Origin: Natranaeroarchaeum sulfidigenes
Lineage (GTDB): Archaea > Halobacteriota > Halobacteria > Halobacteriales > Natronoarchaeaceae
Assembly: GCF_017094485.1 (NCBI RefSeq)
Contig: NZ_CP064786.1
Location: 992,001-1,056,000, forward strand
Length of the DNA stretch: 64,000 nt
Direction of reading: 5' to 3'
Positions 1 to 64,000 of this stretch are shown here, piece after piece; position 1 is the first letter of the stretch, and every line of letters starts with the position of its first letter. Made by a program: the position numbers and the translations under genes. The notes below the pieces were generated by a model, which ran no database searches, was not told the DNA's origin, and saw nothing but the letters and a program-made list of their open reading frames with translations.

Positions 1-80
1 CGACTAAAACGTTCGGCTGCCGGGACAGCGAACGTCAGCCTACCTGTGAGGTATACAAGCGAGGATTCGGATAGTCACAT

Positions 81-632
81 ATGGGGAGTTCACTGTTCGC
101 GGAGACCGTCGAGGACGCCGACTGGCTCCATCTGGGGGAGGGAGAGGAGATCCACTGGACGGGCCGCCCCTCGAAGTTTACCATCGCAGGTGCGCTCGGA
201 CTGGCGGCGCTTGTCACCGTGCTCGGCTTTGTCGCGTCAGCGCTGCTGGCAGCGTGGGCTGATCTGCCGAACTGGGTGAGTGCCCTACCGCTGGGCGTGA
301 TGTTCGCGGGTATCGGCTGGGCGATCTGGGTCTATCTCGACTGGCTCCGCCTGCTGTACGTGATCACGGACGAGCAGATCTACGTCAAACACGGGCTGAT
401 CAGCCGTGACGTCACACAGATCCGGCTCGACCGCGTGCAAAACACTGCTTACGAGCAGTCGATCCCCGAACGGTTTCTCTCCTACGGCGACGTGAACATC
501 TACACCGCGGGGACCAGTACCGAGGACGTGACCTTCCGGAGCGTCCCCAACCCCGAGCGGGTCAAACAAACGCTCACACAGCTGTTGAGTGAGCTGGGAC
601 GCGAGAGAAACGGCGCGAGACAGTCGATCTAG
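81..632 (+). CDS. PH-domain (bPH_2/DUF304-type) membrane protein
   Basis: 183 aa. The N-terminal third has two hydrophobic membrane segments (about residues 38-60 and 68-88). A bacterial-type PH domain follows: the stretch beginning RLLYVITDEQIYVKHG, then a DRVQNTAYEQS motif, is typical of the YdbS/DUF304 family. Such proteins sit in the membrane with the PH domain in the cytoplasm; their biochemical role is largely unknown. The ATG at 81 is preceded by only 80 bases of the window, so any upstream partner gene is not visible. Its last 4 bases overlap the convergent gene that ends at 629. The family assignment is good; a cellular role cannot be given. Confidence 0.82.
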   Translation: MGSSLFAETVEDADWLHLGEGEEIHWTGRPSKFTIAGALGLAALVTVLGFVASALLAAWADLPNWVSALPLGVMFAGIGWAIWVYLDWLRLLYVITDEQIYVKHGLISRDVTQIRLDRVQNTAYEQSIPERFLSYGDVNIYTAGTSTEDVTFRSVPNPERVKQTLTQLLSELGRERNGARQSI

Positions 633-1039
633 TAACCGTCTTTTGCAGGACTGTAATCGATCAACTCGACGCCGCCAAAGGAGAGGGCGTTCGGATGGTA
701 ACCGGAGAGCGGATCGAGGTAGCCGGTTGCTTCGAGCGTCGCCGCGATGACGACCTGCTCCTCGGCGAGAACATCCATCGTGTCCGCGACCCGCTCGACG
801 TCGTGAGACCGACAGTAGACGGCGACGGGCTCCCAGGTGTGGCCCTCATAGTTTCGGAGGGCAACGGTTACGCGGTCGCCAGCGGCAAGTGCGGTTCCCT
901 CGGCCGAGCCACAGCGCGTACACGGGACCTTCCCCCGCTCGTAATCCGGCACGACGCCGAGACCCCCGGCGACGGCGCCTGTCAGCTCGCGTACAATCTG
1001 TTCACTTTCCACGTGACCGCGTTCGGCGGCAGCCGACAA
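629..1039 (-). CDS. conserved haloarchaeal hypothetical protein with Cys/His pairs
   Basis: 136 aa, acidic and soluble, with no signal peptide. A PCTRCG motif near residue 40 and a YCRSH motif near residue 75 could form one zinc site. The remainder looks like a compact alpha/beta domain. I do not recognise a named family. It is convergent with the PH-domain gene (4-base overlap) and divergent from menB, so its promoter would lie in the roughly 60 bases before menB. Haloarchaeal codon usage and strong third-position GC support it as a real gene. The opposite-strand frame over the same bases has no recognisable content. Confidence 0.7.
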   Translation of the reverse strand: MSAAAERGHVESEQIVRELTGAVAGGLGVVPDYERGKVPCTRCGSAEGTALAAGDRVTVALRNYEGHTWEPVAVYCRSHDVERVADTMDVLAEEQVVIAATLEATGYLDPLSGYHPNALSFGGVELIDYSPAKDGY

Positions 1040-1098
1040 AAGGCTGGTCCGGCGCGCGACGGGAACCTATTTCACCATGACGGCCCGAGTTCGGACAA

Positions 1099-1986
1099 AT
1101 GGTTTCGGAACTCATGCAGGAAGATCGCTGGGAGGCGATCGAGGAGTTCGATTTCGACGACGTGACCTACCACCGGTCGCGGACCGGCCACACCGTCCGG
1201 ATCGCGTTCGACCGACCCGCGGTACGAAACGCGTTCCGGCCGAAGACGGTCGACGAACTGTACGACGCCCTGGATCACGCCAAACGCCAGACAGACGTGG
1301 GCTGTGTCCTCCTGACGGGGAACGGACCATCGCCGAAAGACGGTGGCTGGGCGTTTTCGTCGGGCGGCGACCAGGATATCCGCGGCGCTGACGGCTACGA
1401 GTACGAGGGCGACGAGGCGGGCGCGAGCGAGCACGGCCGCCTGCACATCCTCGAAGTCCAGCGTCTGATCCGGCACATCCCGAAGGTGGTCATCGCAGTC
1501 GTTCCGGGCTGGGCGGTCGGCGGCGGCCACAGCCTCCACGTCGTCTGTGATCTGACCATCGCCAGCGAGGAGCACGCGAAGTTCCTCCAGACCGATCCGG
1601 ACGTCGGCAGTTTCGACGGCGGCTTCGGATCGGCGTATCTCGCCAGACAGATCGGCCAGAAGAAGGCCCGCGAGGTGTTCTTCCTCGGGAAGACCTACAG
1701 CGCCGAGGAGGCCGCCGATATGGGCATGGTCAACGAGACGGTGCCCCATGAGGAACTTGAAGCGCGAGCACTGGAATGGGGCGAGCGGATCAACGAGAAG
1801 AGCCCCACCGCAATGCGGATGCTCAAGTACGCGTTCAACCTCGATTCGGACGGGATGGTCGGACAGCAGGTGTTCGCAGGTGAGGCAACACGACTGGCGT
1901 ACATGACAGACGAGGCCGCGGAGGGACGTGATGCCTTTGTGGAGGGGCGGAAACCGGACTTCGACGACGTTCCGTGGCGCTACTGA
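1099..1986 (+). CDS. menB: 1,4-dihydroxy-2-naphthoyl-CoA synthase
   Basis: 295 aa crotonase-fold enzyme. It closes the second ring of menaquinone by converting o-succinylbenzoyl-CoA to dihydroxynaphthoyl-CoA in the cytoplasm. MenB hallmarks are visible: FSSGGDQD (oxyanion loop, about residue 90), VPGWAVGGGHSLH (about residue 135), and QTDPDVGSFDGG, which carries the MenB-type substrate loop. Length matches the family. The ATG at 1099 is chosen; an internal ATG at 1114 would also leave the fold intact. It is the first gene of a four-gene menaquinone operon, and its TGA stop overlaps the menA start (TGATG). Confidence 0.96.
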   Translation: MVSELMQEDRWEAIEEFDFDDVTYHRSRTGHTVRIAFDRPAVRNAFRPKTVDELYDALDHAKRQTDVGCVLLTGNGPSPKDGGWAFSSGGDQDIRGADGYEYEGDEAGASEHGRLHILEVQRLIRHIPKVVIAVVPGWAVGGGHSLHVVCDLTIASEEHAKFLQTDPDVGSFDGGFGSAYLARQIGQKKAREVFFLGKTYSAEEAADMGMVNETVPHEELEARALEWGERINEKSPTAMRMLKYAFNLDSDGMVGQQVFAGEATRLAYMTDEAAEGRDAFVEGRKPDFDDVPWRY

Positions 1987-2936
1987 TGACGGCGACAGCA
2001 ACCGAAGAGCCGGAGATGTCCCGTGCGAAGGCGTGGCTGATCGCCAGCCGTCCACAGACCCTTCCGGCAGCCGCCGCGCCGGTGATCGTCGGCGTCGGCC
2101 TGGCCTACGACGCGGGGCTGTTCTCCGTCTGGCCTGCGCTTGCCGCGCTCGTCGGCGCGATGTTGATCCAGATCGGCACCAACTTCGCGAACGACTACTA
2201 CGACGCGGTCAAGGGCGTCGATTCGGAGGACAGACAGGGCTTTACGCGGGTGACCAACTCCGGGCTGATCCCCGCCGAACAGGTAAAGCGTGCAATGGTT
2301 CTCACCTTCGCCGCGGCGCTCGTCGTCGGTACCTATCTGGTCTACGTCGGCGGCCTGCCGATCCTCGTGATCGGACTGGCGAGCCTCCTCAGCGGCTACG
2401 CCTACGCCGGCGGCCCCTTCCCGCTTGGCTCCCACGGCCTCGGGGATCTGTTCGTGTTCGTCTTCTTCGGCGTGATCGCGGTCGTCGGAACCTTCTACGT
2501 GCAGGCCGCGGACCTCCTCGCCGCCCCGCTCGCGATGACGATCCCCGAGGGAACAATCACGACGACTGCCGTGCTAGCCAGCCTGCCGATCGCCGGCATC
2601 TCGACGAACATTCTCGTCGTGAACAACGTCCGGGACCTCGAAACCGACCGCAAGGCCGGGAAGCGCTCGCTGGCGGTTATTCTTGGCTACCGGTGGAGTC
2701 GCGTCGAGTTCGTCGCCCTGCTCTCGCTTGCGTACGCCGTCCCTGCGTACTTCGCCGTCAGCGGCGAGTTCGGCCCGGCGATACTCCTGCCGCTGGCAAC
2801 GTTGCCCTACGCGTGGCTCATCACGCATACGATGCTCACGCGAACTGACGGGGAGGCACTGAACCCCGCGCTCGAACAGACCGGAAAACTGCTGGCCGGG
2901 TTTGCAGTGCTGTTCGCGCTCGGAATGGTGATCTGA
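1986..2936 (+). CDS. menA: 1,4-dihydroxy-2-naphthoate polyprenyltransferase
   Basis: 316 aa UbiA-superfamily integral membrane enzyme. It attaches the isoprenoid chain to dihydroxynaphthoate, giving demethylmenaquinone. The first Asp-rich prenyl-diphosphate motif, NFANDYYDAVKGVDSEDR, lies near residue 70. The second, NNVRDLETDRKAGKRS, lies near residue 215. Eight or nine hydrophobic helices are spread along the protein. The start at 1986 overlaps the menB stop and gives MTATATEEPEMSRAK; an in-frame ATG at 2016 is another possible start. The menC start directly follows its stop. Confidence 0.95.
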   Translation: MTATATEEPEMSRAKAWLIASRPQTLPAAAAPVIVGVGLAYDAGLFSVWPALAALVGAMLIQIGTNFANDYYDAVKGVDSEDRQGFTRVTNSGLIPAEQVKRAMVLTFAAALVVGTYLVYVGGLPILVIGLASLLSGYAYAGGPFPLGSHGLGDLFVFVFFGVIAVVGTFYVQAADLLAAPLAMTIPEGTITTTAVLASLPIAGISTNILVVNNVRDLETDRKAGKRSLAVILGYRWSRVEFVALLSLAYAVPAYFAVSGEFGPAILLPLATLPYAWLITHTMLTRTDGEALNPALEQTGKLLAGFAVLFALGMVI

Positions 2937-3989
2937 ATGGACGCCGAGATGGTGGCCTTCGACCTTCCGCTCACCTCGCCGCTCTCGACTGCCGCCGGAT
3001 GGATCGAGCGCAGGGAAGGGTGGGCGCTCCGGATCGACTCGGGCGGGACCACTGGCCTCGGCGAGGCGACCCCCCTTCCGGGCTGGACCGAATCGCTGTC
3101 GGCGTGTCGGGCCGGGATCACGGATGCGGTAGAGCAACTGAACGCCGATGATCCGGCGGCCGCACTCGCTGTGGTCGAGGAGCTCCCTGCTGCACGCCAT
3201 GCCGTCTCGTTAGCCCTCGCAGACCTGCGCGCGACCGAGAACGACGAACCGCTGTACCGATCTCTCGGGTCGGTCGGCCGGACGACGCGGGTTCCGGTCA
3301 ACGCGACGATCGGTGATGTGGGGCCGGATGTCGCCGCGACTGCAGCCCACGAGGCACTCGGGGAGGGATTCAGGGCGATCAAACTGAAAGTCGGAAATCG
3401 GCCGATCGAGAAGGACGTCGACCGCGTCGAAGCGGTGCGTGAGGCAGTCGGTCCGAACGTTGCCATCCGCGTCGACGCGAACGGTGCATGGAGCCGCGAG
3501 CAGGCCCGGCACGCCCTGACACTGCTTTCGGGGACGATCCTTGACTACGTCGAACAGCCGCTTGAGGCCGATGATCTGGCAGGTCTCGCCGAGTTACGGG
3601 AGTTGACCGGGATCGACATGGCGCTCGACGAATCGCTGGCGAGTCACTCCTTCGAGGAGATTCAGGGTGCGGATGCCGCTGACGTGCTCGTTCTCAAGCC
3701 GATGGCGCTCGGGGGACTCGACCGCGCCAGACGGATCGCGCGGGACGCCCGGCGCGAGGGGATTCGGCCGGTGATCACGACGACGATCGACGGCGTCGTC
3801 GCCCGAGCTGGAGCAGTACACCTCGCCGCCTCCCTCCCGGGAATCGACGCCTGCGGGCTGGCGACTGGCGGGATGCTCGCCGAGGATCTCGCGGCGGATC
3901 CCGCACCGATCGAGGAGGGGAATGCGGTTGTTCCACAGTACGCCGGGCTCGGGACGCAGGGGCCGTGGGAGCGAGGTGATGGGCGGTGA
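2937..3989 (+). CDS. menC: o-succinylbenzoate synthase
   Basis: 350 aa enolase-superfamily enzyme that dehydrates SHCHC to o-succinylbenzoate in menaquinone synthesis. Superfamily residues are visible in order: the catalytic KxK in FRAIKLKVGNRP (about residue 147), metal ligands in IRVDANGAW, YVEQPLE and MALDESL, and the second catalytic Lys in VLVLKPMALGG. The N-terminal capping domain is complete. It starts immediately after the menA stop, and its last codon overlaps the GTG of menE, so co-transcription is very likely. A dipeptide-epimerase function is possible for the family, but the men neighbours settle the assignment. Confidence 0.94.
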   Translation: MDAEMVAFDLPLTSPLSTAAGWIERREGWALRIDSGGTTGLGEATPLPGWTESLSACRAGITDAVEQLNADDPAAALAVVEELPAARHAVSLALADLRATENDEPLYRSLGSVGRTTRVPVNATIGDVGPDVAATAAHEALGEGFRAIKLKVGNRPIEKDVDRVEAVREAVGPNVAIRVDANGAWSREQARHALTLLSGTILDYVEQPLEADDLAGLAELRELTGIDMALDESLASHSFEEIQGADAADVLVLKPMALGGLDRARRIARDARREGIRPVITTTIDGVVARAGAVHLAASLPGIDACGLATGGMLAEDLAADPAPIEEGNAVVPQYAGLGTQGPWERGDGR

Positions 3990-5542
3990 CTGGCTGGCCG
4001 GACGCGGATCTGCTCGCGATGCGAGCCGTGACATCGCCCGACGCGCTCGCGGTGATCGACGCGGGCGACGGGTCGGGAGCGATAGACGAGGGAACGTCTG
4101 ACGCCGGCCGACTGACGTACGCCGATCTCGACGCCCTCGTGGATGACCTCGCACGGCGGCTCTCGACGCTCGGAATCGAACCGGACTCACGCGTTGCTGC
4201 GCTTCTCGATACCGGTCTGCCCTTCGTTGCGGTCGTCCACGCGCTCGATCGGCTGGGTGCGGTGCTGGTCCCGCTAAACGTCAGGCTCACACAGCGGGAA
4301 CTGGTCGAGCAGTGCGAGCATGTCGGCGTCGAGACGCTCCTTCATCCTGGCGATCGGGCCGAGCAAGCCGCGGACCTCTCGGCCGAACTGGACCGCGAGG
4401 TCGCTATCTTCGAGGTCGACGGCGAGGGAGAGGCCGATACGGTCTGGTCGACAGCGCCAGCGGATGCGTTACCTGCGATCGGGCGCTCGCAATCGGACCG
4501 CCGGCTCGTCCTCTTCACGTCCGGGACGACGGGTGAGCCGAAAGCGGTCCCGCTGACGACCGGAAACCTGGTTGCTTCGGCGGTCGGGTCGGCGTTCCGC
4601 CTCGGCGTCGTCCCGGACGATCGGTGGCTCTGTTGCCTGCCGATGTACCATATGGGCGGCCTTGCGCCGGTGCTACGCTCGACGCTGTACGGCACCTGCG
4701 TGGTTCTGCAGTCAACATTCGACGCGGAGCGAACGCCCGCACTCGCCCGCGAACACGAGGTGACCGCTCTCTCGCTGGTACCGACGATGCTGGCGCGGAT
4801 CCTCGATGGGGACGCCGATCTCCCCGACAGCCTCCGCTTCGTTCTTCTCGGAGGTGGCCCGGCCGATCCGGCACTGATCGAGCGTGCCGACAGCGCGGGC
4901 GTCCCCGTCTGTCCTACCTACGGGATGACCGAGACAGCGTCCCAGATCGCGACCGCGCGGCCCGCGGAGGCAATTGCGCACGAAGGCACGGTTGGTCGCC
5001 CACTCCTCGGCACCGAGGTGTCCATCGTCGATGAGCAGGGAACGACGGTCGAAGCGGGAGACGTCGGTGAGGTAGTCGTCTCGGGACCGACTGTAACGCC
5101 GGGCTATCTGGACGATGCCGTGACCGAGCGATCGGTCGGCCCTCGCGGGCTACACACCGGTGATCTGGGCTACCGCGACGACGGGAACCGGCTCTGGATC
5201 ACAGGGCGTCGGGCGGATCGGATCGTCACCGGCGGCGAGAACGTCGATCCGGTGGAGGTCCGCGAGACGCTTTGCTCCCACCCCGCAGTCGCGGACGCCG
5301 CAGTGGTGGGTCTCGACGATGAGGAGTGGGGCGAGCGCGTCGGGGCGCTCGTGGTTGTGAGCGACGGAGAAACGCCGGAACTGGAGCGCCCTGACTCCGA
5401 GGCGCTTCGGGCATACTGTCGCGATCGATTGGCAGGCTACAAGCTTCCACGTACTATCGAGTTTGCGGACACGTTACCGCGAACGCCGTCGGGGACCATC
5501 GACCGAACTGCAGTGCGGGTGCGCCTCGGAAACCCGGAGTAA
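3986..5542 (+). CDS. menE: o-succinylbenzoate-CoA ligase
   Basis: 518 aa ANL-superfamily ligase that activates o-succinylbenzoate with ATP and CoA for MenB. Motifs in order: the P-loop LFTSGTTGEPKAVP (about residue 175), YGMTETASQ (about residue 310), LHTGDLGYRDDG, and the hinge GRRADRIVTGGENV. Oddly, the C-terminal A10 motif reads LPRTPSGTIDR, with Thr where most family members have the catalytic Lys. It starts at GTG 3986, overlapping the menC stop by 4 bases, and is the last gene of the menBACE operon. Position and motifs make the assignment firm even with the A10 change. Confidence 0.93.
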   Translation: MTGWPDADLLAMRAVTSPDALAVIDAGDGSGAIDEGTSDAGRLTYADLDALVDDLARRLSTLGIEPDSRVAALLDTGLPFVAVVHALDRLGAVLVPLNVRLTQRELVEQCEHVGVETLLHPGDRAEQAADLSAELDREVAIFEVDGEGEADTVWSTAPADALPAIGRSQSDRRLVLFTSGTTGEPKAVPLTTGNLVASAVGSAFRLGVVPDDRWLCCLPMYHMGGLAPVLRSTLYGTCVVLQSTFDAERTPALAREHEVTALSLVPTMLARILDGDADLPDSLRFVLLGGGPADPALIERADSAGVPVCPTYGMTETASQIATARPAEAIAHEGTVGRPLLGTEVSIVDEQGTTVEAGDVGEVVVSGPTVTPGYLDDAVTERSVGPRGLHTGDLGYRDDGNRLWITGRRADRIVTGGENVDPVEVRETLCSHPAVADAAVVGLDDEEWGERVGALVVVSDGETPELERPDSEALRAYCRDRLAGYKLPRTIEFADTLPRTPSGTIDRTAVRVRLGNPE

Positions 5543-5580
5543 CCCGCGATTTTATTCGGATCCACCTCCGAGTAATACAC

Positions 5581-6315
5581 GTGTGCACACTGACGCTCGC
5601 GTGGCAGGTCTTCGAGGACGCCGCGGTCGCCGTGGCGGCGAACCGCGACGAGGTACTCGACCGCCCCTCAACGCCGCCCGCGGTAATCGAATCCGGCCCG
5701 CGGATCGTCGCCCCACAGGACCAGGAGGCCGCAGGAACGTGGATCGGCTACAACGAACATGGTGTGCTGGTCGGGATCACGAACCGCTGGAACGACACCG
5801 ACCTCGCCGGGGAGCGCTCGCGTGGCCTGCTCGTCCGGGACGCGCTATATCGGGAGTCCGCAGAAGCCGCGGGCCGATACGTCGAGCAAGCAGTTCGTGA
5901 TCACGAGTACGCGGGGTTCAATCTCGTCGTCGTCGACCGGAACAGCGCGCTCTACTACGAATGGGACGGCCGATTGGGGTTCCGGCAGTTCGAGCCCGGC
6001 GTCCACGTCGTGGTGAACGTCGGCGCTGATGGTCGGTACACGATTCCGATCGACCGAAAATCGGCGGGCGAACAGCAGGCCGAGAACGCCGAACGACTCC
6101 GCGAGGTACTCTCGGTCGCGCCGGGAGAGGGTCTGGATGGATGGCGGTCGCGCGCCGAGTCCGTCCTCGCCAACCACGAGTACGGCGTCTGTATCCACGG
6201 CGAGGGCTTTGGGACGCGCTCGTCCTCAATCATCGCACTCGGGGGCGACGTTGCGTCCTATCGATTCGCCGACGGCCCACCTTGCGAGACGCAGTACCGT
6301 GATATCGACGTGTAG
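5581..6315 (+). CDS. NRDE/TANGO2-family protein
   Basis: 244 aa. It begins at GTG with MCTLTLAWQ, so Cys is residue 2 as in the TANGO2 (NRDE) family, whose fold resembles Ntn hydrolases. The family-defining AANRDE motif is at about residue 20, followed by DRPSTPP. Further conserved stretches are GTWIGYNEHGVLVGITNRWND and NLVVVDRNSALYYEWDG. Eukaryotic relatives have been linked to heme trafficking and to secretory organisation; the archaeal role is unknown. It stands 38 bases after menE and could be read through from that operon. Confidence 0.85.
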   Translation: MCTLTLAWQVFEDAAVAVAANRDEVLDRPSTPPAVIESGPRIVAPQDQEAAGTWIGYNEHGVLVGITNRWNDTDLAGERSRGLLVRDALYRESAEAAGRYVEQAVRDHEYAGFNLVVVDRNSALYYEWDGRLGFRQFEPGVHVVVNVGADGRYTIPIDRKSAGEQQAENAERLREVLSVAPGEGLDGWRSRAESVLANHEYGVCIHGEGFGTRSSSIIALGGDVASYRFADGPPCETQYRDIDV

Positions 6316-6397
6316 TCGGGAGCTCGAAGCACCCCGTGCGTTCCGCGGTCGAACCCGGTCTTTTCAAGTGTCTCAACCGACTACTGCGGCATAACGA

Positions 6398-7555
6398 ATG
6401 AGCGAGGACTTCTACGACGTACTCGGTGTGAGCCGTGATGCCACCGAGGACGAGATCAAGCAGGCCTACCGGAAGAAAGCGAGCGAGTATCATCCGGACG
6501 TGAGCGACGATCCGAACGCCGAGGAGAAGTTCAAGAAGCTCCAGAAAGCAAAGGAGGTGCTGACCGACGAGGAGAAGCGCCAGGCCTACGACCGGATGGG
6601 TCACGACCGGTTCGAGCAGGCCAACAAGCGCGGCGGGTTCGACGGTGACCGTGGTGCCGGGGATCCGTTCGGCGGCGGAGCGGGGGGACCGTTCGGCGGT
6701 GCCGGGGGCGGTGGCGGCATGGGCGACATCTTCGAGCAGTTCTTCGGCGGAGGGGGCGGGCGAAGCCGCCGTGATCGCAAGGGGTCGGATCTCCGGACGC
6801 GGCTCCGTCTCGACCTCGAAGAGGTATACGAGGGCGTCGACAAGGAGATCACGATCCGCCGTCCAGAGACCTGTGGGACGTGTGACGGCGAGGGCCATCC
6901 CGAGGACGCCGATTCTCGAACCTGTCCGGAGTGTAACGGACAGGGGCAGGTCACGCAGGTTTCCCAGACTCCGCTCGGTCGAATGCAACAGACCCAGACC
7001 TGTCCACGCTGTGAGGGCGACGGGAAGATCTATTCCGAGCGATGTTCGGACTGTGGTGGCGATGGCACCGTCACCAGGGAGGCGACGCTGACCGTCGAAG
7101 TGCCTGCCGGAATCAAGGACGGCCAGACGCTCCGGATGGACGGCGAGGGCGCTCCCTCGGAAGGCCGTGGCCCCAACGGGGATCTGCTTATCGAGGTCTC
7201 GGTCACCGATCATCCCGACTTCGAGCGCGACGGTGACGACCTGCAACTGAACAAGGCCATCTCGTTCCCACAGGCCGTCTTCGGCGACACGATCGAGATC
7301 TCGACGTTCGATGGGGACGTCGAGATGGACGTCCCTGCAGGGACCCAGAGCGGTGAGACGTTCCGCCTGCGGAACAGGGGCATGCCCCGACTCCGCGGGC
7401 GTGGACAGGGTGATCTCTATGTACAGGTGCAGGTCGTTACCCCCGGAAGTCTCAACGAGGAACAGCGCGAGGCGCTCGAACAGTTCGCCGAGGCCGGTGG
7501 CGAGGAGATTGACGTCGAGAAGGGCTTTTTCGAGAAGATCAAGAGCTCCTTTTGA
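6398..7555 (+). CDS. dnaJ: chaperone DnaJ (Hsp40)
   Basis: 385 aa type I Hsp40, the co-chaperone that stimulates DnaK ATPase. Domains in order: a J domain at residues 4-68 with the HPD motif in YHPDVSDD; a Gly/Phe-rich linker at about 75-120; four CxxCxGxG zinc-finger repeats at about 150-215 (CGTCDGEG, CPECNGQG, CPRCEGDG, CSDCGGDG); two substrate-binding beta domains; and a C-terminal dimerisation tail. All parts are present and the length is normal. dnaK and grpE are not in this window next to it, so its partner must be encoded elsewhere or before the window. Confidence 0.97.
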   Translation: MSEDFYDVLGVSRDATEDEIKQAYRKKASEYHPDVSDDPNAEEKFKKLQKAKEVLTDEEKRQAYDRMGHDRFEQANKRGGFDGDRGAGDPFGGGAGGPFGGAGGGGGMGDIFEQFFGGGGGRSRRDRKGSDLRTRLRLDLEEVYEGVDKEITIRRPETCGTCDGEGHPEDADSRTCPECNGQGQVTQVSQTPLGRMQQTQTCPRCEGDGKIYSERCSDCGGDGTVTREATLTVEVPAGIKDGQTLRMDGEGAPSEGRGPNGDLLIEVSVTDHPDFERDGDDLQLNKAISFPQAVFGDTIEISTFDGDVEMDVPAGTQSGETFRLRNRGMPRLRGRGQGDLYVQVQVVTPGSLNEEQREALEQFAEAGGEEIDVEKGFFEKIKSSF

Positions 7556-7650
7556 ACTATTCCGGCCAGTAAACGGTACCTACCAGCGAGTATACGGGTC
7601 GTAACCAAGGTACCCCACCTGCTCGAAACGTATCGGGTGCACGTACAACG

Positions 7651-8133
7651 ATGGATGCCGACTGCGACAGCCTCGCAGGAAGTGACAGTATTCTCGTGAC
7701 GGGACCAGCACCGGACCGGTACAACCGGGCCGGAGAGCTACTCGGCCCCGGACCGACAGTGATCGCGCCGTCGAACGGGATTTCGACGGAAACTCTCAAC
7801 GCGTCAACCGTCGTGCCAGCGATCGAGGTGGACACCAGGGCGCTTATCGAGGTGGGGATCGGTCTCTCACGTCGGGTGGATGAGCTCACTGCGCCGGATG
7901 TCCTGCTCGACCTGACACGACTTGGTTCGGACCAGTCTGGCGTTCCACTGTCGATGTTCAGATTCCTGTTGTTGGTCCGCCAGCGCGTCACTGCGACGGG
8001 CGGTCGGCTCGTGTGCACCCTCGACGGAGCGGTTGACCCGGCCGTCCGGCAGACTTTCGCAGAGTTGGTCGACCGAACGGTTCGGCTCGAAGCGACCCAC
8101 GACTGGCGAACGGCAGGGGGACTGTCGCCGTAG
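7651..8133 (+). CDS. haloarchaeal RecA-like-fold protein without a P-loop (DUF7504-like)
   Basis: 160 aa soluble protein. It starts with a SILVTGPAPDRYN segment where RadA/RAD55-like ATPases carry a Walker A loop, but GKT/S is absent. A Walker-B-like strand (DVLLDLTRLGSDQS, about residue 90) and a later strand (GGRLVCTLDGAVD) follow. This pattern fits the many haloarchaeal small RecA-like proteins of unknown function. The family name is from memory and uncertain. It is 100 bases downstream of dnaJ and just before the partial AMP-ligase protein on the same strand. Confidence 0.65.
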   Translation: MDADCDSLAGSDSILVTGPAPDRYNRAGELLGPGPTVIAPSNGISTETLNASTVVPAIEVDTRALIEVGIGLSRRVDELTAPDVLLDLTRLGSDQSGVPLSMFRFLLLVRQRVTATGGRLVCTLDGAVDPAVRQTFAELVDRTVRLEATHDWRTAGGLSP

Positions 8134-8233
8134 CCGGTGGGTGCCGTGTCAGCCACTCCACACGGGATACTCGAAACCGACACGACACACACGAAACTCC
8201 GTCTTTTTGAACGATGGGTCCATAGTCCAGTCC

Positions 8234-8974
8234 ATGGAACGGCTCGACGAAGACACGGTTCGGACGCTTGGCGACTTGCTCCCCCGCGAGCGGCGCTCGG
8301 GGGCGGTCGCGGTCCGTGCTGATGGCGACACCGACCACGTCTACACCTACCAGCGCTTTCTCACGACCGCGTGGAAGACGGGGAACTTCTTTCGGCATCT
8401 CGGTGTTCGTGAGGGCGTCACTGTGGGTATCGTCGCGGAGCCGCGCCCCCAGCCCCTGCTCGGACTGTTCGGCGCGACGCTGCTCGGCGCACAGGTGCGG
8501 CTGGATCCCCCCGAAGCGATCGATGCCAGGGTGGTCCTCGCACCGACCGACCGTATCGAGCGCTACGAACTCCCACCGGGCGGCCAGAGAGTGGGCTATG
8601 CGGCGAGCCCCAGCGAACCAAGCGTCCGATACTTCGAGGAGAACATCTGGAGCGAGAACCCCACAATCCCGCCGGAGGATCGGGATCCCAAGGCGACTGC
8701 TATCGTGACCGACGACACGTCCTACAGCCACGAACACCTGCTCAGCACGGCCTTCGATACGGTCGAACGCCTCTCGCTGGGTCCCGGCGAGATGGTCGCC
8801 GTTCGTGCACCGCTTGCAGATCCCAGAACTGTCGCAGCAGGGGTTCTCGCACCGTTGCTGGGCGGAGGAGCTGTCCAGCTCGGTGCCGATGGATCGGACG
8901 CCGATGCCGAAATCGTGGCCGACGTGGAGCCAGCTACCGATCGGTGGCTCGACGTCTCGGACATCACCGTCTGA
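8234..8974 (+). CDS. partial AMP-binding-fold protein (acyl-CoA synthetase-like, no adenylation motifs)
   Basis: 246 aa. The N-terminal part (YTYQRFLTTAWKTGNFFRHLGV, then VTVGIVAEPRPQPLLGLFGATLLGAQVRLDP) matches the first subdomain of ANL ligases. The phosphate-binding SSGTTGKPKG loop and the C-terminal lid are absent, so it is unlikely to form acyl-adenylates. The frame is open further upstream, but the ATG at 8234 begins the recognisable domain and follows an AT-rich promoter-like stretch. It is convergent with the full-length ligase gene at 8983. It could be a binding or regulatory paralogue, or a decayed ligase. Confidence 0.7.
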   Translation: MERLDEDTVRTLGDLLPRERRSGAVAVRADGDTDHVYTYQRFLTTAWKTGNFFRHLGVREGVTVGIVAEPRPQPLLGLFGATLLGAQVRLDPPEAIDARVVLAPTDRIERYELPPGGQRVGYAASPSEPSVRYFEENIWSENPTIPPEDRDPKATAIVTDDTSYSHEHLLSTAFDTVERLSLGPGEMVAVRAPLADPRTVAAGVLAPLLGGGAVQLGADGSDADAEIVADVEPATDRWLDVSDITV

Positions 8975-8982
8975 ACGGGACG

Positions 8983-10986
8983 CTATCGTGCGGCCTCGAT
9001 GGCGTCGATGGCTTCGGGGTTCTCGACGCTTTCGAGGTCGCCGAGATCCTCGCCGGTGTAAGCGGCTGCGATGGCCCGACGGACGATCTTGCCACTCTGT
9101 GTTTTCGGAAACTCCTCGACGAACAGTATCTCCCGCGGTCTGAACGGCTTGCCGAGTTCCACGCCGACGCGCTCGCGGAGCTCCCGTTCCAGCTCCTCGC
9201 TGGGCTCCGCGTCGGCGTCGAGTACGACGTACGCCACCACCGCCTGCCCCGTCGTCTCGTCCGGGACGCCGACGGCAGCAGCCTGATTGACGGCGTCGTG
9301 ATCGATCAGTGCCCCCTCGACCTCGGCGGGACCGACCTTTCGTCCGGCGACGTTGAGTGCGTCGTCGGCCCGTCCGTGGAGAAACCAGAACCCGTCCTCG
9401 TCGATCTGTGCCCAGTCGCCGTGATCCCAGAGGCCCTCCCACGTCGACCAGTACTCCTCAATGTACCGCTCGTCGCCGCTCCAGAGCGAGTTCGTCATCG
9501 AAGGGCAGGAATCGCGGGCAACGAGATAGCCGCGTTCGTGCTCGTCGGCAATGGAGTCGCCCGCGCTATCGACGATGTCGATGTCCATGCCCAGCCCCGG
9601 CCCACCGAGAGTACAGGGTTTGAGCCGCTGTATCGGCATCGGCATGAGGAAGCAGCCCATGATTTCGGTCCCGCCGGAAATGTTGATAATCGGGCACTCT
9701 CCCCCGCCGACGCGCTCGTAGAACCAGCGCCAGGACTCGGGATCCCACGGCTCGCCCGTCGAGCCGAGCAGGCGCAGGCTCGACAGGTCGTGGCCATCGA
9801 GCCACTCCTCGCCGTGCTTTCGGAGTGCGCGGATCGCCGTCGGTGAGATGCCAAAGGTCGTCACGTCGTGGCGGTCGATCAGTTCCCACAGGCGGTCCGG
9901 TTCGGGATGATCTGGTGCACCTTCGTAGAGCACGACCGTCCCGCCAAAGGTGTGGTTACCAAGCAAGGTCCACGGCCCCATCATCCAGCCGATATCCGAG
10001 AGCCAGAAAAACCGGTCGTCGGGCTGGTGGTCGAAGCCGAAGTAGATCTCCTTGGCTGACTGGACGAGTGCGCCCGCATGTGTCTGGACGATCCCTTTTG
10101 GCTTGCCGGTTGTGCCAGAGGAGTACAACACCATTGCGGGGTGATCGGCGGGGAGCGATCTCGTCTCGTACTCGTCGTCCGCCGACATCACGGCGTCGTC
10201 CCACCATTCGTCGCGCCCGTCAGTCCATGACAGATCCAGCCCGCCGTCGTTCCGACTGCCCAGCCGATCGTGGACGATCACGGTCTCGACGCCGCCAGTC
10301 TGTGCAAGCGCGTCGTCCGCGGTCGGTTTGAGCGCCACCGGCTCGCCGCGCCGGTAGAACCCGTCGGCGGTAAACAGCACGTCGGGGTCGGCGTCCTCGA
10401 TCCGCGTCGCGACGGCGTCTGTGCCGAATCCGGAGAAGATCGGGACGGCGATCGCACCCGCCGCCAGACAGCCATAGAGGATCGAGACGACCTCGGTGAC
10501 CATCGGCATGTACAGCGCCACGGTGTCACCGGGATCGACGCCCCGGTCGTCGAGAGTGTTCGCGACGCGCCCTGTCTCCGTAGCAAGCTTTTCGAAGCTC
10601 ATCTGCCGAACCTCGCCCGGTTCGCTCTCCCAGATGATCGCGGTGTCCTCGCGGGACGCCTCGTCGGCCGCCTGCCGGTCCACGACGTTGTGCGCGGCGT
10701 TGATGCGTCCGCCGGGATACCAGTCTGTAAACTGCGGACCGTCCGAGTCGTCTCGTACAGTGTCGTACGGCTCGAAAAAGTCGATGTCGAGATACTCGAC
10801 GACCTCGTCCCAGAACCAGTCGATGCCCGAGTTAGGCTCGCCTTCGATCTCCCTGGTCGTGCGGGCGATTAACTCGTCGTAGTCGTCGATCCCGTACTCG
10901 CGCATGAACGCGGCGACGTTGGTCGACTCGACGAACTCCGGTGAGGGCTCGTGAACGATCTCGTCGACGTCGCTGAGAGACGGCAT
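8983..10986 (-). CDS. acyl/acetyl-CoA synthetase, AMP-forming
   Basis: 667 aa ANL-superfamily ligase. A domain typical of acetyl/propionyl/acetoacetyl-CoA synthetases comes first (FTDWYPGGRINAAHNVVDRQ). Then come the P-loop LYSSGTTGKPKGI (about residue 287), SGGTEIMG (about 440), WDHGDWAQIDEDG, the hinge GRADDALNVAGRKVGP, and the A10 motif PKTQSGKIVRRAI with its catalytic Lys. It makes an acyl-CoA from a short organic acid, ATP and CoA; the exact acid cannot be read. The ATG at 10986 is preferred over an upstream in-frame ATG at 11037, which would add 17 non-conserved residues. The gene is monocistronic. Confidence 0.9.
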   Translation of the reverse strand: MPSLSDVDEIVHEPSPEFVESTNVAAFMREYGIDDYDELIARTTREIEGEPNSGIDWFWDEVVEYLDIDFFEPYDTVRDDSDGPQFTDWYPGGRINAAHNVVDRQAADEASREDTAIIWESEPGEVRQMSFEKLATETGRVANTLDDRGVDPGDTVALYMPMVTEVVSILYGCLAAGAIAVPIFSGFGTDAVATRIEDADPDVLFTADGFYRRGEPVALKPTADDALAQTGGVETVIVHDRLGSRNDGGLDLSWTDGRDEWWDDAVMSADDEYETRSLPADHPAMVLYSSGTTGKPKGIVQTHAGALVQSAKEIYFGFDHQPDDRFFWLSDIGWMMGPWTLLGNHTFGGTVVLYEGAPDHPEPDRLWELIDRHDVTTFGISPTAIRALRKHGEEWLDGHDLSSLRLLGSTGEPWDPESWRWFYERVGGGECPIINISGGTEIMGCFLMPMPIQRLKPCTLGGPGLGMDIDIVDSAGDSIADEHERGYLVARDSCPSMTNSLWSGDERYIEEYWSTWEGLWDHGDWAQIDEDGFWFLHGRADDALNVAGRKVGPAEVEGALIDHDAVNQAAAVGVPDETTGQAVVAYVVLDADAEPSEELERELRERVGVELGKPFRPREILFVEEFPKTQSGKIVRRAIAAAYTGEDLGDLESVENPEAIDAIEAAR

Positions 10987-11054
10987 ACTCCGCGATTCTA
11001 CACGAACGATTAAGAAGGTTCGCCGCGGGACGATCAAGACGGTTCGCTGCGCCC

Positions 11055-12092
11055 TCAGACCCTGTAAACGATTCGCTCGCCGGTATCCAGTCCATTTCGC
11101 AGGGCGGCATGCACCCGACCCTCGCCGGCAACCCAGTCACCGACACAGTAGAGGTCGTGGTCTTCGGCCGACTGGACCGGGCCGCCGTGAACGCCCTCCT
11201 CGGGCAGTGCGTACCGCCACCCCTGGTAGTCAGTCCAGTCGGGGTCCGCGAGTCGTTCGTCATCGAACAGCTCGGCCGTCCGCTCTGTCAGCTTCGCGAC
11301 GTTCCGATCAGCCGGTTCGTCGTAGTTGTCGGCTGACCACTCGTGGCCAGCCTGAACGACGAGCAGTGACTCGCCGTCGGGGACGTGGCCCGGCTTGCAC
11401 TCCTCGCGGGCGACCCAGCCGATCTCGTGCTCCCTGTCGGTGTTGATGAGCGCGTAGTAGGGGCGGTCGATCTCGAAGGGGTAGTGCAGGAGGGCGGTCC
11501 AGACGGAACTGTAGTCGACGTCGCGGACCGCATCGAGGAGATCGGCGCGGACATCCTCGTCCCAGTCGGCATCGTCCAGCAGGTCCGCGGTCTGTGGTGC
11601 TGGCGGGTTCAGTACGAGAGCGTCGAACGGCCCCCAGGACTTGCCGTCCGCGTCGGTGACTTGCCATCCATCGTCGTCGCGACTGAGCGTCTCCGCACGC
11701 GTCTCGAGGTGGATCGTCGCGTTGGTCTCACGGAGCAGTCGCTTCGCGATCTGTGTCAGTCCGGCCCGGTAGGTCCACTTGTGCTCGTCAGCGTCTCGAC
11801 CCTCCGAGATCTCTCCGTCCCCGGTGAACGTCCAGATGGGTTCGGTGACGTCGACCAGCCCCTCGTCGTCGAGCGTCTCTGTCAGGAGTTCGACGACGCG
11901 TTCGTCGTCTGATTTAACGTAGTTCGCGCCGTAGTCGTACGTGATTTCGTCACGGCGGCGCGTCGCCGCGCGGCCACAGACGCCACGGGACTTCTCGAGG
12001 ATCGTTACGTCTGCATTGGGTCGTGCACCGTCGATCACGTACGCCGTCGCCGCGGCCGCCGCGCCAGCGCCGACGATTCCAATCTCAGTCAT
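11055..12092 (-). CDS. renalase-like FAD-dependent amine oxidase/NAD(P)-flavoprotein
   Basis: 345 aa. The N-terminal Rossmann motif GIVGAGAAAAATAYV (residues 4-18) binds FAD, followed by the acidic end of the second strand (TILEKSRGVCGRAATRR) and the YGANYVK motif. A C-terminal FAD-contacting motif (CVGDWVAGEGRVHAAL) closes the fold. The arrangement is that of bacterial renalase-like oxidoreductases, some of which oxidise dihydro-NAD(P) isomers. Its substrate is not known. Its start at 12092 is 68 bases downstream of the end of the next minus-strand gene (12160). Confidence 0.83.
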   Translation of the reverse strand: MTEIGIVGAGAAAAATAYVIDGARPNADVTILEKSRGVCGRAATRRRDEITYDYGANYVKSDDERVVELLTETLDDEGLVDVTEPIWTFTGDGEISEGRDADEHKWTYRAGLTQIAKRLLRETNATIHLETRAETLSRDDDGWQVTDADGKSWGPFDALVLNPPAPQTADLLDDADWDEDVRADLLDAVRDVDYSSVWTALLHYPFEIDRPYYALINTDREHEIGWVAREECKPGHVPDGESLLVVQAGHEWSADNYDEPADRNVAKLTERTAELFDDERLADPDWTDYQGWRYALPEEGVHGGPVQSAEDHDLYCVGDWVAGEGRVHAALRNGLDTGERIVYRV

Positions 12093-12159
12093 CGACGTTG
12101 TTAGGGGTCACGCCAACAAAAACAGCGCCCCTGACGACCCGATGGTTCATCGTGAAGTC

Positions 12160-12504
12160 TTACTCCGCCTCGGAGCCGTCGTTCGACTCGTCCTCGCTGG
12201 GAGCCAGCCAGGTCAGTGCGATACCCAAAAAGACGAGGGCGGCGACGGCAGTGTTGCTGAACCCGCTCGTTCCGAGCAGTTCCAGGACGACGCCGTAGCC
12301 GCTCCCGACGAACAACATACCGCCGCCGACGAGCGCGTAGGTCGATTCGCCGCGGGTCACTTCCATCACACCGAGAACCGCCGCTCCGACGAAGATCAAC
12401 CCACGGGCCGACCGCTCTGCCCACTGTTCACCCGTCACCAGCGCGTACACCCCAACGACCGCGATAGCGAGAAAGACGGCCAGTAGTGACACCGACTGCG
12501 CCAT
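12160..12504 (-). CDS. small four-helix membrane protein
   Basis: 114 aa with four predicted transmembrane helices: SVSLLAVFLAIAVVGVYAL, GLIFVGAAVLGVMEV, ALVGGGMLFVGSGYGVVL and AVAALVFLGIALTWLA. The C-terminal tail is acidic. There is no known family. The ATG at 12504 is chosen because it starts directly with the first helix; an ATG at 12528 would add MVSQERIT. It probably shares a transcript with the flavoprotein downstream on the same strand. Confidence 0.62.
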   Translation of the reverse strand: MAQSVSLLAVFLAIAVVGVYALVTGEQWAERSARGLIFVGAAVLGVMEVTRGESTYALVGGGMLFVGSGYGVVLELLGTSGFSNTAVAALVFLGIALTWLAPSEDESNDGSEAE

Positions 12505-12616
12505 CGTAATCCGCTCTTGCGACACCATACCCGTCGATTAACTTCCGGGGGCACCAAACTTGTGATTCGACCGTATCCGCACAACACATTTACCCCGTGG
12601 TCGGCTACACGTTGAT

Positions 12617-13201
12617 ATGTACGTCCGGGACGCGAAAAACCGAGAGGAAGTCTGGCTACTGGACCACATCGAGGCGATGGGGCTGGACGAGACGGCGTTT
12701 CGTTCGCGTGATTACGTCATCGCGCTCGACGAACAGTCCGGGACGAAAGCGGGCTTCGGTCGGATCCGAATCCACCGGACCGAAGACGACGAACTCTGCG
12801 AGCTAACGAGCATCGGCGTCCTCGATGGCTGGCGTGGACAGGGCGTCGGCGCACACGTGGTCGAACGCCTCATCGAACACGCACGCGATGAGGGGTTCGA
12901 GCACGTCTACAGCCTCACCGACGAGCCGGGCTATCTCACCCAGTTTGGCTTCCGGGGGATCTCGACCGACGAGCTCCCGACAAAGCTACAGGATCGTTTG
13001 GACGCCAAGCGTGACAACATCGCTCCCGATGCCGTCCCACTGGCGATCGAAATTGGCGAGTTCGAGATGCCACCGCGACTTCGCGAGCGGTTCAAGACCG
13101 CGCGAGAAGACGGTGCTGACGAGCCTGACGACGCCGAAGAGCCAGCCGAGGACTTCGGTATCGATCCCGAGACTGCGACGTACAAGTACGATACGAGTTG
13201 A
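12617..13201 (+). CDS. GNAT-family N-acetyltransferase
   Basis: 194 aa. The acetyl-CoA-binding motif A is clear: LTSIGVLDGWRGQGVGAHVV (about residues 62-82), containing the R/Q-x-x-G-x-G/A loop. It is followed by the motif-B region (VYSLTDEPGYLTQFGF), where a Tyr could act as general acid. An acidic C-terminal extension of about 50 residues follows the GNAT fold and is unlike catalytic regions. The substrate is not evident. It is divergent from the small membrane protein upstream and convergent with the one downstream. Confidence 0.87.
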   Translation: MYVRDAKNREEVWLLDHIEAMGLDETAFRSRDYVIALDEQSGTKAGFGRIRIHRTEDDELCELTSIGVLDGWRGQGVGAHVVERLIEHARDEGFEHVYSLTDEPGYLTQFGFRGISTDELPTKLQDRLDAKRDNIAPDAVPLAIEIGEFEMPPRLRERFKTAREDGADEPDDAEEPAEDFGIDPETATYKYDTS

Positions 13202-13205
13202 CCGA

Positions 13206-13439
13206 CTAGGCTCCGTGGCTCTCGCCGACGCCATATTTGAACGCGATCCAGCCGATCACGGTGACGAAGATGATCGGCGGGAGCATAACGAACACCCATA
13301 GCGGTTCCGCACCCCAGATCTGGACCAGAATAATGTTCCCGATCCCGAGCAAAAGGAAGGGGAGAATGTAGAGCGCCGCTCTGACACGGCTTGTGCCCGG
13401 CGAGTCCTCATCGTCGGTCTCCGGGATGGGCGCACTCAT
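13206..13439 (-). CDS. small two-helix membrane protein
   Basis: 77 aa. An acidic N-terminus is followed by two hydrophobic helices ([21 protein letters not shown] at about 21-41 and [19 protein letters not shown] at about 49-67). No known domain was recognised. The gene sits between the acetyltransferase and methylmalonyl-CoA mutase genes and is divergent from the latter across 94 bases that must hold both promoters. Confidence 0.6.
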
Positions 13440-13533
13440 TGTTGTTTACCTCCGTACCACACGATCAAAAACGACGCGGTCTCCGGGAGATCGGCGCCAA
13501 CTCTTATACTCGATGCCCTCAAGGTGGAAAACG

Positions 13534-15219
13534 ATGTTCGACCCCGAGGAGCTGGAGGCGATCCGCTCAGGAAAGGACGAGTGGGAACGCGAGCAGGTCG
13601 AGCCGACGCTTGACCGCTTCGGAGAGCGTAAACAGGGGTTCACTACGGATACTGGGGGACAGACGGTCGACCGACTCTACACGCCCGCGGATCTCGCCGA
13701 TCACGACTACGACGAGGACCTCGGCTTTCCGGCAGAAGAGCCGTACACCCGGGGCGTCTACCCGACGATGTACCGTGGACGGCTCTGGACGATGCGCCAG
13801 TACGCAGGAATGGGAACGGCCGAGGAGACCAACGAGCGGTTTCACTATCTGCTCGACCAGGGCCAGACGGGTCTCTCGATGGCGTTTGACCTGCCGACCC
13901 AGATGGGCTACGACTCCGATAACCCGATGGCACAGGGGGAGGTCGGCAAATCCGGCGTCGCGATCGACTCGTTGCGGGATTTCGAGACCGTCTTCGACGG
14001 TATCCCGCTTGATGGCGTCTCGACGAGTATGACGATCAACGCCCCCGCGTCGGTGCTGCTCGCGATGTACATCGCGCTCGGTGACCGACAGGGGGTCCCC
14101 CGCGAGCAGCTCCGCGGGACGATTCAAAACGACGTGCTCAAAGAGTATATCGCCCGGAACACCTACATCTACCCGCCCGAACCCTCGATGCGGCTCATCA
14201 CGGATATCTTCGAGTTCTGTGCCGAGGAGGTGCCGAACTTCAATACGATATCGATCTCCGGCTATCACGTCCGGGAGGCGGGGGCAACAGCCGCCCAGGA
14301 ACTCGCGTTCACTCTCGGGAACGGGATCGAGTACGTGCAGGCCGCGGTCGACACCGGCCTCGACGTCGACGAGTTTGCGCCACAGCTATCCTTCTTTTTC
14401 GCCGCCCACAACAACATCCTCGAAGAGGTCGCGAAGTTTCGCGCCGCCCGCCGGATGTGGGCGACGATTATGGACGAACAGTTCGGGGCCGAGAAAGCAG
14501 CCTCGAAGCAGTTGAAGTTCCACACCCAGACCGCTGGCTCGACGCTAACCGCACAGCAGGTCGACAACAACGTTGTACGGGTAGCCTATCAGGCGCTTGC
14601 CGCAGTACTCGGCGGGACCCAGAGTCTGCACACGAACGGCAAAGACGAGGCGCTTGCACTCCCGACCGAGGACTCGGTCCGGACAGCATTACGAACCCAG
14701 CAAATCCTCGCCCACGAGTCGGGTGCCGCGGATACTGTCGACCCGCTCGGCGGGAGTTACTATGTCGAGTCGCTGACCGACGAACTCGAAGCCGAAGCGC
14801 TGGAGATCCTCGACTCAGTGGACGAGCGCGGCGGGATGCTCCGGGCAATCGAGGAGCAGTGGGTCCAGCGCCAGATCCAGAATGTCGCCTACGACCGCCA
14901 GCAAGAGACGGAGTCGGGCGAGCGGATTGTCGTCGGTGTCAACGAGTTCGAGATCGACGAGGACGGACAGGCGATGGACCTGGAGGAGGTTACCGAGGAA
15001 GACGAGCGTCGGCAGCAAGAGCGTCTGGCGTCGGTCCGCGAGCAGCGCGACGAAGATGCCGTCGAGGCCGCGCTCGACACGCTTCGGGAGACGGCACAGA
15101 GCGAAGACAACCTGCTTCCGCCGATGATCGAGGCGGTCAAAGCCTATGCAACGGTCGGCGAGATCTGTGACGTCCTTCGCGAGGAGTTCGGCGAGTACCG
15201 CGGCGCTGGCGCTCTCTGA
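13534..15219 (+). CDS. mutA: methylmalonyl-CoA mutase, large (catalytic) subunit
   Basis: 561 aa. It catalyses interconversion of methylmalonyl-CoA and succinyl-CoA, used in propionate and odd-chain metabolism and in the haloarchaeal methylaspartate cycle. Diagnostic stretches: [22 protein letters not shown] (about residue 75), [40 protein letters not shown], and [18 protein letters not shown] (about residue 370). There is no cobalamin-binding DxHxxG domain, so the B12-binding subunit must be separate, as is usual in archaea. The ATG at 13534 ([10 protein letters not shown]) is preferred over upstream in-frame starts that would add basic, non-conserved residues. Confidence 0.95.
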
Positions 15220-15379
15220 CGGGATCTGAAGCATCCTAACTTTCACGGGGGGTATACTTACTCTGAATAAGTGTAGCTTGGACGACGTACTCTCCGGGTT
15301 TTGCCTGCAGTATGGGGTCGTACTACAGTAATATTTTCCCTCAGTATTTCGGAGTTGTATCGGGGTATCGATTTTCGTC

Positions 15380-15398
15380 TATGTGAAGCAGTCACATA
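15380..15398. promoter_or_regulatory. inverted repeat upstream of the ferritin-like gene
   Basis: TATGTG and CACATA arms, 6 bp each, separated by 7 bases, about 30 bases before the start codon at 15429. This is where an operator would overlap the promoter of a leaderless haloarchaeal gene. The arm sequence resembles the palindrome at 16680. Confidence 0.4.
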
Positions 15399-15428
15399 AC
15401 TAACTGGTCCCCATACCCACTCAGTTAT

Positions 15429-16202
15429 GTGTCGCAAGATACCAGCGGTGACGACGGCGAACCGATCGATCGGACGAACAACACACGACGACAGGTCATA
15501 GCGGGGTCGGCCGGTGCGATTGGCGGATTCGCGCTCGGTAGTACCTTCGGTGTCGGCTCCGCGTTTGCCGACGAGCACGGTGACGATGAAGCGGAGATGC
15601 CCGACGATGTCCCGCCCGAAGCGGTCGAAAACGAGTTCGAGGACGACATCGAGATCCTCAACTTCGCGTTGACACTCGAGTTGCTCGAAGCTGATTTCTA
15701 CCGGCAGGGTCTCGACAACCTCGACAGTGAGGAGCTGATTAATACCGTTCTCGATAACGTCAGCCACGACAAGCGTCCTGACACGGGCTCTATCGCGACG
15801 TTCCACGACAAGCTCCAGGATCAGCTGTTCGATGAGCTCGAGACGATCAGGGATCACGAGATCGATCACGCGGAGACGCTCACGGCCACGATCGAGGAGT
15901 TCGGCGGCGAGCCCGTCGAAGAACCGGAGTTCGAGTTCGGTGAGGCTGTCGAGGACCCGGCCGCGTTCATCGCGACCGGTGTGGCACTCGAAGACACGGG
16001 CGTATCCGCCTACGCGGGGGCGGCCCCGTTCATCGAGAACGAGGATGTCGTCCCGCCCGCGCTCAGCATTCACAGTGTCGAGGCACGCCACGCCTCGTTC
16101 CTCCGGGTGCTCAACGCCGAAACGGGCTTCCCCACGCCGTACGATCAGCCCCGGTCCCGATCGGAAGTCCTCGACATCGCGTCGGATTTCATCGTCGACT
16201 GA
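15429..16202 (+). CDS. Tat-exported ferritin-like domain protein
   Basis: 257 aa. The N-terminus has a Tat-type twin-Arg signal (NTRRQVIAGSAGAIGG, about residues 18-33) and a cleavage-like FADEH site. The mature part has an EDDIEILNFALTLELLEADFY helix and later Glu/His-bearing helices (ETIRDHEIDHAETL; HSVEARHASFLR), matching the ferritin-like fold of DUF4439/Ferritin_2-type exported proteins. The metal ligands look plausible (E, E, H pattern), but a reaction cannot be named. The GTG at 15429 is chosen because the overlapping ATG at 15427 opens a short frame that ends quickly. Confidence 0.82.
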   Translation: MSQDTSGDDGEPIDRTNNTRRQVIAGSAGAIGGFALGSTFGVGSAFADEHGDDEAEMPDDVPPEAVENEFEDDIEILNFALTLELLEADFYRQGLDNLDSEELINTVLDNVSHDKRPDTGSIATFHDKLQDQLFDELETIRDHEIDHAETLTATIEEFGGEPVEEPEFEFGEAVEDPAAFIATGVALEDTGVSAYAGAAPFIENEDVVPPALSIHSVEARHASFLRVLNAETGFPTPYDQPRSRSEVLDIASDFIVD

Positions 16203-16361
16203 CCGAGCGGATCAGCGATCGACGGATCGATCTGGGCCGACGTGTCGCAACTCTTTTTGAGGGGAACTGGACGAGGAATCAGCCATCGAACGATAGACAA
16301 CGACTACAGCAACTGCTATGCCCTGTGAAAAAATGGAAAATTGCCGGCTGCGAAGCCTCGT

Positions 16362-16568
16362 TTATAGTCGGACGAGGTTCGTCGCGCGGGGTCCCTTGGG
16401 GGATGATTCAATATCGAACTCGACGTCCTGCCCCTCTTCGAGGTCGGGACCGCCGACATCTTCCATGTGGAAGAAGACGTCTTCGTCGTCATCGACGTCG
16501 TCGCTGTCTGTCGAAATGAAACCGTAACCGCCTGTGTCGTTAAAGAAGTCGACCGTACCTTCTGCCAT
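16362..16568 (-). CDS. cspA: cold shock domain protein (CspA family)
   Basis: 68 aa, the length of a single OB-fold CSD protein. RNP1-like GGYGFIST and RNP2-like VFFHMEDV motifs are present, and the protein starts with MAEGTVDFFND as in haloarchaeal Csp. It binds single-stranded RNA or DNA and acts as an RNA chaperone. An acidic insertion, DSDDVDDDED, lies between the two motifs, as expected of a halophile. It stands alone, with its promoter in the 140 bases before the next gene. Confidence 0.93.
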   Translation of the reverse strand: MAEGTVDFFNDTGGYGFISTDSDDVDDDEDVFFHMEDVGGPDLEEGQDVEFDIESSPKGPRATNLVRL

Positions 16569-16679
16569 TACATACTACCCGAGGAGCGTATGCCTGATAA
16601 CACTTGCGAAGCAACGTTGCCACGACACGTCGTCCCGCACCCGACTGGCGGTGTTTGCCATGGGGGACAGATACTTGTG

Positions 16680-16691
16680 ATGTGATCACAT
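16680..16691. promoter_or_regulatory. perfect 12-bp palindrome before a small zinc-finger gene
   Basis: ATGTGATCACAT lies 18 bases before the ATG at 16710, across the position of a core promoter. It could be an operator. The half-site resembles the repeat at 15380-15398. Confidence 0.35.
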
Positions 16692-16709
16692 ACCACCAGC
16701 CGCATCGCT

Positions 16710-16979
16710 ATGAAACCGTGCCACAGCTGTCAGGCGGTCATCGACGAGTACATATTGGACAAACAACTCGAACCCCTGCGCGAACTCACAGTCGACGACT
16801 TCAACCTCTGTGCGGAGTGTGTAACAGTCGTCGACAACGAGTGTATCGAATGTGGCGGCGCGGTCTACGTTCCCGACGGCGAAACGGAGAGTCCGGACTA
16901 CTGCCCGGCCTGCCGGGCCGAGATGATCGACCGGACGGGCCAGGATCCCGGCTGGCGGGCGACCCGGATCTCCGGCTGA
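16710..16979 (+). CDS. small zinc-ribbon protein, haloarchaeal
   Basis: 89 aa with four cysteine pairs: CHSC at the N-terminus, CAEC (about residue 37), CIECGG (about 49) and CPACRAEM (about 70). They would form two zinc ribbons. It is soluble, with no membrane segment. Such micro zinc proteins are common in haloarchaea and mostly of unknown role. It is convergent with ndk, with about 90 bases between them. Confidence 0.72.
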   Translation: MKPCHSCQAVIDEYILDKQLEPLRELTVDDFNLCAECVTVVDNECIECGGAVYVPDGETESPDYCPACRAEMIDRTGQDPGWRATRISG

Positions 16980-17068
16980 TCCCTCTCGAACGACGTCTTC
17001 GATTATTCGACCGGTGAGCAAGAGCTACGAAGTAATAAAATAGGGAAACTCGCTCCGGAGCGACAGCG

Positions 17069-17536
17069 TTACTCGTAGAGCCAGGTCGACTCGTGGAAGT
17101 CGTACTCGACAAGTTCGTCGTCGTCGAAGAACAGCGCGATCTCGCGTTCGTTAGCACCTTCGTCCTCGTGATCGGACGCGTGGACCACGTTGCGCCCGAG
17201 GTCGACGGCGTAGTCGCCACGGATCGTTCCGGGCGCGGCCTCGGCGGGATCGGTCGCGCCGATCATCTGCCGGACCTGTCGCGTCGCGTCCTCGCCCTCC
17301 CAGACCATCGGGACGACGGGGCCGGACGTGATGAACTCAACGAGGTCGTCGAAGAAGGGTTTGTCCTCGTGTTCGCCGTAGTGGTCTTCGGCCTGCTCAC
17401 GGGAGAGTCGAGTGACTTTCGCCCCCACGAGCTTCAGCCCTCGGTCCTCGAACCGGCCGATGATCTCGCTGACGAGCCCTCGCTGGAAGGCGTCCGGCTT
17501 GATCATGACGAACGTTCGCTCGCGCTGGTCGCTCAT
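17069..17536 (-). CDS. ndk: nucleoside diphosphate kinase
   Basis: 155 aa. It transfers the gamma-phosphate of ATP to nucleoside diphosphates through a phospho-His. The signature [11 protein letters not shown] contains the active-site His (about residue 119), and [15 protein letters not shown] begins the protein. Family length is normal. It is the last gene of the rpl7ae-rps28e-rpl24e-ndk operon and overlaps the rpl24e stop by 4 bases (ATGA), implying translational coupling. Confidence 0.97.
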
Positions 17537-17943
17537 TGTTTGTCCTCGTCTACGTCTTCGGCGTCTTCCTCAGCTTCTTCAGCCTCAACGTCTTCCTCGG
17601 CTTCGTCGGCCTCAACGTCTTCCTCAGCTTCTTCAGCCTCAACGTCTTCCTCAGCTTCTTCAGCCTCAACGTCTTCCTCAGCTTCTTCAGCCTCAACGTC
17701 TTCCTCAGCCTCGACGTCTTCCTCAGCTTCTTCTTCTCCTTCGGCTTCAGCGTCCTCCTTGTCGGCCCAGTTACCGCCTTCTCTGGTCCATTCGAGGTCG
17801 CGCGGTTCGCGTCCGAGGAAGTAGTTTTTCTCGCACTTCGAGTCGGCGAAGTGGAGCACGGTTCCGTCGGTACGGACGTACATGATGCCCGTACCGGGCT
17901 CGATCTCCTTGCCGCTGTAATCACACGTTCGGTGCTGCACCAT
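17533..17943 (-). CDS. rpl24e: large ribosomal subunit protein L24e with acidic repeat tail
   Basis: 136 aa. Residues 1-60 are L24e: [31 protein letters not shown] and REPRDLEWT. Only two of the four zinc-finger cysteines of typical L24e remain, so this is a zinc-less or weakened form. Residues 65-136 are a very acidic tail with about five copies of a nine-residue unit (EEDVEAEEA), so the protein is about twice the usual length. It lies between rps28e and ndk in the ribosomal operon. Real expression is likely because the downstream ndk start depends on this reading frame's end. Confidence 0.93.
17570..17735. repeat. rpl24e: 27-bp in-frame tandem repeat in rpl24e
   Basis: A 27-base unit (core CGTCTTCCTCAGCTTCTTC on the plus strand) repeats about five times, with one diverged copy containing GGCTTCGTCGG. 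It encodes the nine-residue acidic unit of the L24e tail. The near-identical copies imply recent slippage or recombination, so the copy number may differ between strains. Confidence 0.85.
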
Positions 17944-17945
17944 TG

Positions 17946-18170
17946 TTACTGACCTCCGATCGAATCGGCTTCGCGGGCAGTTTCACGGAGCTGGAGGACG
18001 TCGCCCTCTCGAACGGGGCCGAGAACGTTCCGGGTGATGATCCGTCCCTGGTTCTCGCCCTCCCGGATGCGGCATTTGACCTGCATGGCCTCGCCGTGCA
18101 TTCCGGTCTTTCCCACGATCTCGATGACTTCTGCGGGCGTGGATCCGCTTTCAGACTCTTCTGCGCTCAT
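17946..18170 (-). CDS. rps28e: small ribosomal subunit protein S28e
   Basis: 74 aa OB-fold protein at the 30S exit channel. It has the archaeal S28e core [21 protein letters not shown] and [25 protein letters not shown]. It starts 9 bases after rpl7ae and ends 2 bases before rpl24e, within the conserved haloarchaeal operon. Confidence 0.96.
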
Positions 18171-18179
18171 GGGAGATCT

Positions 18180-18542
18180 CTACTGAAGGTCCTCGACCTT
18201 GGTTGCGATCTCGTCGACATCGTCGGACGCCTCGCCAGCGTCGACGATCGCCGCGGCGGCGCTCCCGACTTCGAGACCGGCCGCGTGGCCGACGTCGTCC
18301 TGCGTCTCGATGAAGATGACCGGGATGCCCTTCTCGTCTGCGAGCTCGGGAAGGTGCATCACGATCTCTTCGGGCTGGACGTCCTCGGCAACGAAGACGA
18401 GGTCTGCGTTGCCGCGCTCGATCGCTTTGGTGGTCTCGTTCGTTCCTTTCTTTACAGCTCCGGTGTCTCGTGCGACTTCCAGGGCCTCGACGGCGTCGTC
18501 CTGGAGGTCGGCTGGTACGTCGAAATCTACGTATACTGGCAT
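18180..18542 (-). CDS. rpl7ae: large ribosomal subunit protein L7Ae
   Basis: 120 aa. It binds K-turn RNA in 23S rRNA and is also a core protein of archaeal C/D and H/ACA sRNPs and of RNase P. Signature stretches are [18 protein letters not shown] (residues about 31-48) and [17 protein letters not shown]. It is the first gene of the L7Ae-S28e-L24e-Ndk operon. A TATA-like CTTTTATGG on the minus strand near 18705 could drive it. Confidence 0.97.
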
Positions 18543-18922
18543 TGTTAGTCACCTCCCGCACGTGGGCTCGCGCTCCCCTGCTGTCCGGGCCGCCCTGTTT
18601 GGGCACCCGGTCCGATCGCCCGATGGCGACCGGCGAAAGTCCTGTATAGCTAGGAGCATCATCAACCCCGCGCAGGCTGTACACATCCGTTGCACACCAC
18701 TCCATAAAAGCGCTTTCAAACGTCTGAGGGTGTGGTGAGCCCTCACAGGGGAGTTCCGATTTGACGCGGTTCCGGAGGGTCCGCCTCGCGTCATCGAGCT
18801 CCCGGACGATCCGTGTCGTGTCGCAGACTCGCTTTTTCGACGGTCCAACGAATCCAAGAGGCGTCCGGTCGCTCGAACTGCTGGGAACGAACTCATTTGT
18901 ACGTCCCGAAGTGAGGGATCCT
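18543..18922. promoter_or_regulatory. divergent intergenic region rpl7ae / tmcA
   Basis: 380 bases without a convincing gene. The left part would hold the rpl7ae operon promoter: a TATA-like element on the minus strand around 18701-18715, implying a leader of roughly 130 bases. The right part would hold the tmcA promoter. Open frames on both strands cross it but lack family content or proper starts. No RNA gene was recognised. Confidence 0.5.
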
Positions 18923-21196
18923 ATGGACGTGGGAGCGGTCGCGAGCGCATTGCGACGCGAGGCCATGGAGACGAACGAGCGCCGACTGCTGGTGCTCTCC
19001 GGTGAGCAGTCACCCTGTCACGACGCGGCAAAAAGCGCGCTCGATGCCGCCCGTATCGATCGGAGGGAGACGACGCTCGTCGGCTCGGCCGACGCGCTGG
19101 GCTGTGAACGCGTTGCACACCGAAACGCCGACGAACTGCTCGGCCGGACCCGTGAAGCGGTGGTCTTCGACGCCCACGACGGATTGCCGCCGAGCGCGCT
19201 CGGCCGAATCGTGGGCGCGGTCGATGGTGGCGGGCTTCTCGTGCTCTGTACCCCCTCCCTCGACGACTGGCCGGACCAATCGGACCCGTTCGACGGGACT
19301 CTTGCTGTCCCGCCCTTTGATGTCGACGATGTCACGGGCAACTTCCGTCAGTGGTTCGTCGAGCGGCTCCGGGCCCACCGTGGGATCGCCATCCTTGACG
19401 TCGACAGTGGGCATGTGGAGTGCGACGGGTTAACCGACCCGGTACCTCGGCTCGTCGACTCGCGGGAGCGCCCCACTCCGCGTGGAGACGTCTTCCCCGA
19501 CGGTGCCTACGATGCCTGCCTGACCGACGACCAGGCGAGAGCGGTCCGGGATCTCGAATCCCTTGCTGAGCCATCACAGGCTGTCGTCGTTGAGGCGGAC
19601 CGCGGTCGCGGGAAGTCCAGTGCCGCAGGACTGGCAGCCGGAAGCCTCGCAGTGGGTGGGGACGACGTACTCGTCACCGCCCCCCGGTTCCGGAGTGCCG
19701 CGGAGCTGTTCGCGCGGGCGAGCGAGCTGGTCGACGTGCTGGGGGCCGAGAGGGAGTCAGGGGATACTGCCGCGGCCCACGGAAACGTTCCTCAGCGAAT
19801 CGATCTCCCCGGAAGTGGATCGGTGCAGTTCGCGGAACCGATCGTTGCGGCCGAGCGCGCGGAAACGGCTGATGTTCTCCTCGTGGACGAAGCAGCCGCC
19901 TTTCCAGTCGCACTGCTCGAACGGTTCCTCGCGGCCGACAGGGTTGCCTTCGCAACGACGGTGCACGGCTACGAAGGTGCTGGCCGGGGCTTTTCGGTTC
20001 GCTTCCGGGACCGGCTCGACGAGAGCGTCCACGAGGTCACCGACGTCTCGTTGTCCGATCCGATCAGGTACGCGCCGGGCGATCCCGTCGAGATCTGGGC
20101 GTTCGACGCCCTGTTACTCGATGCTCGTCCCGCGGTGGCACCGCTCGCCTATGACGCCACGCCCGAGCGTGTGGAGCACCGGGAACTCTCGGCTCAGGAA
20201 CTTCTGGCTGATGACGTGCTGTTCAGGGAGACGTTCGGATTGCTGGTACTGGCGCACTACCGGACTGAGCCGAACGACCTCGCGCGCCTGCTCGACGCGC
20301 CGAACCTCGTCGTCCACGCTCTACTGGTAGACGGTCACGTCGTCTCGGTCGTCCTGCTGGCGCGGGAGGGCGGCCTGTCGGACGACCAGCGAGCGCGAAT
20401 GTACGACGGCGAGCGCGTCCGGGGGAATCTGTTACCCGACCTGGTAACGACCCAGTTGCGCGACGAGCATGCCGCCGTACCGACCGGCTGGCGGGTCCTC
20501 CGGATCGCCACGCACCACGCGGCCAGATCCCGCGGCCTCGGCTCGGCGCTGCTCGATGCTGTACGGGAGCACGCAATCGATGAGGGGCTGGACTGGCTCG
20601 GTGTCGCCTACGGTGCGACACCCGAACTTCTCCACTTCTGGGATACCAACGGGTTCTCGACGCTTCATCTCTCGACGACGAGAAACGACACCAGCGGCGA
20701 GCACTCCGCGGTCATGATCGATCCGCTCTCGGAGGCAGGGCACGCACTTCGTGATCGAACGGCGGAGCGATTCCGCGGGCGCATCGCCGGTGTTCTCTCG
20801 GATGCGCTCGACGACGCCGATCCCGATATCGTGCGGGCGACCCTGCGCACGATTCCGGGATCAGTGTCGACTGACCTCACTGACTGGGACTGGCGCGTCG
20901 TCGTTGGTGCGGCATACGGGCCGGGGCTCTACGATGTCTCCCCGCGACCGTTCCGCCGTCTCGCACTCGCGTACTTCGTCGACGCTTTTGAGGGCGAGGC
21001 CCGACTGGACGACCGACAGGAGCGCTTGCTCGTCTTGCGTGTCCTGCAGGCTCACGACTGGGAGGAAGTCACCGACCGGCTGGGGTATCATTCGACGGGG
21101 GAGTGCAAACGGGCGATCGGCACCGTGTTCCAGCCGCTCGTCGACCGGTACGGTACAAAGACGGCGCTCGAAGAGCGGGCGCGGTACCGGGACTGA
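18923..21196 (+). CDS. tmcA: tRNA(Met) cytidine acetyltransferase
   Basis: 757 aa. It makes N4-acetylcytidine in RNA using acetyl-CoA and ATP. Parts in order: an N-terminal DUF1726-like domain; a helicase domain with Walker A in VVVEADRGRGKSSAAGLA (about residue 226) and the Walker-B-like DVLLVDEAAAFP; and a GNAT domain with LRIATHHAARSRGLGSALL (about residue 530). The C-terminal tRNA-binding region is complete. Length matches the family. The start could be the ATG at 18923 or the GTG four codons upstream (18911). It is divergent from rpl7ae. Confidence 0.93.
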   Translation: MDVGAVASALRREAMETNERRLLVLSGEQSPCHDAAKSALDAARIDRRETTLVGSADALGCERVAHRNADELLGRTREAVVFDAHDGLPPSALGRIVGAVDGGGLLVLCTPSLDDWPDQSDPFDGTLAVPPFDVDDVTGNFRQWFVERLRAHRGIAILDVDSGHVECDGLTDPVPRLVDSRERPTPRGDVFPDGAYDACLTDDQARAVRDLESLAEPSQAVVVEADRGRGKSSAAGLAAGSLAVGGDDVLVTAPRFRSAAELFARASELVDVLGAERESGDTAAAHGNVPQRIDLPGSGSVQFAEPIVAAERAETADVLLVDEAAAFPVALLERFLAADRVAFATTVHGYEGAGRGFSVRFRDRLDESVHEVTDVSLSDPIRYAPGDPVEIWAFDALLLDARPAVAPLAYDATPERVEHRELSAQELLADDVLFRETFGLLVLAHYRTEPNDLARLLDAPNLVVHALLVDGHVVSVVLLAREGGLSDDQRARMYDGERVRGNLLPDLVTTQLRDEHAAVPTGWRVLRIATHHAARSRGLGSALLDAVREHAIDEGLDWLGVAYGATPELLHFWDTNGFSTLHLSTTRNDTSGEHSAVMIDPLSEAGHALRDRTAERFRGRIAGVLSDALDDADPDIVRATLRTIPGSVSTDLTDWDWRVVVGAAYGPGLYDVSPRPFRRLALAYFVDAFEGEARLDDRQERLLVLRVLQAHDWEEVTDRLGYHSTGECKRAIGTVFQPLVDRYGTKTALEERARYRD

Positions 21197-21236
21197 GGTC
21201 GAAACCCCCATTTGCCGACACGGCCAAACCGAGTGT

Positions 21237-21716
21237 ATGGTCGATCTTGCCTTTGCTGTCGCCGTCACCCTGTTGATTGCGGGCATCGTCGGCAGCGTCG
21301 TCCCGATGATTCCTGGCCCCCTTCTTTCGATTCTGGGGATTGTCGGCTACTGGTGGTCGACGGGCTACGCTGAGCCCGGGACCGTCGTTCTCGTGGGATT
21401 GATCCTCGTTGCACTACTGGCGTTCGTCGTCGAGTTCGTCGCGAGTGCGCTTTCGGCCCGGGCGGGCGGCGCGTCGTGGCGGGTAACCGGAATCGCGGGC
21501 GTCGCAGGAATTGCGTTGCTCTTTCTCACGGGACCACTGTTGATGATCGTTGGCGTGAGTCTACTCGTCTTCCTGCTGGAGCTACGTCGCCACGACGACG
21601 TTTCACGGGGGCTGAAGGCTGCCACGTACACCACTATCGGGATCTTCGGGTCAACGGTAGCGCAGGTGCTGTTGACGTTTCTGGTGCTGGTCGGATTCGT
21701 CCTCGCGGTCGTGTGA
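21237..21716 (+). CDS. DUF456-family membrane protein
   Basis: 159 aa, largely hydrophobic, with four or more transmembrane helices. The DUF456 signature is present: IVGSVVPMIPGPLLSILGIVGYWW at the start, then a Gly/Ala-rich middle, and a final helix at the C-terminus. Function unknown. The ATG at 21237 follows tmcA by 40 bases on the same strand. An upstream open frame in the same phase overlaps tmcA and is not coding. Confidence 0.82.
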   Translation: MVDLAFAVAVTLLIAGIVGSVVPMIPGPLLSILGIVGYWWSTGYAEPGTVVLVGLILVALLAFVVEFVASALSARAGGASWRVTGIAGVAGIALLFLTGPLLMIVGVSLLVFLLELRRHDDVSRGLKAATYTTIGIFGSTVAQVLLTFLVLVGFVLAVV

Positions 21717-21862
21717 GTTACCCCCATAGTCACTGATGAGAAACGGAGAGGGGCTTTCCCGAGTGTTGGTAAAATAACTAATTACACTAGATGTTCCTTT
21801 TTATTATATATTATATATCACGTAGGGAAAGTATTATGTAATAGTCAATCATTCTCGATGTC
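21717..21862. promoter_or_regulatory. AT-rich promoter region of the secreted amylase
   Basis: 146 bases of strongly AT-rich DNA in a high-GC context, with a run of TATA-like words around 21800-21820 (TTTTTATTATATATTATATA). It lies 40-60 bases before the amylase start at 21863 and should contain its core promoter. Confidence 0.5.
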
Positions 21863-23587
21863 ATGGTGTCACACACACCGGACATCACCTCGACTACACG
21901 GCGAAACGTGCTGAAATGGCTCGGCCTGACAACCGCGACAGCAGCGACTGGAACGACGTTTGCTGGATCGGCCGCGGCGGTCGACAGCCAGCCAGACGAG
22001 GGGGGTGAACCCGTTCTGTACCAGTACTTCCATACCGAGTGGGGCGAGATCGAATCCGACCTCGATAGGCTCGCCGAGATCGGCGTCGACGGGATCTGGG
22101 TACCCCAACCCGCCGTCGGAAAACTCGACTGGGAAGATCAGACGACCGAGGATCAGGAGGGGTTCTACGGCGAGGAACACCCCTATTTCGGGACGCTCGA
22201 ACCGCACCCACCGCTTGGCTATCAGCCAGTCGATCTGGAGGATTTCGACTCTCCACACGGAAGCGAGTGGGAGCTCGAATCGATGATCGACACGGCCCAC
22301 GATCACGACATAGACGTCATCGTCGATGTGGTACTGAACCACATGTCGACCAACAATGGACCCGACGGGGAGGTCTCACTCCCGCAGTTCGACCGCGACG
22401 AACACTTCCACGACTACGGCACGATCGGCGACGATTGCGAACTCGACGGCGACGAGGAAACCTACGAGTGCGATCTGCTCGGCCTCCCGACACTCGACAT
22501 CGGGAACGATCACGTCCAGTCCGTTCACGTCGACTACCTCGAACGGATCGCCGATCTCGGCGCTGACGGCCTGCGGATCGACGCCGCTGGACACGTCTGG
22601 CCGTGGTACTTCGAGTACGAGATCAATCCGCTGGCCGACGACCTCGACCTCTGGCGCGTCGGCGAGATCTGGGACGGCGACCTCGACACGGTCATGGAGT
22701 TCGCCGACACCGGGATGAACGTCTTCGACTTCCCGCTGTTCTACGCGATGGAGGATGCCTTCGAGAACGGCGATATGACCGCGCTTGACGCGGACGACGC
22801 ACCCGGCGTCGTCCACAACAACCCGTGGGCGGCTGTTACTTTCGCGCAGAACCACGATGTGAGTGGCCCCGGTGTCGGCCCCGACGATCCAGAGGGAATC
22901 GAGATGGATCTGGCCCACGCGTACCTCCTCTCGTACGCGGGCGTCCCGATGCTCTTTTTCACGAAAGAGGGTGGCAGCGATATCGACGACCCAGAACTGC
23001 AGGATCTGATCTGGGTCAAACGAAACCTGGCGACGGGTGAGCCCATCGATCGTTACATCGACGAGGATCTGTACATCTATGAGCGCGAGGAGAACCTGCT
23101 CGCCGGGCTCAACAACAACAGCTGGGAGGATCGAAGCGAGTGGGTCGAGACCTCGTGGGTTAACGAGACGCTGGTCGATTACACCGGCAACGGCGGGAAT
23201 GTCACGACCAACGACGACGGCTGGGTCGAGATCAGCGTACCCTCGGAGAGCTGGGTCATGTACGCTCCCGATGGGCAAGGAGGACCTGACGATGGCGATG
23301 ACGACGACAGCGACGACGGAAACGGCGAAGTCACGTTCAGCGTCGACGTCGATGTCGACTACGGGGAGTCGGTCTACTTCACCGGCGATACCGACGAACT
23401 CACCAACTGGGGCGGCGGTGTCGAGGGAACACACTCGGACGGCAGCTGGGAGCTAACGATCGACGATCCGGGGACCTTCGAGTGGAAGACCCGCCTGGGT
23501 CCGAGCGGAGAAAGCGGCGAAGAGTGGGAACAGGGGGACAATCACGATCAGGACGATCTCAGTCCCACACACCAGGGCTGGGAGTAA
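21863..23587 (+). CDS. Tat-secreted alpha-amylase (GH13) with C-terminal starch-binding-like domain
   Basis: 574 aa extracellular glycoside hydrolase. A Tat signal (TTRRNVLKWLG, residues 11-21) precedes an Ala-rich h-region. The GH13 regions are all visible: I DVVLNH (155-160), II GLRIDAAGH with the nucleophile D240, III GEIWD with acid/base E268, and IV AQNHD (about 328-332). An acidic Asp/Gly linker at about 470-487 leads to a 90-residue beta-rich domain (VTFSVDVDVDYGESVYFTGD, NWGGG, EWKTRLG) like CBM20-type starch binders. It likely hydrolyses alpha-1,4-glucan outside the cell. The gene stands alone. Confidence 0.93.
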   Translation: MVSHTPDITSTTRRNVLKWLGLTTATAATGTTFAGSAAAVDSQPDEGGEPVLYQYFHTEWGEIESDLDRLAEIGVDGIWVPQPAVGKLDWEDQTTEDQEGFYGEEHPYFGTLEPHPPLGYQPVDLEDFDSPHGSEWELESMIDTAHDHDIDVIVDVVLNHMSTNNGPDGEVSLPQFDRDEHFHDYGTIGDDCELDGDEETYECDLLGLPTLDIGNDHVQSVHVDYLERIADLGADGLRIDAAGHVWPWYFEYEINPLADDLDLWRVGEIWDGDLDTVMEFADTGMNVFDFPLFYAMEDAFENGDMTALDADDAPGVVHNNPWAAVTFAQNHDVSGPGVGPDDPEGIEMDLAHAYLLSYAGVPMLFFTKEGGSDIDDPELQDLIWVKRNLATGEPIDRYIDEDLYIYEREENLLAGLNNNSWEDRSEWVETSWVNETLVDYTGNGGNVTTNDDGWVEISVPSESWVMYAPDGQGGPDDGDDDDSDDGNGEVTFSVDVDVDYGESVYFTGDTDELTNWGGGVEGTHSDGSWELTIDDPGTFEWKTRLGPSGESGEEWEQGDNHDQDDLSPTHQGWE

Positions 23588-23653
23588 CTCACGCCGACGA
23601 CAGCGGTTGCGAGGACTCACACCGTTTTTGATGAATCGGCACGTATCCCTCTC

Positions 23654-24700
23654 ATGCTCGATATCGACGGCTCCGATGGCGGGGGACAGATCGTCCGCTC
23701 CTCGCTCGCGCTCTCCATGCTTACTGACACGCCAGTTCGTATCGAGAACGTGCGGGGAAACCGGCCGGATCCTGGCCTGAAACACCAGCACCGCGGTGCA
23801 GTCGAACTCGCCGCCGAAGTCGGGGACGCCGACGTGACTGGCGCGGAGCTCGGCGCGACGACCCTGACCTTCGATCCCGGAGACGTCTCGGGTGGCAACT
23901 ACGAGACGACGATCGGTACGGCCGGGAGCATCACGCTAGTGTTCGACACGGTACTCCCGCTCGCTACCGTGATCGACGAGCCGCTATCGGTCACGGTTGG
24001 CGGCGGAACCGACGTGAAGTGGTCGCCGTCGCTCGATTACTACCGGCGGGTGAAGCTTCCGTTCCTCCGGCAGTGCGGACTTCAGGCAGTGATCGACCCG
24101 GCACGGCGCGGATTCTATCCCACAGGCGGCGGGAGAGCACGGCTCCGTACTGCGCCGTCAACGCTTGCGCCGATCCGGGCGACCGATCGGGGTGAGCGCC
24201 GTCACATTCGGATCTACTCGGTCGCCTCGGAGCACCTCGACGACGCCGACGTAGCACCGCGACAGGCGAGGACAGTGGCCCAGGAGCTTCCGACGGAGGC
24301 GTCGGTCACTGAGCGCGTCTCGACGGTTGCGACCACGGATTCACCTGGATCAGCGATCGTCGTCGCTGCGACGTACGAAAATGGATGCGGGGGGTTCACA
24401 GCCTTCGGCGAGCGCGGAAAACCCGCAGAAGAGGTCGGTTCGGACGCCGCGGCGTCACTCCGGCAGTTCGATCGGAGCGGGGCTGCCATTGACGAACACC
24501 TCGCAGATCAGCTACTGCTCCCGATGGCGATCGGCGGTGGGCGTATATCGATCCCACGGGTGACAGACCATGTCGAATCGAGCGTTGAACTGTTAGAGCA
24601 GTTCGGGATCGAGTGTCGAGTAGACGACGTTGGAGCATCGACGATAGTGAGTATTGATGAACCGATTTCGGGACAAAATAAGACGGGCTCGCGTCGTTGA
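23654..24700 (+). CDS. rtcA: RNA 3'-terminal phosphate cyclase
   Basis: 348 aa. It converts RNA 3'-phosphate to a 2',3'-cyclic phosphate with ATP through a covalent His-AMP. The start MLDIDGSDGGGQIVRSSLALS and NRPDPGLKHQHRGAVE are family hallmarks. The catalytic His lies in IDEHLADQLLLPMA (about residue 279). The short insert domain is present. No RtcB gene is adjacent. It ends one base before the convergent nitrate transporter gene. Confidence 0.95.
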   Translation: MLDIDGSDGGGQIVRSSLALSMLTDTPVRIENVRGNRPDPGLKHQHRGAVELAAEVGDADVTGAELGATTLTFDPGDVSGGNYETTIGTAGSITLVFDTVLPLATVIDEPLSVTVGGGTDVKWSPSLDYYRRVKLPFLRQCGLQAVIDPARRGFYPTGGGRARLRTAPSTLAPIRATDRGERRHIRIYSVASEHLDDADVAPRQARTVAQELPTEASVTERVSTVATTDSPGSAIVVAATYENGCGGFTAFGERGKPAEEVGSDAAASLRQFDRSGAAIDEHLADQLLLPMAIGGGRISIPRVTDHVESSVELLEQFGIECRVDDVGASTIVSIDEPISGQNKTGSRR

Positions 24701-26056
24701 TCAGTCGTCCGAGGGAATCTCTTTCGGAGACCGCGGGTCAGTACTGACGAGGAAGCCAGCCTCGTTGGCGACTTCCGAGATCCTCGGCTGGAACACCCAC
24801 GCAGTCAGTACGATAATCGGTATCATCGACGCTCCAACGATGGCGTAGCCGACGTGGTAGTTCGGCAAGAATGCAGCCGAGAATGCAAGTGGGTAGACGA
24901 CCCCACCCACGGTGCCGACGCCGCCGACGATCCCCGCGACTGAGCCGGAGTTATTGGGGAACATCGCGGGCACCTGTGCGAAGATCGCGCCTTCGGAGAA
25001 GGCACATCCCATTCCGACGAAGAAGCCAGCGACAACCGCGAGGTAGATGTTTCCAGTGAGCCCTGCGATGGTCATCCCGAACATCGTTAGCATGACGAAC
25101 ACGAGCGTCGTGAACGTCCACTGATTTCGATATTCGCCCTCGAACCAGGGGAGTATATCCATCTCTTTACGTGCGACGAGGTCGCTGACGTAGCCGCCGA
25201 TCGGACGCAACAGGCCAGCAGCGATCGAGAACGTCGCTGCGAACGTCGCCGCGATGACGATGTCGCCCTGTCCGAACGCCTCGCGGTAGTAAGTCCCAAG
25301 CCAACCGTTCATCGCCAGTTCGAGACCAAAGGTCATGATGTATGCGACCGAGAGTACGACCGCGCCGTAGCGAGTCGCTATGAACTTCCATTGCACCCAG
25401 CTAATTCCGGCTCTGGTCGCCTCGCGTTTTTTCTCGGACTTTGCGGCATCCCCAAAGACGTAGTAGACGATCCCGAGTACAATGGCCAGCAGGCCGGTGT
25501 AAAAGAAGGCAGCCCGCCAGTTCGAAGACGTCGCGAGGAACGCCGAGCCGAAGATCGGGTCGGTGTACCCCTCGCCAAAGATCCGGGGAAGCGTGAAGTA
25601 CGCGCCCAGACCGGCTCCGGCGTTACCGACACCGGCGAAGATACCCTCTGCAGTCCCGAGATTCTCCTCTTCGAACCACTCGGCGACGTGCTGGATGCCG
25701 ATCACGAAGGTGATGCCAGCCAGCGAGGCGATGATCCGCGATACCGTAAACACCTCGTAGCTCTGTGCGAACGCGCTGATGATCGCGAACGTTCCCACGG
25801 TCACTAGCGTCACGCTTGCAGTCACGTCTGCACCGAACCTGTCGGTTAGCGGTCCGATAATGATCCGACCAACCGGTACGGCGACGATCGCCGCGCTGGC
25901 AACGATCCCCAGATCAGCGACCGAAAGCCCGAATTCCCGGGCAATCTCGCCAGTGAACGGGGCAAAGGAAAACCAGATGACGAACCCGAGGTTGAACATC
26001 GCCGTCGCCAGCAGCAGGTTCCGGTACTTCCCGTACAGTAATGACGTGAGCTTCAT
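24701..26056 (-). CDS. narK: nitrate/nitrite MFS transporter (NNP family)
   Basis: 451 aa with 12 predicted transmembrane helices. Nitrate-porter features: [11 protein letters not shown] in helix 1, [21 protein letters not shown], and the NNP glycine signature with [20 protein letters not shown] in the second half. It would bring nitrate into the cell for the nitrate reductase encoded upstream on the same strand. 209 bases separate the two genes, so it may have its own promoter. In other haloarchaea the equivalent is often called nasB. Confidence 0.93.
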
Positions 26057-26265
26057 GGGCTATCTCCCTCGCGTCGGCAGCTTGCTTCTTCCTCGGTATC
26101 GTATATTTTTCTGGTCAGAATCCGTTCGGTATGAGAGTTCCGACTCTCGGGTTGACTTCCTGGCTTCCAGAGAGCGACAGGTAAACTCCTGTACCGAGCT
26201 GTCGAACATACCCGTGGGCAGAGAAATAGGCAAACTGCCCTCAAAGACGAATCCGATACGGACTC

Positions 26266-28320
26266 TCAGTTGTCAGCTGGTGCACGCAATCTAACAGCAC
26301 ACTGTTTGAAGTTCGGTTCGTCGGACTCCGGATCGACGGTCGGGAGCGTGAGCGTATTGACCGCCGGATGATGGATCGGCAGCCAGATCACGCCCTCCGG
26401 GATGCCCTCGTCCGGCTGGACCGAGACTGTCACTGACGCCCGGCGCGAGGCGACGACGGTCTCCCCGCGCTCGAAGGCCTCGCTGTGGCTCATCGTCGTC
26501 TCCGGATGGATTCGTGCGACCGGTAGGTCTGTGGTCTCCTCTCCACGGGTTCGGACGCCGGTGTTGTACGCGTCGGATTCTCGTCCGGTGGTCAGCGTCA
26601 GCGGATACTGTTCGTCGACCGGCTCTGCGAGCCCGCGGTGCATACCGATCGAGAACTGTGCTCGTCCCGGGTCGGTCGGGAAACTCCAGCCGTCCCCGGA
26701 GTAGTACCGATAGCCGCCTTGCGACTCAGATCCGGGAGCGGGCCAGCGAACTGCCAGTTCGCGCTCCAGACGCTCGTACGTGATCCCGGAAAGGTCTGCG
26801 GGCGTATCCTCCGTCAGCTTTCGAAACTCCTCGTACGCCGATTCAGGTTCGAGAACCGGTCGCTCGAACAGGTCGTCGTCGAGCCGGTGGCCGATGGTCG
26901 CGATGATGTCGATGTCCTGACGTACTTTCGAGGGTGTTTCGGTCGCTGCTCGAACCCGCGAGACGGTCCGCTCCATGTTGGTGACGGTTCCCTCCGATTC
27001 CCCCCACGTCGCTGCGGGAAGCACCACGTCCGCGAGTTCTGCGGTCTCGGTCATGAACGCGTCCTGGACGACCAGGAACGTTTCGGAGAGCGTCTCTTTG
27101 ACCCGGTCGGCATCGGGCATTCCCGCAACGGGGTTTGTTGCCACCGTCCAGCAAGCCTCGGGAGTACCCTCGGCCAGTGCATCGACGATGCCGACCGGCC
27201 CGGGACCCGGATCATCCGGCAGGCGGCCGACGGGCACGCCCCACGTCTCGGCCACCGTCTCGCGATGGTCCGGCGCGTCGAATGGCCGGTGGCCGGGCCA
27301 CGTCCCCTTCGAGGAACAGAGCCGGGTTCCCATGGAGTTGGCCTGTCCGGTCAGCGAGAACGGCCCGCTTCCCGGGCGGAGATTACCGGTTGCCAGACAG
27401 AGGTCGATGAGCGCCCGTGCCGTGGCGGTTCCCTGCACGCTCTGGTTGACCCCCATCCCCCAGTAGACGAGTGTCGAATCCTCGAACGCTGCTGCGACAC
27501 GCTCGATCGTCTCGACTGACACCCCTGCGGTGGCCGCAGCGCTCTCCACGGTTGGCAGTTCTTCGCGCAATCTGTCGAAGCCGACCGTCGCCGACTCGAT
27601 GAACGAGTCGTCGATTGCGTCGTCCTCGACGAGCTGGGCAAGTACGGCCCGGGCGAAGGCAAGGTCCGTCCCCGGCTCCAGCTGGACGTGCTTGTCCGCA
27701 TCGTCGACGGTTTCGCTCGCGACAGGGTCGACGACGATCATCTGGCTGTCGTCATCCGCAGCGCTGTCGACGATCCAGCGATACATGACCGGATGAGCCG
27801 CTGCCGGGTTCGCTCCCCAGATGAGGTGTGTCTTCGCCTCGGGGATGTCATCGTAGGTCGGCGGGGGCGCATCGCTCCCGAACGCCTGATAGTATGCGGT
27901 TACCGCTGAAGCCATACACAGCGTCGTATTGGCGTCGTAGTACCGGGTTCCGAAGCCGCCACGGGCCAGTTTCCCCAGTGCGTAGGCCGCCTCGTTGGTC
28001 TGTTGGCCGCTCCCGAGAACCGCGACACCGTCCGGATTGCTGTCGAGCGCCGCGCGGAACCGCTCGACGACCACACCGAGTGCTGTATCCCAGCTGGTCG
28101 GCATCAGTCCGCCGTCGCTCCGAATCAGCGGTCGAGTTAACCGCTCTCCATTCGAATTCGCTGTTTCATTGACGCCACGCTGACAGGCCAGTCCATCGGT
28201 AACTGGGTGACTGGTATCCCCACGGACCGTCTCTAGTCCGAACCCGCTATCTGCCCCTCGTTGCAGAAGGCCACAGCCGACCGCACAGCGTAGACAGGTA
28301 GTCGGTATCCAGCGGCTCAT
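26266..28320 (-). CDS. nasA: assimilatory nitrate reductase (Mo-bisMGD)
   Basis: 684 aa cytoplasmic molybdopterin oxidoreductase reducing nitrate to nitrite with ferredoxin. An N-terminal 4Fe-4S motif is present: CLRCAVGC (residues 9-16), with the fourth Cys in LACQRG. The Mo ligand Cys is in NTTLCMASAV (about residue 138). The C-terminal molydopterin dinucleotide-binding domain (LTLTTGRESDAYNTG, LPIHHPAVNTL) is complete, with no added BFD-like [2Fe-2S] domain. No Tat signal, consistent with an assimilatory role. A nitrite-reductase remnant lies divergently upstream. Confidence 0.93.
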   Translation of the reverse strand: MSRWIPTTCLRCAVGCGLLQRGADSGFGLETVRGDTSHPVTDGLACQRGVNETANSNGERLTRPLIRSDGGLMPTSWDTALGVVVERFRAALDSNPDGVAVLGSGQQTNEAAYALGKLARGGFGTRYYDANTTLCMASAVTAYYQAFGSDAPPPTYDDIPEAKTHLIWGANPAAAHPVMYRWIVDSAADDDSQMIVVDPVASETVDDADKHVQLEPGTDLAFARAVLAQLVEDDAIDDSFIESATVGFDRLREELPTVESAAATAGVSVETIERVAAAFEDSTLVYWGMGVNQSVQGTATARALIDLCLATGNLRPGSGPFSLTGQANSMGTRLCSSKGTWPGHRPFDAPDHRETVAETWGVPVGRLPDDPGPGPVGIVDALAEGTPEACWTVATNPVAGMPDADRVKETLSETFLVVQDAFMTETAELADVVLPAATWGESEGTVTNMERTVSRVRAATETPSKVRQDIDIIATIGHRLDDDLFERPVLEPESAYEEFRKLTEDTPADLSGITYERLERELAVRWPAPGSESQGGYRYYSGDGWSFPTDPGRAQFSIGMHRGLAEPVDEQYPLTLTTGRESDAYNTGVRTRGEETTDLPVARIHPETTMSHSEAFERGETVVASRRASVTVSVQPDEGIPEGVIWLPIHHPAVNTLTLPTVDPESDEPNFKQCAVRLRAPADN

Positions 28321-28551
28321 CGTCTTTCTTGCCCATCACGATGGCTGCCCGCGTTGCTACTCGTACGACCGCAGGGGACACCAGCCGTGATTACATCGGC
28401 GTCTCGACGTATGACCCACCTCATTTCTCCTTTGGTCTTGTACGAATATTTGGAATTGCCTGTCATAACTGTTCCGGTAAACTCGTTTTTTAAAATATAT
28501 CAAATATTCTTCGAAATAAGCACGCGTTCGTTCGTACGCCAACCAGTCAGA

Positions 28552-28884
28552 ATCTCCGATCTGATTGAAGCGGTCGACCTCGGCGTCGGCGGGGGTATCG
28601 GCGAGGATCCATCGTTTGTCGAGTACATCAGACAGCGAATCCCTGCCGACGAGGCCCCCGGCGCGATCAAGAAGCTGGTCGAGGCGTTCGCAGCCCATCG
28701 CGAGCCCGGACAGGCCTTCCGCCAGTGGGTCGACGCCACGGGAGCGGAAGTACTCATCGAACTCAGCGAGCCCGAAGAGACGACCTACAAGGATCCGTGT
28801 CTGACCGACGCCAAGCAGTCCTGGTATCCGTTCGCTGACGAGGACGCAGAGGGTGCACGAGGTGCTGCATCCGCCGATGACTGA
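28552..28884 (+). pseudogene. nirA: 5'-truncated ferredoxin-nitrite reductase (nirA/nasD) remnant
   Basis: About 110 residues match the C-terminal end of haloarchaeal ferredoxin-nitrite/sulfite reductases: VDLGVGGGIGEDPSFVEYI, IPADEAPGAIKKLVEAF, then EPEETTYKDPCL and the ending KQSWYPFADED. The siroheme and 4Fe-4S binding parts, about 450 residues, are missing. The open frame continues upstream to an ATG at 28354, but that stretch is AT-rich and encodes unrelated residues. It lies divergent from nasA, as an intact nitrite reductase gene might. I infer a deletion; an intact copy may exist elsewhere. Confidence 0.75.
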
Positions 28885-28990
28885 CACGACTCCTGACGGG
28901 GCTGGCTCTGGTACTGCGTCCGAGAAACCAGTCCAGTCGGCGACGAACGAACACGTCTCGGCCGACGTCGCCCCCGAGCTGTTCTTGTAG
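28877..28990 (+). CDS. 37-codon open frame after the nirA remnant (possibly a truncated gene)
   Basis: It starts at an ATG that overlaps the end of the nirA remnant by 8 bases and encodes MTDTTPDGAGSGTASEKPVQ, ending in ADVAPELFL before TAG. The overlapping start suggests it was the next gene of a nitrite-reductase operon. It is short and low in complexity, and no family was recognised. It may be a start-only fragment of a longer gene or non-coding. Confidence 0.3.
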   Translation: MTDTTPDGAGSGTASEKPVQSATNEHVSADVAPELFL

Positions 28991-29057
28991 TTGCCCCGCA
29001 CCATCAATTCATTCGCCCAACAAGTTTATTTATTGCTGGTCGGTGTAGTGCTGCAAT

Positions 29058-30023
29058 ATGGACGAGGACGACAGGGCTACCGATCATCGTATCACACCCG
29101 AGGAAGACGGCGTTCATCATTCGTGGGACAACGATATTTCGCCTGTTTGTACGATCGAACCCGGTGACATCGTCGAGTTTTCGTGTCGTGATGCGACGAA
29201 CGGACAGATCGACGCCGACTCGACTGTCGCCGACCTCGCTGGGCTGGATATCGAACAGGTCCACGCCCTGACCGGTCCGGTGGCTATCGAGGGGGCTACC
29301 CCCGGTGACGTGCTGGCCGTCGAGATCCTCGACGTCTCTCATCAGGGCTGGGGATACACTCTCGTTCTGCCGGGGGAGTTCGAACACGGTTTGCTGGCCG
29401 AGGAGTTCCCCGAACCGACGCTCCATATCTGGGACCTCCACGATGGCGTCGCTCGGTTCAATGACGGTATCGAGGTACCGATCAGTCCGTTTCCGGGGAT
29501 CCTTGGCGTCGCACCGGCCGAGTCGGGATCGTTCGAGACGTTTCCCCCTCGTCCAACGGGCGGCAATATCGACATCAAACACCTCACTCCGGGGTCGACC
29601 GCGTACCTCCCTGTCGAAGTCGAGGACGCCTTGTTCAGCATCGGAGACTGTCACGCCGCACAGGGCGATGGCGAGGTCTGTGGGACTGGCATTGAAGCAC
29701 CGATGTCGGTTACCTGTCGATTCGACGTCGAGACCGGGCGATCGATCGACGCGCCACAGTTTGAGACCGACGGGCCGTTTACGCCGAGTGGGCGTGACGA
29801 ACGGATGTTCGGGACTACAGGTGTCGGCGACGACCTGTACACCGCGAGTGCAGACGCGGTTCGCGCGATGGTGGAGCATCTTCACGAAGAGCGGGGCCTC
29901 GCGCGCGAGCAGGCGTACGTACTCTGCTCTGCAGCCGTCGACCTGAAGATCAACCAGATCGTTAATGCACCGAACTGGACGGTCTCGGCGTACCTCCCGG
30001 AGCGAGTGTTCCGGGAAGAATGA
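29058..30023 (+). CDS. acetamidase/formamidase family protein
   Basis: 321 aa. It matches the FmdA/AmdA amidohydrolase family: an HHSWDNDISPVCTIEPGDIVEF start, LTGPVAIEGATPGDVLAVEI in the middle, and the metal-site stretch FSIGDCHAAQGDGEVCGTGIE (about residues 194-214). These enzymes release ammonia from formamide or short amides in the cytoplasm. Its place next to nitrate-assimilation genes fits a nitrogen-supply role (inference). A TATA-like AAGTTTATTTATTGC lies about 30 bases before the ATG. Confidence 0.9.
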   Translation: MDEDDRATDHRITPEEDGVHHSWDNDISPVCTIEPGDIVEFSCRDATNGQIDADSTVADLAGLDIEQVHALTGPVAIEGATPGDVLAVEILDVSHQGWGYTLVLPGEFEHGLLAEEFPEPTLHIWDLHDGVARFNDGIEVPISPFPGILGVAPAESGSFETFPPRPTGGNIDIKHLTPGSTAYLPVEVEDALFSIGDCHAAQGDGEVCGTGIEAPMSVTCRFDVETGRSIDAPQFETDGPFTPSGRDERMFGTTGVGDDLYTASADAVRAMVEHLHEERGLAREQAYVLCSAAVDLKINQIVNAPNWTVSAYLPERVFREE

Positions 30024-30159
30024 TCACAGAACCGCTCTGGCCAGAAGCTGTCGACAGCCCTCGCGGTCGACCGCCTTGCACCCCCGGTGAAACGCACTTG
30101 TACAGCGAACTCGTACCCCGATGTATCCGTAACCAAGGGCGGATGGCCAGGACGTTCGT

Positions 30160-31266
30160 ATGACTGACACGCCACAGAACGCGTCTTTCGATGACGCCGC
30201 GCTCCCTGCTGATCTCGCTCGCCGGGTGTTCTTCGCGAGCCCGGTCGGCCTCACAGTGATCGAACGGAGCGGCGAAGTCGTGTTCGCAAACGACCGCGCA
30301 ACGCAGATACTCAACACCACACGGGAGGAACTGGTCGGTCGGACCTATCATTCCCCGAAGTGGGACATATATCAGGGTGGTGTCCCCGTTTCGTCCGACA
30401 ACCACCCAGTTACGCGTGTGTTCGAGACAGGTGAGCCGGAATACGGCTACGAACAGCGGATCAAGCCCCCTGACGGGTCTCAGCGCTGGCTCACACATAA
30501 CGCGACCCCGCTGCTGGAGGATGGAGCGGTCGAGTACGTTGTCGTCGCGTTCGAGGACATCACGGAACTGAAACGTCGGGAGGAGCGGCTGAGCAGCCAG
30601 CATATGCAACGCGTCGAGTTCAGGGCCGACCGGTCGGCGGTACCGCGATCGCTCCGTGTCGAACACGGGGAACACCGGTTCGAGGTCGAATCCGTGGTCT
30701 CGCTACCCGACGGTGCGACGGTTCAGTACATGGGCACATCGGATCTGCCCGCAAGTGACTTCGTCACTGCCGTCGAGGAAGTGCCTCACTACGTCGACGT
30801 TCGTCTGCTCAGTACGATCGACGACTACAGTCGCATCGAGGCGCGTGCGGAGTCCGCGACGGTCGCGGAAGTCTTTCAGTCGCTCGGGGGACGCCCCCTC
30901 GACATCGTCGTGATGAAAGACGAGGTCCGATTTTCGGGTGTGCTTCCCGGAGATGTCGACTATCGACTGGCAGCGGACGGTATCGCGGAGTTTCACCCGG
31001 ACATCGAGCTCGTCTCGGAGGAACTCGTCTACTCGCCGCATCTGCTGTACGATATCGTCGAATCTGCTCTCACAGACCGCCAGCTTGCGACTCTCGATGC
31101 GGCGTACTTTAGTGGCTACTTCGACTCGCCACGAACCAGCACCGGAGGGGAACTTGCAGAGCGCTTCGGCGTCACCCGGCAGACGTTCAACCAACATCTC
31201 CGAAAAGCTCAACAGGTGGTCTTTCGACATCTGTTCGAGAAATCAGCCATTGACGACACTGACTAG
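30160..31266 (+). CDS. PAS-domain / bacterio-opsin-activator-type HTH regulator
   Basis: 368 aa. A PAS fold at about residues 15-135 (LARRVFFASPVGLTVIERSG; ILNTTREELVGRTY; ending VVAFEDITELKRREE) is the sensory part. A middle domain of about 150 residues matches the GAF/HTH-associated region of Bat-like proteins. The C-terminal HTH_10 domain follows: LTDRQLATLDAAYFSGYF, then ELAERFGVTRQTFNQHLRKAQ. It is a one-component transcription regulator; its signal and targets are unknown. It is followed 41 bases later by a HalOD1-type gene. Confidence 0.9.
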   Translation: MTDTPQNASFDDAALPADLARRVFFASPVGLTVIERSGEVVFANDRATQILNTTREELVGRTYHSPKWDIYQGGVPVSSDNHPVTRVFETGEPEYGYEQRIKPPDGSQRWLTHNATPLLEDGAVEYVVVAFEDITELKRREERLSSQHMQRVEFRADRSAVPRSLRVEHGEHRFEVESVVSLPDGATVQYMGTSDLPASDFVTAVEEVPHYVDVRLLSTIDDYSRIEARAESATVAEVFQSLGGRPLDIVVMKDEVRFSGVLPGDVDYRLAADGIAEFHPDIELVSEELVYSPHLLYDIVESALTDRQLATLDAAYFSGYFDSPRTSTGGELAERFGVTRQTFNQHLRKAQQVVFRHLFEKSAIDDTD

Positions 31267-31307
31267 TCAGTCTCTGTCCTTATCGGGATCGGCCTTGTAC
31301 CGGTTTC

Positions 31308-31631
31308 ATGAGTAACGACATGATTCGCTCAGAATCACAATCCACACCATCTGACGACTCTCTGAACCAGACGACCATATCGTTCGACGAGACTGACGAC
31401 CCGGCGAGTGAGATCGTTCTCAGTATCGTAGAGCACGTGGCCGACCTCACCGATGAGGACGTCACGGAGTTACCGCCCCTATACGACAGCGTCAACCCCG
31501 GTGCGCTGGCCGATCTGATGTCCACACCTCAGTCCGATGACCGCTCTGTCGACGTTTCATTCCGGTATCAGGGCTGTCGGGTTACAGTCTCAAGTGTCGG
31601 GGACGTTACGATAGAAGAGGAGTTACAATGA
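31308..31631 (+). CDS. HalOD1-type output domain protein
   Basis: 107 aa. After a 30-residue polar N-terminus, the pattern IVLSIVEHVADLTDEDVTELPPLYDSVNPGALADLM and the strand ending VDVSFRYQGCRVTVSSVGDVTI match the haloarchaeal HalOD1 output domain, often found alone or with sensory regulators. It likely works with the PAS/HTH_10 regulator just upstream on the same strand. The mechanism is unknown. Confidence 0.82.
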   Translation: MSNDMIRSESQSTPSDDSLNQTTISFDETDDPASEIVLSIVEHVADLTDEDVTELPPLYDSVNPGALADLMSTPQSDDRSVDVSFRYQGCRVTVSSVGDVTIEEELQ

Positions 31632-31783
31632 ATCATGACCTGGCCCTCGAATATCACCGCTCCGAGGACGTGCATCGCACACACTGATCGCGAACGAAGT
31701 GGCCCGTAGTGCGGTTCATCACCCGATTCGCAGGTGATCGCTTCGGATCCAGTTAGGAGCAGTCGAGACGTAGGTCTGCGTAC

Positions 31784-31798
31784 ACAATGTAACATTGT
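31784..31798. promoter_or_regulatory. 15-bp inverted repeat ACAATGT-A-ACATTGT (copy 1)
   Basis: A perfect 7-1-7 inverted repeat about 35 bases before the truncated repressor gene at 31833. The same 15 bases and about 40 bases of similar flank recur at 62186-62200. It is a candidate operator; the protein that binds it is unknown. Confidence 0.5.
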
Positions 31799-31832
31799 GA
31801 CATTATTTACAAAATCACAGTATCCTATCGTT

Positions 31833-32045
31833 ATGCCGGCAAGTATCTACACTTCGCGACGGCTCCAGAAACTCAGCGAGCGTGGGCTCGTGAAGCCGCT
31901 GGGGAACGGCGTGTACGTGATCACCGAGCTGGGCGAGGGCTACCTCGACGGCGAGATCTCGACCTACGAGGACGAACCCGACGAGATCCGGGAGAACGGC
32001 GGGGAAGAGAACAACGACGGCGTTCCGTCGCCGTGGGGTATCTGA
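31833..32045 (+). pseudogene. N-terminally truncated PhiH1-repressor-like winged-helix protein
   Basis: 70 aa from the ATG at 31833. It begins inside the DNA-binding fold: IYTSRRLQKLSERGLVKPLGNGVYVIT corresponds to the recognition helix and wing of PhiH1-like repressors, followed by LGEGYLDGEI. The usual first about 35 residues (W-M-x-x-x-D-x-x-I-L-E-F-L type) are missing. Its 5' end coincides with the left copy of the 19-bp direct repeat (31836-31854). It ends just before an intact paralogue. It may be expressed but cannot have a full wHTH; upstream codons in frame have no family content. Confidence 0.6.
31836..31854 (+). repeat. 19-bp direct repeat, left copy (possible att site)
   Basis: CCGGCAAGTATCTACACTT, exact match to 38178-38196. 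It lies at the left edge of the accessory region and at the truncation point of a repressor gene. The bases on either side differ between copies. Confidence 0.5.
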
Positions 32046-32318
32046 ATGAACCGACAGAGCGCCTCCTGGATGAAACGCGAGGACGAACGGATCCTCGAAT
32101 TTCTCGCGACCGAGGACATGGCCCCGGCGTCACTGATCGCAAACGAGGTCTTTCGGACGGTCTCGCCGGGCCACGTCAGCGAGCGACTGGCGAAGCTCGA
32201 ACACGCCGGGCTGGTCCACCGCGCCGGAATGGATTCGTTCGATCTCACGTCCGAAGGCGAGCGGTATCTCGACGGCGACCTCGACGCCGAGTACCAGCCA
32301 CGCCCGCGCCGGGTGTAA
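32046..32318 (+). CDS. PhiH1-repressor-like winged-helix regulator
   Basis: 90 aa. The complete fold is visible: SWMKREDERILEFLA (helix 1), APASLIANEVF, then VSERLAKLEHAGLVHRAG (recognition helix region) and the wing SFDLTSEGERYLDGDL. Such small repressors are frequent in haloviruses and integrated elements. The gene starts one base after the stop of the truncated paralogue, so the pair look like a tandem duplication of which only this copy is whole. Confidence 0.83.
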   Translation: MNRQSASWMKREDERILEFLATEDMAPASLIANEVFRTVSPGHVSERLAKLEHAGLVHRAGMDSFDLTSEGERYLDGDLDAEYQPRPRRV

Positions 32319-32356
32319 GCGTCGGTACGTGGGCTGGGAGAGAGAAAGAGAGCGCG

Positions 32357-32857
32357 TTATCGATCTTCGACTTCGTACTCGAACAGCGTCGCTGACGTGT
32401 CGGTGTCGGCGCTGTTCCAGATCACACTGATCTCGGTGCCAGGGTCTAACTGTTCTTCATCGCTTTCGTTGTCGAAATTCGCGTTATCATCGGCGATGAA
32501 CCCGCCGTTGTCCGCGGCGATATAGAGCGAACTCTGTGACCGAAGCCCCTCGTCGGAGTCCGACCAGTCGGCACCCGTTTCGCTGACGGTCTCACCGTCA
32601 ACGACGACCGAGATCGTGTCGAGGTCCTCGATCGTGTTCCCACTCATGTGGTACACGCGGACGAACTGATCGTGGTCCCCACCGTACTGTTCGGCATCAA
32701 AGCGCACGTCGGGTGATTCCTCAACGTCGCCCGCGCTCTGGTACAGGTCGATCGCGAAGATGCCGAGTACAGAGGCGAGGATTACGACTATCGCAACTAG
32801 TAGGATTGTTCCGATGACCGATGATTGAGCACAGTCATCTGAGAAAAAGTGTGACAT
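32357..32857 (-). CDS. type IV pilin (archaeal PilA-like)
   Basis: 166 aa. An N-terminal class III signal with a short charged leader (DDCAQSSVIG) is followed by a 25-residue hydrophobic H-domain (TILLVAIVVILASVLGIFAI) for pilus assembly after prepilin-peptidase cleavage. The remainder is an acidic beta-rich head. It diverges from the two neighbouring pilins in both H-domain and head, and its codons are more GC-rich. It is last in a run of three minus-strand pilin genes. Confidence 0.82.
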   Translation of the reverse strand: MSHFFSDDCAQSSVIGTILLVAIVVILASVLGIFAIDLYQSAGDVEESPDVRFDAEQYGGDHDQFVRVYHMSGNTIEDLDTISVVVDGETVSETGADWSDSDEGLRSQSSLYIAADNGGFIADDNANFDNESDEEQLDPGTEISVIWNSADTDTSATLFEYEVEDR

Positions 32858-32889
32858 AATTGGCCGTATGGGAATGGTCAGAGCCCAGT

Positions 32890-33474
32890 CTAATTGACTT
32901 CGTAATCGAACAACACTGATGAATCCCCGCCATCGTCTGACGTCCAGACTACACGTATCGTCTCACCTGATGACAACTCTGTAGCCTCGCTGGGAGAGGT
33001 AATTGAGTCTGCATCGTCATCGTACTGTACAGAGTCTCCCTCTTCTACAGGACCTGCTGAGGGATCATTATCATATAGTACGACAGTAGCGGTACTTCCG
33101 GCGGATATTTCTCCACTAGACCACAGTGCTTCTACACTGTCATCTGTTTCGGGGTCCCCACTAGGCTCAACGCCCCAAGCGGGGTTGCCATCTATTGTGA
33201 TATCAATGTTTGAACTATCAATCGATTGTCCAGATTGGTGTTCAACTTCAACTACAGACAGGGAGGCAAAAGTTGTGTCATCATCATGTGAGAAGTCCTC
33301 TGTCGTTTGCGAGGCATCCCAACTAGCTTGTGGAACCGTTTGCTGTTCATCACCGATACCAATGACAAACGCACCAATTACAGCCGCGAGAATAACCGTT
33401 ATCGCGACCATAAGGATGACACCGATAACCGGAGAAACAGCATTTTCATCAGAGTAAATATCACTGATGTTCAT
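32890..33474 (-). CDS. type IV pilin, AT-rich paralogue
   Basis: 194 aa. It has the canonical haloarchaeal pilin H-domain (AVSPVIGVILMVAITVILAA) at residues about 12-31. The ending ETIRVVWTSDDGGDSS is shared with the next pilin, which supports duplication. The middle of the head is different and encoded with unusually AT-rich codons (for example AGT, ACA, TCT and TTA-type choices), unlike the window average; this suggests import or recombination of the surface-exposed part. It abuts the upstream pilin gene with no spacing. Confidence 0.87.
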   Translation of the reverse strand: MNISDIYSDENAVSPVIGVILMVAITVILAAVIGAFVIGIGDEQQTVPQASWDASQTTEDFSHDDDTTFASLSVVEVEHQSGQSIDSSNIDITIDGNPAWGVEPSGDPETDDSVEALWSSGEISAGSTATVVLYDNDPSAGPVEEGDSVQYDDDADSITSPSEATELSSGETIRVVWTSDDGGDSSVLFDYEVN

Positions 33475-33933
33475 TTATCGAACCTCAAAGTCGTATAGAA
33501 TAGAGGAGTCTCCTCCATCGTCAGACGTCCAGACGACACGGATGGTCTCATCTCCATCAAAGTCATCATCGTCATCAGTTATTGTATAAGTTGATCCTGC
33601 AGATATTGGATCACCGAATGAGTCTGTGGTAACATCCTCAAAGTCGTCCGCTGATTCCCCGTCTACAGTCACATCGACGTTATCTTCTGGAATTGACTCT
33701 CCACTCTCATGCGAGATGTCAATCACTACGTCGTCAGCGTCATCTGCTGTATTCTCTTGACTACTAGAGAAACTTGCCTGGGGAACTGTCTCTTGATCGC
33801 CACCAATACCAATCACGAACGCCCCAATCACAGCCGCGAGAATCACCGTTATCGCGACCATTAGGATGACGCCGATAACCGGCGAAACCGCGCGTTCGTC
33901 GCCGTCCGTTTCGAATACGTTTTTCAGATCCAT
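33475..33933 (-). CDS. type IV pilin
   Basis: 152 aa. A short acidic leader (DLKNVFETDGDER) is followed by the conserved H-domain AVSPVIGVILMVAITVILAA. The head is very acidic and ends with the same ETIRVVWTSDDGGDSS motif as its neighbour. It is the first gene of the three-pilin run, and its promoter lies in the 220 bases shared with the divergent regulator at 34157. The pili would serve adhesion; which pilus machinery uses them cannot be seen here, as no pilB/pilC genes are in the window. Confidence 0.88.
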   Translation of the reverse strand: MDLKNVFETDGDERAVSPVIGVILMVAITVILAAVIGAFVIGIGGDQETVPQASFSSSQENTADDADDVVIDISHESGESIPEDNVDVTVDGESADDFEDVTTDSFGDPISAGSTYTITDDDDDFDGDETIRVVWTSDDGGDSSILYDFEVR

Positions 33934-34119
33934 AGTTTTCTTTGTTGTTTGCGCCGATATTCGGCCAAAGGATTAATATCGAACACCGGAGAGGTGTACG
34001 ATGAGGCAAGGGGGCATTGAACCACTCCTCCTCGCCTTGTCCTTCCGCGTAGTATCGGCGTTACCTTTGGCAATACATTAATCCCTAATAAAGCTTGAGC
34101 CAAATATGATGAACTGTTA

Positions 34120-34140
34120 CGTAATTAACACCTAATTACG
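34120..34140. promoter_or_regulatory. perfect 8-5-8 inverted repeat before the LAGLIDADG-like regulator
   Basis: CGTAATTA and TAATTACG arms separated by ACACC. It ends 16 bases before the ATG at 34157, and a further half-like CGTAATAA follows at 34148. This places it on the core promoter, where the regulator itself or another protein could repress. It is also in the region divergent to the pilin genes. Confidence 0.55.
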
Positions 34141-34156
34141 ATGTACCCGTAATAAA

Positions 34157-34957
34157 ATGACAACTACGCTCTCCCCGAAATCGCTCGCCCGTACCTACGA
34201 CGTTCGGAACCGAGCAGATGGCTGGGACGCCGTCGAGGACTACCAGCGATATCTCGAAGTCGCAGCCCAACATCCAGACAGTGGCTCCAGCGCGCTCTCG
34301 TCGAAACTAGAGATGCCGCGCGGCCGGATTCGCTCGTGGGAAAACGGCTCGAAGCCCGATCCCGCCCGCGCCGTCGAGGTCGCCGAAGAACGCGACTGGT
34401 TCGGCGGCCCCGACACCGACGAGTTCGCGGCGCTGAACCAGCTCGTCGCGTGGATCTTCAGCGGCGGGTCGATCAACGAGCGGGATCACTCGCCGTATTT
34501 CGCGCTGGGTCGGGACGGCGACGCCGAGCGAGTGACCGACGCGCTGGACCAGCTGGGGCTCGACTGGCGACGCGAGCGTGACGATCAGCCCGATCGGGCG
34601 ACCGAGATCGTCCCCACGGAGCACGCCTCAATACTCGGGCGGGCGCTGTCGGTCCTCGGCGCACCGGTCGGCGACAAGAACGACCGCGCCGAGATCTCCC
34701 TGCCGGAGTATCTCGACGACGCCCCAGACGAGATCAGGGCGGACTTCGTCGACGTGTACCTCCGGAACCGGGCCCAAAGTCACGACGACAAGGGAACGCT
34801 GACACTCCGGGAAGAACGCGCCGATCGCTACCTCCAGGAACTCGCGGCGCTCATCGAGGACGTGGCCGGAGAGTCGGTGACGGTCTCGGACAAGAATGTG
34901 ATCGTTTCGGCTGCGGCGGCCAACGCGCTGTACGGGAAGATTGATCGGCCATTCTGA
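34157..34957 (+). CDS. HTH plus degenerate LAGLIDADG-fold regulator (putative)
   Basis: 266 aa. Residues about 45-64 look like a helix-turn-helix (SALSSKLEMPRGRIRSWENG). From about 91 the protein resembles a homing-endonuclease fold: ALNQLVAWIFSGGSI aligns with a LAGLIDADG helix but lacks the catalytic acidic residue. LSVLGAPVGDKNDRAEISLP and YLDDAPDEIRADFVDVYLRN follow the pattern of the second repeat, again without the acid. I infer a domesticated, nuclease-dead DNA-binding protein, by analogy with WhiA. It is divergent from three pilins and about 800 bases before an integrase. Its ATG is 16 bases after an inverted repeat. Confidence 0.6.
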   Translation: MTTTLSPKSLARTYDVRNRADGWDAVEDYQRYLEVAAQHPDSGSSALSSKLEMPRGRIRSWENGSKPDPARAVEVAEERDWFGGPDTDEFAALNQLVAWIFSGGSINERDHSPYFALGRDGDAERVTDALDQLGLDWRRERDDQPDRATEIVPTEHASILGRALSVLGAPVGDKNDRAEISLPEYLDDAPDEIRADFVDVYLRNRAQSHDDKGTLTLREERADRYLQELAALIEDVAGESVTVSDKNVIVSAAAANALYGKIDRPF

Positions 34958-34958
34958 G

Positions 34959-34986
34959 GTGTCCGGACATCTGGAGAAAGTCGGAC
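34959..34986 (+). repeat. imperfect 28-bp direct repeat, copy A
   Basis: Shares 23 of 28 positions with 35641-35668, including the exact block GGAGAAAGTCGGAC. The two copies flank the AT-rich gene at 35088-35546, which may have been inserted between the regulator and the recombinase. Confidence 0.4.
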
Positions 34987-35087
34987 TTTGTAGATCGGCC
35001 CTTACAGATTGTAGAGTAAGATTCTAAAATAGTCTGTAGGTGTTACAAAGCCTCGGCATGTGCCAATTGAATAAATAAATCAGCTAT

Positions 35088-35546
35088 TCATTCGCCCCCT
35101 GCTATCACTTTTGATACTTGCTGCCCCAAGTGCTCTGCGTCCTCTGGTATTTGTATCTGTGTGTTTGATTGCTTAGTCACAATTTCAATCTTAGTTGATT
35201 CATCACCACCAAGTAGGATTATTGCGATCCCGACCAATCCCGCAATTCCAGCAATCAAACCAGGTAATCCCAAACTCCATCCAATAATTCCAACAGCAAT
35301 TATACCAAGTCCAAAGGTTACAACCTCTTCATTCTCTCTAGATGTTTTAACTTTTGATCCCACGACATGCTCTCCAGATATGTTGACTGAATCCACCGAT
35401 TTATTATTCTCGACTGTAGATATTGTGAGTACACGTTCATCAGTGACGACGTACGACTCGTTGTTATCTGCATATTTTCCGCGTACTGTTTCACCATCGG
35501 TAAGATAATCATCTAAGATTTCTTGATGATCATCTGGCAATCCCAT
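35088..35546 (-). CDS. AT-rich PH-like membrane protein, hypothetical
   Basis: 152 aa. The N-terminal part has a PH/GRAM-like strand pattern (YVVTDERVLTISTVEN), followed by a hydrophobic pair of helices (about residues 77-115, Gly/Ile-rich) and a short C-terminal strand region. Codons are far more AT-rich than in neighbouring chromosomal genes, so recent acquisition is likely. It is opposite in direction to its neighbours and flanked by an imperfect 28-bp direct repeat. No function can be assigned. Confidence 0.6.
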   Translation of the reverse strand: MGLPDDHQEILDDYLTDGETVRGKYADNNESYVVTDERVLTISTVENNKSVDSVNISGEHVVGSKVKTSRENEEVVTFGLGIIAVGIIGWSLGLPGLIAGIAGLVGIAIILLGGDESTKIEIVTKQSNTQIQIPEDAEHLGQQVSKVIAGGE

Positions 35547-35640
35547 GGCTATTATCCATAGTTAATAGTTGATAGTCCTACCGTTTCAATGTATATGAAT
35601 GAAGTAGTAAAACAAATATAAGAACTGGCCACCAAAAACA

Positions 35641-35668
35641 GCGTCCGGAAAGTAGGAGAAAGTCGGAC
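35641..35668 (+). repeat. imperfect 28-bp direct repeat, copy B
   Basis: Partner of 34959-34986, located 85 bases before the recombinase gene. It could be a recombinase arm-type site or a scar of insertion. Confidence 0.4.
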
Positions 35669-35752
35669 GGATCCCGCCCCGATCACGCCGGGTACCCCAC
35701 CAAAAACGACATTACCCCCCGCGTTGCCGTCCGGGTTACAGGTTACTCGGAC

Positions 35753-36340
35753 ATGAATCTCAAAGCCCACGCCCAACGCGACGACATGAAGGTCTGGCTC
35801 AGCCAGTCCGAAGTGAACCAACTGATCGACCAGGCGGAGGGCACCCAGCAGCGGATCGCCTTCTCGCTCGGGGCTCGCTGCGGACTCCGCTCTCACGAGG
35901 TCCTCGATGCTGCCCCGGAGCACGTCGTCGACACTGACGCCGGAACGATGCTGCGGGTCTGGCACGGGAAAGGCGACCAGTACCGCGAAACGCCAGTCCC
36001 GCGAGATCTCGCGACGACCATCCGCACGATCGACGACGTGCGCGACCAGAGCGCCAGCTCGTCGCTGCTGGACATCACGTCGACGCGCTCACTTCGGCGC
36101 TGGATTCAGAACGCCGCCGATCGCCTCCAGGACGAAACCGGTGACGAGGGGTGGAACCATCTCGGCTTTCACGATCTCCGGCGGACCTGGGCGACAGCGC
36201 TCGCCAGCGCCGACGTCGACGCCCTACTGGTCTGCGACTGGGGCGGCTGGAACGATCTGGAGACGTTTCTGGAGCACTATCGCGGGACGTACTCGCCGGA
36301 GGCCCAACAGCGAGAACGAGGAAAGGTCGGCTGGCTGTGA
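35753..36340 (+). CDS. compact tyrosine recombinase / integrase
   Basis: 195 aa catalytic domain of the XerC/D-phage integrase family. Catalytic residues are visible in order: R46 (GLRSHE), K73 (HGKGDQYRET), H140 and R143 (HDLRRTW), W163 in the place of the second His (CDWGGW), and nucleophile Y176 (EHYRGTY). The usual N-terminal SAM-like core-binding domain is missing; such single-domain integrases exist in haloarchaea. The GC-rich coding resembles the chromosome. It presumably acts at sites near the island, possibly the 19-bp or 28-bp repeats described here (inference). Confidence 0.88.
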   Translation: MNLKAHAQRDDMKVWLSQSEVNQLIDQAEGTQQRIAFSLGARCGLRSHEVLDAAPEHVVDTDAGTMLRVWHGKGDQYRETPVPRDLATTIRTIDDVRDQSASSSLLDITSTRSLRRWIQNAADRLQDETGDEGWNHLGFHDLRRTWATALASADVDALLVCDWGGWNDLETFLEHYRGTYSPEAQQRERGKVGWL

Positions 36341-36341
36341 T

Positions 36342-36833
36342 CTACAATAGTATAAACAGGCCAACAGACGCACCCATCACTACCACTAAAACAAATATCC
36401 CGATCACTACCCAGGGCTGTATCCCGTCTTCCTCATCACTGTCGATATTTCGCGTCCGGTTCGCCAACGAATCAGGCTCAGGAGAGTTGTCGACCACTAC
36501 TTCCGGTCCATCAGTCTGATCTATATCTGCCAGCTCCAGTCGACAATCTGGACAGTATGTCCGACTGGCGTCAATCGTCTCACCACAGCCTTCGCAGTCG
36601 GTTGTGTCTCGTTCCTCTCGTCGATCCACAGTCTGCCCCTCATCGGAGGATACACGCTGATGAGCTGCCTCTCCGTCGAAGTCCCTGAGCTCTGGCCCAA
36701 GCGTCTTTGCACTGCCGAGATATACGCAGTTGTGCCGTTCCGGCAACTGATGTTTATTACAGAACGTCCCATCGCAGTATCGACATGAGTAGTCGAACGA
36801 GGACGTTTCGCCGCAGATATCGCACGCAGCCAT
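36342..36833 (-). CDS. AN1-type zinc finger membrane protein
   Basis: 163 aa. An N-terminal AN1-like finger (CDICGETSSFDYSCRYCDGTFCNKH, with HNC following at about residue 34) is followed by a zinc ribbon (CEGCGETIDASRTYCPDC, about residues 80-97). After an acidic linker there is a single C-terminal transmembrane helix (VVIGIFVLVVVMGASVGLFIL). It is tail-anchored with the zinc domains in the cytoplasm. It is convergent with the integrase, with their stop codons adjacent. Role unknown. Confidence 0.72.
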   Translation of the reverse strand: MAACDICGETSSFDYSCRYCDGTFCNKHQLPERHNCVYLGSAKTLGPELRDFDGEAAHQRVSSDEGQTVDRREERDTTDCEGCGETIDASRTYCPDCRLELADIDQTDGPEVVVDNSPEPDSLANRTRNIDSDEEDGIQPWVVIGIFVLVVVMGASVGLFILL

Positions 36834-36953
36834 TACTGTTCGAATTTAGAACATTTTTGTAAATAACTTCCCCTCAAAGGGTCCACGATATACTACTTTC
36901 TACTCTCATCTTTCTAGAAGTAGCTTCAAGTATTTTCCAGATAACTCTCTGAC

Positions 36954-37262
36954 ATGAGCAATTGGAAACTCAAGCTGGAAACGCTGTGGATACGATTCCG
37001 GACAATTCTCTGGGTCGTGTTTTTATTTTCGTGTATAGGTGCTGTTCTCTTTGGGTTCTATCTGATAGCTCTGGGTCTTCAGTATGAGATCGCATTCGAG
37101 CTTACGGTTCTGGGAATAGAATTCACCCCCACAGAAGTCGGTGATATAATGCTGTATGCCGATGGTCAAGTAGCAATAGCAGGCACTGTTCTTGTCGTTG
37201 TATTCATCGGTATCGTGGCCAAGTTGACTGGTGGATTTAGCTCCCGTCCATTCTGGGTCTGA
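36954..37262 (+). CDS. hypothetical membrane protein, AT-rich
   Basis: 102 aa with two or three hydrophobic segments (ILWVVFLFSCIGAVLFGFYLIALGL at about 19-43; VAIAGTVLVVVFIGIVAKLTGG at about 73-94). Codons are AT-rich and no family was recognised. Its 3' end overlaps a gene fragment on the other strand by 26 bases. Part of the accessory region. Confidence 0.5.
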   Translation: MSNWKLKLETLWIRFRTILWVVFLFSCIGAVLFGFYLIALGLQYEIAFELTVLGIEFTPTEVGDIMLYADGQVAIAGTVLVVVFIGIVAKLTGGFSSRPFWV

Positions 37263-37371
37263 TTTCTTGCCCAGTACTGAATCGGACCTGCAAATCTTCG
37301 ACAACTTCGACGGTCCACTTCCCCGGCCCCTCGCGCTGGCGATACGCGAGTTGTTCCCGTTGTGATCTCAT
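37237..37371 (-). pseudogene. fragment of a small haloarchaeal protein (copy 1)
   Basis: 44-codon open frame starting MRSQREQLAYRQREGPGKW and continuing TVEVVEDL, followed by unrelated residues. The REGPGKWTVEVVE block is shared with the fragment at 37797-37964. It seems to be the C-terminal part of a small AbrB/DUF8053-like protein (family from memory, uncertain) joined to foreign sequence. Confidence 0.45.
37305..37332 (+). repeat. 28-bp repeat, copy 1 (27/28 identical to 37814-37841)
   Basis: It encodes, on the minus strand, the shared EGPGKWTVEV block of two gene fragments. The pair points to duplication of the same small gene end within 510 bases. Confidence 0.7.
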
Positions 37372-37755
37372 TCAGCGATGTTTCGAGTAGTATTCCCTCT
37401 TCGAATAGATGTACCAGAGGATCCCGAAATGATAGACTAACCCGAGTATGCTGAAATCGACGAGACTCAGGACCCCGCCGATCAGGAACAAGACGGACGA
37501 AAGGCTCCACGCCCACGGCTCTACTTTCCAGAGTCCATAGAGAGCGACGTACATTGCGATCATGTAGACTGTGGCCCCGATCAACGCGACGACCAAGAGA
37601 CCCCCGAGTCCAATGACTTCGGTTGTGGGGCGTGATGCCTCCCGTAAAAAGTGGGAATACGTTTCATCCCCTATGTGCAGAAGAAACGGCAACATCAGCA
37701 CGTAAAACACGCACAGTACCGTGATACCACGGGGTCTGGACCTGGAGGGCGGCAT
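37372..37755 (-). CDS. hypothetical membrane protein
   Basis: 127 aa with about four hydrophobic helices: ITVLCVFYVLMLPFLLHIG, VIGLGGLLVVALIGATVYM, a WAWSLSSVLFLIGGVLSLV segment and a C-terminal one. Starts MPPSRSRPRG. No known family. It lies between the two fragments that carry the 28-bp repeat, so it may have come in with, or disrupted, that older gene. Confidence 0.52.
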   Translation of the reverse strand: MPPSRSRPRGITVLCVFYVLMLPFLLHIGDETYSHFLREASRPTTEVIGLGGLLVVALIGATVYMIAMYVALYGLWKVEPWAWSLSSVLFLIGGVLSLVDFSILGLVYHFGILWYIYSKREYYSKHR

Positions 37756-37796
37756 TAGTCGGAGTTCAGACTGGACGAAAATAATACTGTTGCTGC

Positions 37797-37964
37797 TTAC
37801 AGACCCTCGACGACTTCAACGGTCCACTTCCCCGGCCCCTCCCGCCGGATATGCGCGTGCTGTTCGCCGTCGATCTCGCCGTCTTCGTTGATCAGCCCGT
37901 CGAGTCGGAGGTCGTCTTTCGGGATCGCTAACCGAGACCGCGACCCCGGCGGCGCTCCCGCGGC
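37797..37964 (-). pseudogene. 5'-truncated fragment of a small haloarchaeal protein (copy 2)
   Basis: 55 open codons, no usable start codon after the in-frame TGA at 37965-37967. Reads SRLAIPKDDLRLDGLINEDG, then EQHAHIRREGPGKWTVEVVE and ends GL. It resembles the small AbrB-like proteins of the DUF8053 type seen in haloarchaea (from memory). It overlaps the end of the zinc-ribbon frame in another phase, as if a deletion had fused two neighbouring genes. Confidence 0.5.
37814..37841 (+). repeat. 28-bp repeat, copy 2
   Basis: Partner of 37305-37332, with one mismatch. Confidence 0.7.
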
Positions 37965-38109
37965 TCAGTCGGCGGCTGGTATCGCACTCTGGACAGCGGT
38001 GGGCGACGTGATCCTCGTCGCCGAACACCCGCCGGAAATCCTCTGAGACGTGGGCTCCACAGTTCCGGCAGGTGGCGGACTCGTCGCTCTCGGTGACGAG
38101 TTTCAACAC
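37816..38109 (-). pseudogene. zinc-ribbon protein gene (DUF7563-like) with a foreign 3' end
   Basis: From a GTG at 38109 the frame reads MLKLVTESDESATCRNCGAH, then VSEDFRRVFGDEDHVAHRCPEC, the pattern of small haloarchaeal zinc-ribbon proteins often linked with plasmids and viruses. After RLSRGSAAG the frame runs into codons belonging to another gene in another phase and becomes Arg-rich, which is unlike haloarchaeal proteins. I read it as an intact 5' part joined to a fragment. The upstream stretch to 38184 is probably untranslated. Confidence 0.5.
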
Positions 38110-38177
38110 GCCGACCACCCCCTTGTTTTGCGGCTGTTCGGGCGGTCTATAGCGCCAGTATTCGACCCATCCGAGTA

Positions 38178-38196
38178 CCGGCAAGTATCTACACTT
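38178..38196 (+). repeat. 19-bp direct repeat, right copy, within a perfect palindrome
   Basis: Identical to 31836-31854. Here it extends to a 7-6-7 inverted repeat, GGCAAGT-ATCTAC-ACTTGCC (38180-38199). It is 80 bases from the tRNA-Pro 3' end. Confidence 0.5.
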
Positions 38197-38275
38197 GCCA
38201 GCAAAGTAATAATGGCGATTTCAGGCGGTAGGCCTACCTGAGGCTGCCGACAATGACGTTTTTCAGAAAATGTAG

Positions 38276-38346
38276 TGGGACCGCCGAGAATTGAACTCGG
38301 GTCCTACGGACCCCATCCGCAGAGGATACCACTACCCCACGGTCCC
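38276..38346 (-). tRNA. tRNA-Pro (anticodon GGG)
   Basis: 71 bases on the minus strand fold as a cloverleaf. The acceptor GGGACCG pairs with CGGTCCC, with discriminator A. The D stem is GGGT/ATCC, the anticodon stem TGCGG/CCGTA with loop ATGGGGT giving anticodon GGG, and the T stem CCGAG/CTCGG with loop TTCAATT. CCA is not encoded. No intron. Its 3' end faces the accessory island. Confidence 0.93.
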
Positions 38347-38483
38347 AGTGCATTCGGATTGAGGAGGGTTCGCGTGTTAAGGGCTTCGTTTCGACGCGAC
38401 CGCAGGACGTAGTGGCGGTAGCGTGTGGTAAGCCACCGACCAGCACAACACACATTACGGCCCCCTGAGAACCACGGACACGA

Positions 38484-40811
38484 ATGACGATCGGACTCGA
38501 TATCGACGACCGATTTACTGTCGTCGCGCGGGACGGTACAGCCCCGACGACAGAGCGGACGAACTTCGTCGAGCTACCGGACGATGAGATGGTGCTTGAT
38601 ATGCTGTCCAGCGGGGAGATTGAGTATGTCGAGCGCGACGGCGCGGTGTATGCAGTCGGCGATGCCGCGACCGACTTCGCGGGGATGTTCGACGCGCCAG
38701 TCGAATCATTGCTACGGGGCGGCATCCTGACCGGTGAGCGCGACGTCGACGCCGTGCTGGCCGAACGACTGATCAAGCAGGTCCTTGGAGCGGCCGAGGG
38801 CGAAGAGCGTGTGGTGTTCGCCGCGCCGTCCGAGCCGGTCGACCGGAACGTCGACATGCTGTTTCACCGCCGGACGATCCACGATCAACTGGCAGCGCTT
38901 GGCTACGAATCGGAGTCGATCACGCGCGCCAGCGCAGTAGGTTACGCAGGACTCGGCACTGACGCGCCGACCGGAGTAGCGGTGGTGCTTGGCACCGGGA
39001 CGAGCGAGGCCTGTTTGCTCGACGGTGGGCGTCCAATCGTTCAGTTCGGCCTGGGTCGCGGCGGCAGCTGGATCGACCGACAGGTCGCCGATGCGACCGA
39101 TCGTGATCCTAGCATGGTCGCCGACGAACGCGAGACGTACGATCTCACGGCCGGCGACGGCGACGTTCTCGGGATGTACTACGAGAACTTCCTCTCGTAC
39201 GTCGTGGACGCGGTGGTCGAGCACACCGAGATTGACGGTGCGGCGCTGCCGGTCGTCGTTGCGGGTCCGGCGGCCCGACCAGCGGGCATCGGTGAGACGC
39301 TTTCCGAACTTCTCACCGAGGCCGATTCGTCATTCGCAATCGAGGATATCCACGTCCTCGACGATCCGGTGACTGCGGTCGCCCGCGGGGCTCGACTTGC
39401 GCCGGATGTCGAGCGATCGTCCGTGGAGACGGCCACAGCTGTCGAGTCGGGGAGCGCCAGCGAGGGGTCGACAACTCGGTCGGGCCAAGAGCCCGGCGAA
39501 TTAGAAGTCGACAGATCGGACAGCAATCAAGCAGAGAACTCCGTCAAATCCGACCTCACCACGACAGTCGAAGCCCTCGACGAACGCATCGCGGACCTCC
39601 GCGAGTGCGTCGACACGTGGTCTGACCAGACCGCGATGTCTGATCTCGACGAGGCGGTCGACGGACTTGACGCCCGGGTCGCCGAGATAGAAGATGTGGA
39701 GCCCGCATCCCTGTCTTCGGAACTCAATGCGGTAGCCGACGATGTCGAGCATCTTCGAGAGCGCCTCGACGATCACGCAGAGCGACAGCAGTCCCTCGAC
39801 AGTCGACTCGACGATACACCTGACAGCGACCTCGACGAAACCGTTGCAGATCTCGACGACGCGCTGTCGGCGCTTCGCGAGGAGGTCGACGGAATACGCT
39901 CACGAATCGAAGAGCTCGAAGCCGACGTGGCCGAGCCTGCAGACGAACTCCTCGATCGGATCGATGATATCGAGGCGACGCTCGACTCATGGGACGATCT
40001 GCGCTCGCAGGTAGCAGCACTCGACCAGACAGTTGTGACTACCGGAGACGACCTCGACAGCGCCGTCGAGCGGATCGAGGAACTCGAAACGCTCCTTGAG
40101 GACATCGAAACGCGAACGGATACCACGATCGATCGGATCGATGGGATCGGCTCTCGGCTCGACGTCGTTGAAGCCGACACCGACACGGTACGCGAACGGC
40201 TCTCGGAGATCGAGTCCCGGATCGGGAGCATCGAGCAGGAGGCGCCGTCAACCGACGGTCGCGTCGACGATCTCAACGAGACTGTCGACGAACAGGCTGG
40301 ACGAATTGCGGCAGTGGAGTCGTCGAACGAAGCGATAGACGAGCGCATCGAGTCGGTAGAGGAGTCAGTCGCGGCCGTCAAGGAGCTCTCAGACTCCCTC
40401 GACGACACTAGCGAACGACTTGACTCGCTCCAGACCTCGCTCGGGGAGGTGGACCGGCGGATCACGAAGCTGGAGACAGTCGACGAGCGTGTCGGTGAAC
40501 TGGAGGGCACACTCGACGAGATGGAAACTCAATGCGACGACGATGTCGATGCACTTCGGTCTGACCTGAACGAGTTACAGTTACAGGTCGAGTCGGTGAC
40601 CGACGTGGATGACGGCCCGAGCGAGGACGAAGTCCGTGAGATCGCTAGCGATGTCGCTCACGAGCGCGTGCTCGCTCCTGCTCTCGGAGGTGCTGGGGCG
40701 TTCGGTCTTCTCGCCGCTGGCGGCGCAGCCATAGCTGACGCGCTCGTGCTGGCAGCCGTATTTGGGGCACTGGCGATCGTCTGTTTCGGCGGTCTCGTGA
40801 TTGCACGGTAA
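38484..40811 (+). CDS. actin-fold ATPase fused to a long coiled coil and C-terminal membrane hairpin
   Basis: 775 aa. Residues 1-305 follow the actin/MreB/ParM plan: phosphate-1 hairpin GLDIDDRFTVVARDG, phosphate-2 motif GVAVVLGTGTSEACLLDGG (about 164-182), adenosine motif VVVAGPAARPAGIGETL (about 257-273), and DPVTAVARGARL before the end. A Ser/Glu-rich linker (306-355) leads to about 380 residues of acidic heptad repeats (DERIADLRECVDTW and many similar), then two hydrophobic helices at about 735-775. I infer a membrane-anchored cytoskeletal or scaffold ATPase. I know no named family with this layout; a relation to the haloarchaeal actin homologue salactin is possible but unverified. It stands alone, divergent from tRNA-Pro. 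Confidence 0.75.
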   Translation: MTIGLDIDDRFTVVARDGTAPTTERTNFVELPDDEMVLDMLSSGEIEYVERDGAVYAVGDAATDFAGMFDAPVESLLRGGILTGERDVDAVLAERLIKQVLGAAEGEERVVFAAPSEPVDRNVDMLFHRRTIHDQLAALGYESESITRASAVGYAGLGTDAPTGVAVVLGTGTSEACLLDGGRPIVQFGLGRGGSWIDRQVADATDRDPSMVADERETYDLTAGDGDVLGMYYENFLSYVVDAVVEHTEIDGAALPVVVAGPAARPAGIGETLSELLTEADSSFAIEDIHVLDDPVTAVARGARLAPDVERSSVETATAVESGSASEGSTTRSGQEPGELEVDRSDSNQAENSVKSDLTTTVEALDERIADLRECVDTWSDQTAMSDLDEAVDGLDARVAEIEDVEPASLSSELNAVADDVEHLRERLDDHAERQQSLDSRLDDTPDSDLDETVADLDDALSALREEVDGIRSRIEELEADVAEPADELLDRIDDIEATLDSWDDLRSQVAALDQTVVTTGDDLDSAVERIEELETLLEDIETRTDTTIDRIDGIGSRLDVVEADTDTVRERLSEIESRIGSIEQEAPSTDGRVDDLNETVDEQAGRIAAVESSNEAIDERIESVEESVAAVKELSDSLDDTSERLDSLQTSLGEVDRRITKLETVDERVGELEGTLDEMETQCDDDVDALRSDLNELQLQVESVTDVDDGPSEDEVREIASDVAHERVLAPALGGAGAFGLLAAGGAAIADALVLAAVFGALAIVCFGGLVIAR

Positions 40812-40814
40812 TAC

Positions 40815-40967
40815 TTATATCTCGTAGGTTACGAGATCACTGCTTCCGCATGCCGGACAGGTTAGATCCGTCGGATCGAGCGTCGTACCGCACTGTCGGC
40901 ATTCACAGAAGAGGTCATGGTTCCGAGCTGTACGCAACGTCCCAACCATTCGGCCAAGCATCGACAT
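40815..40967 (-). CDS. micro zinc-ribbon protein
   Basis: 50 aa: MSMLGRMVGTLRTARNHDLF, then two knuckles CRQCGTTLDP and CPACGSSDL, ending VTYEI. This matches the pattern of haloarchaeal one-ribbon micro-proteins. It is convergent with the actin-like gene, with 3 bases between their stop codons. An open frame on the plus strand over the same bases has no recognisable content. Function unknown. Confidence 0.7.
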   Translation of the reverse strand: MSMLGRMVGTLRTARNHDLFCECRQCGTTLDPTDLTCPACGSSDLVTYEI

Positions 40968-41089
40968 CAATTGTCACGTGGTTCCAACACATGATCACCC
41001 ACCGATTAGTTATGCGATCGATTACGCAAGAGATAGCTCTGTAAGGGAAGGGTTACTGCTACTATTTCGCAAAAAAACGCCGACCGATC

Positions 41090-41620
41090 TCAGGCGACGA
41101 GTTGCTCTTCGCCACGCTCGACGACGATCCGGCACGGCGGCGAGAGCTTGTTGTAGGACCGTCGGAAGGCTTCTTTGACCTCGGCGGCCTGATCGACGTC
41201 ACACCAGGCGGTGAAGATGCGGTCCCCCTCGGGAATCCGGGCGGCGGTCCCCACGATCTTGCCGAACGACTGGCGCATCCCGTCGGAGACACGGTCGGCT
41301 CCTGCGCCGGTTGCCTGTTTGTTCTCACGCAGGACCTGGTGAGGGAACTTCCGCAGGGTCATCTTGTAGTTGCCCTCGCCGAACTCCTTGATGAGGTGGC
41401 GATTCGCGGACAGACGGGCACTTTCGAGCGCGCCGTGGCGGAGCTGGACGGCTTCCTCGGTGACCAGACTGATCTGGACGGGGTAGTCATCGGGATCGGC
41501 CTGCAGGTCGCCCATCTGATGCTGAGCGATCTTCGAGCCGGGAATGCCCCCCATATACTCGCGGCGCGTGTAGGAGGGCTTGTCTATCTGCCGATACATA
41601 GAGGCGGGTTTCTCGGACAT
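41090..41620 (-). CDS. rpl10e: large ribosomal subunit protein L10e (L16 family)
   Basis: 176 aa. It binds near the A-site of the 50S subunit. Typical archaeal L10e stretches: [15 protein letters not shown] (residues about 17-31), [29 protein letters not shown] and [15 protein letters not shown]. Length normal. It is monocistronic, with a short spacer to the uridine phosphorylase gene on the same strand upstream. Confidence 0.97.
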
Positions 41621-41680
41621 GGTTGTTACGGCAACGAACGGCCAGTGCAGGGATAAGGGCTTCGATACCCGGAGAACGGT

Positions 41681-42406
41681 CTACAGCGACGTCGCAGCGT
41701 CGAGCGAGATCGTGATCGCGCGCTCGACGTTGTTTTTCGCTTTTTCAGGGAGTTCGTCGTCGTCGGTCTCGCCTTTCTGAGTGCCCTCGACGAGGTTACC
41801 GTCGACGGTACAGATCGCCCCCGCGGAGAGCCCCTTCCGCCGGGCAAGGGTAAAGATCGCAGCAGCCTCCATTTCGACGGCGAGGACACCCGCCGACTCC
41901 CATGCTTCGACGTACTCCTCGGTCTCGGCGTAGAAGGCGTCGTCCGTGGCGACGGGGCCGATGTGGACGTCCTCGTCGTTCGCTTCCGCGCCGTCGACGA
42001 GTGCCGAGAGCACATCGTACTCGGGGACTGCTGGCACGGTTTCCGATTCGTAGCGCCCGGTGGTCCCCTCGTCTTTGGCTGCTCCAGTGGCGACGACCAT
42101 GTCACCGATCTCGATGCCCGACTGGAGTGCACCGGTCGTCCCGACACGGATGAACGTCTCGACGCCGACCGCGGCGAGTTCTTCGACAGCAATTGCGGCA
42201 GAGGGCGAGCCGATTCCGGTCGAACAGATCGTCACGGGTGTGCCGTCGTACTCTGCGTTGATGAGTTTGTACTCGCGGTTTTCCGCAACGGTTTCGACGT
42301 TTTCACACTGACCTGCAATCCGATCGACACGGCCCGGATCGCCCGGAAGGAGCGCGATATCGGTCAGGTCGCCCGGTTCGACGAGCAGGTGAGGCTGTTT
42401 TGCCAT
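41681..42406 (-). CDS. udp: uridine phosphorylase / nucleoside phosphorylase
   Basis: 241 aa PNP/UDP-superfamily enzyme that releases a base and ribose-1-phosphate from a nucleoside. Motifs: LLPGDPGRVDRIA (phosphate binding, about residue 19), TICSTGIGSPSAAIAVEEL (about 56), FIRVGTTGAL, and the ribose-binding LAVEMEAAAIF (about residue 174). Nucleobase preference cannot be read. It opens a neighbourhood rich in pentose-phosphate enzymes. Confidence 0.92.
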   Translation of the reverse strand: MAKQPHLLVEPGDLTDIALLPGDPGRVDRIAGQCENVETVAENREYKLINAEYDGTPVTICSTGIGSPSAAIAVEELAAVGVETFIRVGTTGALQSGIEIGDMVVATGAAKDEGTTGRYESETVPAVPEYDVLSALVDGAEANDEDVHIGPVATDDAFYAETEEYVEAWESAGVLAVEMEAAAIFTLARRKGLSAGAICTVDGNLVEGTQKGETDDDELPEKAKNNVERAITISLDAATSL

Positions 42407-42497
42407 ACCCGTTGTTCGGGGAAGGCCGTCAAAAAACGCGCGCTCTTGCGGTGGATGGACTATGCGGCACCAAGTAGGTGTAACTATGCGGCTCCAC

Positions 42498-42959
42498 TTA
42501 CACGACGAGCGCGAGCGATGGGACGAGAACCATCAGTACCAGCCCGTACAGGAACGCGGTCGAGAGCAGTTGGATCTTCAGCAAGCGGGTACGACGGAGT
42601 TCAAGCTCGACATCGGGAAGAACGAGCCGGGTGAACAGGAAGTAGATCACGGACGTGACGGTCGCTGCTGCGGCAACGGGCGGAATCAACCATGTGATCC
42701 CACTTGCGGCGACGAGCAGGTGTGCGATGCCAAAGACCACACCGAGAAATCCTGCCGCGAGAACGTATGCAGCCAGTGCCTGTAGCAGGGAAACCTCCTC
42801 GATCGACCAGCCGCGTCGCCGCGCCGCCAGCACGTAGGCGGGTGTCAGCCCTTCGCTCATGAAATACAGCAGCGGAAGCACGGCGACGGCAGCGATAAGC
42901 GCGCCTGCAAGCGAGAGCCAGAGCGTCATAAACGGTGCGCCGAGTCCGAGCATATTCAT
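42498..42959 (-). CDS. hypothetical four-helix membrane protein
   Basis: 153 aa. Hydrophobic helices: FMTLWLSLAGALIAAVAVLP, LQALAAYVLAAGFLGVVFGIAHL, ITWLIPPVAAAATVTSVIYFLF, and a C-terminal LLSTAFLYGLVLMVLVPSLA. No named domain recognised. It lies 36 bases downstream of the PfkB kinase gene on the same strand and may be co-transcribed. Confidence 0.65.
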   Translation of the reverse strand: MNMLGLGAPFMTLWLSLAGALIAAVAVLPLLYFMSEGLTPAYVLAARRRGWSIEEVSLLQALAAYVLAAGFLGVVFGIAHLLVAASGITWLIPPVAAAATVTSVIYFLFTRLVLPDVELELRRTRLLKIQLLSTAFLYGLVLMVLVPSLALVV

Positions 42960-42995
42960 ACCAGGGGCAGGGGATACTAAACTCGTCCGAAGTCT

Positions 42996-43886
42996 TCACC
43001 CTCTGGTTGGTCGTGAGTTGCCATCCAAAAGTCGTTCGACTGCCTCTCGCGTCGGGGTCGTCCTGGCCCCCTGTTGCTCCGCTGCGAGCGCCCCGCAGGC
43101 GTTACCGACCGCCAGGCATCGGTTGACATCGTCGCCGTCGAGCCATTCTGTGAGAAACCCGGCAGCAAACGCGTCTCCCGCGCCGCTCGTGTCGACCGGA
43201 TCGACACCGAACCCCCTGTGATGGTACTCCTCCTCGCCCGCGAGGGCCAGTGCCCCCTCGCTTCCTTGCTTGACGACGAGCGTGCAGTCCGCCCGTAGTT
43301 CCGGCTCCAGTTCACCCACGACACTGGCCTCGCGGTCGTTACAGAACACCAGATCGGCGAGCGAGAGCGCGCCCGAAAAGTCTCGGTGTGGGAGCCGCCG
43401 ACCAGGATCGAAGCTTACGGTTCCATCACCTGCACGTGCGAGTTCAGCCAGCCGACGCGCCGTTGCGGGACGCTGGCTCGTCAGGTGAAGGTGATCGATC
43501 CCGTCGAGCCGAGCAGGGTCGATGTCCGCCGGTCCCACCGCTTCGTTGCAGCCGTCGTTTCCCAGCACCGCTACGGTGCCATTCGTGGCGATCAGGAGGT
43601 ACTTAACCGCAGTCGTTCCTCCCTCGATCTCCCGGAGTGCGGATAGATCAACGCCGCGCTGGTCCAGTTCGTCACGAACCAGCTGACCGTGCTCGTCGTC
43701 GCCGACGCTTCCGAGAACTCCCGCGTCGATGTCGAGACTCGACAGCGCGACCGCCGTGTTCGCGGCGCTCCCCCCGCCGCCGCTCGACTGGGCGCGGATC
43801 CGGGACTCACCGTCCGGCTCCGGCAGCTCGTCCACCCGGAGCGTGACGTCCCAGTTGACGTGGCCAGCACTCAATACGCGGATCAT
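42996..43886 (-). CDS. PfkB-family sugar kinase
   Basis: 296 aa ribokinase-like kinase. N-terminal sugar site GHVNWDVTLRVDELPEPDGE and GGGGSAANTAVALSSLDID; C-terminal anion hole and catalytic Asp in DTSGAGDAFAAGFL (about residue 235). The substrate is unknown from sequence. Because genes for a nucleoside phosphorylase and ribose-1,5-bisphosphate isomerase are nearby, phosphorylation of ribose-1-phosphate is an attractive possibility (inference from context). Confidence 0.9.
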   Translation of the reverse strand: MIRVLSAGHVNWDVTLRVDELPEPDGESRIRAQSSGGGGSAANTAVALSSLDIDAGVLGSVGDDEHGQLVRDELDQRGVDLSALREIEGGTTAVKYLLIATNGTVAVLGNDGCNEAVGPADIDPARLDGIDHLHLTSQRPATARRLAELARAGDGTVSFDPGRRLPHRDFSGALSLADLVFCNDREASVVGELEPELRADCTLVVKQGSEGALALAGEEEYHHRGFGVDPVDTSGAGDAFAAGFLTEWLDGDDVNRCLAVGNACGALAAEQQGARTTPTREAVERLLDGNSRPTRG

Positions 43887-44005
43887 GGATCATCGTGGTT
43901 GTGGGGACTGTTCATATGCACACAGTATGACTGCGGCGAGAAATAAGTCCTCTCGCTGGTCCGAACTGACACAAAGTACTTGTCGACGAGAGAGAGGGTT
44001 TCGAT

Positions 44006-44581
44006 ATGGAACGTCGACAGGTGTTGCTCGGCAGTGGAGCCACAATCTCTGTGGGGATCACTGGCTGTCTCGACGGTGTTCTGGGCGCTGGCGATGACAC
44101 ACCACCGCCCGCCTCCGGTACGTTCGAGTACGAAACACAAAATATCGGGGACGAACCGGGTCTGAGTAGCTCAATGGTGTATGAATCGGTGGGAGGCATC
44201 GACATATTTACCGCCGCCGAGAGGGCCTTTGAGGAATTACCGTTTGACGACCCCCAGTGGTCGGAGCGAGATGTTGCCGAGACGTTCATAGAGGAGACGG
44301 CGTTTGATCAGGAGTTCCTGATCTACGTGATTTCGTCATGGCCCAGACACAATCATACGGAGATCGAGTTTCGGGACGTGCAGGTAACAGGAGCAACCGT
44401 GACGGGAACCGTACGGGCGATTGGTGACGATGCCGAAGAAGGCGACGCAACTCCGAAGTCACCCGCAGGGTTGATCCGTGCGTCCGTCGGGGGCAACTGG
44501 CCGGATGCCGTAGAGTTCACGGTCATCGATGGCCACGGTTACCAGGAGGGGGTACGTCTCGACTGGGGCGAGACGCAATAA
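44006..44581 (+). CDS. predicted Tat lipoprotein, hypothetical
   Basis: 191 aa. It starts MERRQVLLGSGATISVGITGC: twin Arg, h-region and a lipobox ITGC, so it is likely exported and lipid-anchored. The mature part is acidic, with no known domain; it may form an NTF2- or DUF-like alpha/beta fold (EIEFRDVQVTGATVTGTVRAIGDD). It is convergent with the DUF63 gene, with 7 bases between the stops. Confidence 0.65.
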   Translation: MERRQVLLGSGATISVGITGCLDGVLGAGDDTPPPASGTFEYETQNIGDEPGLSSSMVYESVGGIDIFTAAERAFEELPFDDPQWSERDVAETFIEETAFDQEFLIYVISSWPRHNHTEIEFRDVQVTGATVTGTVRAIGDDAEEGDATPKSPAGLIRASVGGNWPDAVEFTVIDGHGYQEGVRLDWGETQ

Positions 44582-44588
44582 CGACTAC

Positions 44589-45413
44589 TTATCCGCCAAT
44601 CGTGAACAGCAGCAAGTTGTTGAACGCCGGGCCGAGCCCGACTGCAGCGACGACCGCCAGCATAAGGCGGGCGAACACGGGGTCGTCCTTGACGAACTCG
44701 CGGAACAGGACGACGATGGCCGCCGCCAGCCCGACCTTGACGAGGACGAACAGCCAGCCAGCGCCGAGTAGTTCGGCGGTCGGCAGCAGTTCGCCAGCTT
44801 CCAGGATATATCGCGACAGCGGCGTCCGTTCGTGGGCTCCGAGGAGATCGTACCCGACCGCCGTCGTGACGCCGTCGAACGCGTGCCCGGCGACCACGAG
44901 AGCCCCCGCTGGCCCGGTGACTGCGGCGGATTCGGTGAAGACCACGCTGATCGCGATCCAGACTGCGCCAGTGACGACCACCGAGACGACGACGGCGATC
45001 ACCGGCCAGAACGGCGAGAACGTCCCCGCACCGATCCCCTGATAGATCGAGAGGATACCGAACGTGATCGCAACTGCCGTGCCGATCACACCCAGCCGGC
45101 GGTCTGCGGAGCCGTGCGGTCGAATTTCCGCTACGAGTTCCGCGACCGCCCACGCTAGCCCAGTGACGATCGCCAGTGTCAGATAGACGCCGGGTGCCTC
45201 GAACAGCGGTGCGATCGCCGGGGGATACGTCCCTAGCTGTTCGAGTCCGTGGAGCATCCCACCGGTCGCCATCCACGGTGCTAACGCCGCCACGGTCCAG
45301 TTCGTCACTGGGGGCCGGAGCAGATAGAGCAGCCCGGCGACGCCGATCGACCCGACGAGCAACCCGACCAGATACGGTAGCGGCGGGATTGCGAGGCCCT
45401 CGGGGAGTACCAT
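44589..45413 (-). CDS. DUF63-family membrane protein
   Basis: 274 aa with about seven hydrophobic helices. Family-typical stretches: a Pro-rich start LPEGLAIPPLPYLVG, APWMATGGMLHGLEQLGTYP (about residues 45-64) and VVAGHAFDGVTTAVGYDL (about residue 180). DUF63 proteins are archaeal polytopic membrane proteins of unknown function. It is downstream of the ribose-1,5-bisphosphate isomerase gene on the same strand with 39 bases between, so it may be co-transcribed. Confidence 0.85.
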   Translation of the reverse strand: MVLPEGLAIPPLPYLVGLLVGSIGVAGLLYLLRPPVTNWTVAALAPWMATGGMLHGLEQLGTYPPAIAPLFEAPGVYLTLAIVTGLAWAVAELVAEIRPHGSADRRLGVIGTAVAITFGILSIYQGIGAGTFSPFWPVIAVVVSVVVTGAVWIAISVVFTESAAVTGPAGALVVAGHAFDGVTTAVGYDLLGAHERTPLSRYILEAGELLPTAELLGAGWLFVLVKVGLAAAIVVLFREFVKDDPVFARLMLAVVAAVGLGPAFNNLLLFTIGG

Positions 45414-45452
45414 ATTCCCAACACCGGACCGGAACTGGTGAAAAGCTTACGA

Positions 45453-46460
45453 TTACTCATCCCTCGAAACAATCTCTGCCGGGGGTTCCCACGGTCGCTC
45501 GACGCTCTCGCCGAACAGCTCCCGCATCAGCGTGACGATGCTCTCGGGCGGGAACTGACCCCGTTCTGTCACGATCGCGTCGACGTATCGCGGCGGCGTC
45601 ACGTCGAAGGCCGGGTTGTCGACGGCGAGCGGAGGCAAATCACCTGCCGTCTGAACCTCCTCTATCGCAGCACGTTCATCGGGTCCGAGTACTTCTGTCT
45701 CCGCCCGCTGTTCGATCTCGACCGTCGATCCCGTCAGCGTGTCCGGGTGGAGTTTGATCGTCGCCGCGGCGACCATGATCTGGGAACCCTGCTCGCGTGC
45801 GAGCACTGCTAGCCCACTCGTTCCAACCTTGTTGATCACCGAGCCGTCTGCAGCAATGCTGTCGGCCCCGACGACCACGTGATCGACGTCCGGGAGGTGT
45901 CGTCGGGCCGCGCTGTCCACGATCAGTGTTACCGGCACGCCCATCTCCCGGAGCTCCCTCGCGGCGATATGGCCCTGATTCCGTGGGCGCGTCTCCTTGA
46001 CGATTGCACTGATTTCTTTGCCGTCCGCGACTGCTGCTTCGACACAGGCGAGCGCGTCGGTCGAGTGACAGTGTGTCATCACCGTATCACCGTCCTGGAG
46101 CCGGTTCGCTCCGATCTCGCCGAGCTTTGCCTGTGCGGCTTCGACGTCCGTATGAAATGTCGTGGCTCGATCGACGACAGTTGCTTCGAGTTCCTTTACC
46201 GAGTCGGCATCGAGATCCCGTAGCACGTATCGGAGCGCGTTCGCCAAACTCACCGCAGTCGGTCGGGTGTCGTGGAGCAACCGGGCAGCGTCGGCGAGTT
46301 CAGCACGTAGCCCTGTGGGACTATCTGCCTGGCTTTCGATAGCCTGGGTCGCCAGCGCGTCGGCGGCGGCAGTCGCAATCGCGACGGCACCCCTCGTCTC
46401 CATCCGCGCGATATCGTTCGCCGTCTCCCCGACCGCCTCGACGAGTCGCTCGTCAGCCAT
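45453..46460 (-). CDS. ribose-1,5-bisphosphate isomerase (eIF-2B alpha/beta/delta family)
   Basis: 335 aa. It would convert ribose-1,5-bisphosphate to ribulose-1,5-bisphosphate. The family stretches are [17 protein letters not shown] (catalytic Cys region, about residue 128), [21 protein letters not shown], and [20 protein letters not shown] (catalytic Asp region, about residue 200). Start [10 protein letters not shown] at 46460 is chosen; the frame is open further upstream but has no conserved content. It is divergent from deoC across 94 bases. A generic translation-factor-like role is less likely given the motif set and neighbours. Confidence 0.88.
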
Positions 46461-46554
46461 ACCCATGAGATACGCCCCCATGAAACAAAAACGATCCGAC
46501 GCCCCGGATCCGGTCGACAGCCCGTTTTTTGATCCCCCGTCCCCGATTCGACGT

Positions 46555-47202
46555 ATGGAGTACCCCGAGTTTCCCGCACGCATCGATCACACAGTACTCG
46601 GCCCGGAAACGACCAGCTCGGACGTCTATCAGGTCCTCGACGAGGCCCAAGAGTACGGAATGAACGCCTGTATCCCCCACTGTTACGTCGCCGAGGCGGT
46701 CGAGTACGCACCTCCGGTTCGACTGGTTACAGTGGTTGGCTTCCCACACGGTCAGACTGCGACCGAAACCAAGGTTCGGGCAGCGACGAGTGCGGTTGCC
46801 AGCGGAGCCGACGAAATAGACGTCGTCGCTAACATCGGCCGCTTCAAACATGGCGAGGAAGAGGCGGTCCTCGACGAGTTGCACGAGATCGTCGCCGCTG
46901 TCAGCGAGCCTGTCAAGGTCATCATCGAGACGGCTCTGCTCACTGACGAGGAACGCGATCGGCTCTCGGAACTGGCCGTCGAGGCCGATGCCGACTACCT
47001 GAAAACATCGACCGGGTTCGCGTCCGGCGGCGCGACGATTCCCGACGTCGAGGCGATGAGCGAGTACCTGCCGGTCAAAGCGAGTGGCGGTATCGGGAGC
47101 TACGAGACAGCACTCGAATTCGTCGACGCGGGCGCTGAACGGATCGGCGCGAGTAACGGGGAGAAAATCGCCGCCGAGTACCGCGAGTCGGCGGGTCAGT
47201 AG
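46555..47202 (+). CDS. deoC: deoxyribose-phosphate aldolase
   Basis: 215 aa TIM-barrel aldolase. Motifs: [15 protein letters not shown] (residues about 10-24), [41 protein letters not shown], and the Schiff-base Lys in [15 protein letters not shown] (about residue 144). It cleaves 2-deoxyribose-5-phosphate to acetaldehyde and glyceraldehyde-3-phosphate in nucleoside catabolism. It is divergent from the ribose-1,5-bisphosphate isomerase gene, so one short region may regulate both. Confidence 0.95.
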
Positions 47203-47203
47203 C

Positions 47204-49150
47204 TCAGTTACGGTTCCGGGCGATTAGCGCGACTGCAAGCAGGGATACGAGGGCGACGAGCGGTCCGAAGCCGGGCAGCGAGTCGTCGTCATCGGCTCCC
47301 TCGTCGTCCATGCCCGCATCGGACTGTGTACCCAGGAACTCCTCGGCAGCAGCGGTGTCCATCCGGTTGAAGTCACGGTCCCAGTCACCGTCCATGTAGA
47401 TCTCGGTGTCGTCGTCGGCCACTGCGAGCGCACGGACATCGCCCTCATCGGCGTCCGCGTCGACCAGCGCGTCAACGTGAACGTGAATGCCCATCGTGTC
47501 GTCGTCTTCGAGCGCACCGGCGATCTCTGTCACTTCATGACCGCCGAACGCCTCGTTGATCTCCTCGGAAAGGGCCTCCATGTTACCGAACTGTGCACCG
47601 GCTTCGATACTGACGGTTTCGCCGTCGACGTCGACATCCATGGCCGCGATCTCGAACTCGGAGTCTTCGAGATCGGTGAGGAACTCGTTTACTTCAGGGC
47701 CAGCCATCGGGTCTTCCGCGGCTGCCTCGATCATCGAGTCAAGTGCCTGCTCGACGAGTTCTTCCTGTTCAACTTCCAGCGCCATGTCAGCGACGAGGAC
47801 GTCGTTGTCGTCGATTTCAGCGGTGAGATCGATCGTCACGTCGCCCATGGTACCGTCGATACCACGCTCCTCGAGTTCGTTGACGTACTCGCTCCAGTTT
47901 GCGGTGTCAGTACTCAGTGAGAGGTTGACTCGGTCGTGCTCTGCATCGTACTGCTCGAAGGTTGCGGACCACTCGTAGTACTGTTCGAGATTGGCTTCCT
48001 GCTGGGCCTCGACGGTGTCCTGGAACTCGTCGAGTTCGTCCTCGAGTTCGGGCGCGTCGATCGTGTCGATCAGCGTGACCATCTCATCGACAGCGCCTTC
48101 GAGGTTGCTCAGTTCGATGGACCAGTCGGCATCAAAGCTCGTCCCGGACTGCTCGGCGGTGAACTCCATCGTGTCGATCTCGACGTCGACGAGGCTCTCA
48201 GCGAGCGCGTCAGCCTCTGCCTGGCTGAGATCAAGCTCGGGGTCCTCCGCGAGGACCTGTGCGAAGACGTCCGCGAAGCCGTCCTGCACGTTCTGGAACT
48301 CGACCGTGTAGCTGATGTCGAGGTCACCTTCTCCATCTTCGGTTTCGGTGTAGGCGTAGCTCTCGATCGTGATCTCGGTGCTACCACCGAACTCCTCGGC
48401 GAGCATACCGTACTGGCCTTCGAGGGTCTGTTCGGCTGCTTCTTCGGTCTCCCACATACCGGTCTGGAACTGGCTGACGATCTCGTCCTGGGTCACATCG
48501 AGAGTGTAGCCGTCACCAGTGTCGGTGACGCTGACGTCGTAGTAGAACTCGCCGCCCTGAACGGTCCCGAGTTCGGCGTTGACGTCACCGGACGTGGCGA
48601 ACGTATCCGGCGTCACTTCCGCGTCACCGGTCGTCTCGAAGCTCTCGAAGTCGTCAGCGGCCTCCTCTCCCTCGAAGATCATCTCGAGATCAGCGTCGAA
48701 CTCGCTGGTCTCCGAGGACTGCTCGCCGTACACGTCGAGGCTCATGTCTTCCAGTTCGTCGGGGCTCTCCATCTGGAGATCGCCCTCACCGAAGAACCGA
48801 TCCTCTTCGAGGACCAGCGACATGCCACCGGCCGCGCTCTCGTCGAGCTCGTCCTCCTCGACGTCACCTTCGATCAGCGTGTGGGCCAGTCCTTCGCTGA
48901 CGTGCATCCCGAGGTCGAACGTCGTCAGTTCGTCGTCACCGTCGTCCTCGTAGACGAGTACGGCGTCGCCGTCCCCGTCGACGTAGATCTCGTCTGCGGG
49001 GTCTGCGCTGTCGTCGATCTGCTGGGCGTCGATACTACTATCGGATGCTGCTGCGGGGGCGGCGGCCGCCACCGTCCCGAGGAGCATCACTGCAACGAGT
49101 AACACGGCGGTCACCGCGTTACCCTGGAGGGATATTGTCGTTTCGCTCAT
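47204..49150 (-). CDS. large acidic exported protein with PGF-CTERM anchor
   Basis: 648 aa. It has a Sec-type signal (VTAVLLVAVMLLGTVAAAAPAAA, about residues 13-35), a very acidic mature domain, and a C-terminal SLPGFGPLVALVSLLAVALIA followed by basic RNRN. That is the PGF-CTERM sorting signal processed by archaeosortase A, with lipid attachment at the cell surface. The middle contains helical, Glu-rich segments (EDELDEFQDTVEAQQEANLEQ region) and no named enzymatic domain. It is convergent with deoC, ending 2 bases after it. It is presumably a surface layer-associated protein of unknown role. Confidence 0.85.
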   Translation of the reverse strand: MSETTISLQGNAVTAVLLVAVMLLGTVAAAAPAAASDSSIDAQQIDDSADPADEIYVDGDGDAVLVYEDDGDDELTTFDLGMHVSEGLAHTLIEGDVEEDELDESAAGGMSLVLEEDRFFGEGDLQMESPDELEDMSLDVYGEQSSETSEFDADLEMIFEGEEAADDFESFETTGDAEVTPDTFATSGDVNAELGTVQGGEFYYDVSVTDTGDGYTLDVTQDEIVSQFQTGMWETEEAAEQTLEGQYGMLAEEFGGSTEITIESYAYTETEDGEGDLDISYTVEFQNVQDGFADVFAQVLAEDPELDLSQAEADALAESLVDVEIDTMEFTAEQSGTSFDADWSIELSNLEGAVDEMVTLIDTIDAPELEDELDEFQDTVEAQQEANLEQYYEWSATFEQYDAEHDRVNLSLSTDTANWSEYVNELEERGIDGTMGDVTIDLTAEIDDNDVLVADMALEVEQEELVEQALDSMIEAAAEDPMAGPEVNEFLTDLEDSEFEIAAMDVDVDGETVSIEAGAQFGNMEALSEEINEAFGGHEVTEIAGALEDDDTMGIHVHVDALVDADADEGDVRALAVADDDTEIYMDGDWDRDFNRMDTAAAEEFLGTQSDAGMDDEGADDDDSLPGFGPLVALVSLLAVALIARNRN

Positions 49151-49297
49151 GCGTTCTCCTGTCTTTTTTGCCGGTATTTATAATTTCGCCTCTGATTTGT
49201 ATTATAAATTCGTTGGGATCACGATACTGTGACGCAAGCCAGGAACGCTCAGTTTCGTCGTGCTTTTGCCGCCGGAGCCGTTACTGGTGGTACCGAG

Positions 49298-50602
49298 ATG
49301 GCCCGCTACCACATCGAGACGTACGGTTGTACGTCGAACCGGGGTGAGAGCCGAGCGATCGAGCAGAAGCTACGGGATGCGGGCCACCGTCCAGTCGATA
49401 GTCCCGAAGCGGCCGACGTTGCAATCATGAACAGCTGTACTGTCGTCGAGAAAACCGAGCGCAACATGATTCGACGCGCCGAGGAGCTACAGGCCGAGAC
49501 CGCCGATCTGATCATCACCGGCTGTATGGCGCTCGCACAGGGGGAGGAGTTCGAGAGCGAGGGCATCGACGCGCGAATCCTGCACTGGGACGACGTGCCA
49601 ACGGCGGTCGGCAACGGCGAGTGTCCGACGACAACTGTGGGGACGGAGCCGATTCTCGACGGCGTGATTGGCATTCTACCGATCGCTCGCGGCTGTATGA
49701 GCGATTGCTCGTACTGTATTACCAAGCATGCGACCGGGAAAATCGACTCGCCGCCGGTCGAGGAAAACGTCGAGAAGGCGCGGGCGCTCGTCCACGCGGG
49801 CGCGAAAGAGATCCGTATCACTGGACAGGATACCGGCGTCTACGGGTGGGACGAGGGTGAACGAAAACTTCACACACTACTCGATCGGATCTGCACGGAG
49901 ATCGATGGCGAGTTCCGGGTACGGGTCGGGATGGCGAATCCGAAGGGGCTTCACGGCATCCGCGAGGAGCTGGCCGAGGTCTTTGCCGACCACGATGAAC
50001 TGTACAACTTCATCCATGCACCGGTCCAGAGCGGCTCGAACGACGTGCTCGGCGACATGCGCCGACAACATCAGGTGAGCGAATTCATCGAAACTGTCGA
50101 GACGTTCGACGAGTATCTCGATGAGTGGACGCTCTCGACTGACTTCATCGTCGGCTTCCCCACTGAAACCGACGAGGATCACGAGCAGTCGATGGAGCTG
50201 TTCCGCGAGATCCGGCCGGAGAAAGTAAACGTCACCCGGTTCTCGAAGCGGCCGAACACGGACGCTGCCGAGATGGACGGACTGGGAGGGACCTTGAAAA
50301 AGAAGCGCTCGAAAGCGATGTCCGAACTGAAACACGAGATCGTCGGCGAGGCCTACGAGTCGATGGTCGGTACCCGGCGGGAGGTGCTCGTCGTCGAGGA
50401 GGGAACTGGTGACTCCGTGAAGTGTCGGGACGACGCCTACCGACAGATCATCGTCCAGAACGCAAGCGAACACGGCCTCGAAATCGGCGAATTCACGACT
50501 GTCGAGGTGACCGGACACAATACGGTCTACGCCCTGGCCGTTCCCGTAGGGCCGGTTCCGGCAGGAGGAAAGCCGGAGGACCGCCGCAGCCGAGGGGCTT
50601 AG
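49298..50602 (+). CDS. tRNA t6A37 methylthiotransferase (e-MtaB type)
   Basis: 434 aa radical-SAM enzyme adding a methylthio group to t6A37 in tRNA. The UPF0004 N-terminal cluster Cys residues are in ETYGCTSNRGES, IMNSCTVVEKTE and ITGCMALAQG. The radical-SAM CxxxCxxC is in ARGCMSDCSYCITKHATG (about residue 138). A TRAM domain ends the protein. ATG 49298 (MARYHIETYGC) is preferred over an ATG at 49229, which would add 23 non-conserved residues. Confidence 0.93.
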   Translation: MARYHIETYGCTSNRGESRAIEQKLRDAGHRPVDSPEAADVAIMNSCTVVEKTERNMIRRAEELQAETADLIITGCMALAQGEEFESEGIDARILHWDDVPTAVGNGECPTTTVGTEPILDGVIGILPIARGCMSDCSYCITKHATGKIDSPPVEENVEKARALVHAGAKEIRITGQDTGVYGWDEGERKLHTLLDRICTEIDGEFRVRVGMANPKGLHGIREELAEVFADHDELYNFIHAPVQSGSNDVLGDMRRQHQVSEFIETVETFDEYLDEWTLSTDFIVGFPTETDEDHEQSMELFREIRPEKVNVTRFSKRPNTDAAEMDGLGGTLKKKRSKAMSELKHEIVGEAYESMVGTRREVLVVEEGTGDSVKCRDDAYRQIIVQNASEHGLEIGEFTTVEVTGHNTVYALAVPVGPVPAGGKPEDRRSRGA

Positions 50603-50626
50603 GAAGGTCCAGCACCTAGCGCGTCC

Positions 50627-51124
50627 GTGAACCGGCAGACGATCGGCTACGCGCTCGTCTTCGTCTTCGGGCTGATGGCGCTCTTACAGGCCGTCCTCGC
50701 GATCCGTTTTAACCTCTTCTTCCTGCTAGTCGCGTGTCTATTCGGCGCATCGGCATATCTCATCTGGTATCACGTCTCCGGACGGATGGAGCAACGGGTC
50801 CGACAGGAGGCCACGCGGGATCGGCGAACGGCTTCGCAGGGAGGGTTCGGAGCAGGCCCGCGGGACCAACGGTTTCGCGGTGCTCGTCGGGATCCCACTC
50901 GCAACCGGCGCGGCGGTGACTGGAGCCGTCGAGCGCCGACCAGTACCGAGGAACCGACACGCCGAGAAGCCTACCGGATCCTCGACCTCGGACGGGATGC
51001 GGACAGATCGGCGGTACGGGACGCCTACCGTGAGAAAGTGAAATCCGTGCATCCGGACACAGCCAATGGCGACGAAGAGGAGTTCAAACGCGTCACGCGC
51101 GCCTATGAGCGCCTGACCGAGTAA
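50627..51124 (+). CDS. membrane-anchored J-domain protein
   Basis: 165 aa starting at GTG 50627. Two N-terminal hydrophobic helices (IGYALVFVFGLMALLQAVLAI and LFFLLVACLFGASAYLIWY) are followed by a basic, Arg-rich linker and a C-terminal J domain (REAYRILDLGRDADRSAVRDAY; HPD in VHPDTANGDEEEF). It would bring DnaK to the cytoplasmic face of the membrane. The Arg-rich linker is unusual in a halophile. It follows the methylthiotransferase gene by 24 bases. Confidence 0.85.
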   Translation: MNRQTIGYALVFVFGLMALLQAVLAIRFNLFFLLVACLFGASAYLIWYHVSGRMEQRVRQEATRDRRTASQGGFGAGPRDQRFRGARRDPTRNRRGGDWSRRAPTSTEEPTRREAYRILDLGRDADRSAVRDAYREKVKSVHPDTANGDEEEFKRVTRAYERLTE

Positions 51125-51199
51125 TGAACGAGTGCCTCCATGGTTGTAGCTGCCTCGCGAGAGCAAGTCATATGTACACGGAGTGATACGCTCAGATCG

Positions 51200-51898
51200 A
51201 TGGGGAAGGACGTCTCGACGACCGAGGACGACACTGCAGATCCGTTATCGCCCCAGGAGCGGATCGAAGAGGTCGCCAGCGTCGTCAGCCACGATCTGCA
51301 GAACCCGCTTACGATCGCGAACGGCTACCTCTCCCGGGCGCGCAGTCACGGCGACGATGAGTACTTCGACCACGTAGAGGACGCACTCGACGAGATGCGA
51401 GCGATCAGCGACGAGGTTGTCAGGCTAGCACGGCTCGGCCAGCCAGTAGAGCGAACCGAGTCCGTGGATTTCCGGACGGTCGTCCAGGCCTGCTGGAGCG
51501 AGCGCTCCCCTGCACACGGCGAACTGGTGATCGAATCGGCTGACCCGATCCAGTGTGACGGGAATCGGCTTCGTTCGTTGTTGGACCGACTGTTCGATAA
51601 CGCGATCAGACACGGTGACGAGGACGTCATTGTCACCGTCGGGACGACCGAGGATGGCTTTTTCGTCGCCGACACTGGACCCGGCGTCACCGAGGGCGAA
51701 CACGAAGCAGTCATCGAAGCGGGATATTCGACCGTTCAGCAACGGCCGGGGCTGGGGCTGACCATCGTCCGTGCGATCGCGCAGGCACACGGCTGGTCGC
51801 TCTCGCTGTCCGAGAGCGAGGGGTGCGGCCTTCGGATCGACATCTCCGGGGCCGACCTGATCACCAGGGAGGCGCTCCAGGAGGACGTACGGGCGTAG
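51200..51898 (+). CDS. small sensor-less histidine kinase
   Basis: 232 aa. HisKA H-box VVSHDLQNPLTIANGYL (His at about residue 30) and a HATPase_c domain with N-box LLDRLFDNAIRHGDEDV (about 132-148) and G-boxes VADTGPGVTEGEHEAV and GLGLTIVRAIAQAHGW. No sensor or transmembrane domain precedes the H-box, so it needs an external sensor partner or acts on cytoplasmic input. ATG 51200 is chosen; an upstream in-frame ATG at 51140 would add 20 residues. No response regulator gene is adjacent. Confidence 0.88.
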   Translation: MGKDVSTTEDDTADPLSPQERIEEVASVVSHDLQNPLTIANGYLSRARSHGDDEYFDHVEDALDEMRAISDEVVRLARLGQPVERTESVDFRTVVQACWSERSPAHGELVIESADPIQCDGNRLRSLLDRLFDNAIRHGDEDVIVTVGTTEDGFFVADTGPGVTEGEHEAVIEAGYSTVQQRPGLGLTIVRAIAQAHGWSLSLSESEGCGLRIDISGADLITREALQEDVRA

Positions 51899-51982
51899 GC
51901 AGTCGACCCGTCCGGTCCCGAGTGACCGTGGTATGGTATTGTACGCCGAAGCCTTTTATTTGCTGTCGCCTAACGGAGCCAC

Positions 51983-53602
51983 ATGAGCCCGGACCGTGTC
52001 GTGCTCGAACGGGCAATAGAGCGCGGCGAGCGGGAAGGCGGCAGCGTCGAATTCAAGGAGCGACTACAGCGGGATCTGCATCTGGTCGACGGGCGGCGCG
52101 AGAGCCTTGCGGCCCAGCTCAGACACCGGGTGCTGTCCGGCGACGGCGAGGCTACCTACGTCGTCGGCGTCACCGACGACGGCGGACTGGCTGGAATCTC
52201 GGCCGACGAGTTCTCCGAGACGATGGATGTCCTCTCCCTGCTGGCCGAGGAAGCGGGCGCACACATCGACGAGGTCCAGACCTGGGGCGTCGAACCCAGC
52301 GGCGACGCTGACACGGGTCTCGTCGGTGTGGCGACGATTAGTGAGGGAGCAATTCTCGATACCGACGACAGCCACATCGTGGTTGGGACGGCAGGTCACG
52401 TCGACCACGGCAAGAGCACGCTCATCGGCACGCTCGTCACGGGGCAGGCCGACGACGGACAGGGTGGAACCCGGAGCTACCTCGACGTGCAGCCCCACGA
52501 GGTAGAGCGAGGGTTATCGGCCGATCTCTCCTATGGCGTCTACGGCTTCGACGACGACGGTCCGGTGCGGATGGACAATCCCAATCGGAAAACCGACCGG
52601 GCACGGATTGTCGAGGAAGCGGATCGGCTCGTCTCCTTCGTCGATACCGTGGGCCACGAGCCGTGGCTCCGGACCACGATCCGGGGACTGGTCGGACAGA
52701 AACTCGATTACGGCCTGCTCACGGTCGCGGCCGACGACGGGCCGACGAAGACGACCCGTGAACATCTCGGCGTCCTGCTCGCAACGGAGCTGCCGACGCT
52801 TGTCGCGATCACAAAGGCGGATACCGTCACCGAGGAACGACTCGCCGAAGTCGAGCGGGAGGTCGAACGGATGCTCAGAGATGTCGAGCGCACCCCGCTC
52901 AGGGTGGAGCGCCACGGTATCGACGCCGCAGTCGCCGAGATCGGTGAGACGGTCGTCCCCGTCGTCACGACGAGTGCGGTGACCGGGCACGGCCTCGATA
53001 CGCTCGACCAGCTATTCGAACGACTCCCGAAGACCGCAGGCGAGGGCGGCGAGTTCCGGATGTACATCGACCGGACCTACAGCGTTACCGGCGTCGGCGC
53101 AGTCGCCTCCGGGACGATCATGTCGGGTGAAGTCGAGGCGGGCGACGAACTCCTGCTCGGTCCGATGCCCGACGGGAGCTTCCGCGAGGTCGAGGTTCGC
53201 TCGATCGAGATGCACTACCACCGGGTCGACGAGGCGAAGGCAGGGCGGATCGTCGGCATCGCACTGAAAGGCGTCGAGGAGCGCGAGATCGAACGCGGGA
53301 TGGCGTTGCTCCCGCGAGACAGCGATCCGGAACCGGTCCGTGAGTTCACCGCCGAGGTGATGGTGCTCAACCACCCCACGAGCATCGATGAGGGGTACGA
53401 GCCGGTCGTCCACGTCGAGACGATCAGCGAGGCCGCCGTTTTCTATCCGGACGGTGGGACGCTCCTTCCGGGTGACACGGGCAACGCTCGCATTCGCTTC
53501 AAGTTCCGCCCGTACCTGATCGAGGAGGGTCAACGCTTCGTGTTCCGTGAGGGGCGAAGCAAGGGGGTCGGGACGGTGACGGGTGTCGGCCCGACGGAAT
53601 AG
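51983..53602 (+). CDS. GTPBP1-like translational GTPase
   Basis: 539 aa. An N-terminal domain of about 130 residues (GGSVEFKERLQRDLHLVDG) precedes the GTPase domain. G1 is GTAGHVDHGKSTLIG (about residue 136), G3 is SFVDTVGHEPW (about 218), G4 is AITKADT (about 275), followed by EF-Tu-like domains 2 and 3 (TYSVTGVGAVASGTIMSGEV). This is the archaeal/eukaryotic GTPBP1/2-type class of EF1A relatives, linked to ribosome rescue and mRNA decay in eukaryotes. An AT-rich CTTTTATTTG about 30 bases before the ATG could be the TATA element. Confidence 0.88.
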   Translation: MSPDRVVLERAIERGEREGGSVEFKERLQRDLHLVDGRRESLAAQLRHRVLSGDGEATYVVGVTDDGGLAGISADEFSETMDVLSLLAEEAGAHIDEVQTWGVEPSGDADTGLVGVATISEGAILDTDDSHIVVGTAGHVDHGKSTLIGTLVTGQADDGQGGTRSYLDVQPHEVERGLSADLSYGVYGFDDDGPVRMDNPNRKTDRARIVEEADRLVSFVDTVGHEPWLRTTIRGLVGQKLDYGLLTVAADDGPTKTTREHLGVLLATELPTLVAITKADTVTEERLAEVEREVERMLRDVERTPLRVERHGIDAAVAEIGETVVPVVTTSAVTGHGLDTLDQLFERLPKTAGEGGEFRMYIDRTYSVTGVGAVASGTIMSGEVEAGDELLLGPMPDGSFREVEVRSIEMHYHRVDEAKAGRIVGIALKGVEEREIERGMALLPRDSDPEPVREFTAEVMVLNHPTSIDEGYEPVVHVETISEAAVFYPDGGTLLPGDTGNARIRFKFRPYLIEEGQRFVFREGRSKGVGTVTGVGPTE

Positions 53603-53907
53603 CTATTCCCGCACGACTGTTGAGTGTGTGAATATTAATCACACATATCTGAAACGTAAATCTATAACCCGCTTCAGCAGCGATAGCCCCACGTATGCTC
53701 GAAAGCGTTCAGTTCTCGATACACGACGGCGTCGACACGCGAACTATGGTTGCACGGGTCTCCCCTCGTTCTGTCAGCGTTCTCGATCGGATGGAAGGCG
53801 AATTCGCCGGCGTTTTTCGGGCACTGACACCTATCTGGGGGTGTGCGTATGGCGGCCAGTACTGATCGGGTCGTCCGGAATAGACCTCGACTGAGGGTGG
53901 TTCGACC
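53603..53907. other. 305-bp region between GTPase and split MgtE genes
   Basis: The left part is AT-rich (around 53630-53660) and should hold a promoter for the transporter pair. A 56-codon open frame (53695-53865, starting MLESVQFSIHDG) is present, but I recognise no family. The promoter-to-start distance could mean a leader of more than 200 bases. No known riboswitch fold was recognised by eye. Confidence 0.4.
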
Positions 53908-54495
53908 GTGAGCGCCACCCCGCGTGAGGAGTTCTGGGGGATCTATCGAGAGACCCTGCCGATACTGCTGATCGCACTCGGTGGCGGCCTGTTCGCCGGA
54001 CTGGTGCTTGAAGAGATCCTGGAGAGCGTCGAACGGTTCCCCGGGTTGCTCGTGATGGTGCCAGTGTTTCTTGCCACCCGTGGGAACGTCTACGGAGCGC
54101 TCGGTGGGCGGATCGCCAGCGGGATCCATCAGGGGCTGCTCCCGCCGCGGTTCGAGTGGAACGAGCGCCTGGTCAACGCGGTCATTGCCTCCTTCATCAA
54201 CGGGATCGGTATCTCGATCGTGATTGGGTTCATCTCGTGGGGGGCGCTGAACCTGCTCGGAATGCCCGCTGCAGCGTGGTACGAACTCGTCGGGATTATG
54301 CTTCTTGCCGGTGCGATCACCTCGGTCGTCATGATTTTCGGCCTGCTCGCACTGATCTTTCTGGGCTATCGGATGGGCTACGATCCGGACAATCTCGTCG
54401 GCCCGATCGTCACGACGCTCGGTGACATCTTCGGCATGTTGTTCCTCCTGATATCGGTGCTCGTGATCGACGGACTGTTCGAGGTGATCATCTGA
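53908..54495 (+). CDS. split MgtE-type cation transporter, half A (pair 1)
   Basis: 195 aa with five hydrophobic helices. It matches the membrane domain of MgtE/SLC41 transporters: LLVMVPVFLATRGNVYGALGG (about residues 46-66), then SGIHQGLLPP, and FLGYRMGYDPDNLVGPIVTTLGD, the end of the domain with the Asp that lines the pore in MgtE. GTG start at 53908. The partner half follows with overlapping codons, so the two proteins probably form one functional unit. Likely substrate Mg2+ (inference from family). No cytoplasmic CBS/N domain is present. Confidence 0.87.
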   Translation: MSATPREEFWGIYRETLPILLIALGGGLFAGLVLEEILESVERFPGLLVMVPVFLATRGNVYGALGGRIASGIHQGLLPPRFEWNERLVNAVIASFINGIGISIVIGFISWGALNLLGMPAAAWYELVGIMLLAGAITSVVMIFGLLALIFLGYRMGYDPDNLVGPIVTTLGDIFGMLFLLISVLVIDGLFEVII

Positions 54496-55073
54496 TGGTG
54501 GTTCCCAGCGGATCGCTCGGATCGTGGGAGACACGCAGTATCGTGACGAACATGTTCCCACTGCTGGTGGTGCTCTGTGTCATCGTGCTCTGGGCGGGGA
54601 TCACCCTCGAAGCTGCGGAGGAGAATCTGGAGGAATTTGCGCTGCTGGCAGTGATGGTCCCGACAATGGTCGATATGGGTGGTAATCTCGGTGCGATCCT
54701 TAGCTCCCGGCTCTCGACGCGATTGCACCTCGGGACGACTGAATTCGACCCACGCGATCGGGTGCTCTGGGCGAACATACTGGCCGTGATGGCACTCGCC
54801 GTAACGATCTTCACGGCGCTCGCCATCGGCGCATGGCTGATCGGTCAGGTCATCGGCGCGGCGCTTGGAATCGTCGACCTGCTGATAATCTCGCTAATCA
54901 GCGGCCTGAGCGTGGCGATCATCGCAGTCATCTTCAGTCTCGCGGCGACCTACGGCTCCTACAGACTGGGAATCGATCCCGACGACACAACGATCCCAGT
55001 TGTCACGAACGTCGTCGATGTCTTTGGGATGGTTATCTTCATCGGAGTTTCGGGTGCCGTACTCGGGTTCTGA
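54495..55073 (+). CDS. split MgtE-type cation transporter, half B (pair 1)
   Basis: 192 aa, five helices. It has the same repeat motif FALLAVMVPTMVDMGGNLGAIL, SSRLSTRLHLGT, and ends GSYRLGIDPDDTTIPVVTNVVDVFG. It starts on the last base of half A's stop (TGATG), so it is translationally coupled. The second MgtE half in one-protein relatives is equivalent. It ends just before a convergent PhoU/TrkA-C gene. Confidence 0.87.
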   Translation: MVVPSGSLGSWETRSIVTNMFPLLVVLCVIVLWAGITLEAAEENLEEFALLAVMVPTMVDMGGNLGAILSSRLSTRLHLGTTEFDPRDRVLWANILAVMALAVTIFTALAIGAWLIGQVIGAALGIVDLLIISLISGLSVAIIAVIFSLAATYGSYRLGIDPDDTTIPVVTNVVDVFGMVIFIGVSGAVLGF

Positions 55074-55093
55074 AGGAGAACTACCGGACGTGA

Positions 55094-56302
55094 TCAGGCC
55101 GTAGCGAGGGCGGCAAAGTTCTCCGCGGCAGTTCTGGTTCCCTTTCCGATCAACACGTCGCCCGGCTGCAGCGTCTCTTCGGTGTCGGCGACGAGCATCC
55201 AGCCCTCGTCGGGCCGTCTGATTGCGATGACGCTCATCGTCACGTCGGTTGCCGGAACGCCGTCCGTGATCGTCGCGCCCGCGAGGTCGCTTCCCGCTTC
55301 GACTGTGACCCGGGAGATGACCTCGTCGCTTTCCTGCATCGCCAGTTCGATCACGGGATGGACATCGATATCGCGTCGTACGCCCTCGCTTATTTCCAGT
55401 GCGGCGTCACTGATCACTTCCGTGCTGATCCCGAGGCGGATCAGCCCTCGCAGCGAAACCGGGTCCTCGGCGTCTTTCGCAGCCCGTAACGTCCACGCCT
55501 CGAACCGCGATTGCAGGGCGTCGACCTCGACTTCCAGATTGTGGACCTCCTCGGCGAGTTCGGCATTGTCGAAGAGGATGCTGCCGTAGGCCAGATCCAC
55601 CGCCAGTTCGCTCAGGTTCTTCATGTGGATGATCGATCGGACGGCGCGTTCCAGATCGTCGACATCCGGTTCCTCGAACTCCGGCAGGCTATACCGTTCG
55701 CCGGTTGCAGTTTCGTAGACGTCGTCGATCGACTGTTCCGGGCCGCGCATGATCGTTACGTCGTTGGCCTCGATCCGCGTTTTCGGACCGGGATTCGTTA
55801 TCCACTCATCGCCGCGTCGGATCGCGATGATTCGAACACCGGTCTCGGATTCCAGATCGATCGTCTTCAATTTCTTGCCGACGTACTCTGAATCCGCCGC
55901 GATCGTGCCGCGGACGAGCGTTTCGACAGCTTCGGGAAGTGCTGCTCGCATCGCTTCGGGAAGCCCCATCTCCTCTAGCACAATTTTCGCGATGTCACCG
56001 GTTGCATTGCTGATCTTCTCCGCCCCGCTGACGACCCCGAGGACCGGGGCGAGCATCTCTGTGTCCTTCGGATTGCGCGCGGCCATCATCAGACTCATCC
56101 GCGCACGCATCTCCAGTACATCCATCTTCTCTTCGAGTTTCAACACCTCGGCGGCGATATCCTCGCTCTGGTGCAGCACGGCCGAGTACGACAGATCGAT
56201 TAGCAGCTCCGACGTGTCTTTCATCTCGACGAGCACGTCCTTGACGCTCACTGGCTCGTACTTGATCGGCTGCGAGGATGCCGCACCCTCGTTCGGTCTC
56301 AT
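55094..56302 (-). CDS. PhoU-like / TrkA-C (RCK-C) regulatory protein
   Basis: 402 aa with a duplicated layout: PhoU-like helices (ELLIDLSYSAVLHQSEDIAAEV), then TrkA_C (GVRIIAIRRGDEWITNPGP), then again helices (LAVDLAYGSILFDNAELAEEV) and TrkA_C (TMSVIAIRRPDEGWMLVADTE, ending LQPGDVLIGKGT). This is the COG3273-type architecture. No membrane segment, so it is likely a cytoplasmic ligand-binding regulator of transport. The ATG at 56302 is preferred over an upstream ATG at 56443. It lies between two MgtE-half pairs, convergent with the first and divergent from the second across 98 bases. Confidence 0.85.
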   Translation of the reverse strand: MRPNEGAASSQPIKYEPVSVKDVLVEMKDTSELLIDLSYSAVLHQSEDIAAEVLKLEEKMDVLEMRARMSLMMAARNPKDTEMLAPVLGVVSGAEKISNATGDIAKIVLEEMGLPEAMRAALPEAVETLVRGTIAADSEYVGKKLKTIDLESETGVRIIAIRRGDEWITNPGPKTRIEANDVTIMRGPEQSIDDVYETATGERYSLPEFEEPDVDDLERAVRSIIHMKNLSELAVDLAYGSILFDNAELAEEVHNLEVEVDALQSRFEAWTLRAAKDAEDPVSLRGLIRLGISTEVISDAALEISEGVRRDIDVHPVIELAMQESDEVISRVTVEAGSDLAGATITDGVPATDVTMSVIAIRRPDEGWMLVADTEETLQPGDVLIGKGTRTAAENFAALATA

Positions 56303-56400
56303 ACGTGGCGCTATTCGGGCAGGGGGTAAAGTGTTTGTTACCTTTCGGACCGTTCCCCAGCTATACAGGTTTAAGGTGATCGGGTGTGCCTGTCGAAACG

Positions 56401-56973
56401 ATGTCGGCTCATGAAACGGTGGGTGACGTTTACCGGCAATCACTTCCTGTCATCCTCGTCAGTCTGGTCGCTGGGCTGTTCGCAGGAACGATTCTCGGCA
56501 CCGATACGATGCGAAACGGGATCGAGAGCGTTCCCGGACTTCTGTTACTACTCCCGGCATTTCTGGCCACACGTGGCGGTGTCTACGGCTCACTCGGGGC
56601 ACGCCTGTCGAGTGGACTCCATCAGGGACTCATCGAGCCGTACTTCAGCCGCGATAAACGCATCACGAACGCAATCGTCGCCTCCTTCATCAATGGAATG
56701 GTCGTTTCGGTGTTTATAGCAGTCGTAGCATTCGCCGTCTTGATCGGTCTCGGACGCTCCGGTAGCCTCCTCGAGCTGGTCGGTATCATGGTGATCGCTG
56801 GCTTTCTCAGTGCCGTTATGATGCTTCTCGTGCTCCTATCAGTGATCTTTATTGGCTACCGGCGTGGTCTCGACCCTGACAACGTGATCGGGCCGGTCGT
56901 CACGACGGTCGGCGACGTGTTCGGCGTTGCCTTTCTGCTCGTTGGCGTCTATCTCGTTGGGCTGGTACTGTGA
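56401..56973 (+). CDS. split MgtE-type cation transporter, half A (pair 2)
   Basis: 190 aa from ATG 56401 (MSAHETVGDVYRQSLPVI). Same membrane domain as the gene at 53908: LLLLPAFLATRGGVYGSLGA, RLSSGLHQGL, and GYRRGLDPDNVIGPVVTTVGD. Clearly paralogous to pair 1 half A. The following half starts inside its stop codon. The promoter lies in the 98 bases shared with the PhoU/TrkA-C gene. Confidence 0.87.
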   Translation: MSAHETVGDVYRQSLPVILVSLVAGLFAGTILGTDTMRNGIESVPGLLLLLPAFLATRGGVYGSLGARLSSGLHQGLIEPYFSRDKRITNAIVASFINGMVVSVFIAVVAFAVLIGLGRSGSLLELVGIMVIAGFLSAVMMLLVLLSVIFIGYRRGLDPDNVIGPVVTTVGDVFGVAFLLVGVYLVGLVL

Positions 56974-57575
56974 GCTCCCCGGAAGAGGAGTTCTTTGAGA
57001 CAGAGTACTACGAGGAGGTGATCCTCGATCAGTGGACGGTACGGGGAATCGTGACGACGATGGTGCCGCTACTGGCAATCCTGTCGATCCTCCAGATGGT
57101 CTCAGGTACGGTCCTGGAGACCTTCGAGGACCAGTTGCTCGCGAACCCGTCACTACTGATCCTCGTCCCGGTCATGATCGGAACGGCAGGAAACCTCGGC
57201 TCGATCATGTGCTCACGGCTCTCTACCCAGCTTCATCTCGGAACGCTGGAGTTCACACCCGAGAACCGCGCGATCCGCTCAAACGCCGGGGCTGTGATAG
57301 GGCTCGCCGCGACGGTGTTCGTCCTGCTCGGTCTGGGCGCCTGGGGTATTGGCCGCGCCCTCGGGGGAACGCTCGCGCTCTGGGAAGTGATGCTCATCTC
57401 GGTAATCAGCGGAATGCTTCTTGCGGTTTTCGTCGTCGTCGTCAGTCTCGGAGCGGTCTGGGCATCGTTCCGGCTCGGCCACGATCCCGACGACACGACG
57501 ATTCCGGTGGTCACGAACGTCTGTGACATCACCGGCGTCCTCATTCTGTTCGGGGTCGTCGCAGTCGTCCTCTAG
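56970..57575 (+). CDS. split MgtE-type cation transporter, half B (pair 2)
   Basis: 201 aa from GTG 56970, overlapping half A by 4 bases. It has an acidic N-terminus (SSPEEEFFETEYYEE), then helices with LLILVPVMIGTAGNLGSIM, CSRLSTQLHLGTLEF and FRLGHDPDDTTIPVVTNVCD. Paralogous to 54495-55073. Its last 4 bases overlap the convergent gene ending at 57572. Confidence 0.87.
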   Translation: MSSPEEEFFETEYYEEVILDQWTVRGIVTTMVPLLAILSILQMVSGTVLETFEDQLLANPSLLILVPVMIGTAGNLGSIMCSRLSTQLHLGTLEFTPENRAIRSNAGAVIGLAATVFVLLGLGAWGIGRALGGTLALWEVMLISVISGMLLAVFVVVVSLGAVWASFRLGHDPDDTTIPVVTNVCDITGVLILFGVVAVVL

Positions 57576-58075
57576 TTCCTTTCTGGACAGTATCGGCCAT
57601 CCGTCTCCTCTAGTAACTCGAACAGTGTCGCCCACCCCAGTAGCCGCCCGGTCCGATCACGCCAGACCGCCTCCCAGTCGTCGTGCCGTCGTCGCTCCCA
57701 CGCCGGGACGGTTTCGCTGACCCGCTCGAAGATCCGATCGACCCCCAGCGGTTCGTCGGCGTCTTCGACAGCCGAGAGTACATCGTCGGCCCCGACGACG
57801 CGTTCTCGGAACCGCGCTCGGAGTGCAGCAATCTCCACGTCCTCGCGCGTTCTGTGGTACCCCCGGTCACCCGCCTCGACGAGCGAGAGCGCGCGCAAAA
57901 AGACGAGCCACGTTTCCCCCGTGCCGCGGTCGGCCAGTCCCAGCGCCCGAGCGACACGGGCACAGCAGTCCTCGCTACCACTGGGGACGAGTGGAACCGC
58001 CGCCCGAGCTTCATGAAGCCGGTCGAGCGATTCCGGCGCTGGTGGAACCGGCTTGAATCGAGCGTCCCCGCTCAC
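57572..58075 (-). CDS. conserved haloarchaeal hypothetical protein
   Basis: 167 aa, soluble, mostly helical, with many Arg and Glu residues. It has no recognised motif beyond a CCARVARALGLAD stretch near residue 38 and a tryptophan-rich tail (WERRRHDDWEAVWRDRTGRLLGWATLFELL). It starts 2 bases after the mch stop on the same strand and is very likely co-transcribed with it. Function unknown. Confidence 0.7.
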   Translation of the reverse strand: MSGDARFKPVPPAPESLDRLHEARAAVPLVPSGSEDCCARVARALGLADRGTGETWLVFLRALSLVEAGDRGYHRTREDVEIAALRARFRERVVGADDVLSAVEDADEPLGVDRIFERVSETVPAWERRRHDDWEAVWRDRTGRLLGWATLFELLEETDGRYCPERN

Positions 58076-58077
58076 GG

Positions 58078-59010
58078 TTACAACTCGAAGCTCTCAACGA
58101 GCAGCTCCTCGCTGGTCTCGCCGTAGACCGTCGTCGGACCGCCGATCACGTCCACGGTCACCTGCGCGGGCGCGAAGACGCCATCGTCGACCTCGTAGAA
58201 GTCCCAGTCGGCCTCATCAAAGATCTCGGCAAAGGGCTGACCGTATACCTCGGTAGCGGTCGAGGCGATCTCATCGAAGCGATCGAACTCCTCGCGAACC
58301 GTGAGATGGACCTGTCCGCCGTAGGCCAGGGCATCGTTGGTGCGGGCCATGGCAGTCTGTTCGTCCCCGGCGATCGGTGCAATCGGTGCGCTTGCGGTGG
58401 CCGAGACGAGATCGAGCGGATCGTATCCTAGCTCCGAGAGCCGGAAGGCGGCGAGTTCGGCGGCCCTGGCGGCCATCGTCACACTGCCCGCAATGCTGGC
58501 GCTCGGGAAGACGGGCAGGAAGACGCCGCTTGGCTCCACGTCGGCCATGTCGGCGACCTGTTCGGCGACGCTCTCGTCGGGCAACTGGTCGCTCTCGATC
58601 GCCAGCACGGTGAGGTCGAAGGCGTCGTGATACCCGGTACGTGCGAACTCGCTTTCTTCGGCGACGAGCGCGCGGGCCGGGCCGCTTCCAAGCCCCTCGA
58701 AGCTCTCGGTCGTGACTTCCCAGCCCGCTTTCTGTGCACACAACAGTGCGAGTGCGGGATGGTCGGTCGATAGTTCCACGTGCGGGATCGGCGCGCCGCC
58801 GACCTCGTCCATCCGCGTCTGGACCGTCGCGAGCCCGGCGGTCTGGATCTCTGCGAGCAACAGACCGGACTCGATTCCGCCGTCGAACTCGACGCCGAAA
58901 TCGAGGACTGTAGCCTCGTTGTCCAGTTCGAAGGCTCCGATATCGAGTTCCTCGGCGAAGTCGAGGGCCTCGTCGACCAGCTCGATCGCCATGCGATTGA
59001 GACTCTCCAT
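58078..59010 (-). CDS. mch: methenyltetrahydromethanopterin cyclohydrolase
   Basis: 310 aa. In methanogens the family hydrolyses methenyl-H4MPT to formyl-H4MPT; in haloarchaea, which use folate-type C1 carriers, it likely acts on the equivalent methenyl-tetrahydrofolate. Typical stretches: ESLNRMAIELVDEAL at the start, EVGGAPIPHVELSTDHPALALLCAQKAGW, and FLPVFPSASIAGSVTMAAR. Length matches the family. It heads a two-gene operon with the hypothetical protein downstream. Confidence 0.93.
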   Translation of the reverse strand: MESLNRMAIELVDEALDFAEELDIGAFELDNEATVLDFGVEFDGGIESGLLLAEIQTAGLATVQTRMDEVGGAPIPHVELSTDHPALALLCAQKAGWEVTTESFEGLGSGPARALVAEESEFARTGYHDAFDLTVLAIESDQLPDESVAEQVADMADVEPSGVFLPVFPSASIAGSVTMAARAAELAAFRLSELGYDPLDLVSATASAPIAPIAGDEQTAMARTNDALAYGGQVHLTVREEFDRFDEIASTATEVYGQPFAEIFDEADWDFYEVDDGVFAPAQVTVDVIGGPTTVYGETSEELLVESFEL

Positions 59011-59056
59011 GCCGCGTCGTTGTTCGTCCTCGGTTTTACCTGTTGGTATACCACGC

Positions 59057-59163
59057 TCACGTCAGGTCGAGCGCGCGTCCACAGTCGGGACAGTTCTCCA
59101 GACCGCGCTGGCCTGTAGCTCACAATCGGGACAGAACTCGCGGTAGCAGGCTCGGTTGCCCAT
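59057..59163 (-). pseudogene. frameshifted micro zinc-ribbon protein
   Basis: The ATG frame from 59163 reads MGNRACYREFCPDCELQASA and then stops making sense, ending at 59062. Another frame supplies the missing half, ENCPDCGRALDLT, ending with TGA at 59057. One missing base around 59104 would restore a 35-residue protein with two CPDC knuckles. Either the gene is broken in this strain or the read has a one-base error. Confidence 0.6.
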
Positions 59164-59211
59164 GGCTATCCCTGCGCGAGACCTGCCGAAAACAGTGGCC
59201 GGACTGGCGAG

Positions 59212-59418
59212 TCAGCTGACGACGTCGTAGCCCGCCGCTTCGATCGCCGCAGTCAGGTTTCCTTCGGGGACGTCTTCGGCGAGCGAGACGGTGACACGGT
59301 TGCCCTCGTGATCCGCTTCGACGCTTTCGACATCGTCAAGTTCCGTTAGCGCGTCCGCAACGTTCTGCTCGCAGCCCCCACAGGACATTCCCTCGACAGT
59401 GAACTCGTGTCGTGTCAT
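59212..59418 (-). CDS. CopZ-like heavy-metal-associated (HMA) domain protein
   Basis: 68 aa, a single ferredoxin-like HMA domain. The metal-binding motif GMSCGGCEQNV (CxxC, about residues 13-16) and the ending AAIEAAGYDVV are typical of copper chaperones. No copper ATPase gene is adjacent in the window. Confidence 0.92.
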   Translation of the reverse strand: MTRHEFTVEGMSCGGCEQNVADALTELDDVESVEADHEGNRVTVSLAEDVPEGNLTAAIEAAGYDVVS

Positions 59419-59460
59419 GGGCCGACGTACGGCCTCCTGAATGGAAGCCCTTTCGGACGC

Positions 59461-59772
59461 TTACTGCGCGCTACTGGCGTCCCGGCCGAGATGCTCCTCG
59501 ACGGAGGTAACCTTGTCCGCGGCGGTCGTCTCTGCGGTCCGTTTGTGGTCGATCTTCAGCACCGTGCTCACGCGATCGCCGTCGACCGCCTCGTGGGCGG
59601 CCTGTGCGGCAGCGAATAGCTCGCCGATCTCCTCGGTCTCGATCACGGTGCCCATCGGGTTGGTCTCGTACTCGACGTCGAACTCCTCCAGAGCGTCGAC
59701 TGCTTTCGCGACTTCGCTTGCCATGCTGTCCTCGATCACCGGTGCGACCGACAGGTAGCCTACCACTGTCAT
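59461..59772 (-). CDS. thiamine-binding-type protein (MTH1187/YkoF-like family)
   Basis: 103 aa. The family pattern is visible: VGYLSVAPVIEDSMASEVAKAV at the start, EFDVEYETNPMGTVIETE (about residues 32-49), and VLKIDHKR. These small ferredoxin-like-fold proteins form oligomers, and several bind thiamine or related ligands. It is on the same strand as the CopZ-like gene, with 42 bases between. The role in the cell is not established. Confidence 0.85.
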   Translation of the reverse strand: MTVVGYLSVAPVIEDSMASEVAKAVDALEEFDVEYETNPMGTVIETEEIGELFAAAQAAHEAVDGDRVSTVLKIDHKRTAETTAADKVTSVEEHLGRDASSAQ

Positions 59773-59895
59773 ATCGGATATTGCGGCGGCAGTTGCCTAA
59801 AACCATCGTGATCGGGTCCGCGAACCCTGTTCGCCCCGCGAAAACGTACCAGCGGAACCGAATATTTGTGACCGTGGGGTGTGTATGCAACTTCG

Positions 59896-61752
59896 ATGCC
59901 CGTCTCGCCCACGCAGGTAGTCCTCGCTGCGACGCTGGCGCTCGCCCTCAGTTTCGTCTGGTACTACGAGGGGCGTGGTCGCTGGCGCACTCGGCTGGAG
60001 GATCGGTTCGTGTACGGCGTTCCCTGGGGGACGCTTGTCACCGTCACGATCGTCGTTGCGTTTTACCTGCTGGCGCAGGCCGGCGCACGCCAGTGGGACG
60101 ACCCGCTGACGTTTCCCTATATCACCTGGTCGTACCTGTATCCCACCGGGATACTCACCTCTGGGATCGCACACAGTGGCCCCCAGCATCTGGTCTCGAA
60201 CATGGCCGGGACGCTCGCGGTCGCGCCGATCGTGGAGTACGCATGGAGCCATTACCCCCCGCGGCGCGGTCGGACCGGCGGCGGTCAGGACAGCGACGGG
60301 CTGCTCACCAGACCACTCTTTCGCGCAGTCGTGGTCTTTCCGCTCGCGTTGCTGTCCGTCGCCTTCGTCACGGCAGTGTTCTCGCTGGGCCCGGGGCTGG
60401 GCTTTTCGGGAGCCGTCTTCGCGCTGTTCGGCTTTGCACTCATCACTCATCCCCTGTCCACAGTGGTCGCCGTCGTCGTGAGCTCCGCACTGGGAACGCT
60501 GTACAGCGCGCTGAGTGAGCCGGTGGTCCGCGAGGCCGTCGAGGTCGGACCCCCCGCGCCGCCGGGGTGGGCCGGGATCGCGTTTCAGGCCCACCTCTTC
60601 GGCTTCCTGCTCGGCGTCCTGCTGGCGATCGCGCTGTTGCACTACCGCGGTCGGCGACCGTCCACCGAGCGGGTCTTCCTTGCGATGATTGTCGTCGGGA
60701 TGGCGCAGTCGCTCTGGCTGGTCGCCTGGTCAGGTGGGGAGGACGTCTACGTCCTCTATCGCGGTGCTGGCGTCACGTTCGTCCTCCTGTTGACGATGCT
60801 CGTCACGATCGCTGTCACGGGAAGCGAGCGACCGCTGTTGAATCGGCGGCCGCTGGCTGCCCTCCCCAGAGCGCCGTCGCGCCGCCAGCTTGCTGTGGTA
60901 TGGCTCGGGCTGCTCGTGCTGCTTGCGAGTCTCAGTATCGCGGGGGCGGTCGTCGCCGACGAGTTCGTCGGTGTTGCGATCGCGGCCACGCTCGTGCTCG
61001 GTGGGCTACTGGCGATCCCAGCAGTTCCGCCCCTGGTACCGGACCGGTGGTTTGCGGGCCCGGTCTCGCGTCGACAGGCTGCGATCGTCTGCCTTGCAGT
61101 ACTGACCCTGCTCGTCGCGCTCCCCAGCATCCCGATCAGCCTCACGACGGTCGGCGACGACGCCGTTCCGGGTGACGGTGGCGTCGAGATCGAGGACTAC
61201 ACCGTCACCTACGAACAGGATGCGGCCAGCGGCCAGGTGCCGGTGATCGATCTCGGCGAGGAAGACGTGCTGGCTGGCGAGCAGACCGGTGTGATCGTCG
61301 TCAGCGACGAGCGCGAACTATGGACCGTCGGCGTCCGCGAGGAGGTGCTGGAGTTCGAGGGGAGCGATACTGTTGTCGTCGGTGGGCTGGGCTGGCACGA
61401 GACCGTCCACGCCGAGCGAAGTGGCTGGATTGTTGCTGGCAACGACACCGCGTACGCGGTCGATCTTACCCACGACGGCGAGACCACGCGATCGTTCACC
61501 TCCGAGCCGGTTCGGGCAGACGTCCGGGTCGACGGGCGAACCGTCGACGTCGTACCGGCCGATGACGGGTTCCAGGTTCGACTCATCGAGGACGGGGAAT
61601 CGGCTGGTGAGGCCCCGATTCCGGAGCCCGACGAGTCGACGACGATAGACGGCGTCCAGTTCGCCACCGAAGACGACGACGGCACAGTCCGGGTTGTCGC
61701 TGAAGCCGACGGAACCCGGATTCCGGTTGCCGAACAGGAGGAGTACTCCTGA
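59896..61752 (+). CDS. rhomboid-family intramembrane protease with C-terminal extension
   Basis: 618 aa. The rhomboid core has HSGPQHLVSNMAG (HxxxN, about residue 94), the catalytic Ser in GLGFSGAVFALFGFAL (GxSG, about residue 168), and the catalytic His in AFQAHLFGFLLGVLL (about residue 232). Several more helices follow to about residue 415. The last about 190 residues are a soluble beta-rich domain (VEIEDYTVTYEQDAASGQVP onward), probably outside the cell. ATG 59896 (MPVSPTQVVLA) is preferred over 59881. The extension is unusual for rhomboids and may gate or bind substrate. Confidence 0.9.
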   Translation: MPVSPTQVVLAATLALALSFVWYYEGRGRWRTRLEDRFVYGVPWGTLVTVTIVVAFYLLAQAGARQWDDPLTFPYITWSYLYPTGILTSGIAHSGPQHLVSNMAGTLAVAPIVEYAWSHYPPRRGRTGGGQDSDGLLTRPLFRAVVVFPLALLSVAFVTAVFSLGPGLGFSGAVFALFGFALITHPLSTVVAVVVSSALGTLYSALSEPVVREAVEVGPPAPPGWAGIAFQAHLFGFLLGVLLAIALLHYRGRRPSTERVFLAMIVVGMAQSLWLVAWSGGEDVYVLYRGAGVTFVLLLTMLVTIAVTGSERPLLNRRPLAALPRAPSRRQLAVVWLGLLVLLASLSIAGAVVADEFVGVAIAATLVLGGLLAIPAVPPLVPDRWFAGPVSRRQAAIVCLAVLTLLVALPSIPISLTTVGDDAVPGDGGVEIEDYTVTYEQDAASGQVPVIDLGEEDVLAGEQTGVIVVSDERELWTVGVREEVLEFEGSDTVVVGGLGWHETVHAERSGWIVAGNDTAYAVDLTHDGETTRSFTSEPVRADVRVDGRTVDVVPADDGFQVRLIEDGESAGEAPIPEPDESTTIDGVQFATEDDDGTVRVVAEADGTRIPVAEQEEYS

Positions 61753-61756
61753 CGGC

Positions 61757-62125
61757 TCAGCGATCTCTGAGATAGCGCACGACTCCCGAGAGGAGCCATC
61801 TCTCGTTCGTCTCCCCGGAACGCTCTCGTGACAGTTTCCGGTTCTTTTCGCTCAACAACCGTTCGTACTGCTCGGTGACTTGCTTCAGGTGGCGCTCTTT
61901 TCGTTTCAGTTCGGTTTGCAGTGACTCGACATCGCGTTTCACGGGGCGGTCTTGTTCACTGCACTGAGCCCCCAACCTGCGGTTCCCAGTTGGGGACTCC
62001 GCTGGAGTCTTCTCCCTCTCTTGTCCCCCGTTTTTTTGATTCCACTGCCACTCCCCTGGACCAGTGACACTCCCTGTTGGTCGATCGTACGACATGTGTT
62101 CACGTACCATGTTGGTCAGCAACAT
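61757..62125 (-). CDS. hypothetical coiled-coil protein
   Basis: 122 aa. The N-terminal half is polar, Gly/Gln-rich. The C-terminal half is a charged coiled coil (VESLQTELKRKERHLKQVTEQYE) with a basic tail, which is unusual in a halophile. Starts at 62125, 62110 (MVREHMS) or 62095 (MSYDRPTG) are all possible. It is convergent with the rhomboid gene. An inverted repeat at 62186 lies upstream. Coding status moderately sure. Confidence 0.5.
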   Translation of the reverse strand: MLLTNMVREHMSYDRPTGSVTGPGEWQWNQKNGGQEREKTPAESPTGNRRLGAQCSEQDRPVKRDVESLQTELKRKERHLKQVTEQYERLLSEKNRKLSRERSGETNERWLLSGVVRYLRDR

Positions 62126-62185
62126 AAGACCTTGTCAGACGGGTGTCATGCTTCTGTCTCTCGGCTGTTCTGTCGACGTACGTAC

Positions 62186-62200
62186 ACAATGTAACATTGT
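62186..62200. promoter_or_regulatory. 15-bp inverted repeat ACAATGT-A-ACATTGT (copy 2)
   Basis: Identical to 31784-31798, with about 40 bases of similar flank: CGTAC before it, and CATTA, TTACA and AC blocks after it. It stands between a divergent pair, the coiled-coil gene (start 62125) and the methyltransferase (start 62353). It may be an operator or a relict promoter. Confidence 0.5.
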
Positions 62201-62352
62201 ATCATTAGTTACAGAGTTACATACTGACGGCACAGGGAAGACTCACACCGGGATACGTCATACATCGACGGTGACGGCGATGACGCTCACCCGTCAGGAG
62301 ACCCGATCGTCCTTGCCAACGTTCACAAGCCTCTGTCACTTTTACCAACACG

Positions 62353-63216
62353 ATGGGAGAGCGCGATAGCGACGCCGTCTCGGGAGTGTACGACGAACTA
62401 CAGGACTCCCACGAGCGGATGTGGGACGAGCAGGGCCATCGGGGCCTCCACTACGGCTACCACGACGACGACCACGACGACCCTGCGAGCGCAGTGGAAA
62501 ACACGACCCGCGTCCTCGCCACGCTCGCGGAGATCGGTCCCGACGATCGTGTGCTAGATCTGGGGTGCGGTGCGGGCGCGGCGTCGATCTGGATTGCGGC
62601 CGAGCGTGGGGCCGAGGTCGTCGGGATCGACGTCAACGATGGACTGCTAGAGGCCGCACGGGAGTATGCTCGCGACAGTGATGTTATGGATTCGGTGATG
62701 TTCCGGACGGACGACTTTTACGAGCTATCAACCGTCGAGAACGAATCAATCGATGTCGTCTGGGGGCTCGAAGCGTTCTGTCATTCACGAGCGGACGACA
62801 CGGTGCTTGAACAGATTCATCGGGTACTTGCTCCCGGCGGTCGGCTCGTGGTTGGCGACCTGTTTCAGCGCTCTCGCAATCTCGACGACAGGGAAGCGAA
62901 TCGTCTCGGGCGTGTCGATGACGGCTTTGGCGTGGATGTGACGCGGATCGACGTATTCGAGGCTGCTCTCGCCGACACAGGATTCGAGAACGTCTCGATC
63001 CGGGATGTCACCGAGGCTGTCCGACCGTCAGTCCGCAGACGGGGTATCACCGGCTTCGTAAACTATCCCATCCAGCGCCTTCGGGGGCTGTTTGGTGGTG
63101 GGGATGATCGGGAGCTGGCTCTCTATCGGGCGTCGTACGACATCTACAAACTGATCGGGGGCGGCGCGCTGGGATATTATATCGTGACTGCCGATCACTA
63201 CCATGAGGAGGATTGA
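62353..63216 (+). CDS. class I SAM-dependent methyltransferase
   Basis: 287 aa. SAM motif I is VLDLGCGAGAASIWIA (about residue 68), followed by the acidic loop VVGIDVNDGLLEAA, and the post-II motif VVWGLEAFCHS and LAPGGRLVVGDLF. The N-terminal DEQGHRGLHYGYHDDDH and the middle His resemble sterol/gamma-tocopherol or sarcosine-type methyltransferases. The substrate cannot be read. A TATA-like CACTTTTACC is about 20 bases before the ATG. The gene is followed by the zinc-transporter operator cluster. Confidence 0.88.
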   Translation: MGERDSDAVSGVYDELQDSHERMWDEQGHRGLHYGYHDDDHDDPASAVENTTRVLATLAEIGPDDRVLDLGCGAGAASIWIAAERGAEVVGIDVNDGLLEAAREYARDSDVMDSVMFRTDDFYELSTVENESIDVVWGLEAFCHSRADDTVLEQIHRVLAPGGRLVVGDLFQRSRNLDDREANRLGRVDDGFGVDVTRIDVFEAALADTGFENVSIRDVTEAVRPSVRRRGITGFVNYPIQRLRGLFGGGDDRELALYRASYDIYKLIGGGALGYYIVTADHYHEED

Positions 63217-63271
63217 TTAGATGCAGTCTAATTGTTTAGACAACAAGTCTTATTATATTAGCCACGTCTAA
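63217..63271. promoter_or_regulatory. cluster of three TTAGAC-type inverted repeats before znuA-like gene
   Basis: 63217-63231 TTAGA-TGCAG-TCTAA (perfect arms), 63236-63252 TTAGAC-AACAA-GTCTTA (near perfect) and 63258-63271 TTAGCCACGTCTAA. They span the AT-rich core promoter (TTATTATATTA) of the transporter gene at 63281. The pattern fits binding of a dimeric metal-dependent repressor such as a DtxR/MntR-type or zinc-responsive protein (inference). Confidence 0.6.
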
Positions 63272-63280
63272 ATTTATGCG

Positions 63281-64000
63281 ATGGCAATTCCAAGCGATGA
63301 CAGTCGTATCTCACGACGGTCAATGTTGGCGGCTGGTGCCAGTGTGGCTGGACTCGGAGTTGCTGGCTGTCTCGAAGCGGACGAGCAGCCGGGCAATACC
63401 GAGCTTTCGGCAGTCGCGGGCTCGTTTTTCATGCTGTACGATCTTTCACGCAACGTGGCCGGAGACCAGCTGCGGATCGAAGATCTGGTACCGGCAGGAG
63501 CACACGGCGACGACTGGGAACCAAACCCCGGTATTATCGAGGATGTCGCCGAGTCCGATGCCTTCGTCTATATCGACGGGTTTCGGAGCTGGTCGGACAA
63601 CGTGGCCGGGGCCCTGCCCCAGGACTACCCCGACGTAACGGTTATCGACGCCGCCGACGGGATCGACCACATCGAAGGCGAACAGGGTCGCGATATCGAC
63701 CCGCACTTCTGGATGGATCCGACCCTTGCACAGGAAGCCGTCGAGAACATCCACGATGGCTTCGCCGAGGCAGATCCCGATAACGCCGATGCCTACGAGG
63801 AGAACGCCGCGGCGTTCATCGAGCGACTCGACGACGTTCACGAACAGTACGAGGCTGTGATGGATCGGCGGGAGCGCGATCGTATCGTCGTCGGCAGTCA
63901 CAACTCCTTCGAGTACTGGCGCGAACGGTACGACATCGAGGTCCACTCGCCTGTCGGGATCTCGCCGGACGGGGAGCCGACGCCCCAGGAGATGGAGGAG
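63281..64000 (+). CDS. znuA: zinc/manganese ABC transporter substrate-binding protein (partial)
   Basis: 240 residues are visible; the gene runs off the window end with no stop. The start MAIPSDDSRISRRSMLAAG has twin Arg and the lipobox GVAGC, so it is a Tat lipoprotein. The cluster A-1 family pattern follows: FFMLYDLSRNVAG, PAGAHGDDWEPNPGIIEDVAESDAFVYI (metal His), IDPHFWMDPTLAQEAVENI (metal His), and VVGSHNSFEYWRERYDIEV. It captures zinc or manganese for import. The presence of a repeat cluster before it suggests metal-dependent control. Confidence 0.9.
   Translation, partial: MAIPSDDSRISRRSMLAAGASVAGLGVAGCLEADEQPGNTELSAVAGSFFMLYDLSRNVAGDQLRIEDLVPAGAHGDDWEPNPGIIEDVAESDAFVYIDGFRSWSDNVAGALPQDYPDVTVIDAADGIDHIEGEQGRDIDPHFWMDPTLAQEAVENIHDGFAEADPDNADAYEENAAAFIERLDDVHEQYEAVMDRRERDRIVVGSHNSFEYWRERYDIEVHSPVGISPDGEPTPQEMEE

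Follow-up and report, generated by a model that had tools for sequence, protein, structure and literature searches.

We found that one gene in the window, the 64,000-nucleotide stretch of DNA analysed here, encodes a long and divergent paralogue of volactin, an already named haloarchaeal actin. The earlier note had described an actin-like domain, a long coiled coil and a hydrophobic C-terminus in one chain, and all three are indeed combined in this 775-residue protein. The reading we prefer, with a probability of roughly 0.4, is that this ancient volactin duplicate serves as a membrane-anchored, non-hydrolysing actin-related protein with a role directed at volactin.

The gene is a single open reading frame with an ATG start (38484..40811, forward strand), recognised as a long volactin paralogue from the reading frame and from orthologues in two genomes of the same family. 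It stands alone on its strand, as previously noted, with tRNA-Pro upstream (38275-38346) and rpl10e downstream (41090-41620), both on the opposite strand. The further claim that context implies no partner did not survive a look at the whole genome, which implies a possible partner: in the sample, each genome with the long form has canonical volactin as well. The two genes are not adjacent, and no shared gene neighbour of the long form and canonical volactin was found. Recurrent neighbours of the long form in Natrialbaceae (a probable PEP carboxykinase, an MFS transporter and the rpl11/rpl1 region, named from a reading of their sequences) differ from those in the window, so that no neighbour is common to different families, and the neighbourhood comparison found none conserved between families of long forms.

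The L10e gene is present twice in this genome, in the window (41090-41620, reverse strand) and at G000:C1:723376-723903 (forward strand). The two proteins are identical, and the DNA is 98.9% identical across 549 bp, a match that hardly extends beyond the gene body. Genome G242 also has paired L10e genes (98% DNA identity between copies, 87% protein identity to that of the window), and genomes of genus g2 have one copy at most; this pattern suggests that gene conversion may keep the copies alike. Upstream of the long gene, GC content is 0.53-0.55 from 32 to 38 kb, within a stretch (31836-38196) that encodes a tyrosine recombinase (PF00589; 35753-36340) and is flanked, near tRNA-Pro, by two identical 19-nt copies of CCGGCAAGTATCTACACTT in direct orientation (31836 and 38178). 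This stretch is a candidate 6.3-kb integrated element, and the corresponding interval is ~4.7 kb shorter in G140. The 3' end of tRNA-Pro was considered as its attachment site and discarded, as no second copy was found within the window.

Residues 1-306 (38484..39401, forward strand) form the actin-fold head, a volactin domain identified by PF25216 and by a domain model with PDB matches. The match to PF25216 scored 208.9 bits (E 1.8e-61), with family membership assigned at 206-209 bits against a curated cut-off of 35 and over positions 1-320 of the 321 in the Pfam model. An AlphaFold model of the head, for which the alignment input was 47 canonical volactin domains, had a pLDDT of 79.6 and a pTM of 0.80. 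Among the matches listed, its best PDB chains were MamK (Z 23.3), BeeR (22.6), MreB (21.5), crenactin (21.2) and actin (20.7), and MamK superposed with an rmsd of 3.3 over 284 residues. Matches to MamK, MreB and actin span 270-285 residues, corresponding to the whole-domain actin fold, and Foldseek agreed on this fold (E 4e-13). The earlier note had anticipated an actin fold and had named a non-actin match as the result that would speak against it; neither FtsA nor a sugar kinase occurred among the 50 structural matches listed. At the level of sequence, a phmmer search of PDB with the head gave no match, and a profile of long heads gave two chance-like matches only.

The head is followed by an acidic, low-confidence linker (residues 307-343; 39402..39512, forward strand; pLDDT below 50 across most of its length) and by a coiled coil (residues 344-706; 39513..40601, forward strand), which is supported by a model helix, a heptad period and coiled-coil Pfam matches. 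The hydrophobic periodicity of the core is 3.5, at 21.7 sd above shuffles, and the full-length model, with modest confidence, makes residues 344-706 helical almost throughout, broken briefly at five places. The long coiled coil first proposed was thus recovered, and the outcome named as its refutation, a prediction with no coil, did not occur. Residues 727-774 (40662..40805, forward strand) represent a putative membrane anchor, either a hairpin or a single pass, delimited by hydropathy and by a Gly/Ala-rich tail that is conserved across relatives. Hydropathy marks one hydrophobic stretch at 729-775, whose 47 residues are long enough for two passes, and the full-length model places two helices in this region (714-735 and 747-774) at low pLDDT. 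Of the C-terminal membrane hairpin suggested earlier, the hydrophobic stretch was therefore retained, while the two helices are modelled at low pLDDT only and a single pass may apply instead.

The window protein had also been credited with the complete complement of actin-like nucleotide motifs, a claim that was contradicted when 107 distinct canonical volactins were compared with 44 distinct long heads. The phosphate-1 loop (residues 4-11; 38493..38516, forward strand) reads GLDIDDRF rather than the canonical GLDVGTMN, replacing Gly-Thr with Asp-Asp, and the adenosine loop (residues 256-266; 39249..39281, forward strand) reads PVVVAGPAARP rather than PVVVTGGTSSP, replacing Thr-Gly-Gly with Ala-Gly-Pro. 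Arg148 (38925..38927, forward strand) stands where canonical volactins have the catalytic Glu of their NEG motif, as placed by motif alignment and by the DnaK NEP register, so that the invariant canonical motifs GTMN, NEG and TGG have become DDRF, TRA and AGP. Asp6 is retained, as are the glycines of the phosphate-2 loop (residues 166-175; 38979..39008, forward strand), where AVVLGTGTSE aligns with canonical GISFGAGMTN; the absence of an Asp from this loop is uninformative because canonical volactin already has Ser where MreB and DnaK have this Asp. The Glu of the INEGMAVIY motif is present in 107 of 107 canonical volactins and in 0 of 44 long forms, which carry Arg (14), Lys (14), Thr (10), Gln (5) or Pro (1) at this position. 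Volactin NEG is in register with DnaK NEP, in a comparison that scores poorly yet keeps all three motifs in register, and we take its Glu to be the catalytic Glu/Gln position of the actin superfamily. Judged by these motifs, the window protein, with Arg148 in place of a catalytic Glu or Gln, is not an intact actin ATPase, and hydrolysis has likely been lost in the long forms.

Other changes in the pocket are less uniform. The phosphate-1 Thr is retained in 10 of 44 long forms, the change of phosphate-1 Gly to Asp is restricted to the window's family (3/44), and in this family adenosine TGG has become AGP, AGS or AGD. We considered whether pocket residues had been lost preferentially and found no support for this, with retention in the window's family at 0.39, compared to 0.43 for other canonical-invariant residues (random P 0.45). 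Given that the pocket was not lost faster and that Natrialbaceae long forms retain the phosphate-1 Asp and Gly, nucleotide binding may persist.

Long forms are not restricted to the window. The same genome has a second PF25216 gene, an ordinary canonical volactin of 350 aa (458 bits) that shares 33% identity with the window head; the window protein itself, at 775 aa with a coil and a hydrophobic tail, lies well outside the canonical size of ~330-375 aa. Two orthologues occur in its own family, of 795 aa (L074:8176-10563, reverse strand) and 841 aa (L073:8099-10624, reverse strand), with heads 86% and 53% identical to that of the window, and the long gene was present in three of nine genomes of this family. 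Second PF25216 matches in other families are also long (eleven extracted loci, with frames of 830-1133 aa), and in the extracted frames examined, head, coil and a Gly/Ala-rich hydrophobic tail follow one another as in the window protein. When 292 genomes of the class were searched with a profile built from long heads, the long form was detected in ~58 of them, 53 in f4 (Natrialbaceae), 3 in f1 and 2 in f10, the families being Natrialbaceae, the window's own and one further family; six of these genomes (G135, G061, G203, G213, G214 and G238) were counted from the second match alone, with frames unread. The search of haloarchaea for the same three-part layout, which the earlier note had advised, was therefore productive, and an orphan gene of one family is ruled out. 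A single-protein scan of genome contigs detected no relatives; the whole-genome search did. No long form was seen in the f3 (Haloarcula and kin) or f5 (Halorubrum and kin) genomes of the 292-genome sample. Canonical volactin exceeded the cut-off in 175 of the 292 genomes, including all ~58 with a long form, which in this sample never occurred without it, although shared ancestry, mostly within Natrialbaceae, weakens this co-occurrence. One canonical copy, on a 13-kb contig of G105 (L114; G105:C4:12433-13349), is split into two frames, and this genome has intact volactin copies on other contigs.

Phylogenetic trees indicated the same division. In a tree rooted with short volactins from outside haloarchaea, the 17 long forms sampled grouped in a single clade (99/96) whose sister is haloarchaeal canonical volactin (93/84), and an unrooted tree of 68 rows had the same split between long and canonical forms. 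The short volactins with intact motifs, found in the same phylum but outside haloarchaea (L236-L241, from G344, G297, G313, G315, G298 and G295), indicate that volactin is older than haloarchaea, and since these six read GTMN, DEG and GG, the intact motif set is ancestral. Most parsimoniously, a single duplication at the haloarchaeal base would have come with one acquisition of coil and tail and one disappearance of the Glu, and the gene would then have been lost repeatedly. We regard a single origin as likely but short of proof, as long branches join in both trees; independent fusions in separate families are not favoured, with one clade in the trees, though several long branches meet there. 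Comparison of the window with its sister species gave dN/dS values of 0.22 (head), 0.35 (linker and coil) and 0.30 (last 61 residues), where canonical volactin gave 0.05. All three parts are thus under purifying selection, yet far freer to change than the canonical parent.

In Haloferax, volactin-GFP filaments cross the cytoplasm and make contact with the membrane solely at their tips, and as yet unnamed volactin-binding factors have been proposed (PMC10869688). In its anatomy the long form matches what would be expected of a tip anchor, cap or nucleator. The hydrophobic tail would be embedded in the cell membrane, and the coiled coil would probably dimerise and extend into the cytoplasm, where its 363 residues would reach ~54 nm as one continuous helix (0.15 nm per residue). 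The head, without turning over ATP, could then bind the end or side of canonical volactin filaments as a tether, cap or nucleator. Such a role would not be general: another study gives volactin as the sole identified actin homologue of Haloferax (PMC7617734), so that the long form is not a universal anchor, and the lack of long forms in the f5 sample, together with tip attachment in Haloferax, shows that tips can attach without it.

Eukaryotic actin-related proteins are the best-known non-hydrolysing actin paralogues. A bolder version of our reading, which we consider unlikely, is that the long forms are their prokaryotic counterpart, a pseudo-actin clade from one duplication at the haloarchaeal base that would cap or nucleate volactin and fix its tips to the membrane via a coiled-coil tether.

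The strongest competitor, doubtful but credible, is that the head serves as an adaptor for some other protein or ligand, tethered to the membrane by its coil and tail, with no tie to volactin. Actin-fold adaptors on membrane complexes do exist: in GspL and PilM-PilN, an actin-fold domain is joined or bound to a membrane segment, in this case in secretion or pilus machines and lacking a very long coiled coil. Fast, partly relaxed evolution of the head, and the absence of a gene neighbour common to volactin or between families, would fit such an adaptor. However, in the sample no long form occurred without canonical volactin, and no conserved neighbour points to another partner.

A cytoskeleton or scaffold tethered to the membrane had been the original proposal; with the protein polymerising through its own head and without volactin, it keeps some probability as quite an unlikely alternative and is no longer the leading reading. 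The head is closest in fold, among the matches listed, to the filament formers MamK, BeeR and MreB, it shares a chain with a coil and hydrophobic tail, and actin-fold polymerisation does not strictly require hydrolysis. However, the catalytic Glu is gone in 44 of 44 long forms, the phosphate-1 and adenosine loops are altered in the window's family, and the head has diverged at a much higher rate than canonical volactin, as seen in dN/dS and in long branches. MreB and MamK, unlike the long form, are single-domain and catalytically competent. MreB binds the membrane by itself or through RodZ. MamK has separate coiled-coil proteins as partners (PMC12748827), whereas the long form has the coil in its own chain, and crenactin with arcadin-4, an archaeal actin with an SMC-like coiled-coil protein (PMC10869688), likewise comprises two proteins rather than one. 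Finally, a decaying or functionless duplicate, suggested by the degenerate nucleotide-pocket motifs, is rejected as highly improbable by dN/dS of 0.22-0.35 in all three parts and by intact long frames in dozens of genomes.

Volactin and salactin are already known, and the Pfam volactin model covers the long heads. Canonical volactin (HVO_2015, PF25216; PMC10869688) is homologous to the head over its full length and has the same actin fold, with ~340-360 aa, a short acidic tail and intact Gly-Thr, Glu and Gly-Gly; the long form differs in its added coil and hydrophobic tail and in the loss of the catalytic Glu. Canonical volactin forms dynamic filaments in Haloferax, as described in the same report. 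Salactin is likewise a haloarchaeal actin-fold protein, set apart by description as a separate family: its N-terminal tail is charged and disordered, its filaments grow from the poles, and the passages surveyed describe no coiled coil or membrane segment (PMC10746226). Within the open-access passages surveyed, no long, coiled-coil or membrane-anchored form of volactin is described. Volactin tips have been reported at the membrane with no anchor named, and the long gene would provide a concrete candidate that can be deleted and is present in many culturable Natrialbaceae. If our reading holds, it would also represent a case of an archaeal actin that gained a paralogue which does not hydrolyse ATP and carries its own tether in the same chain.
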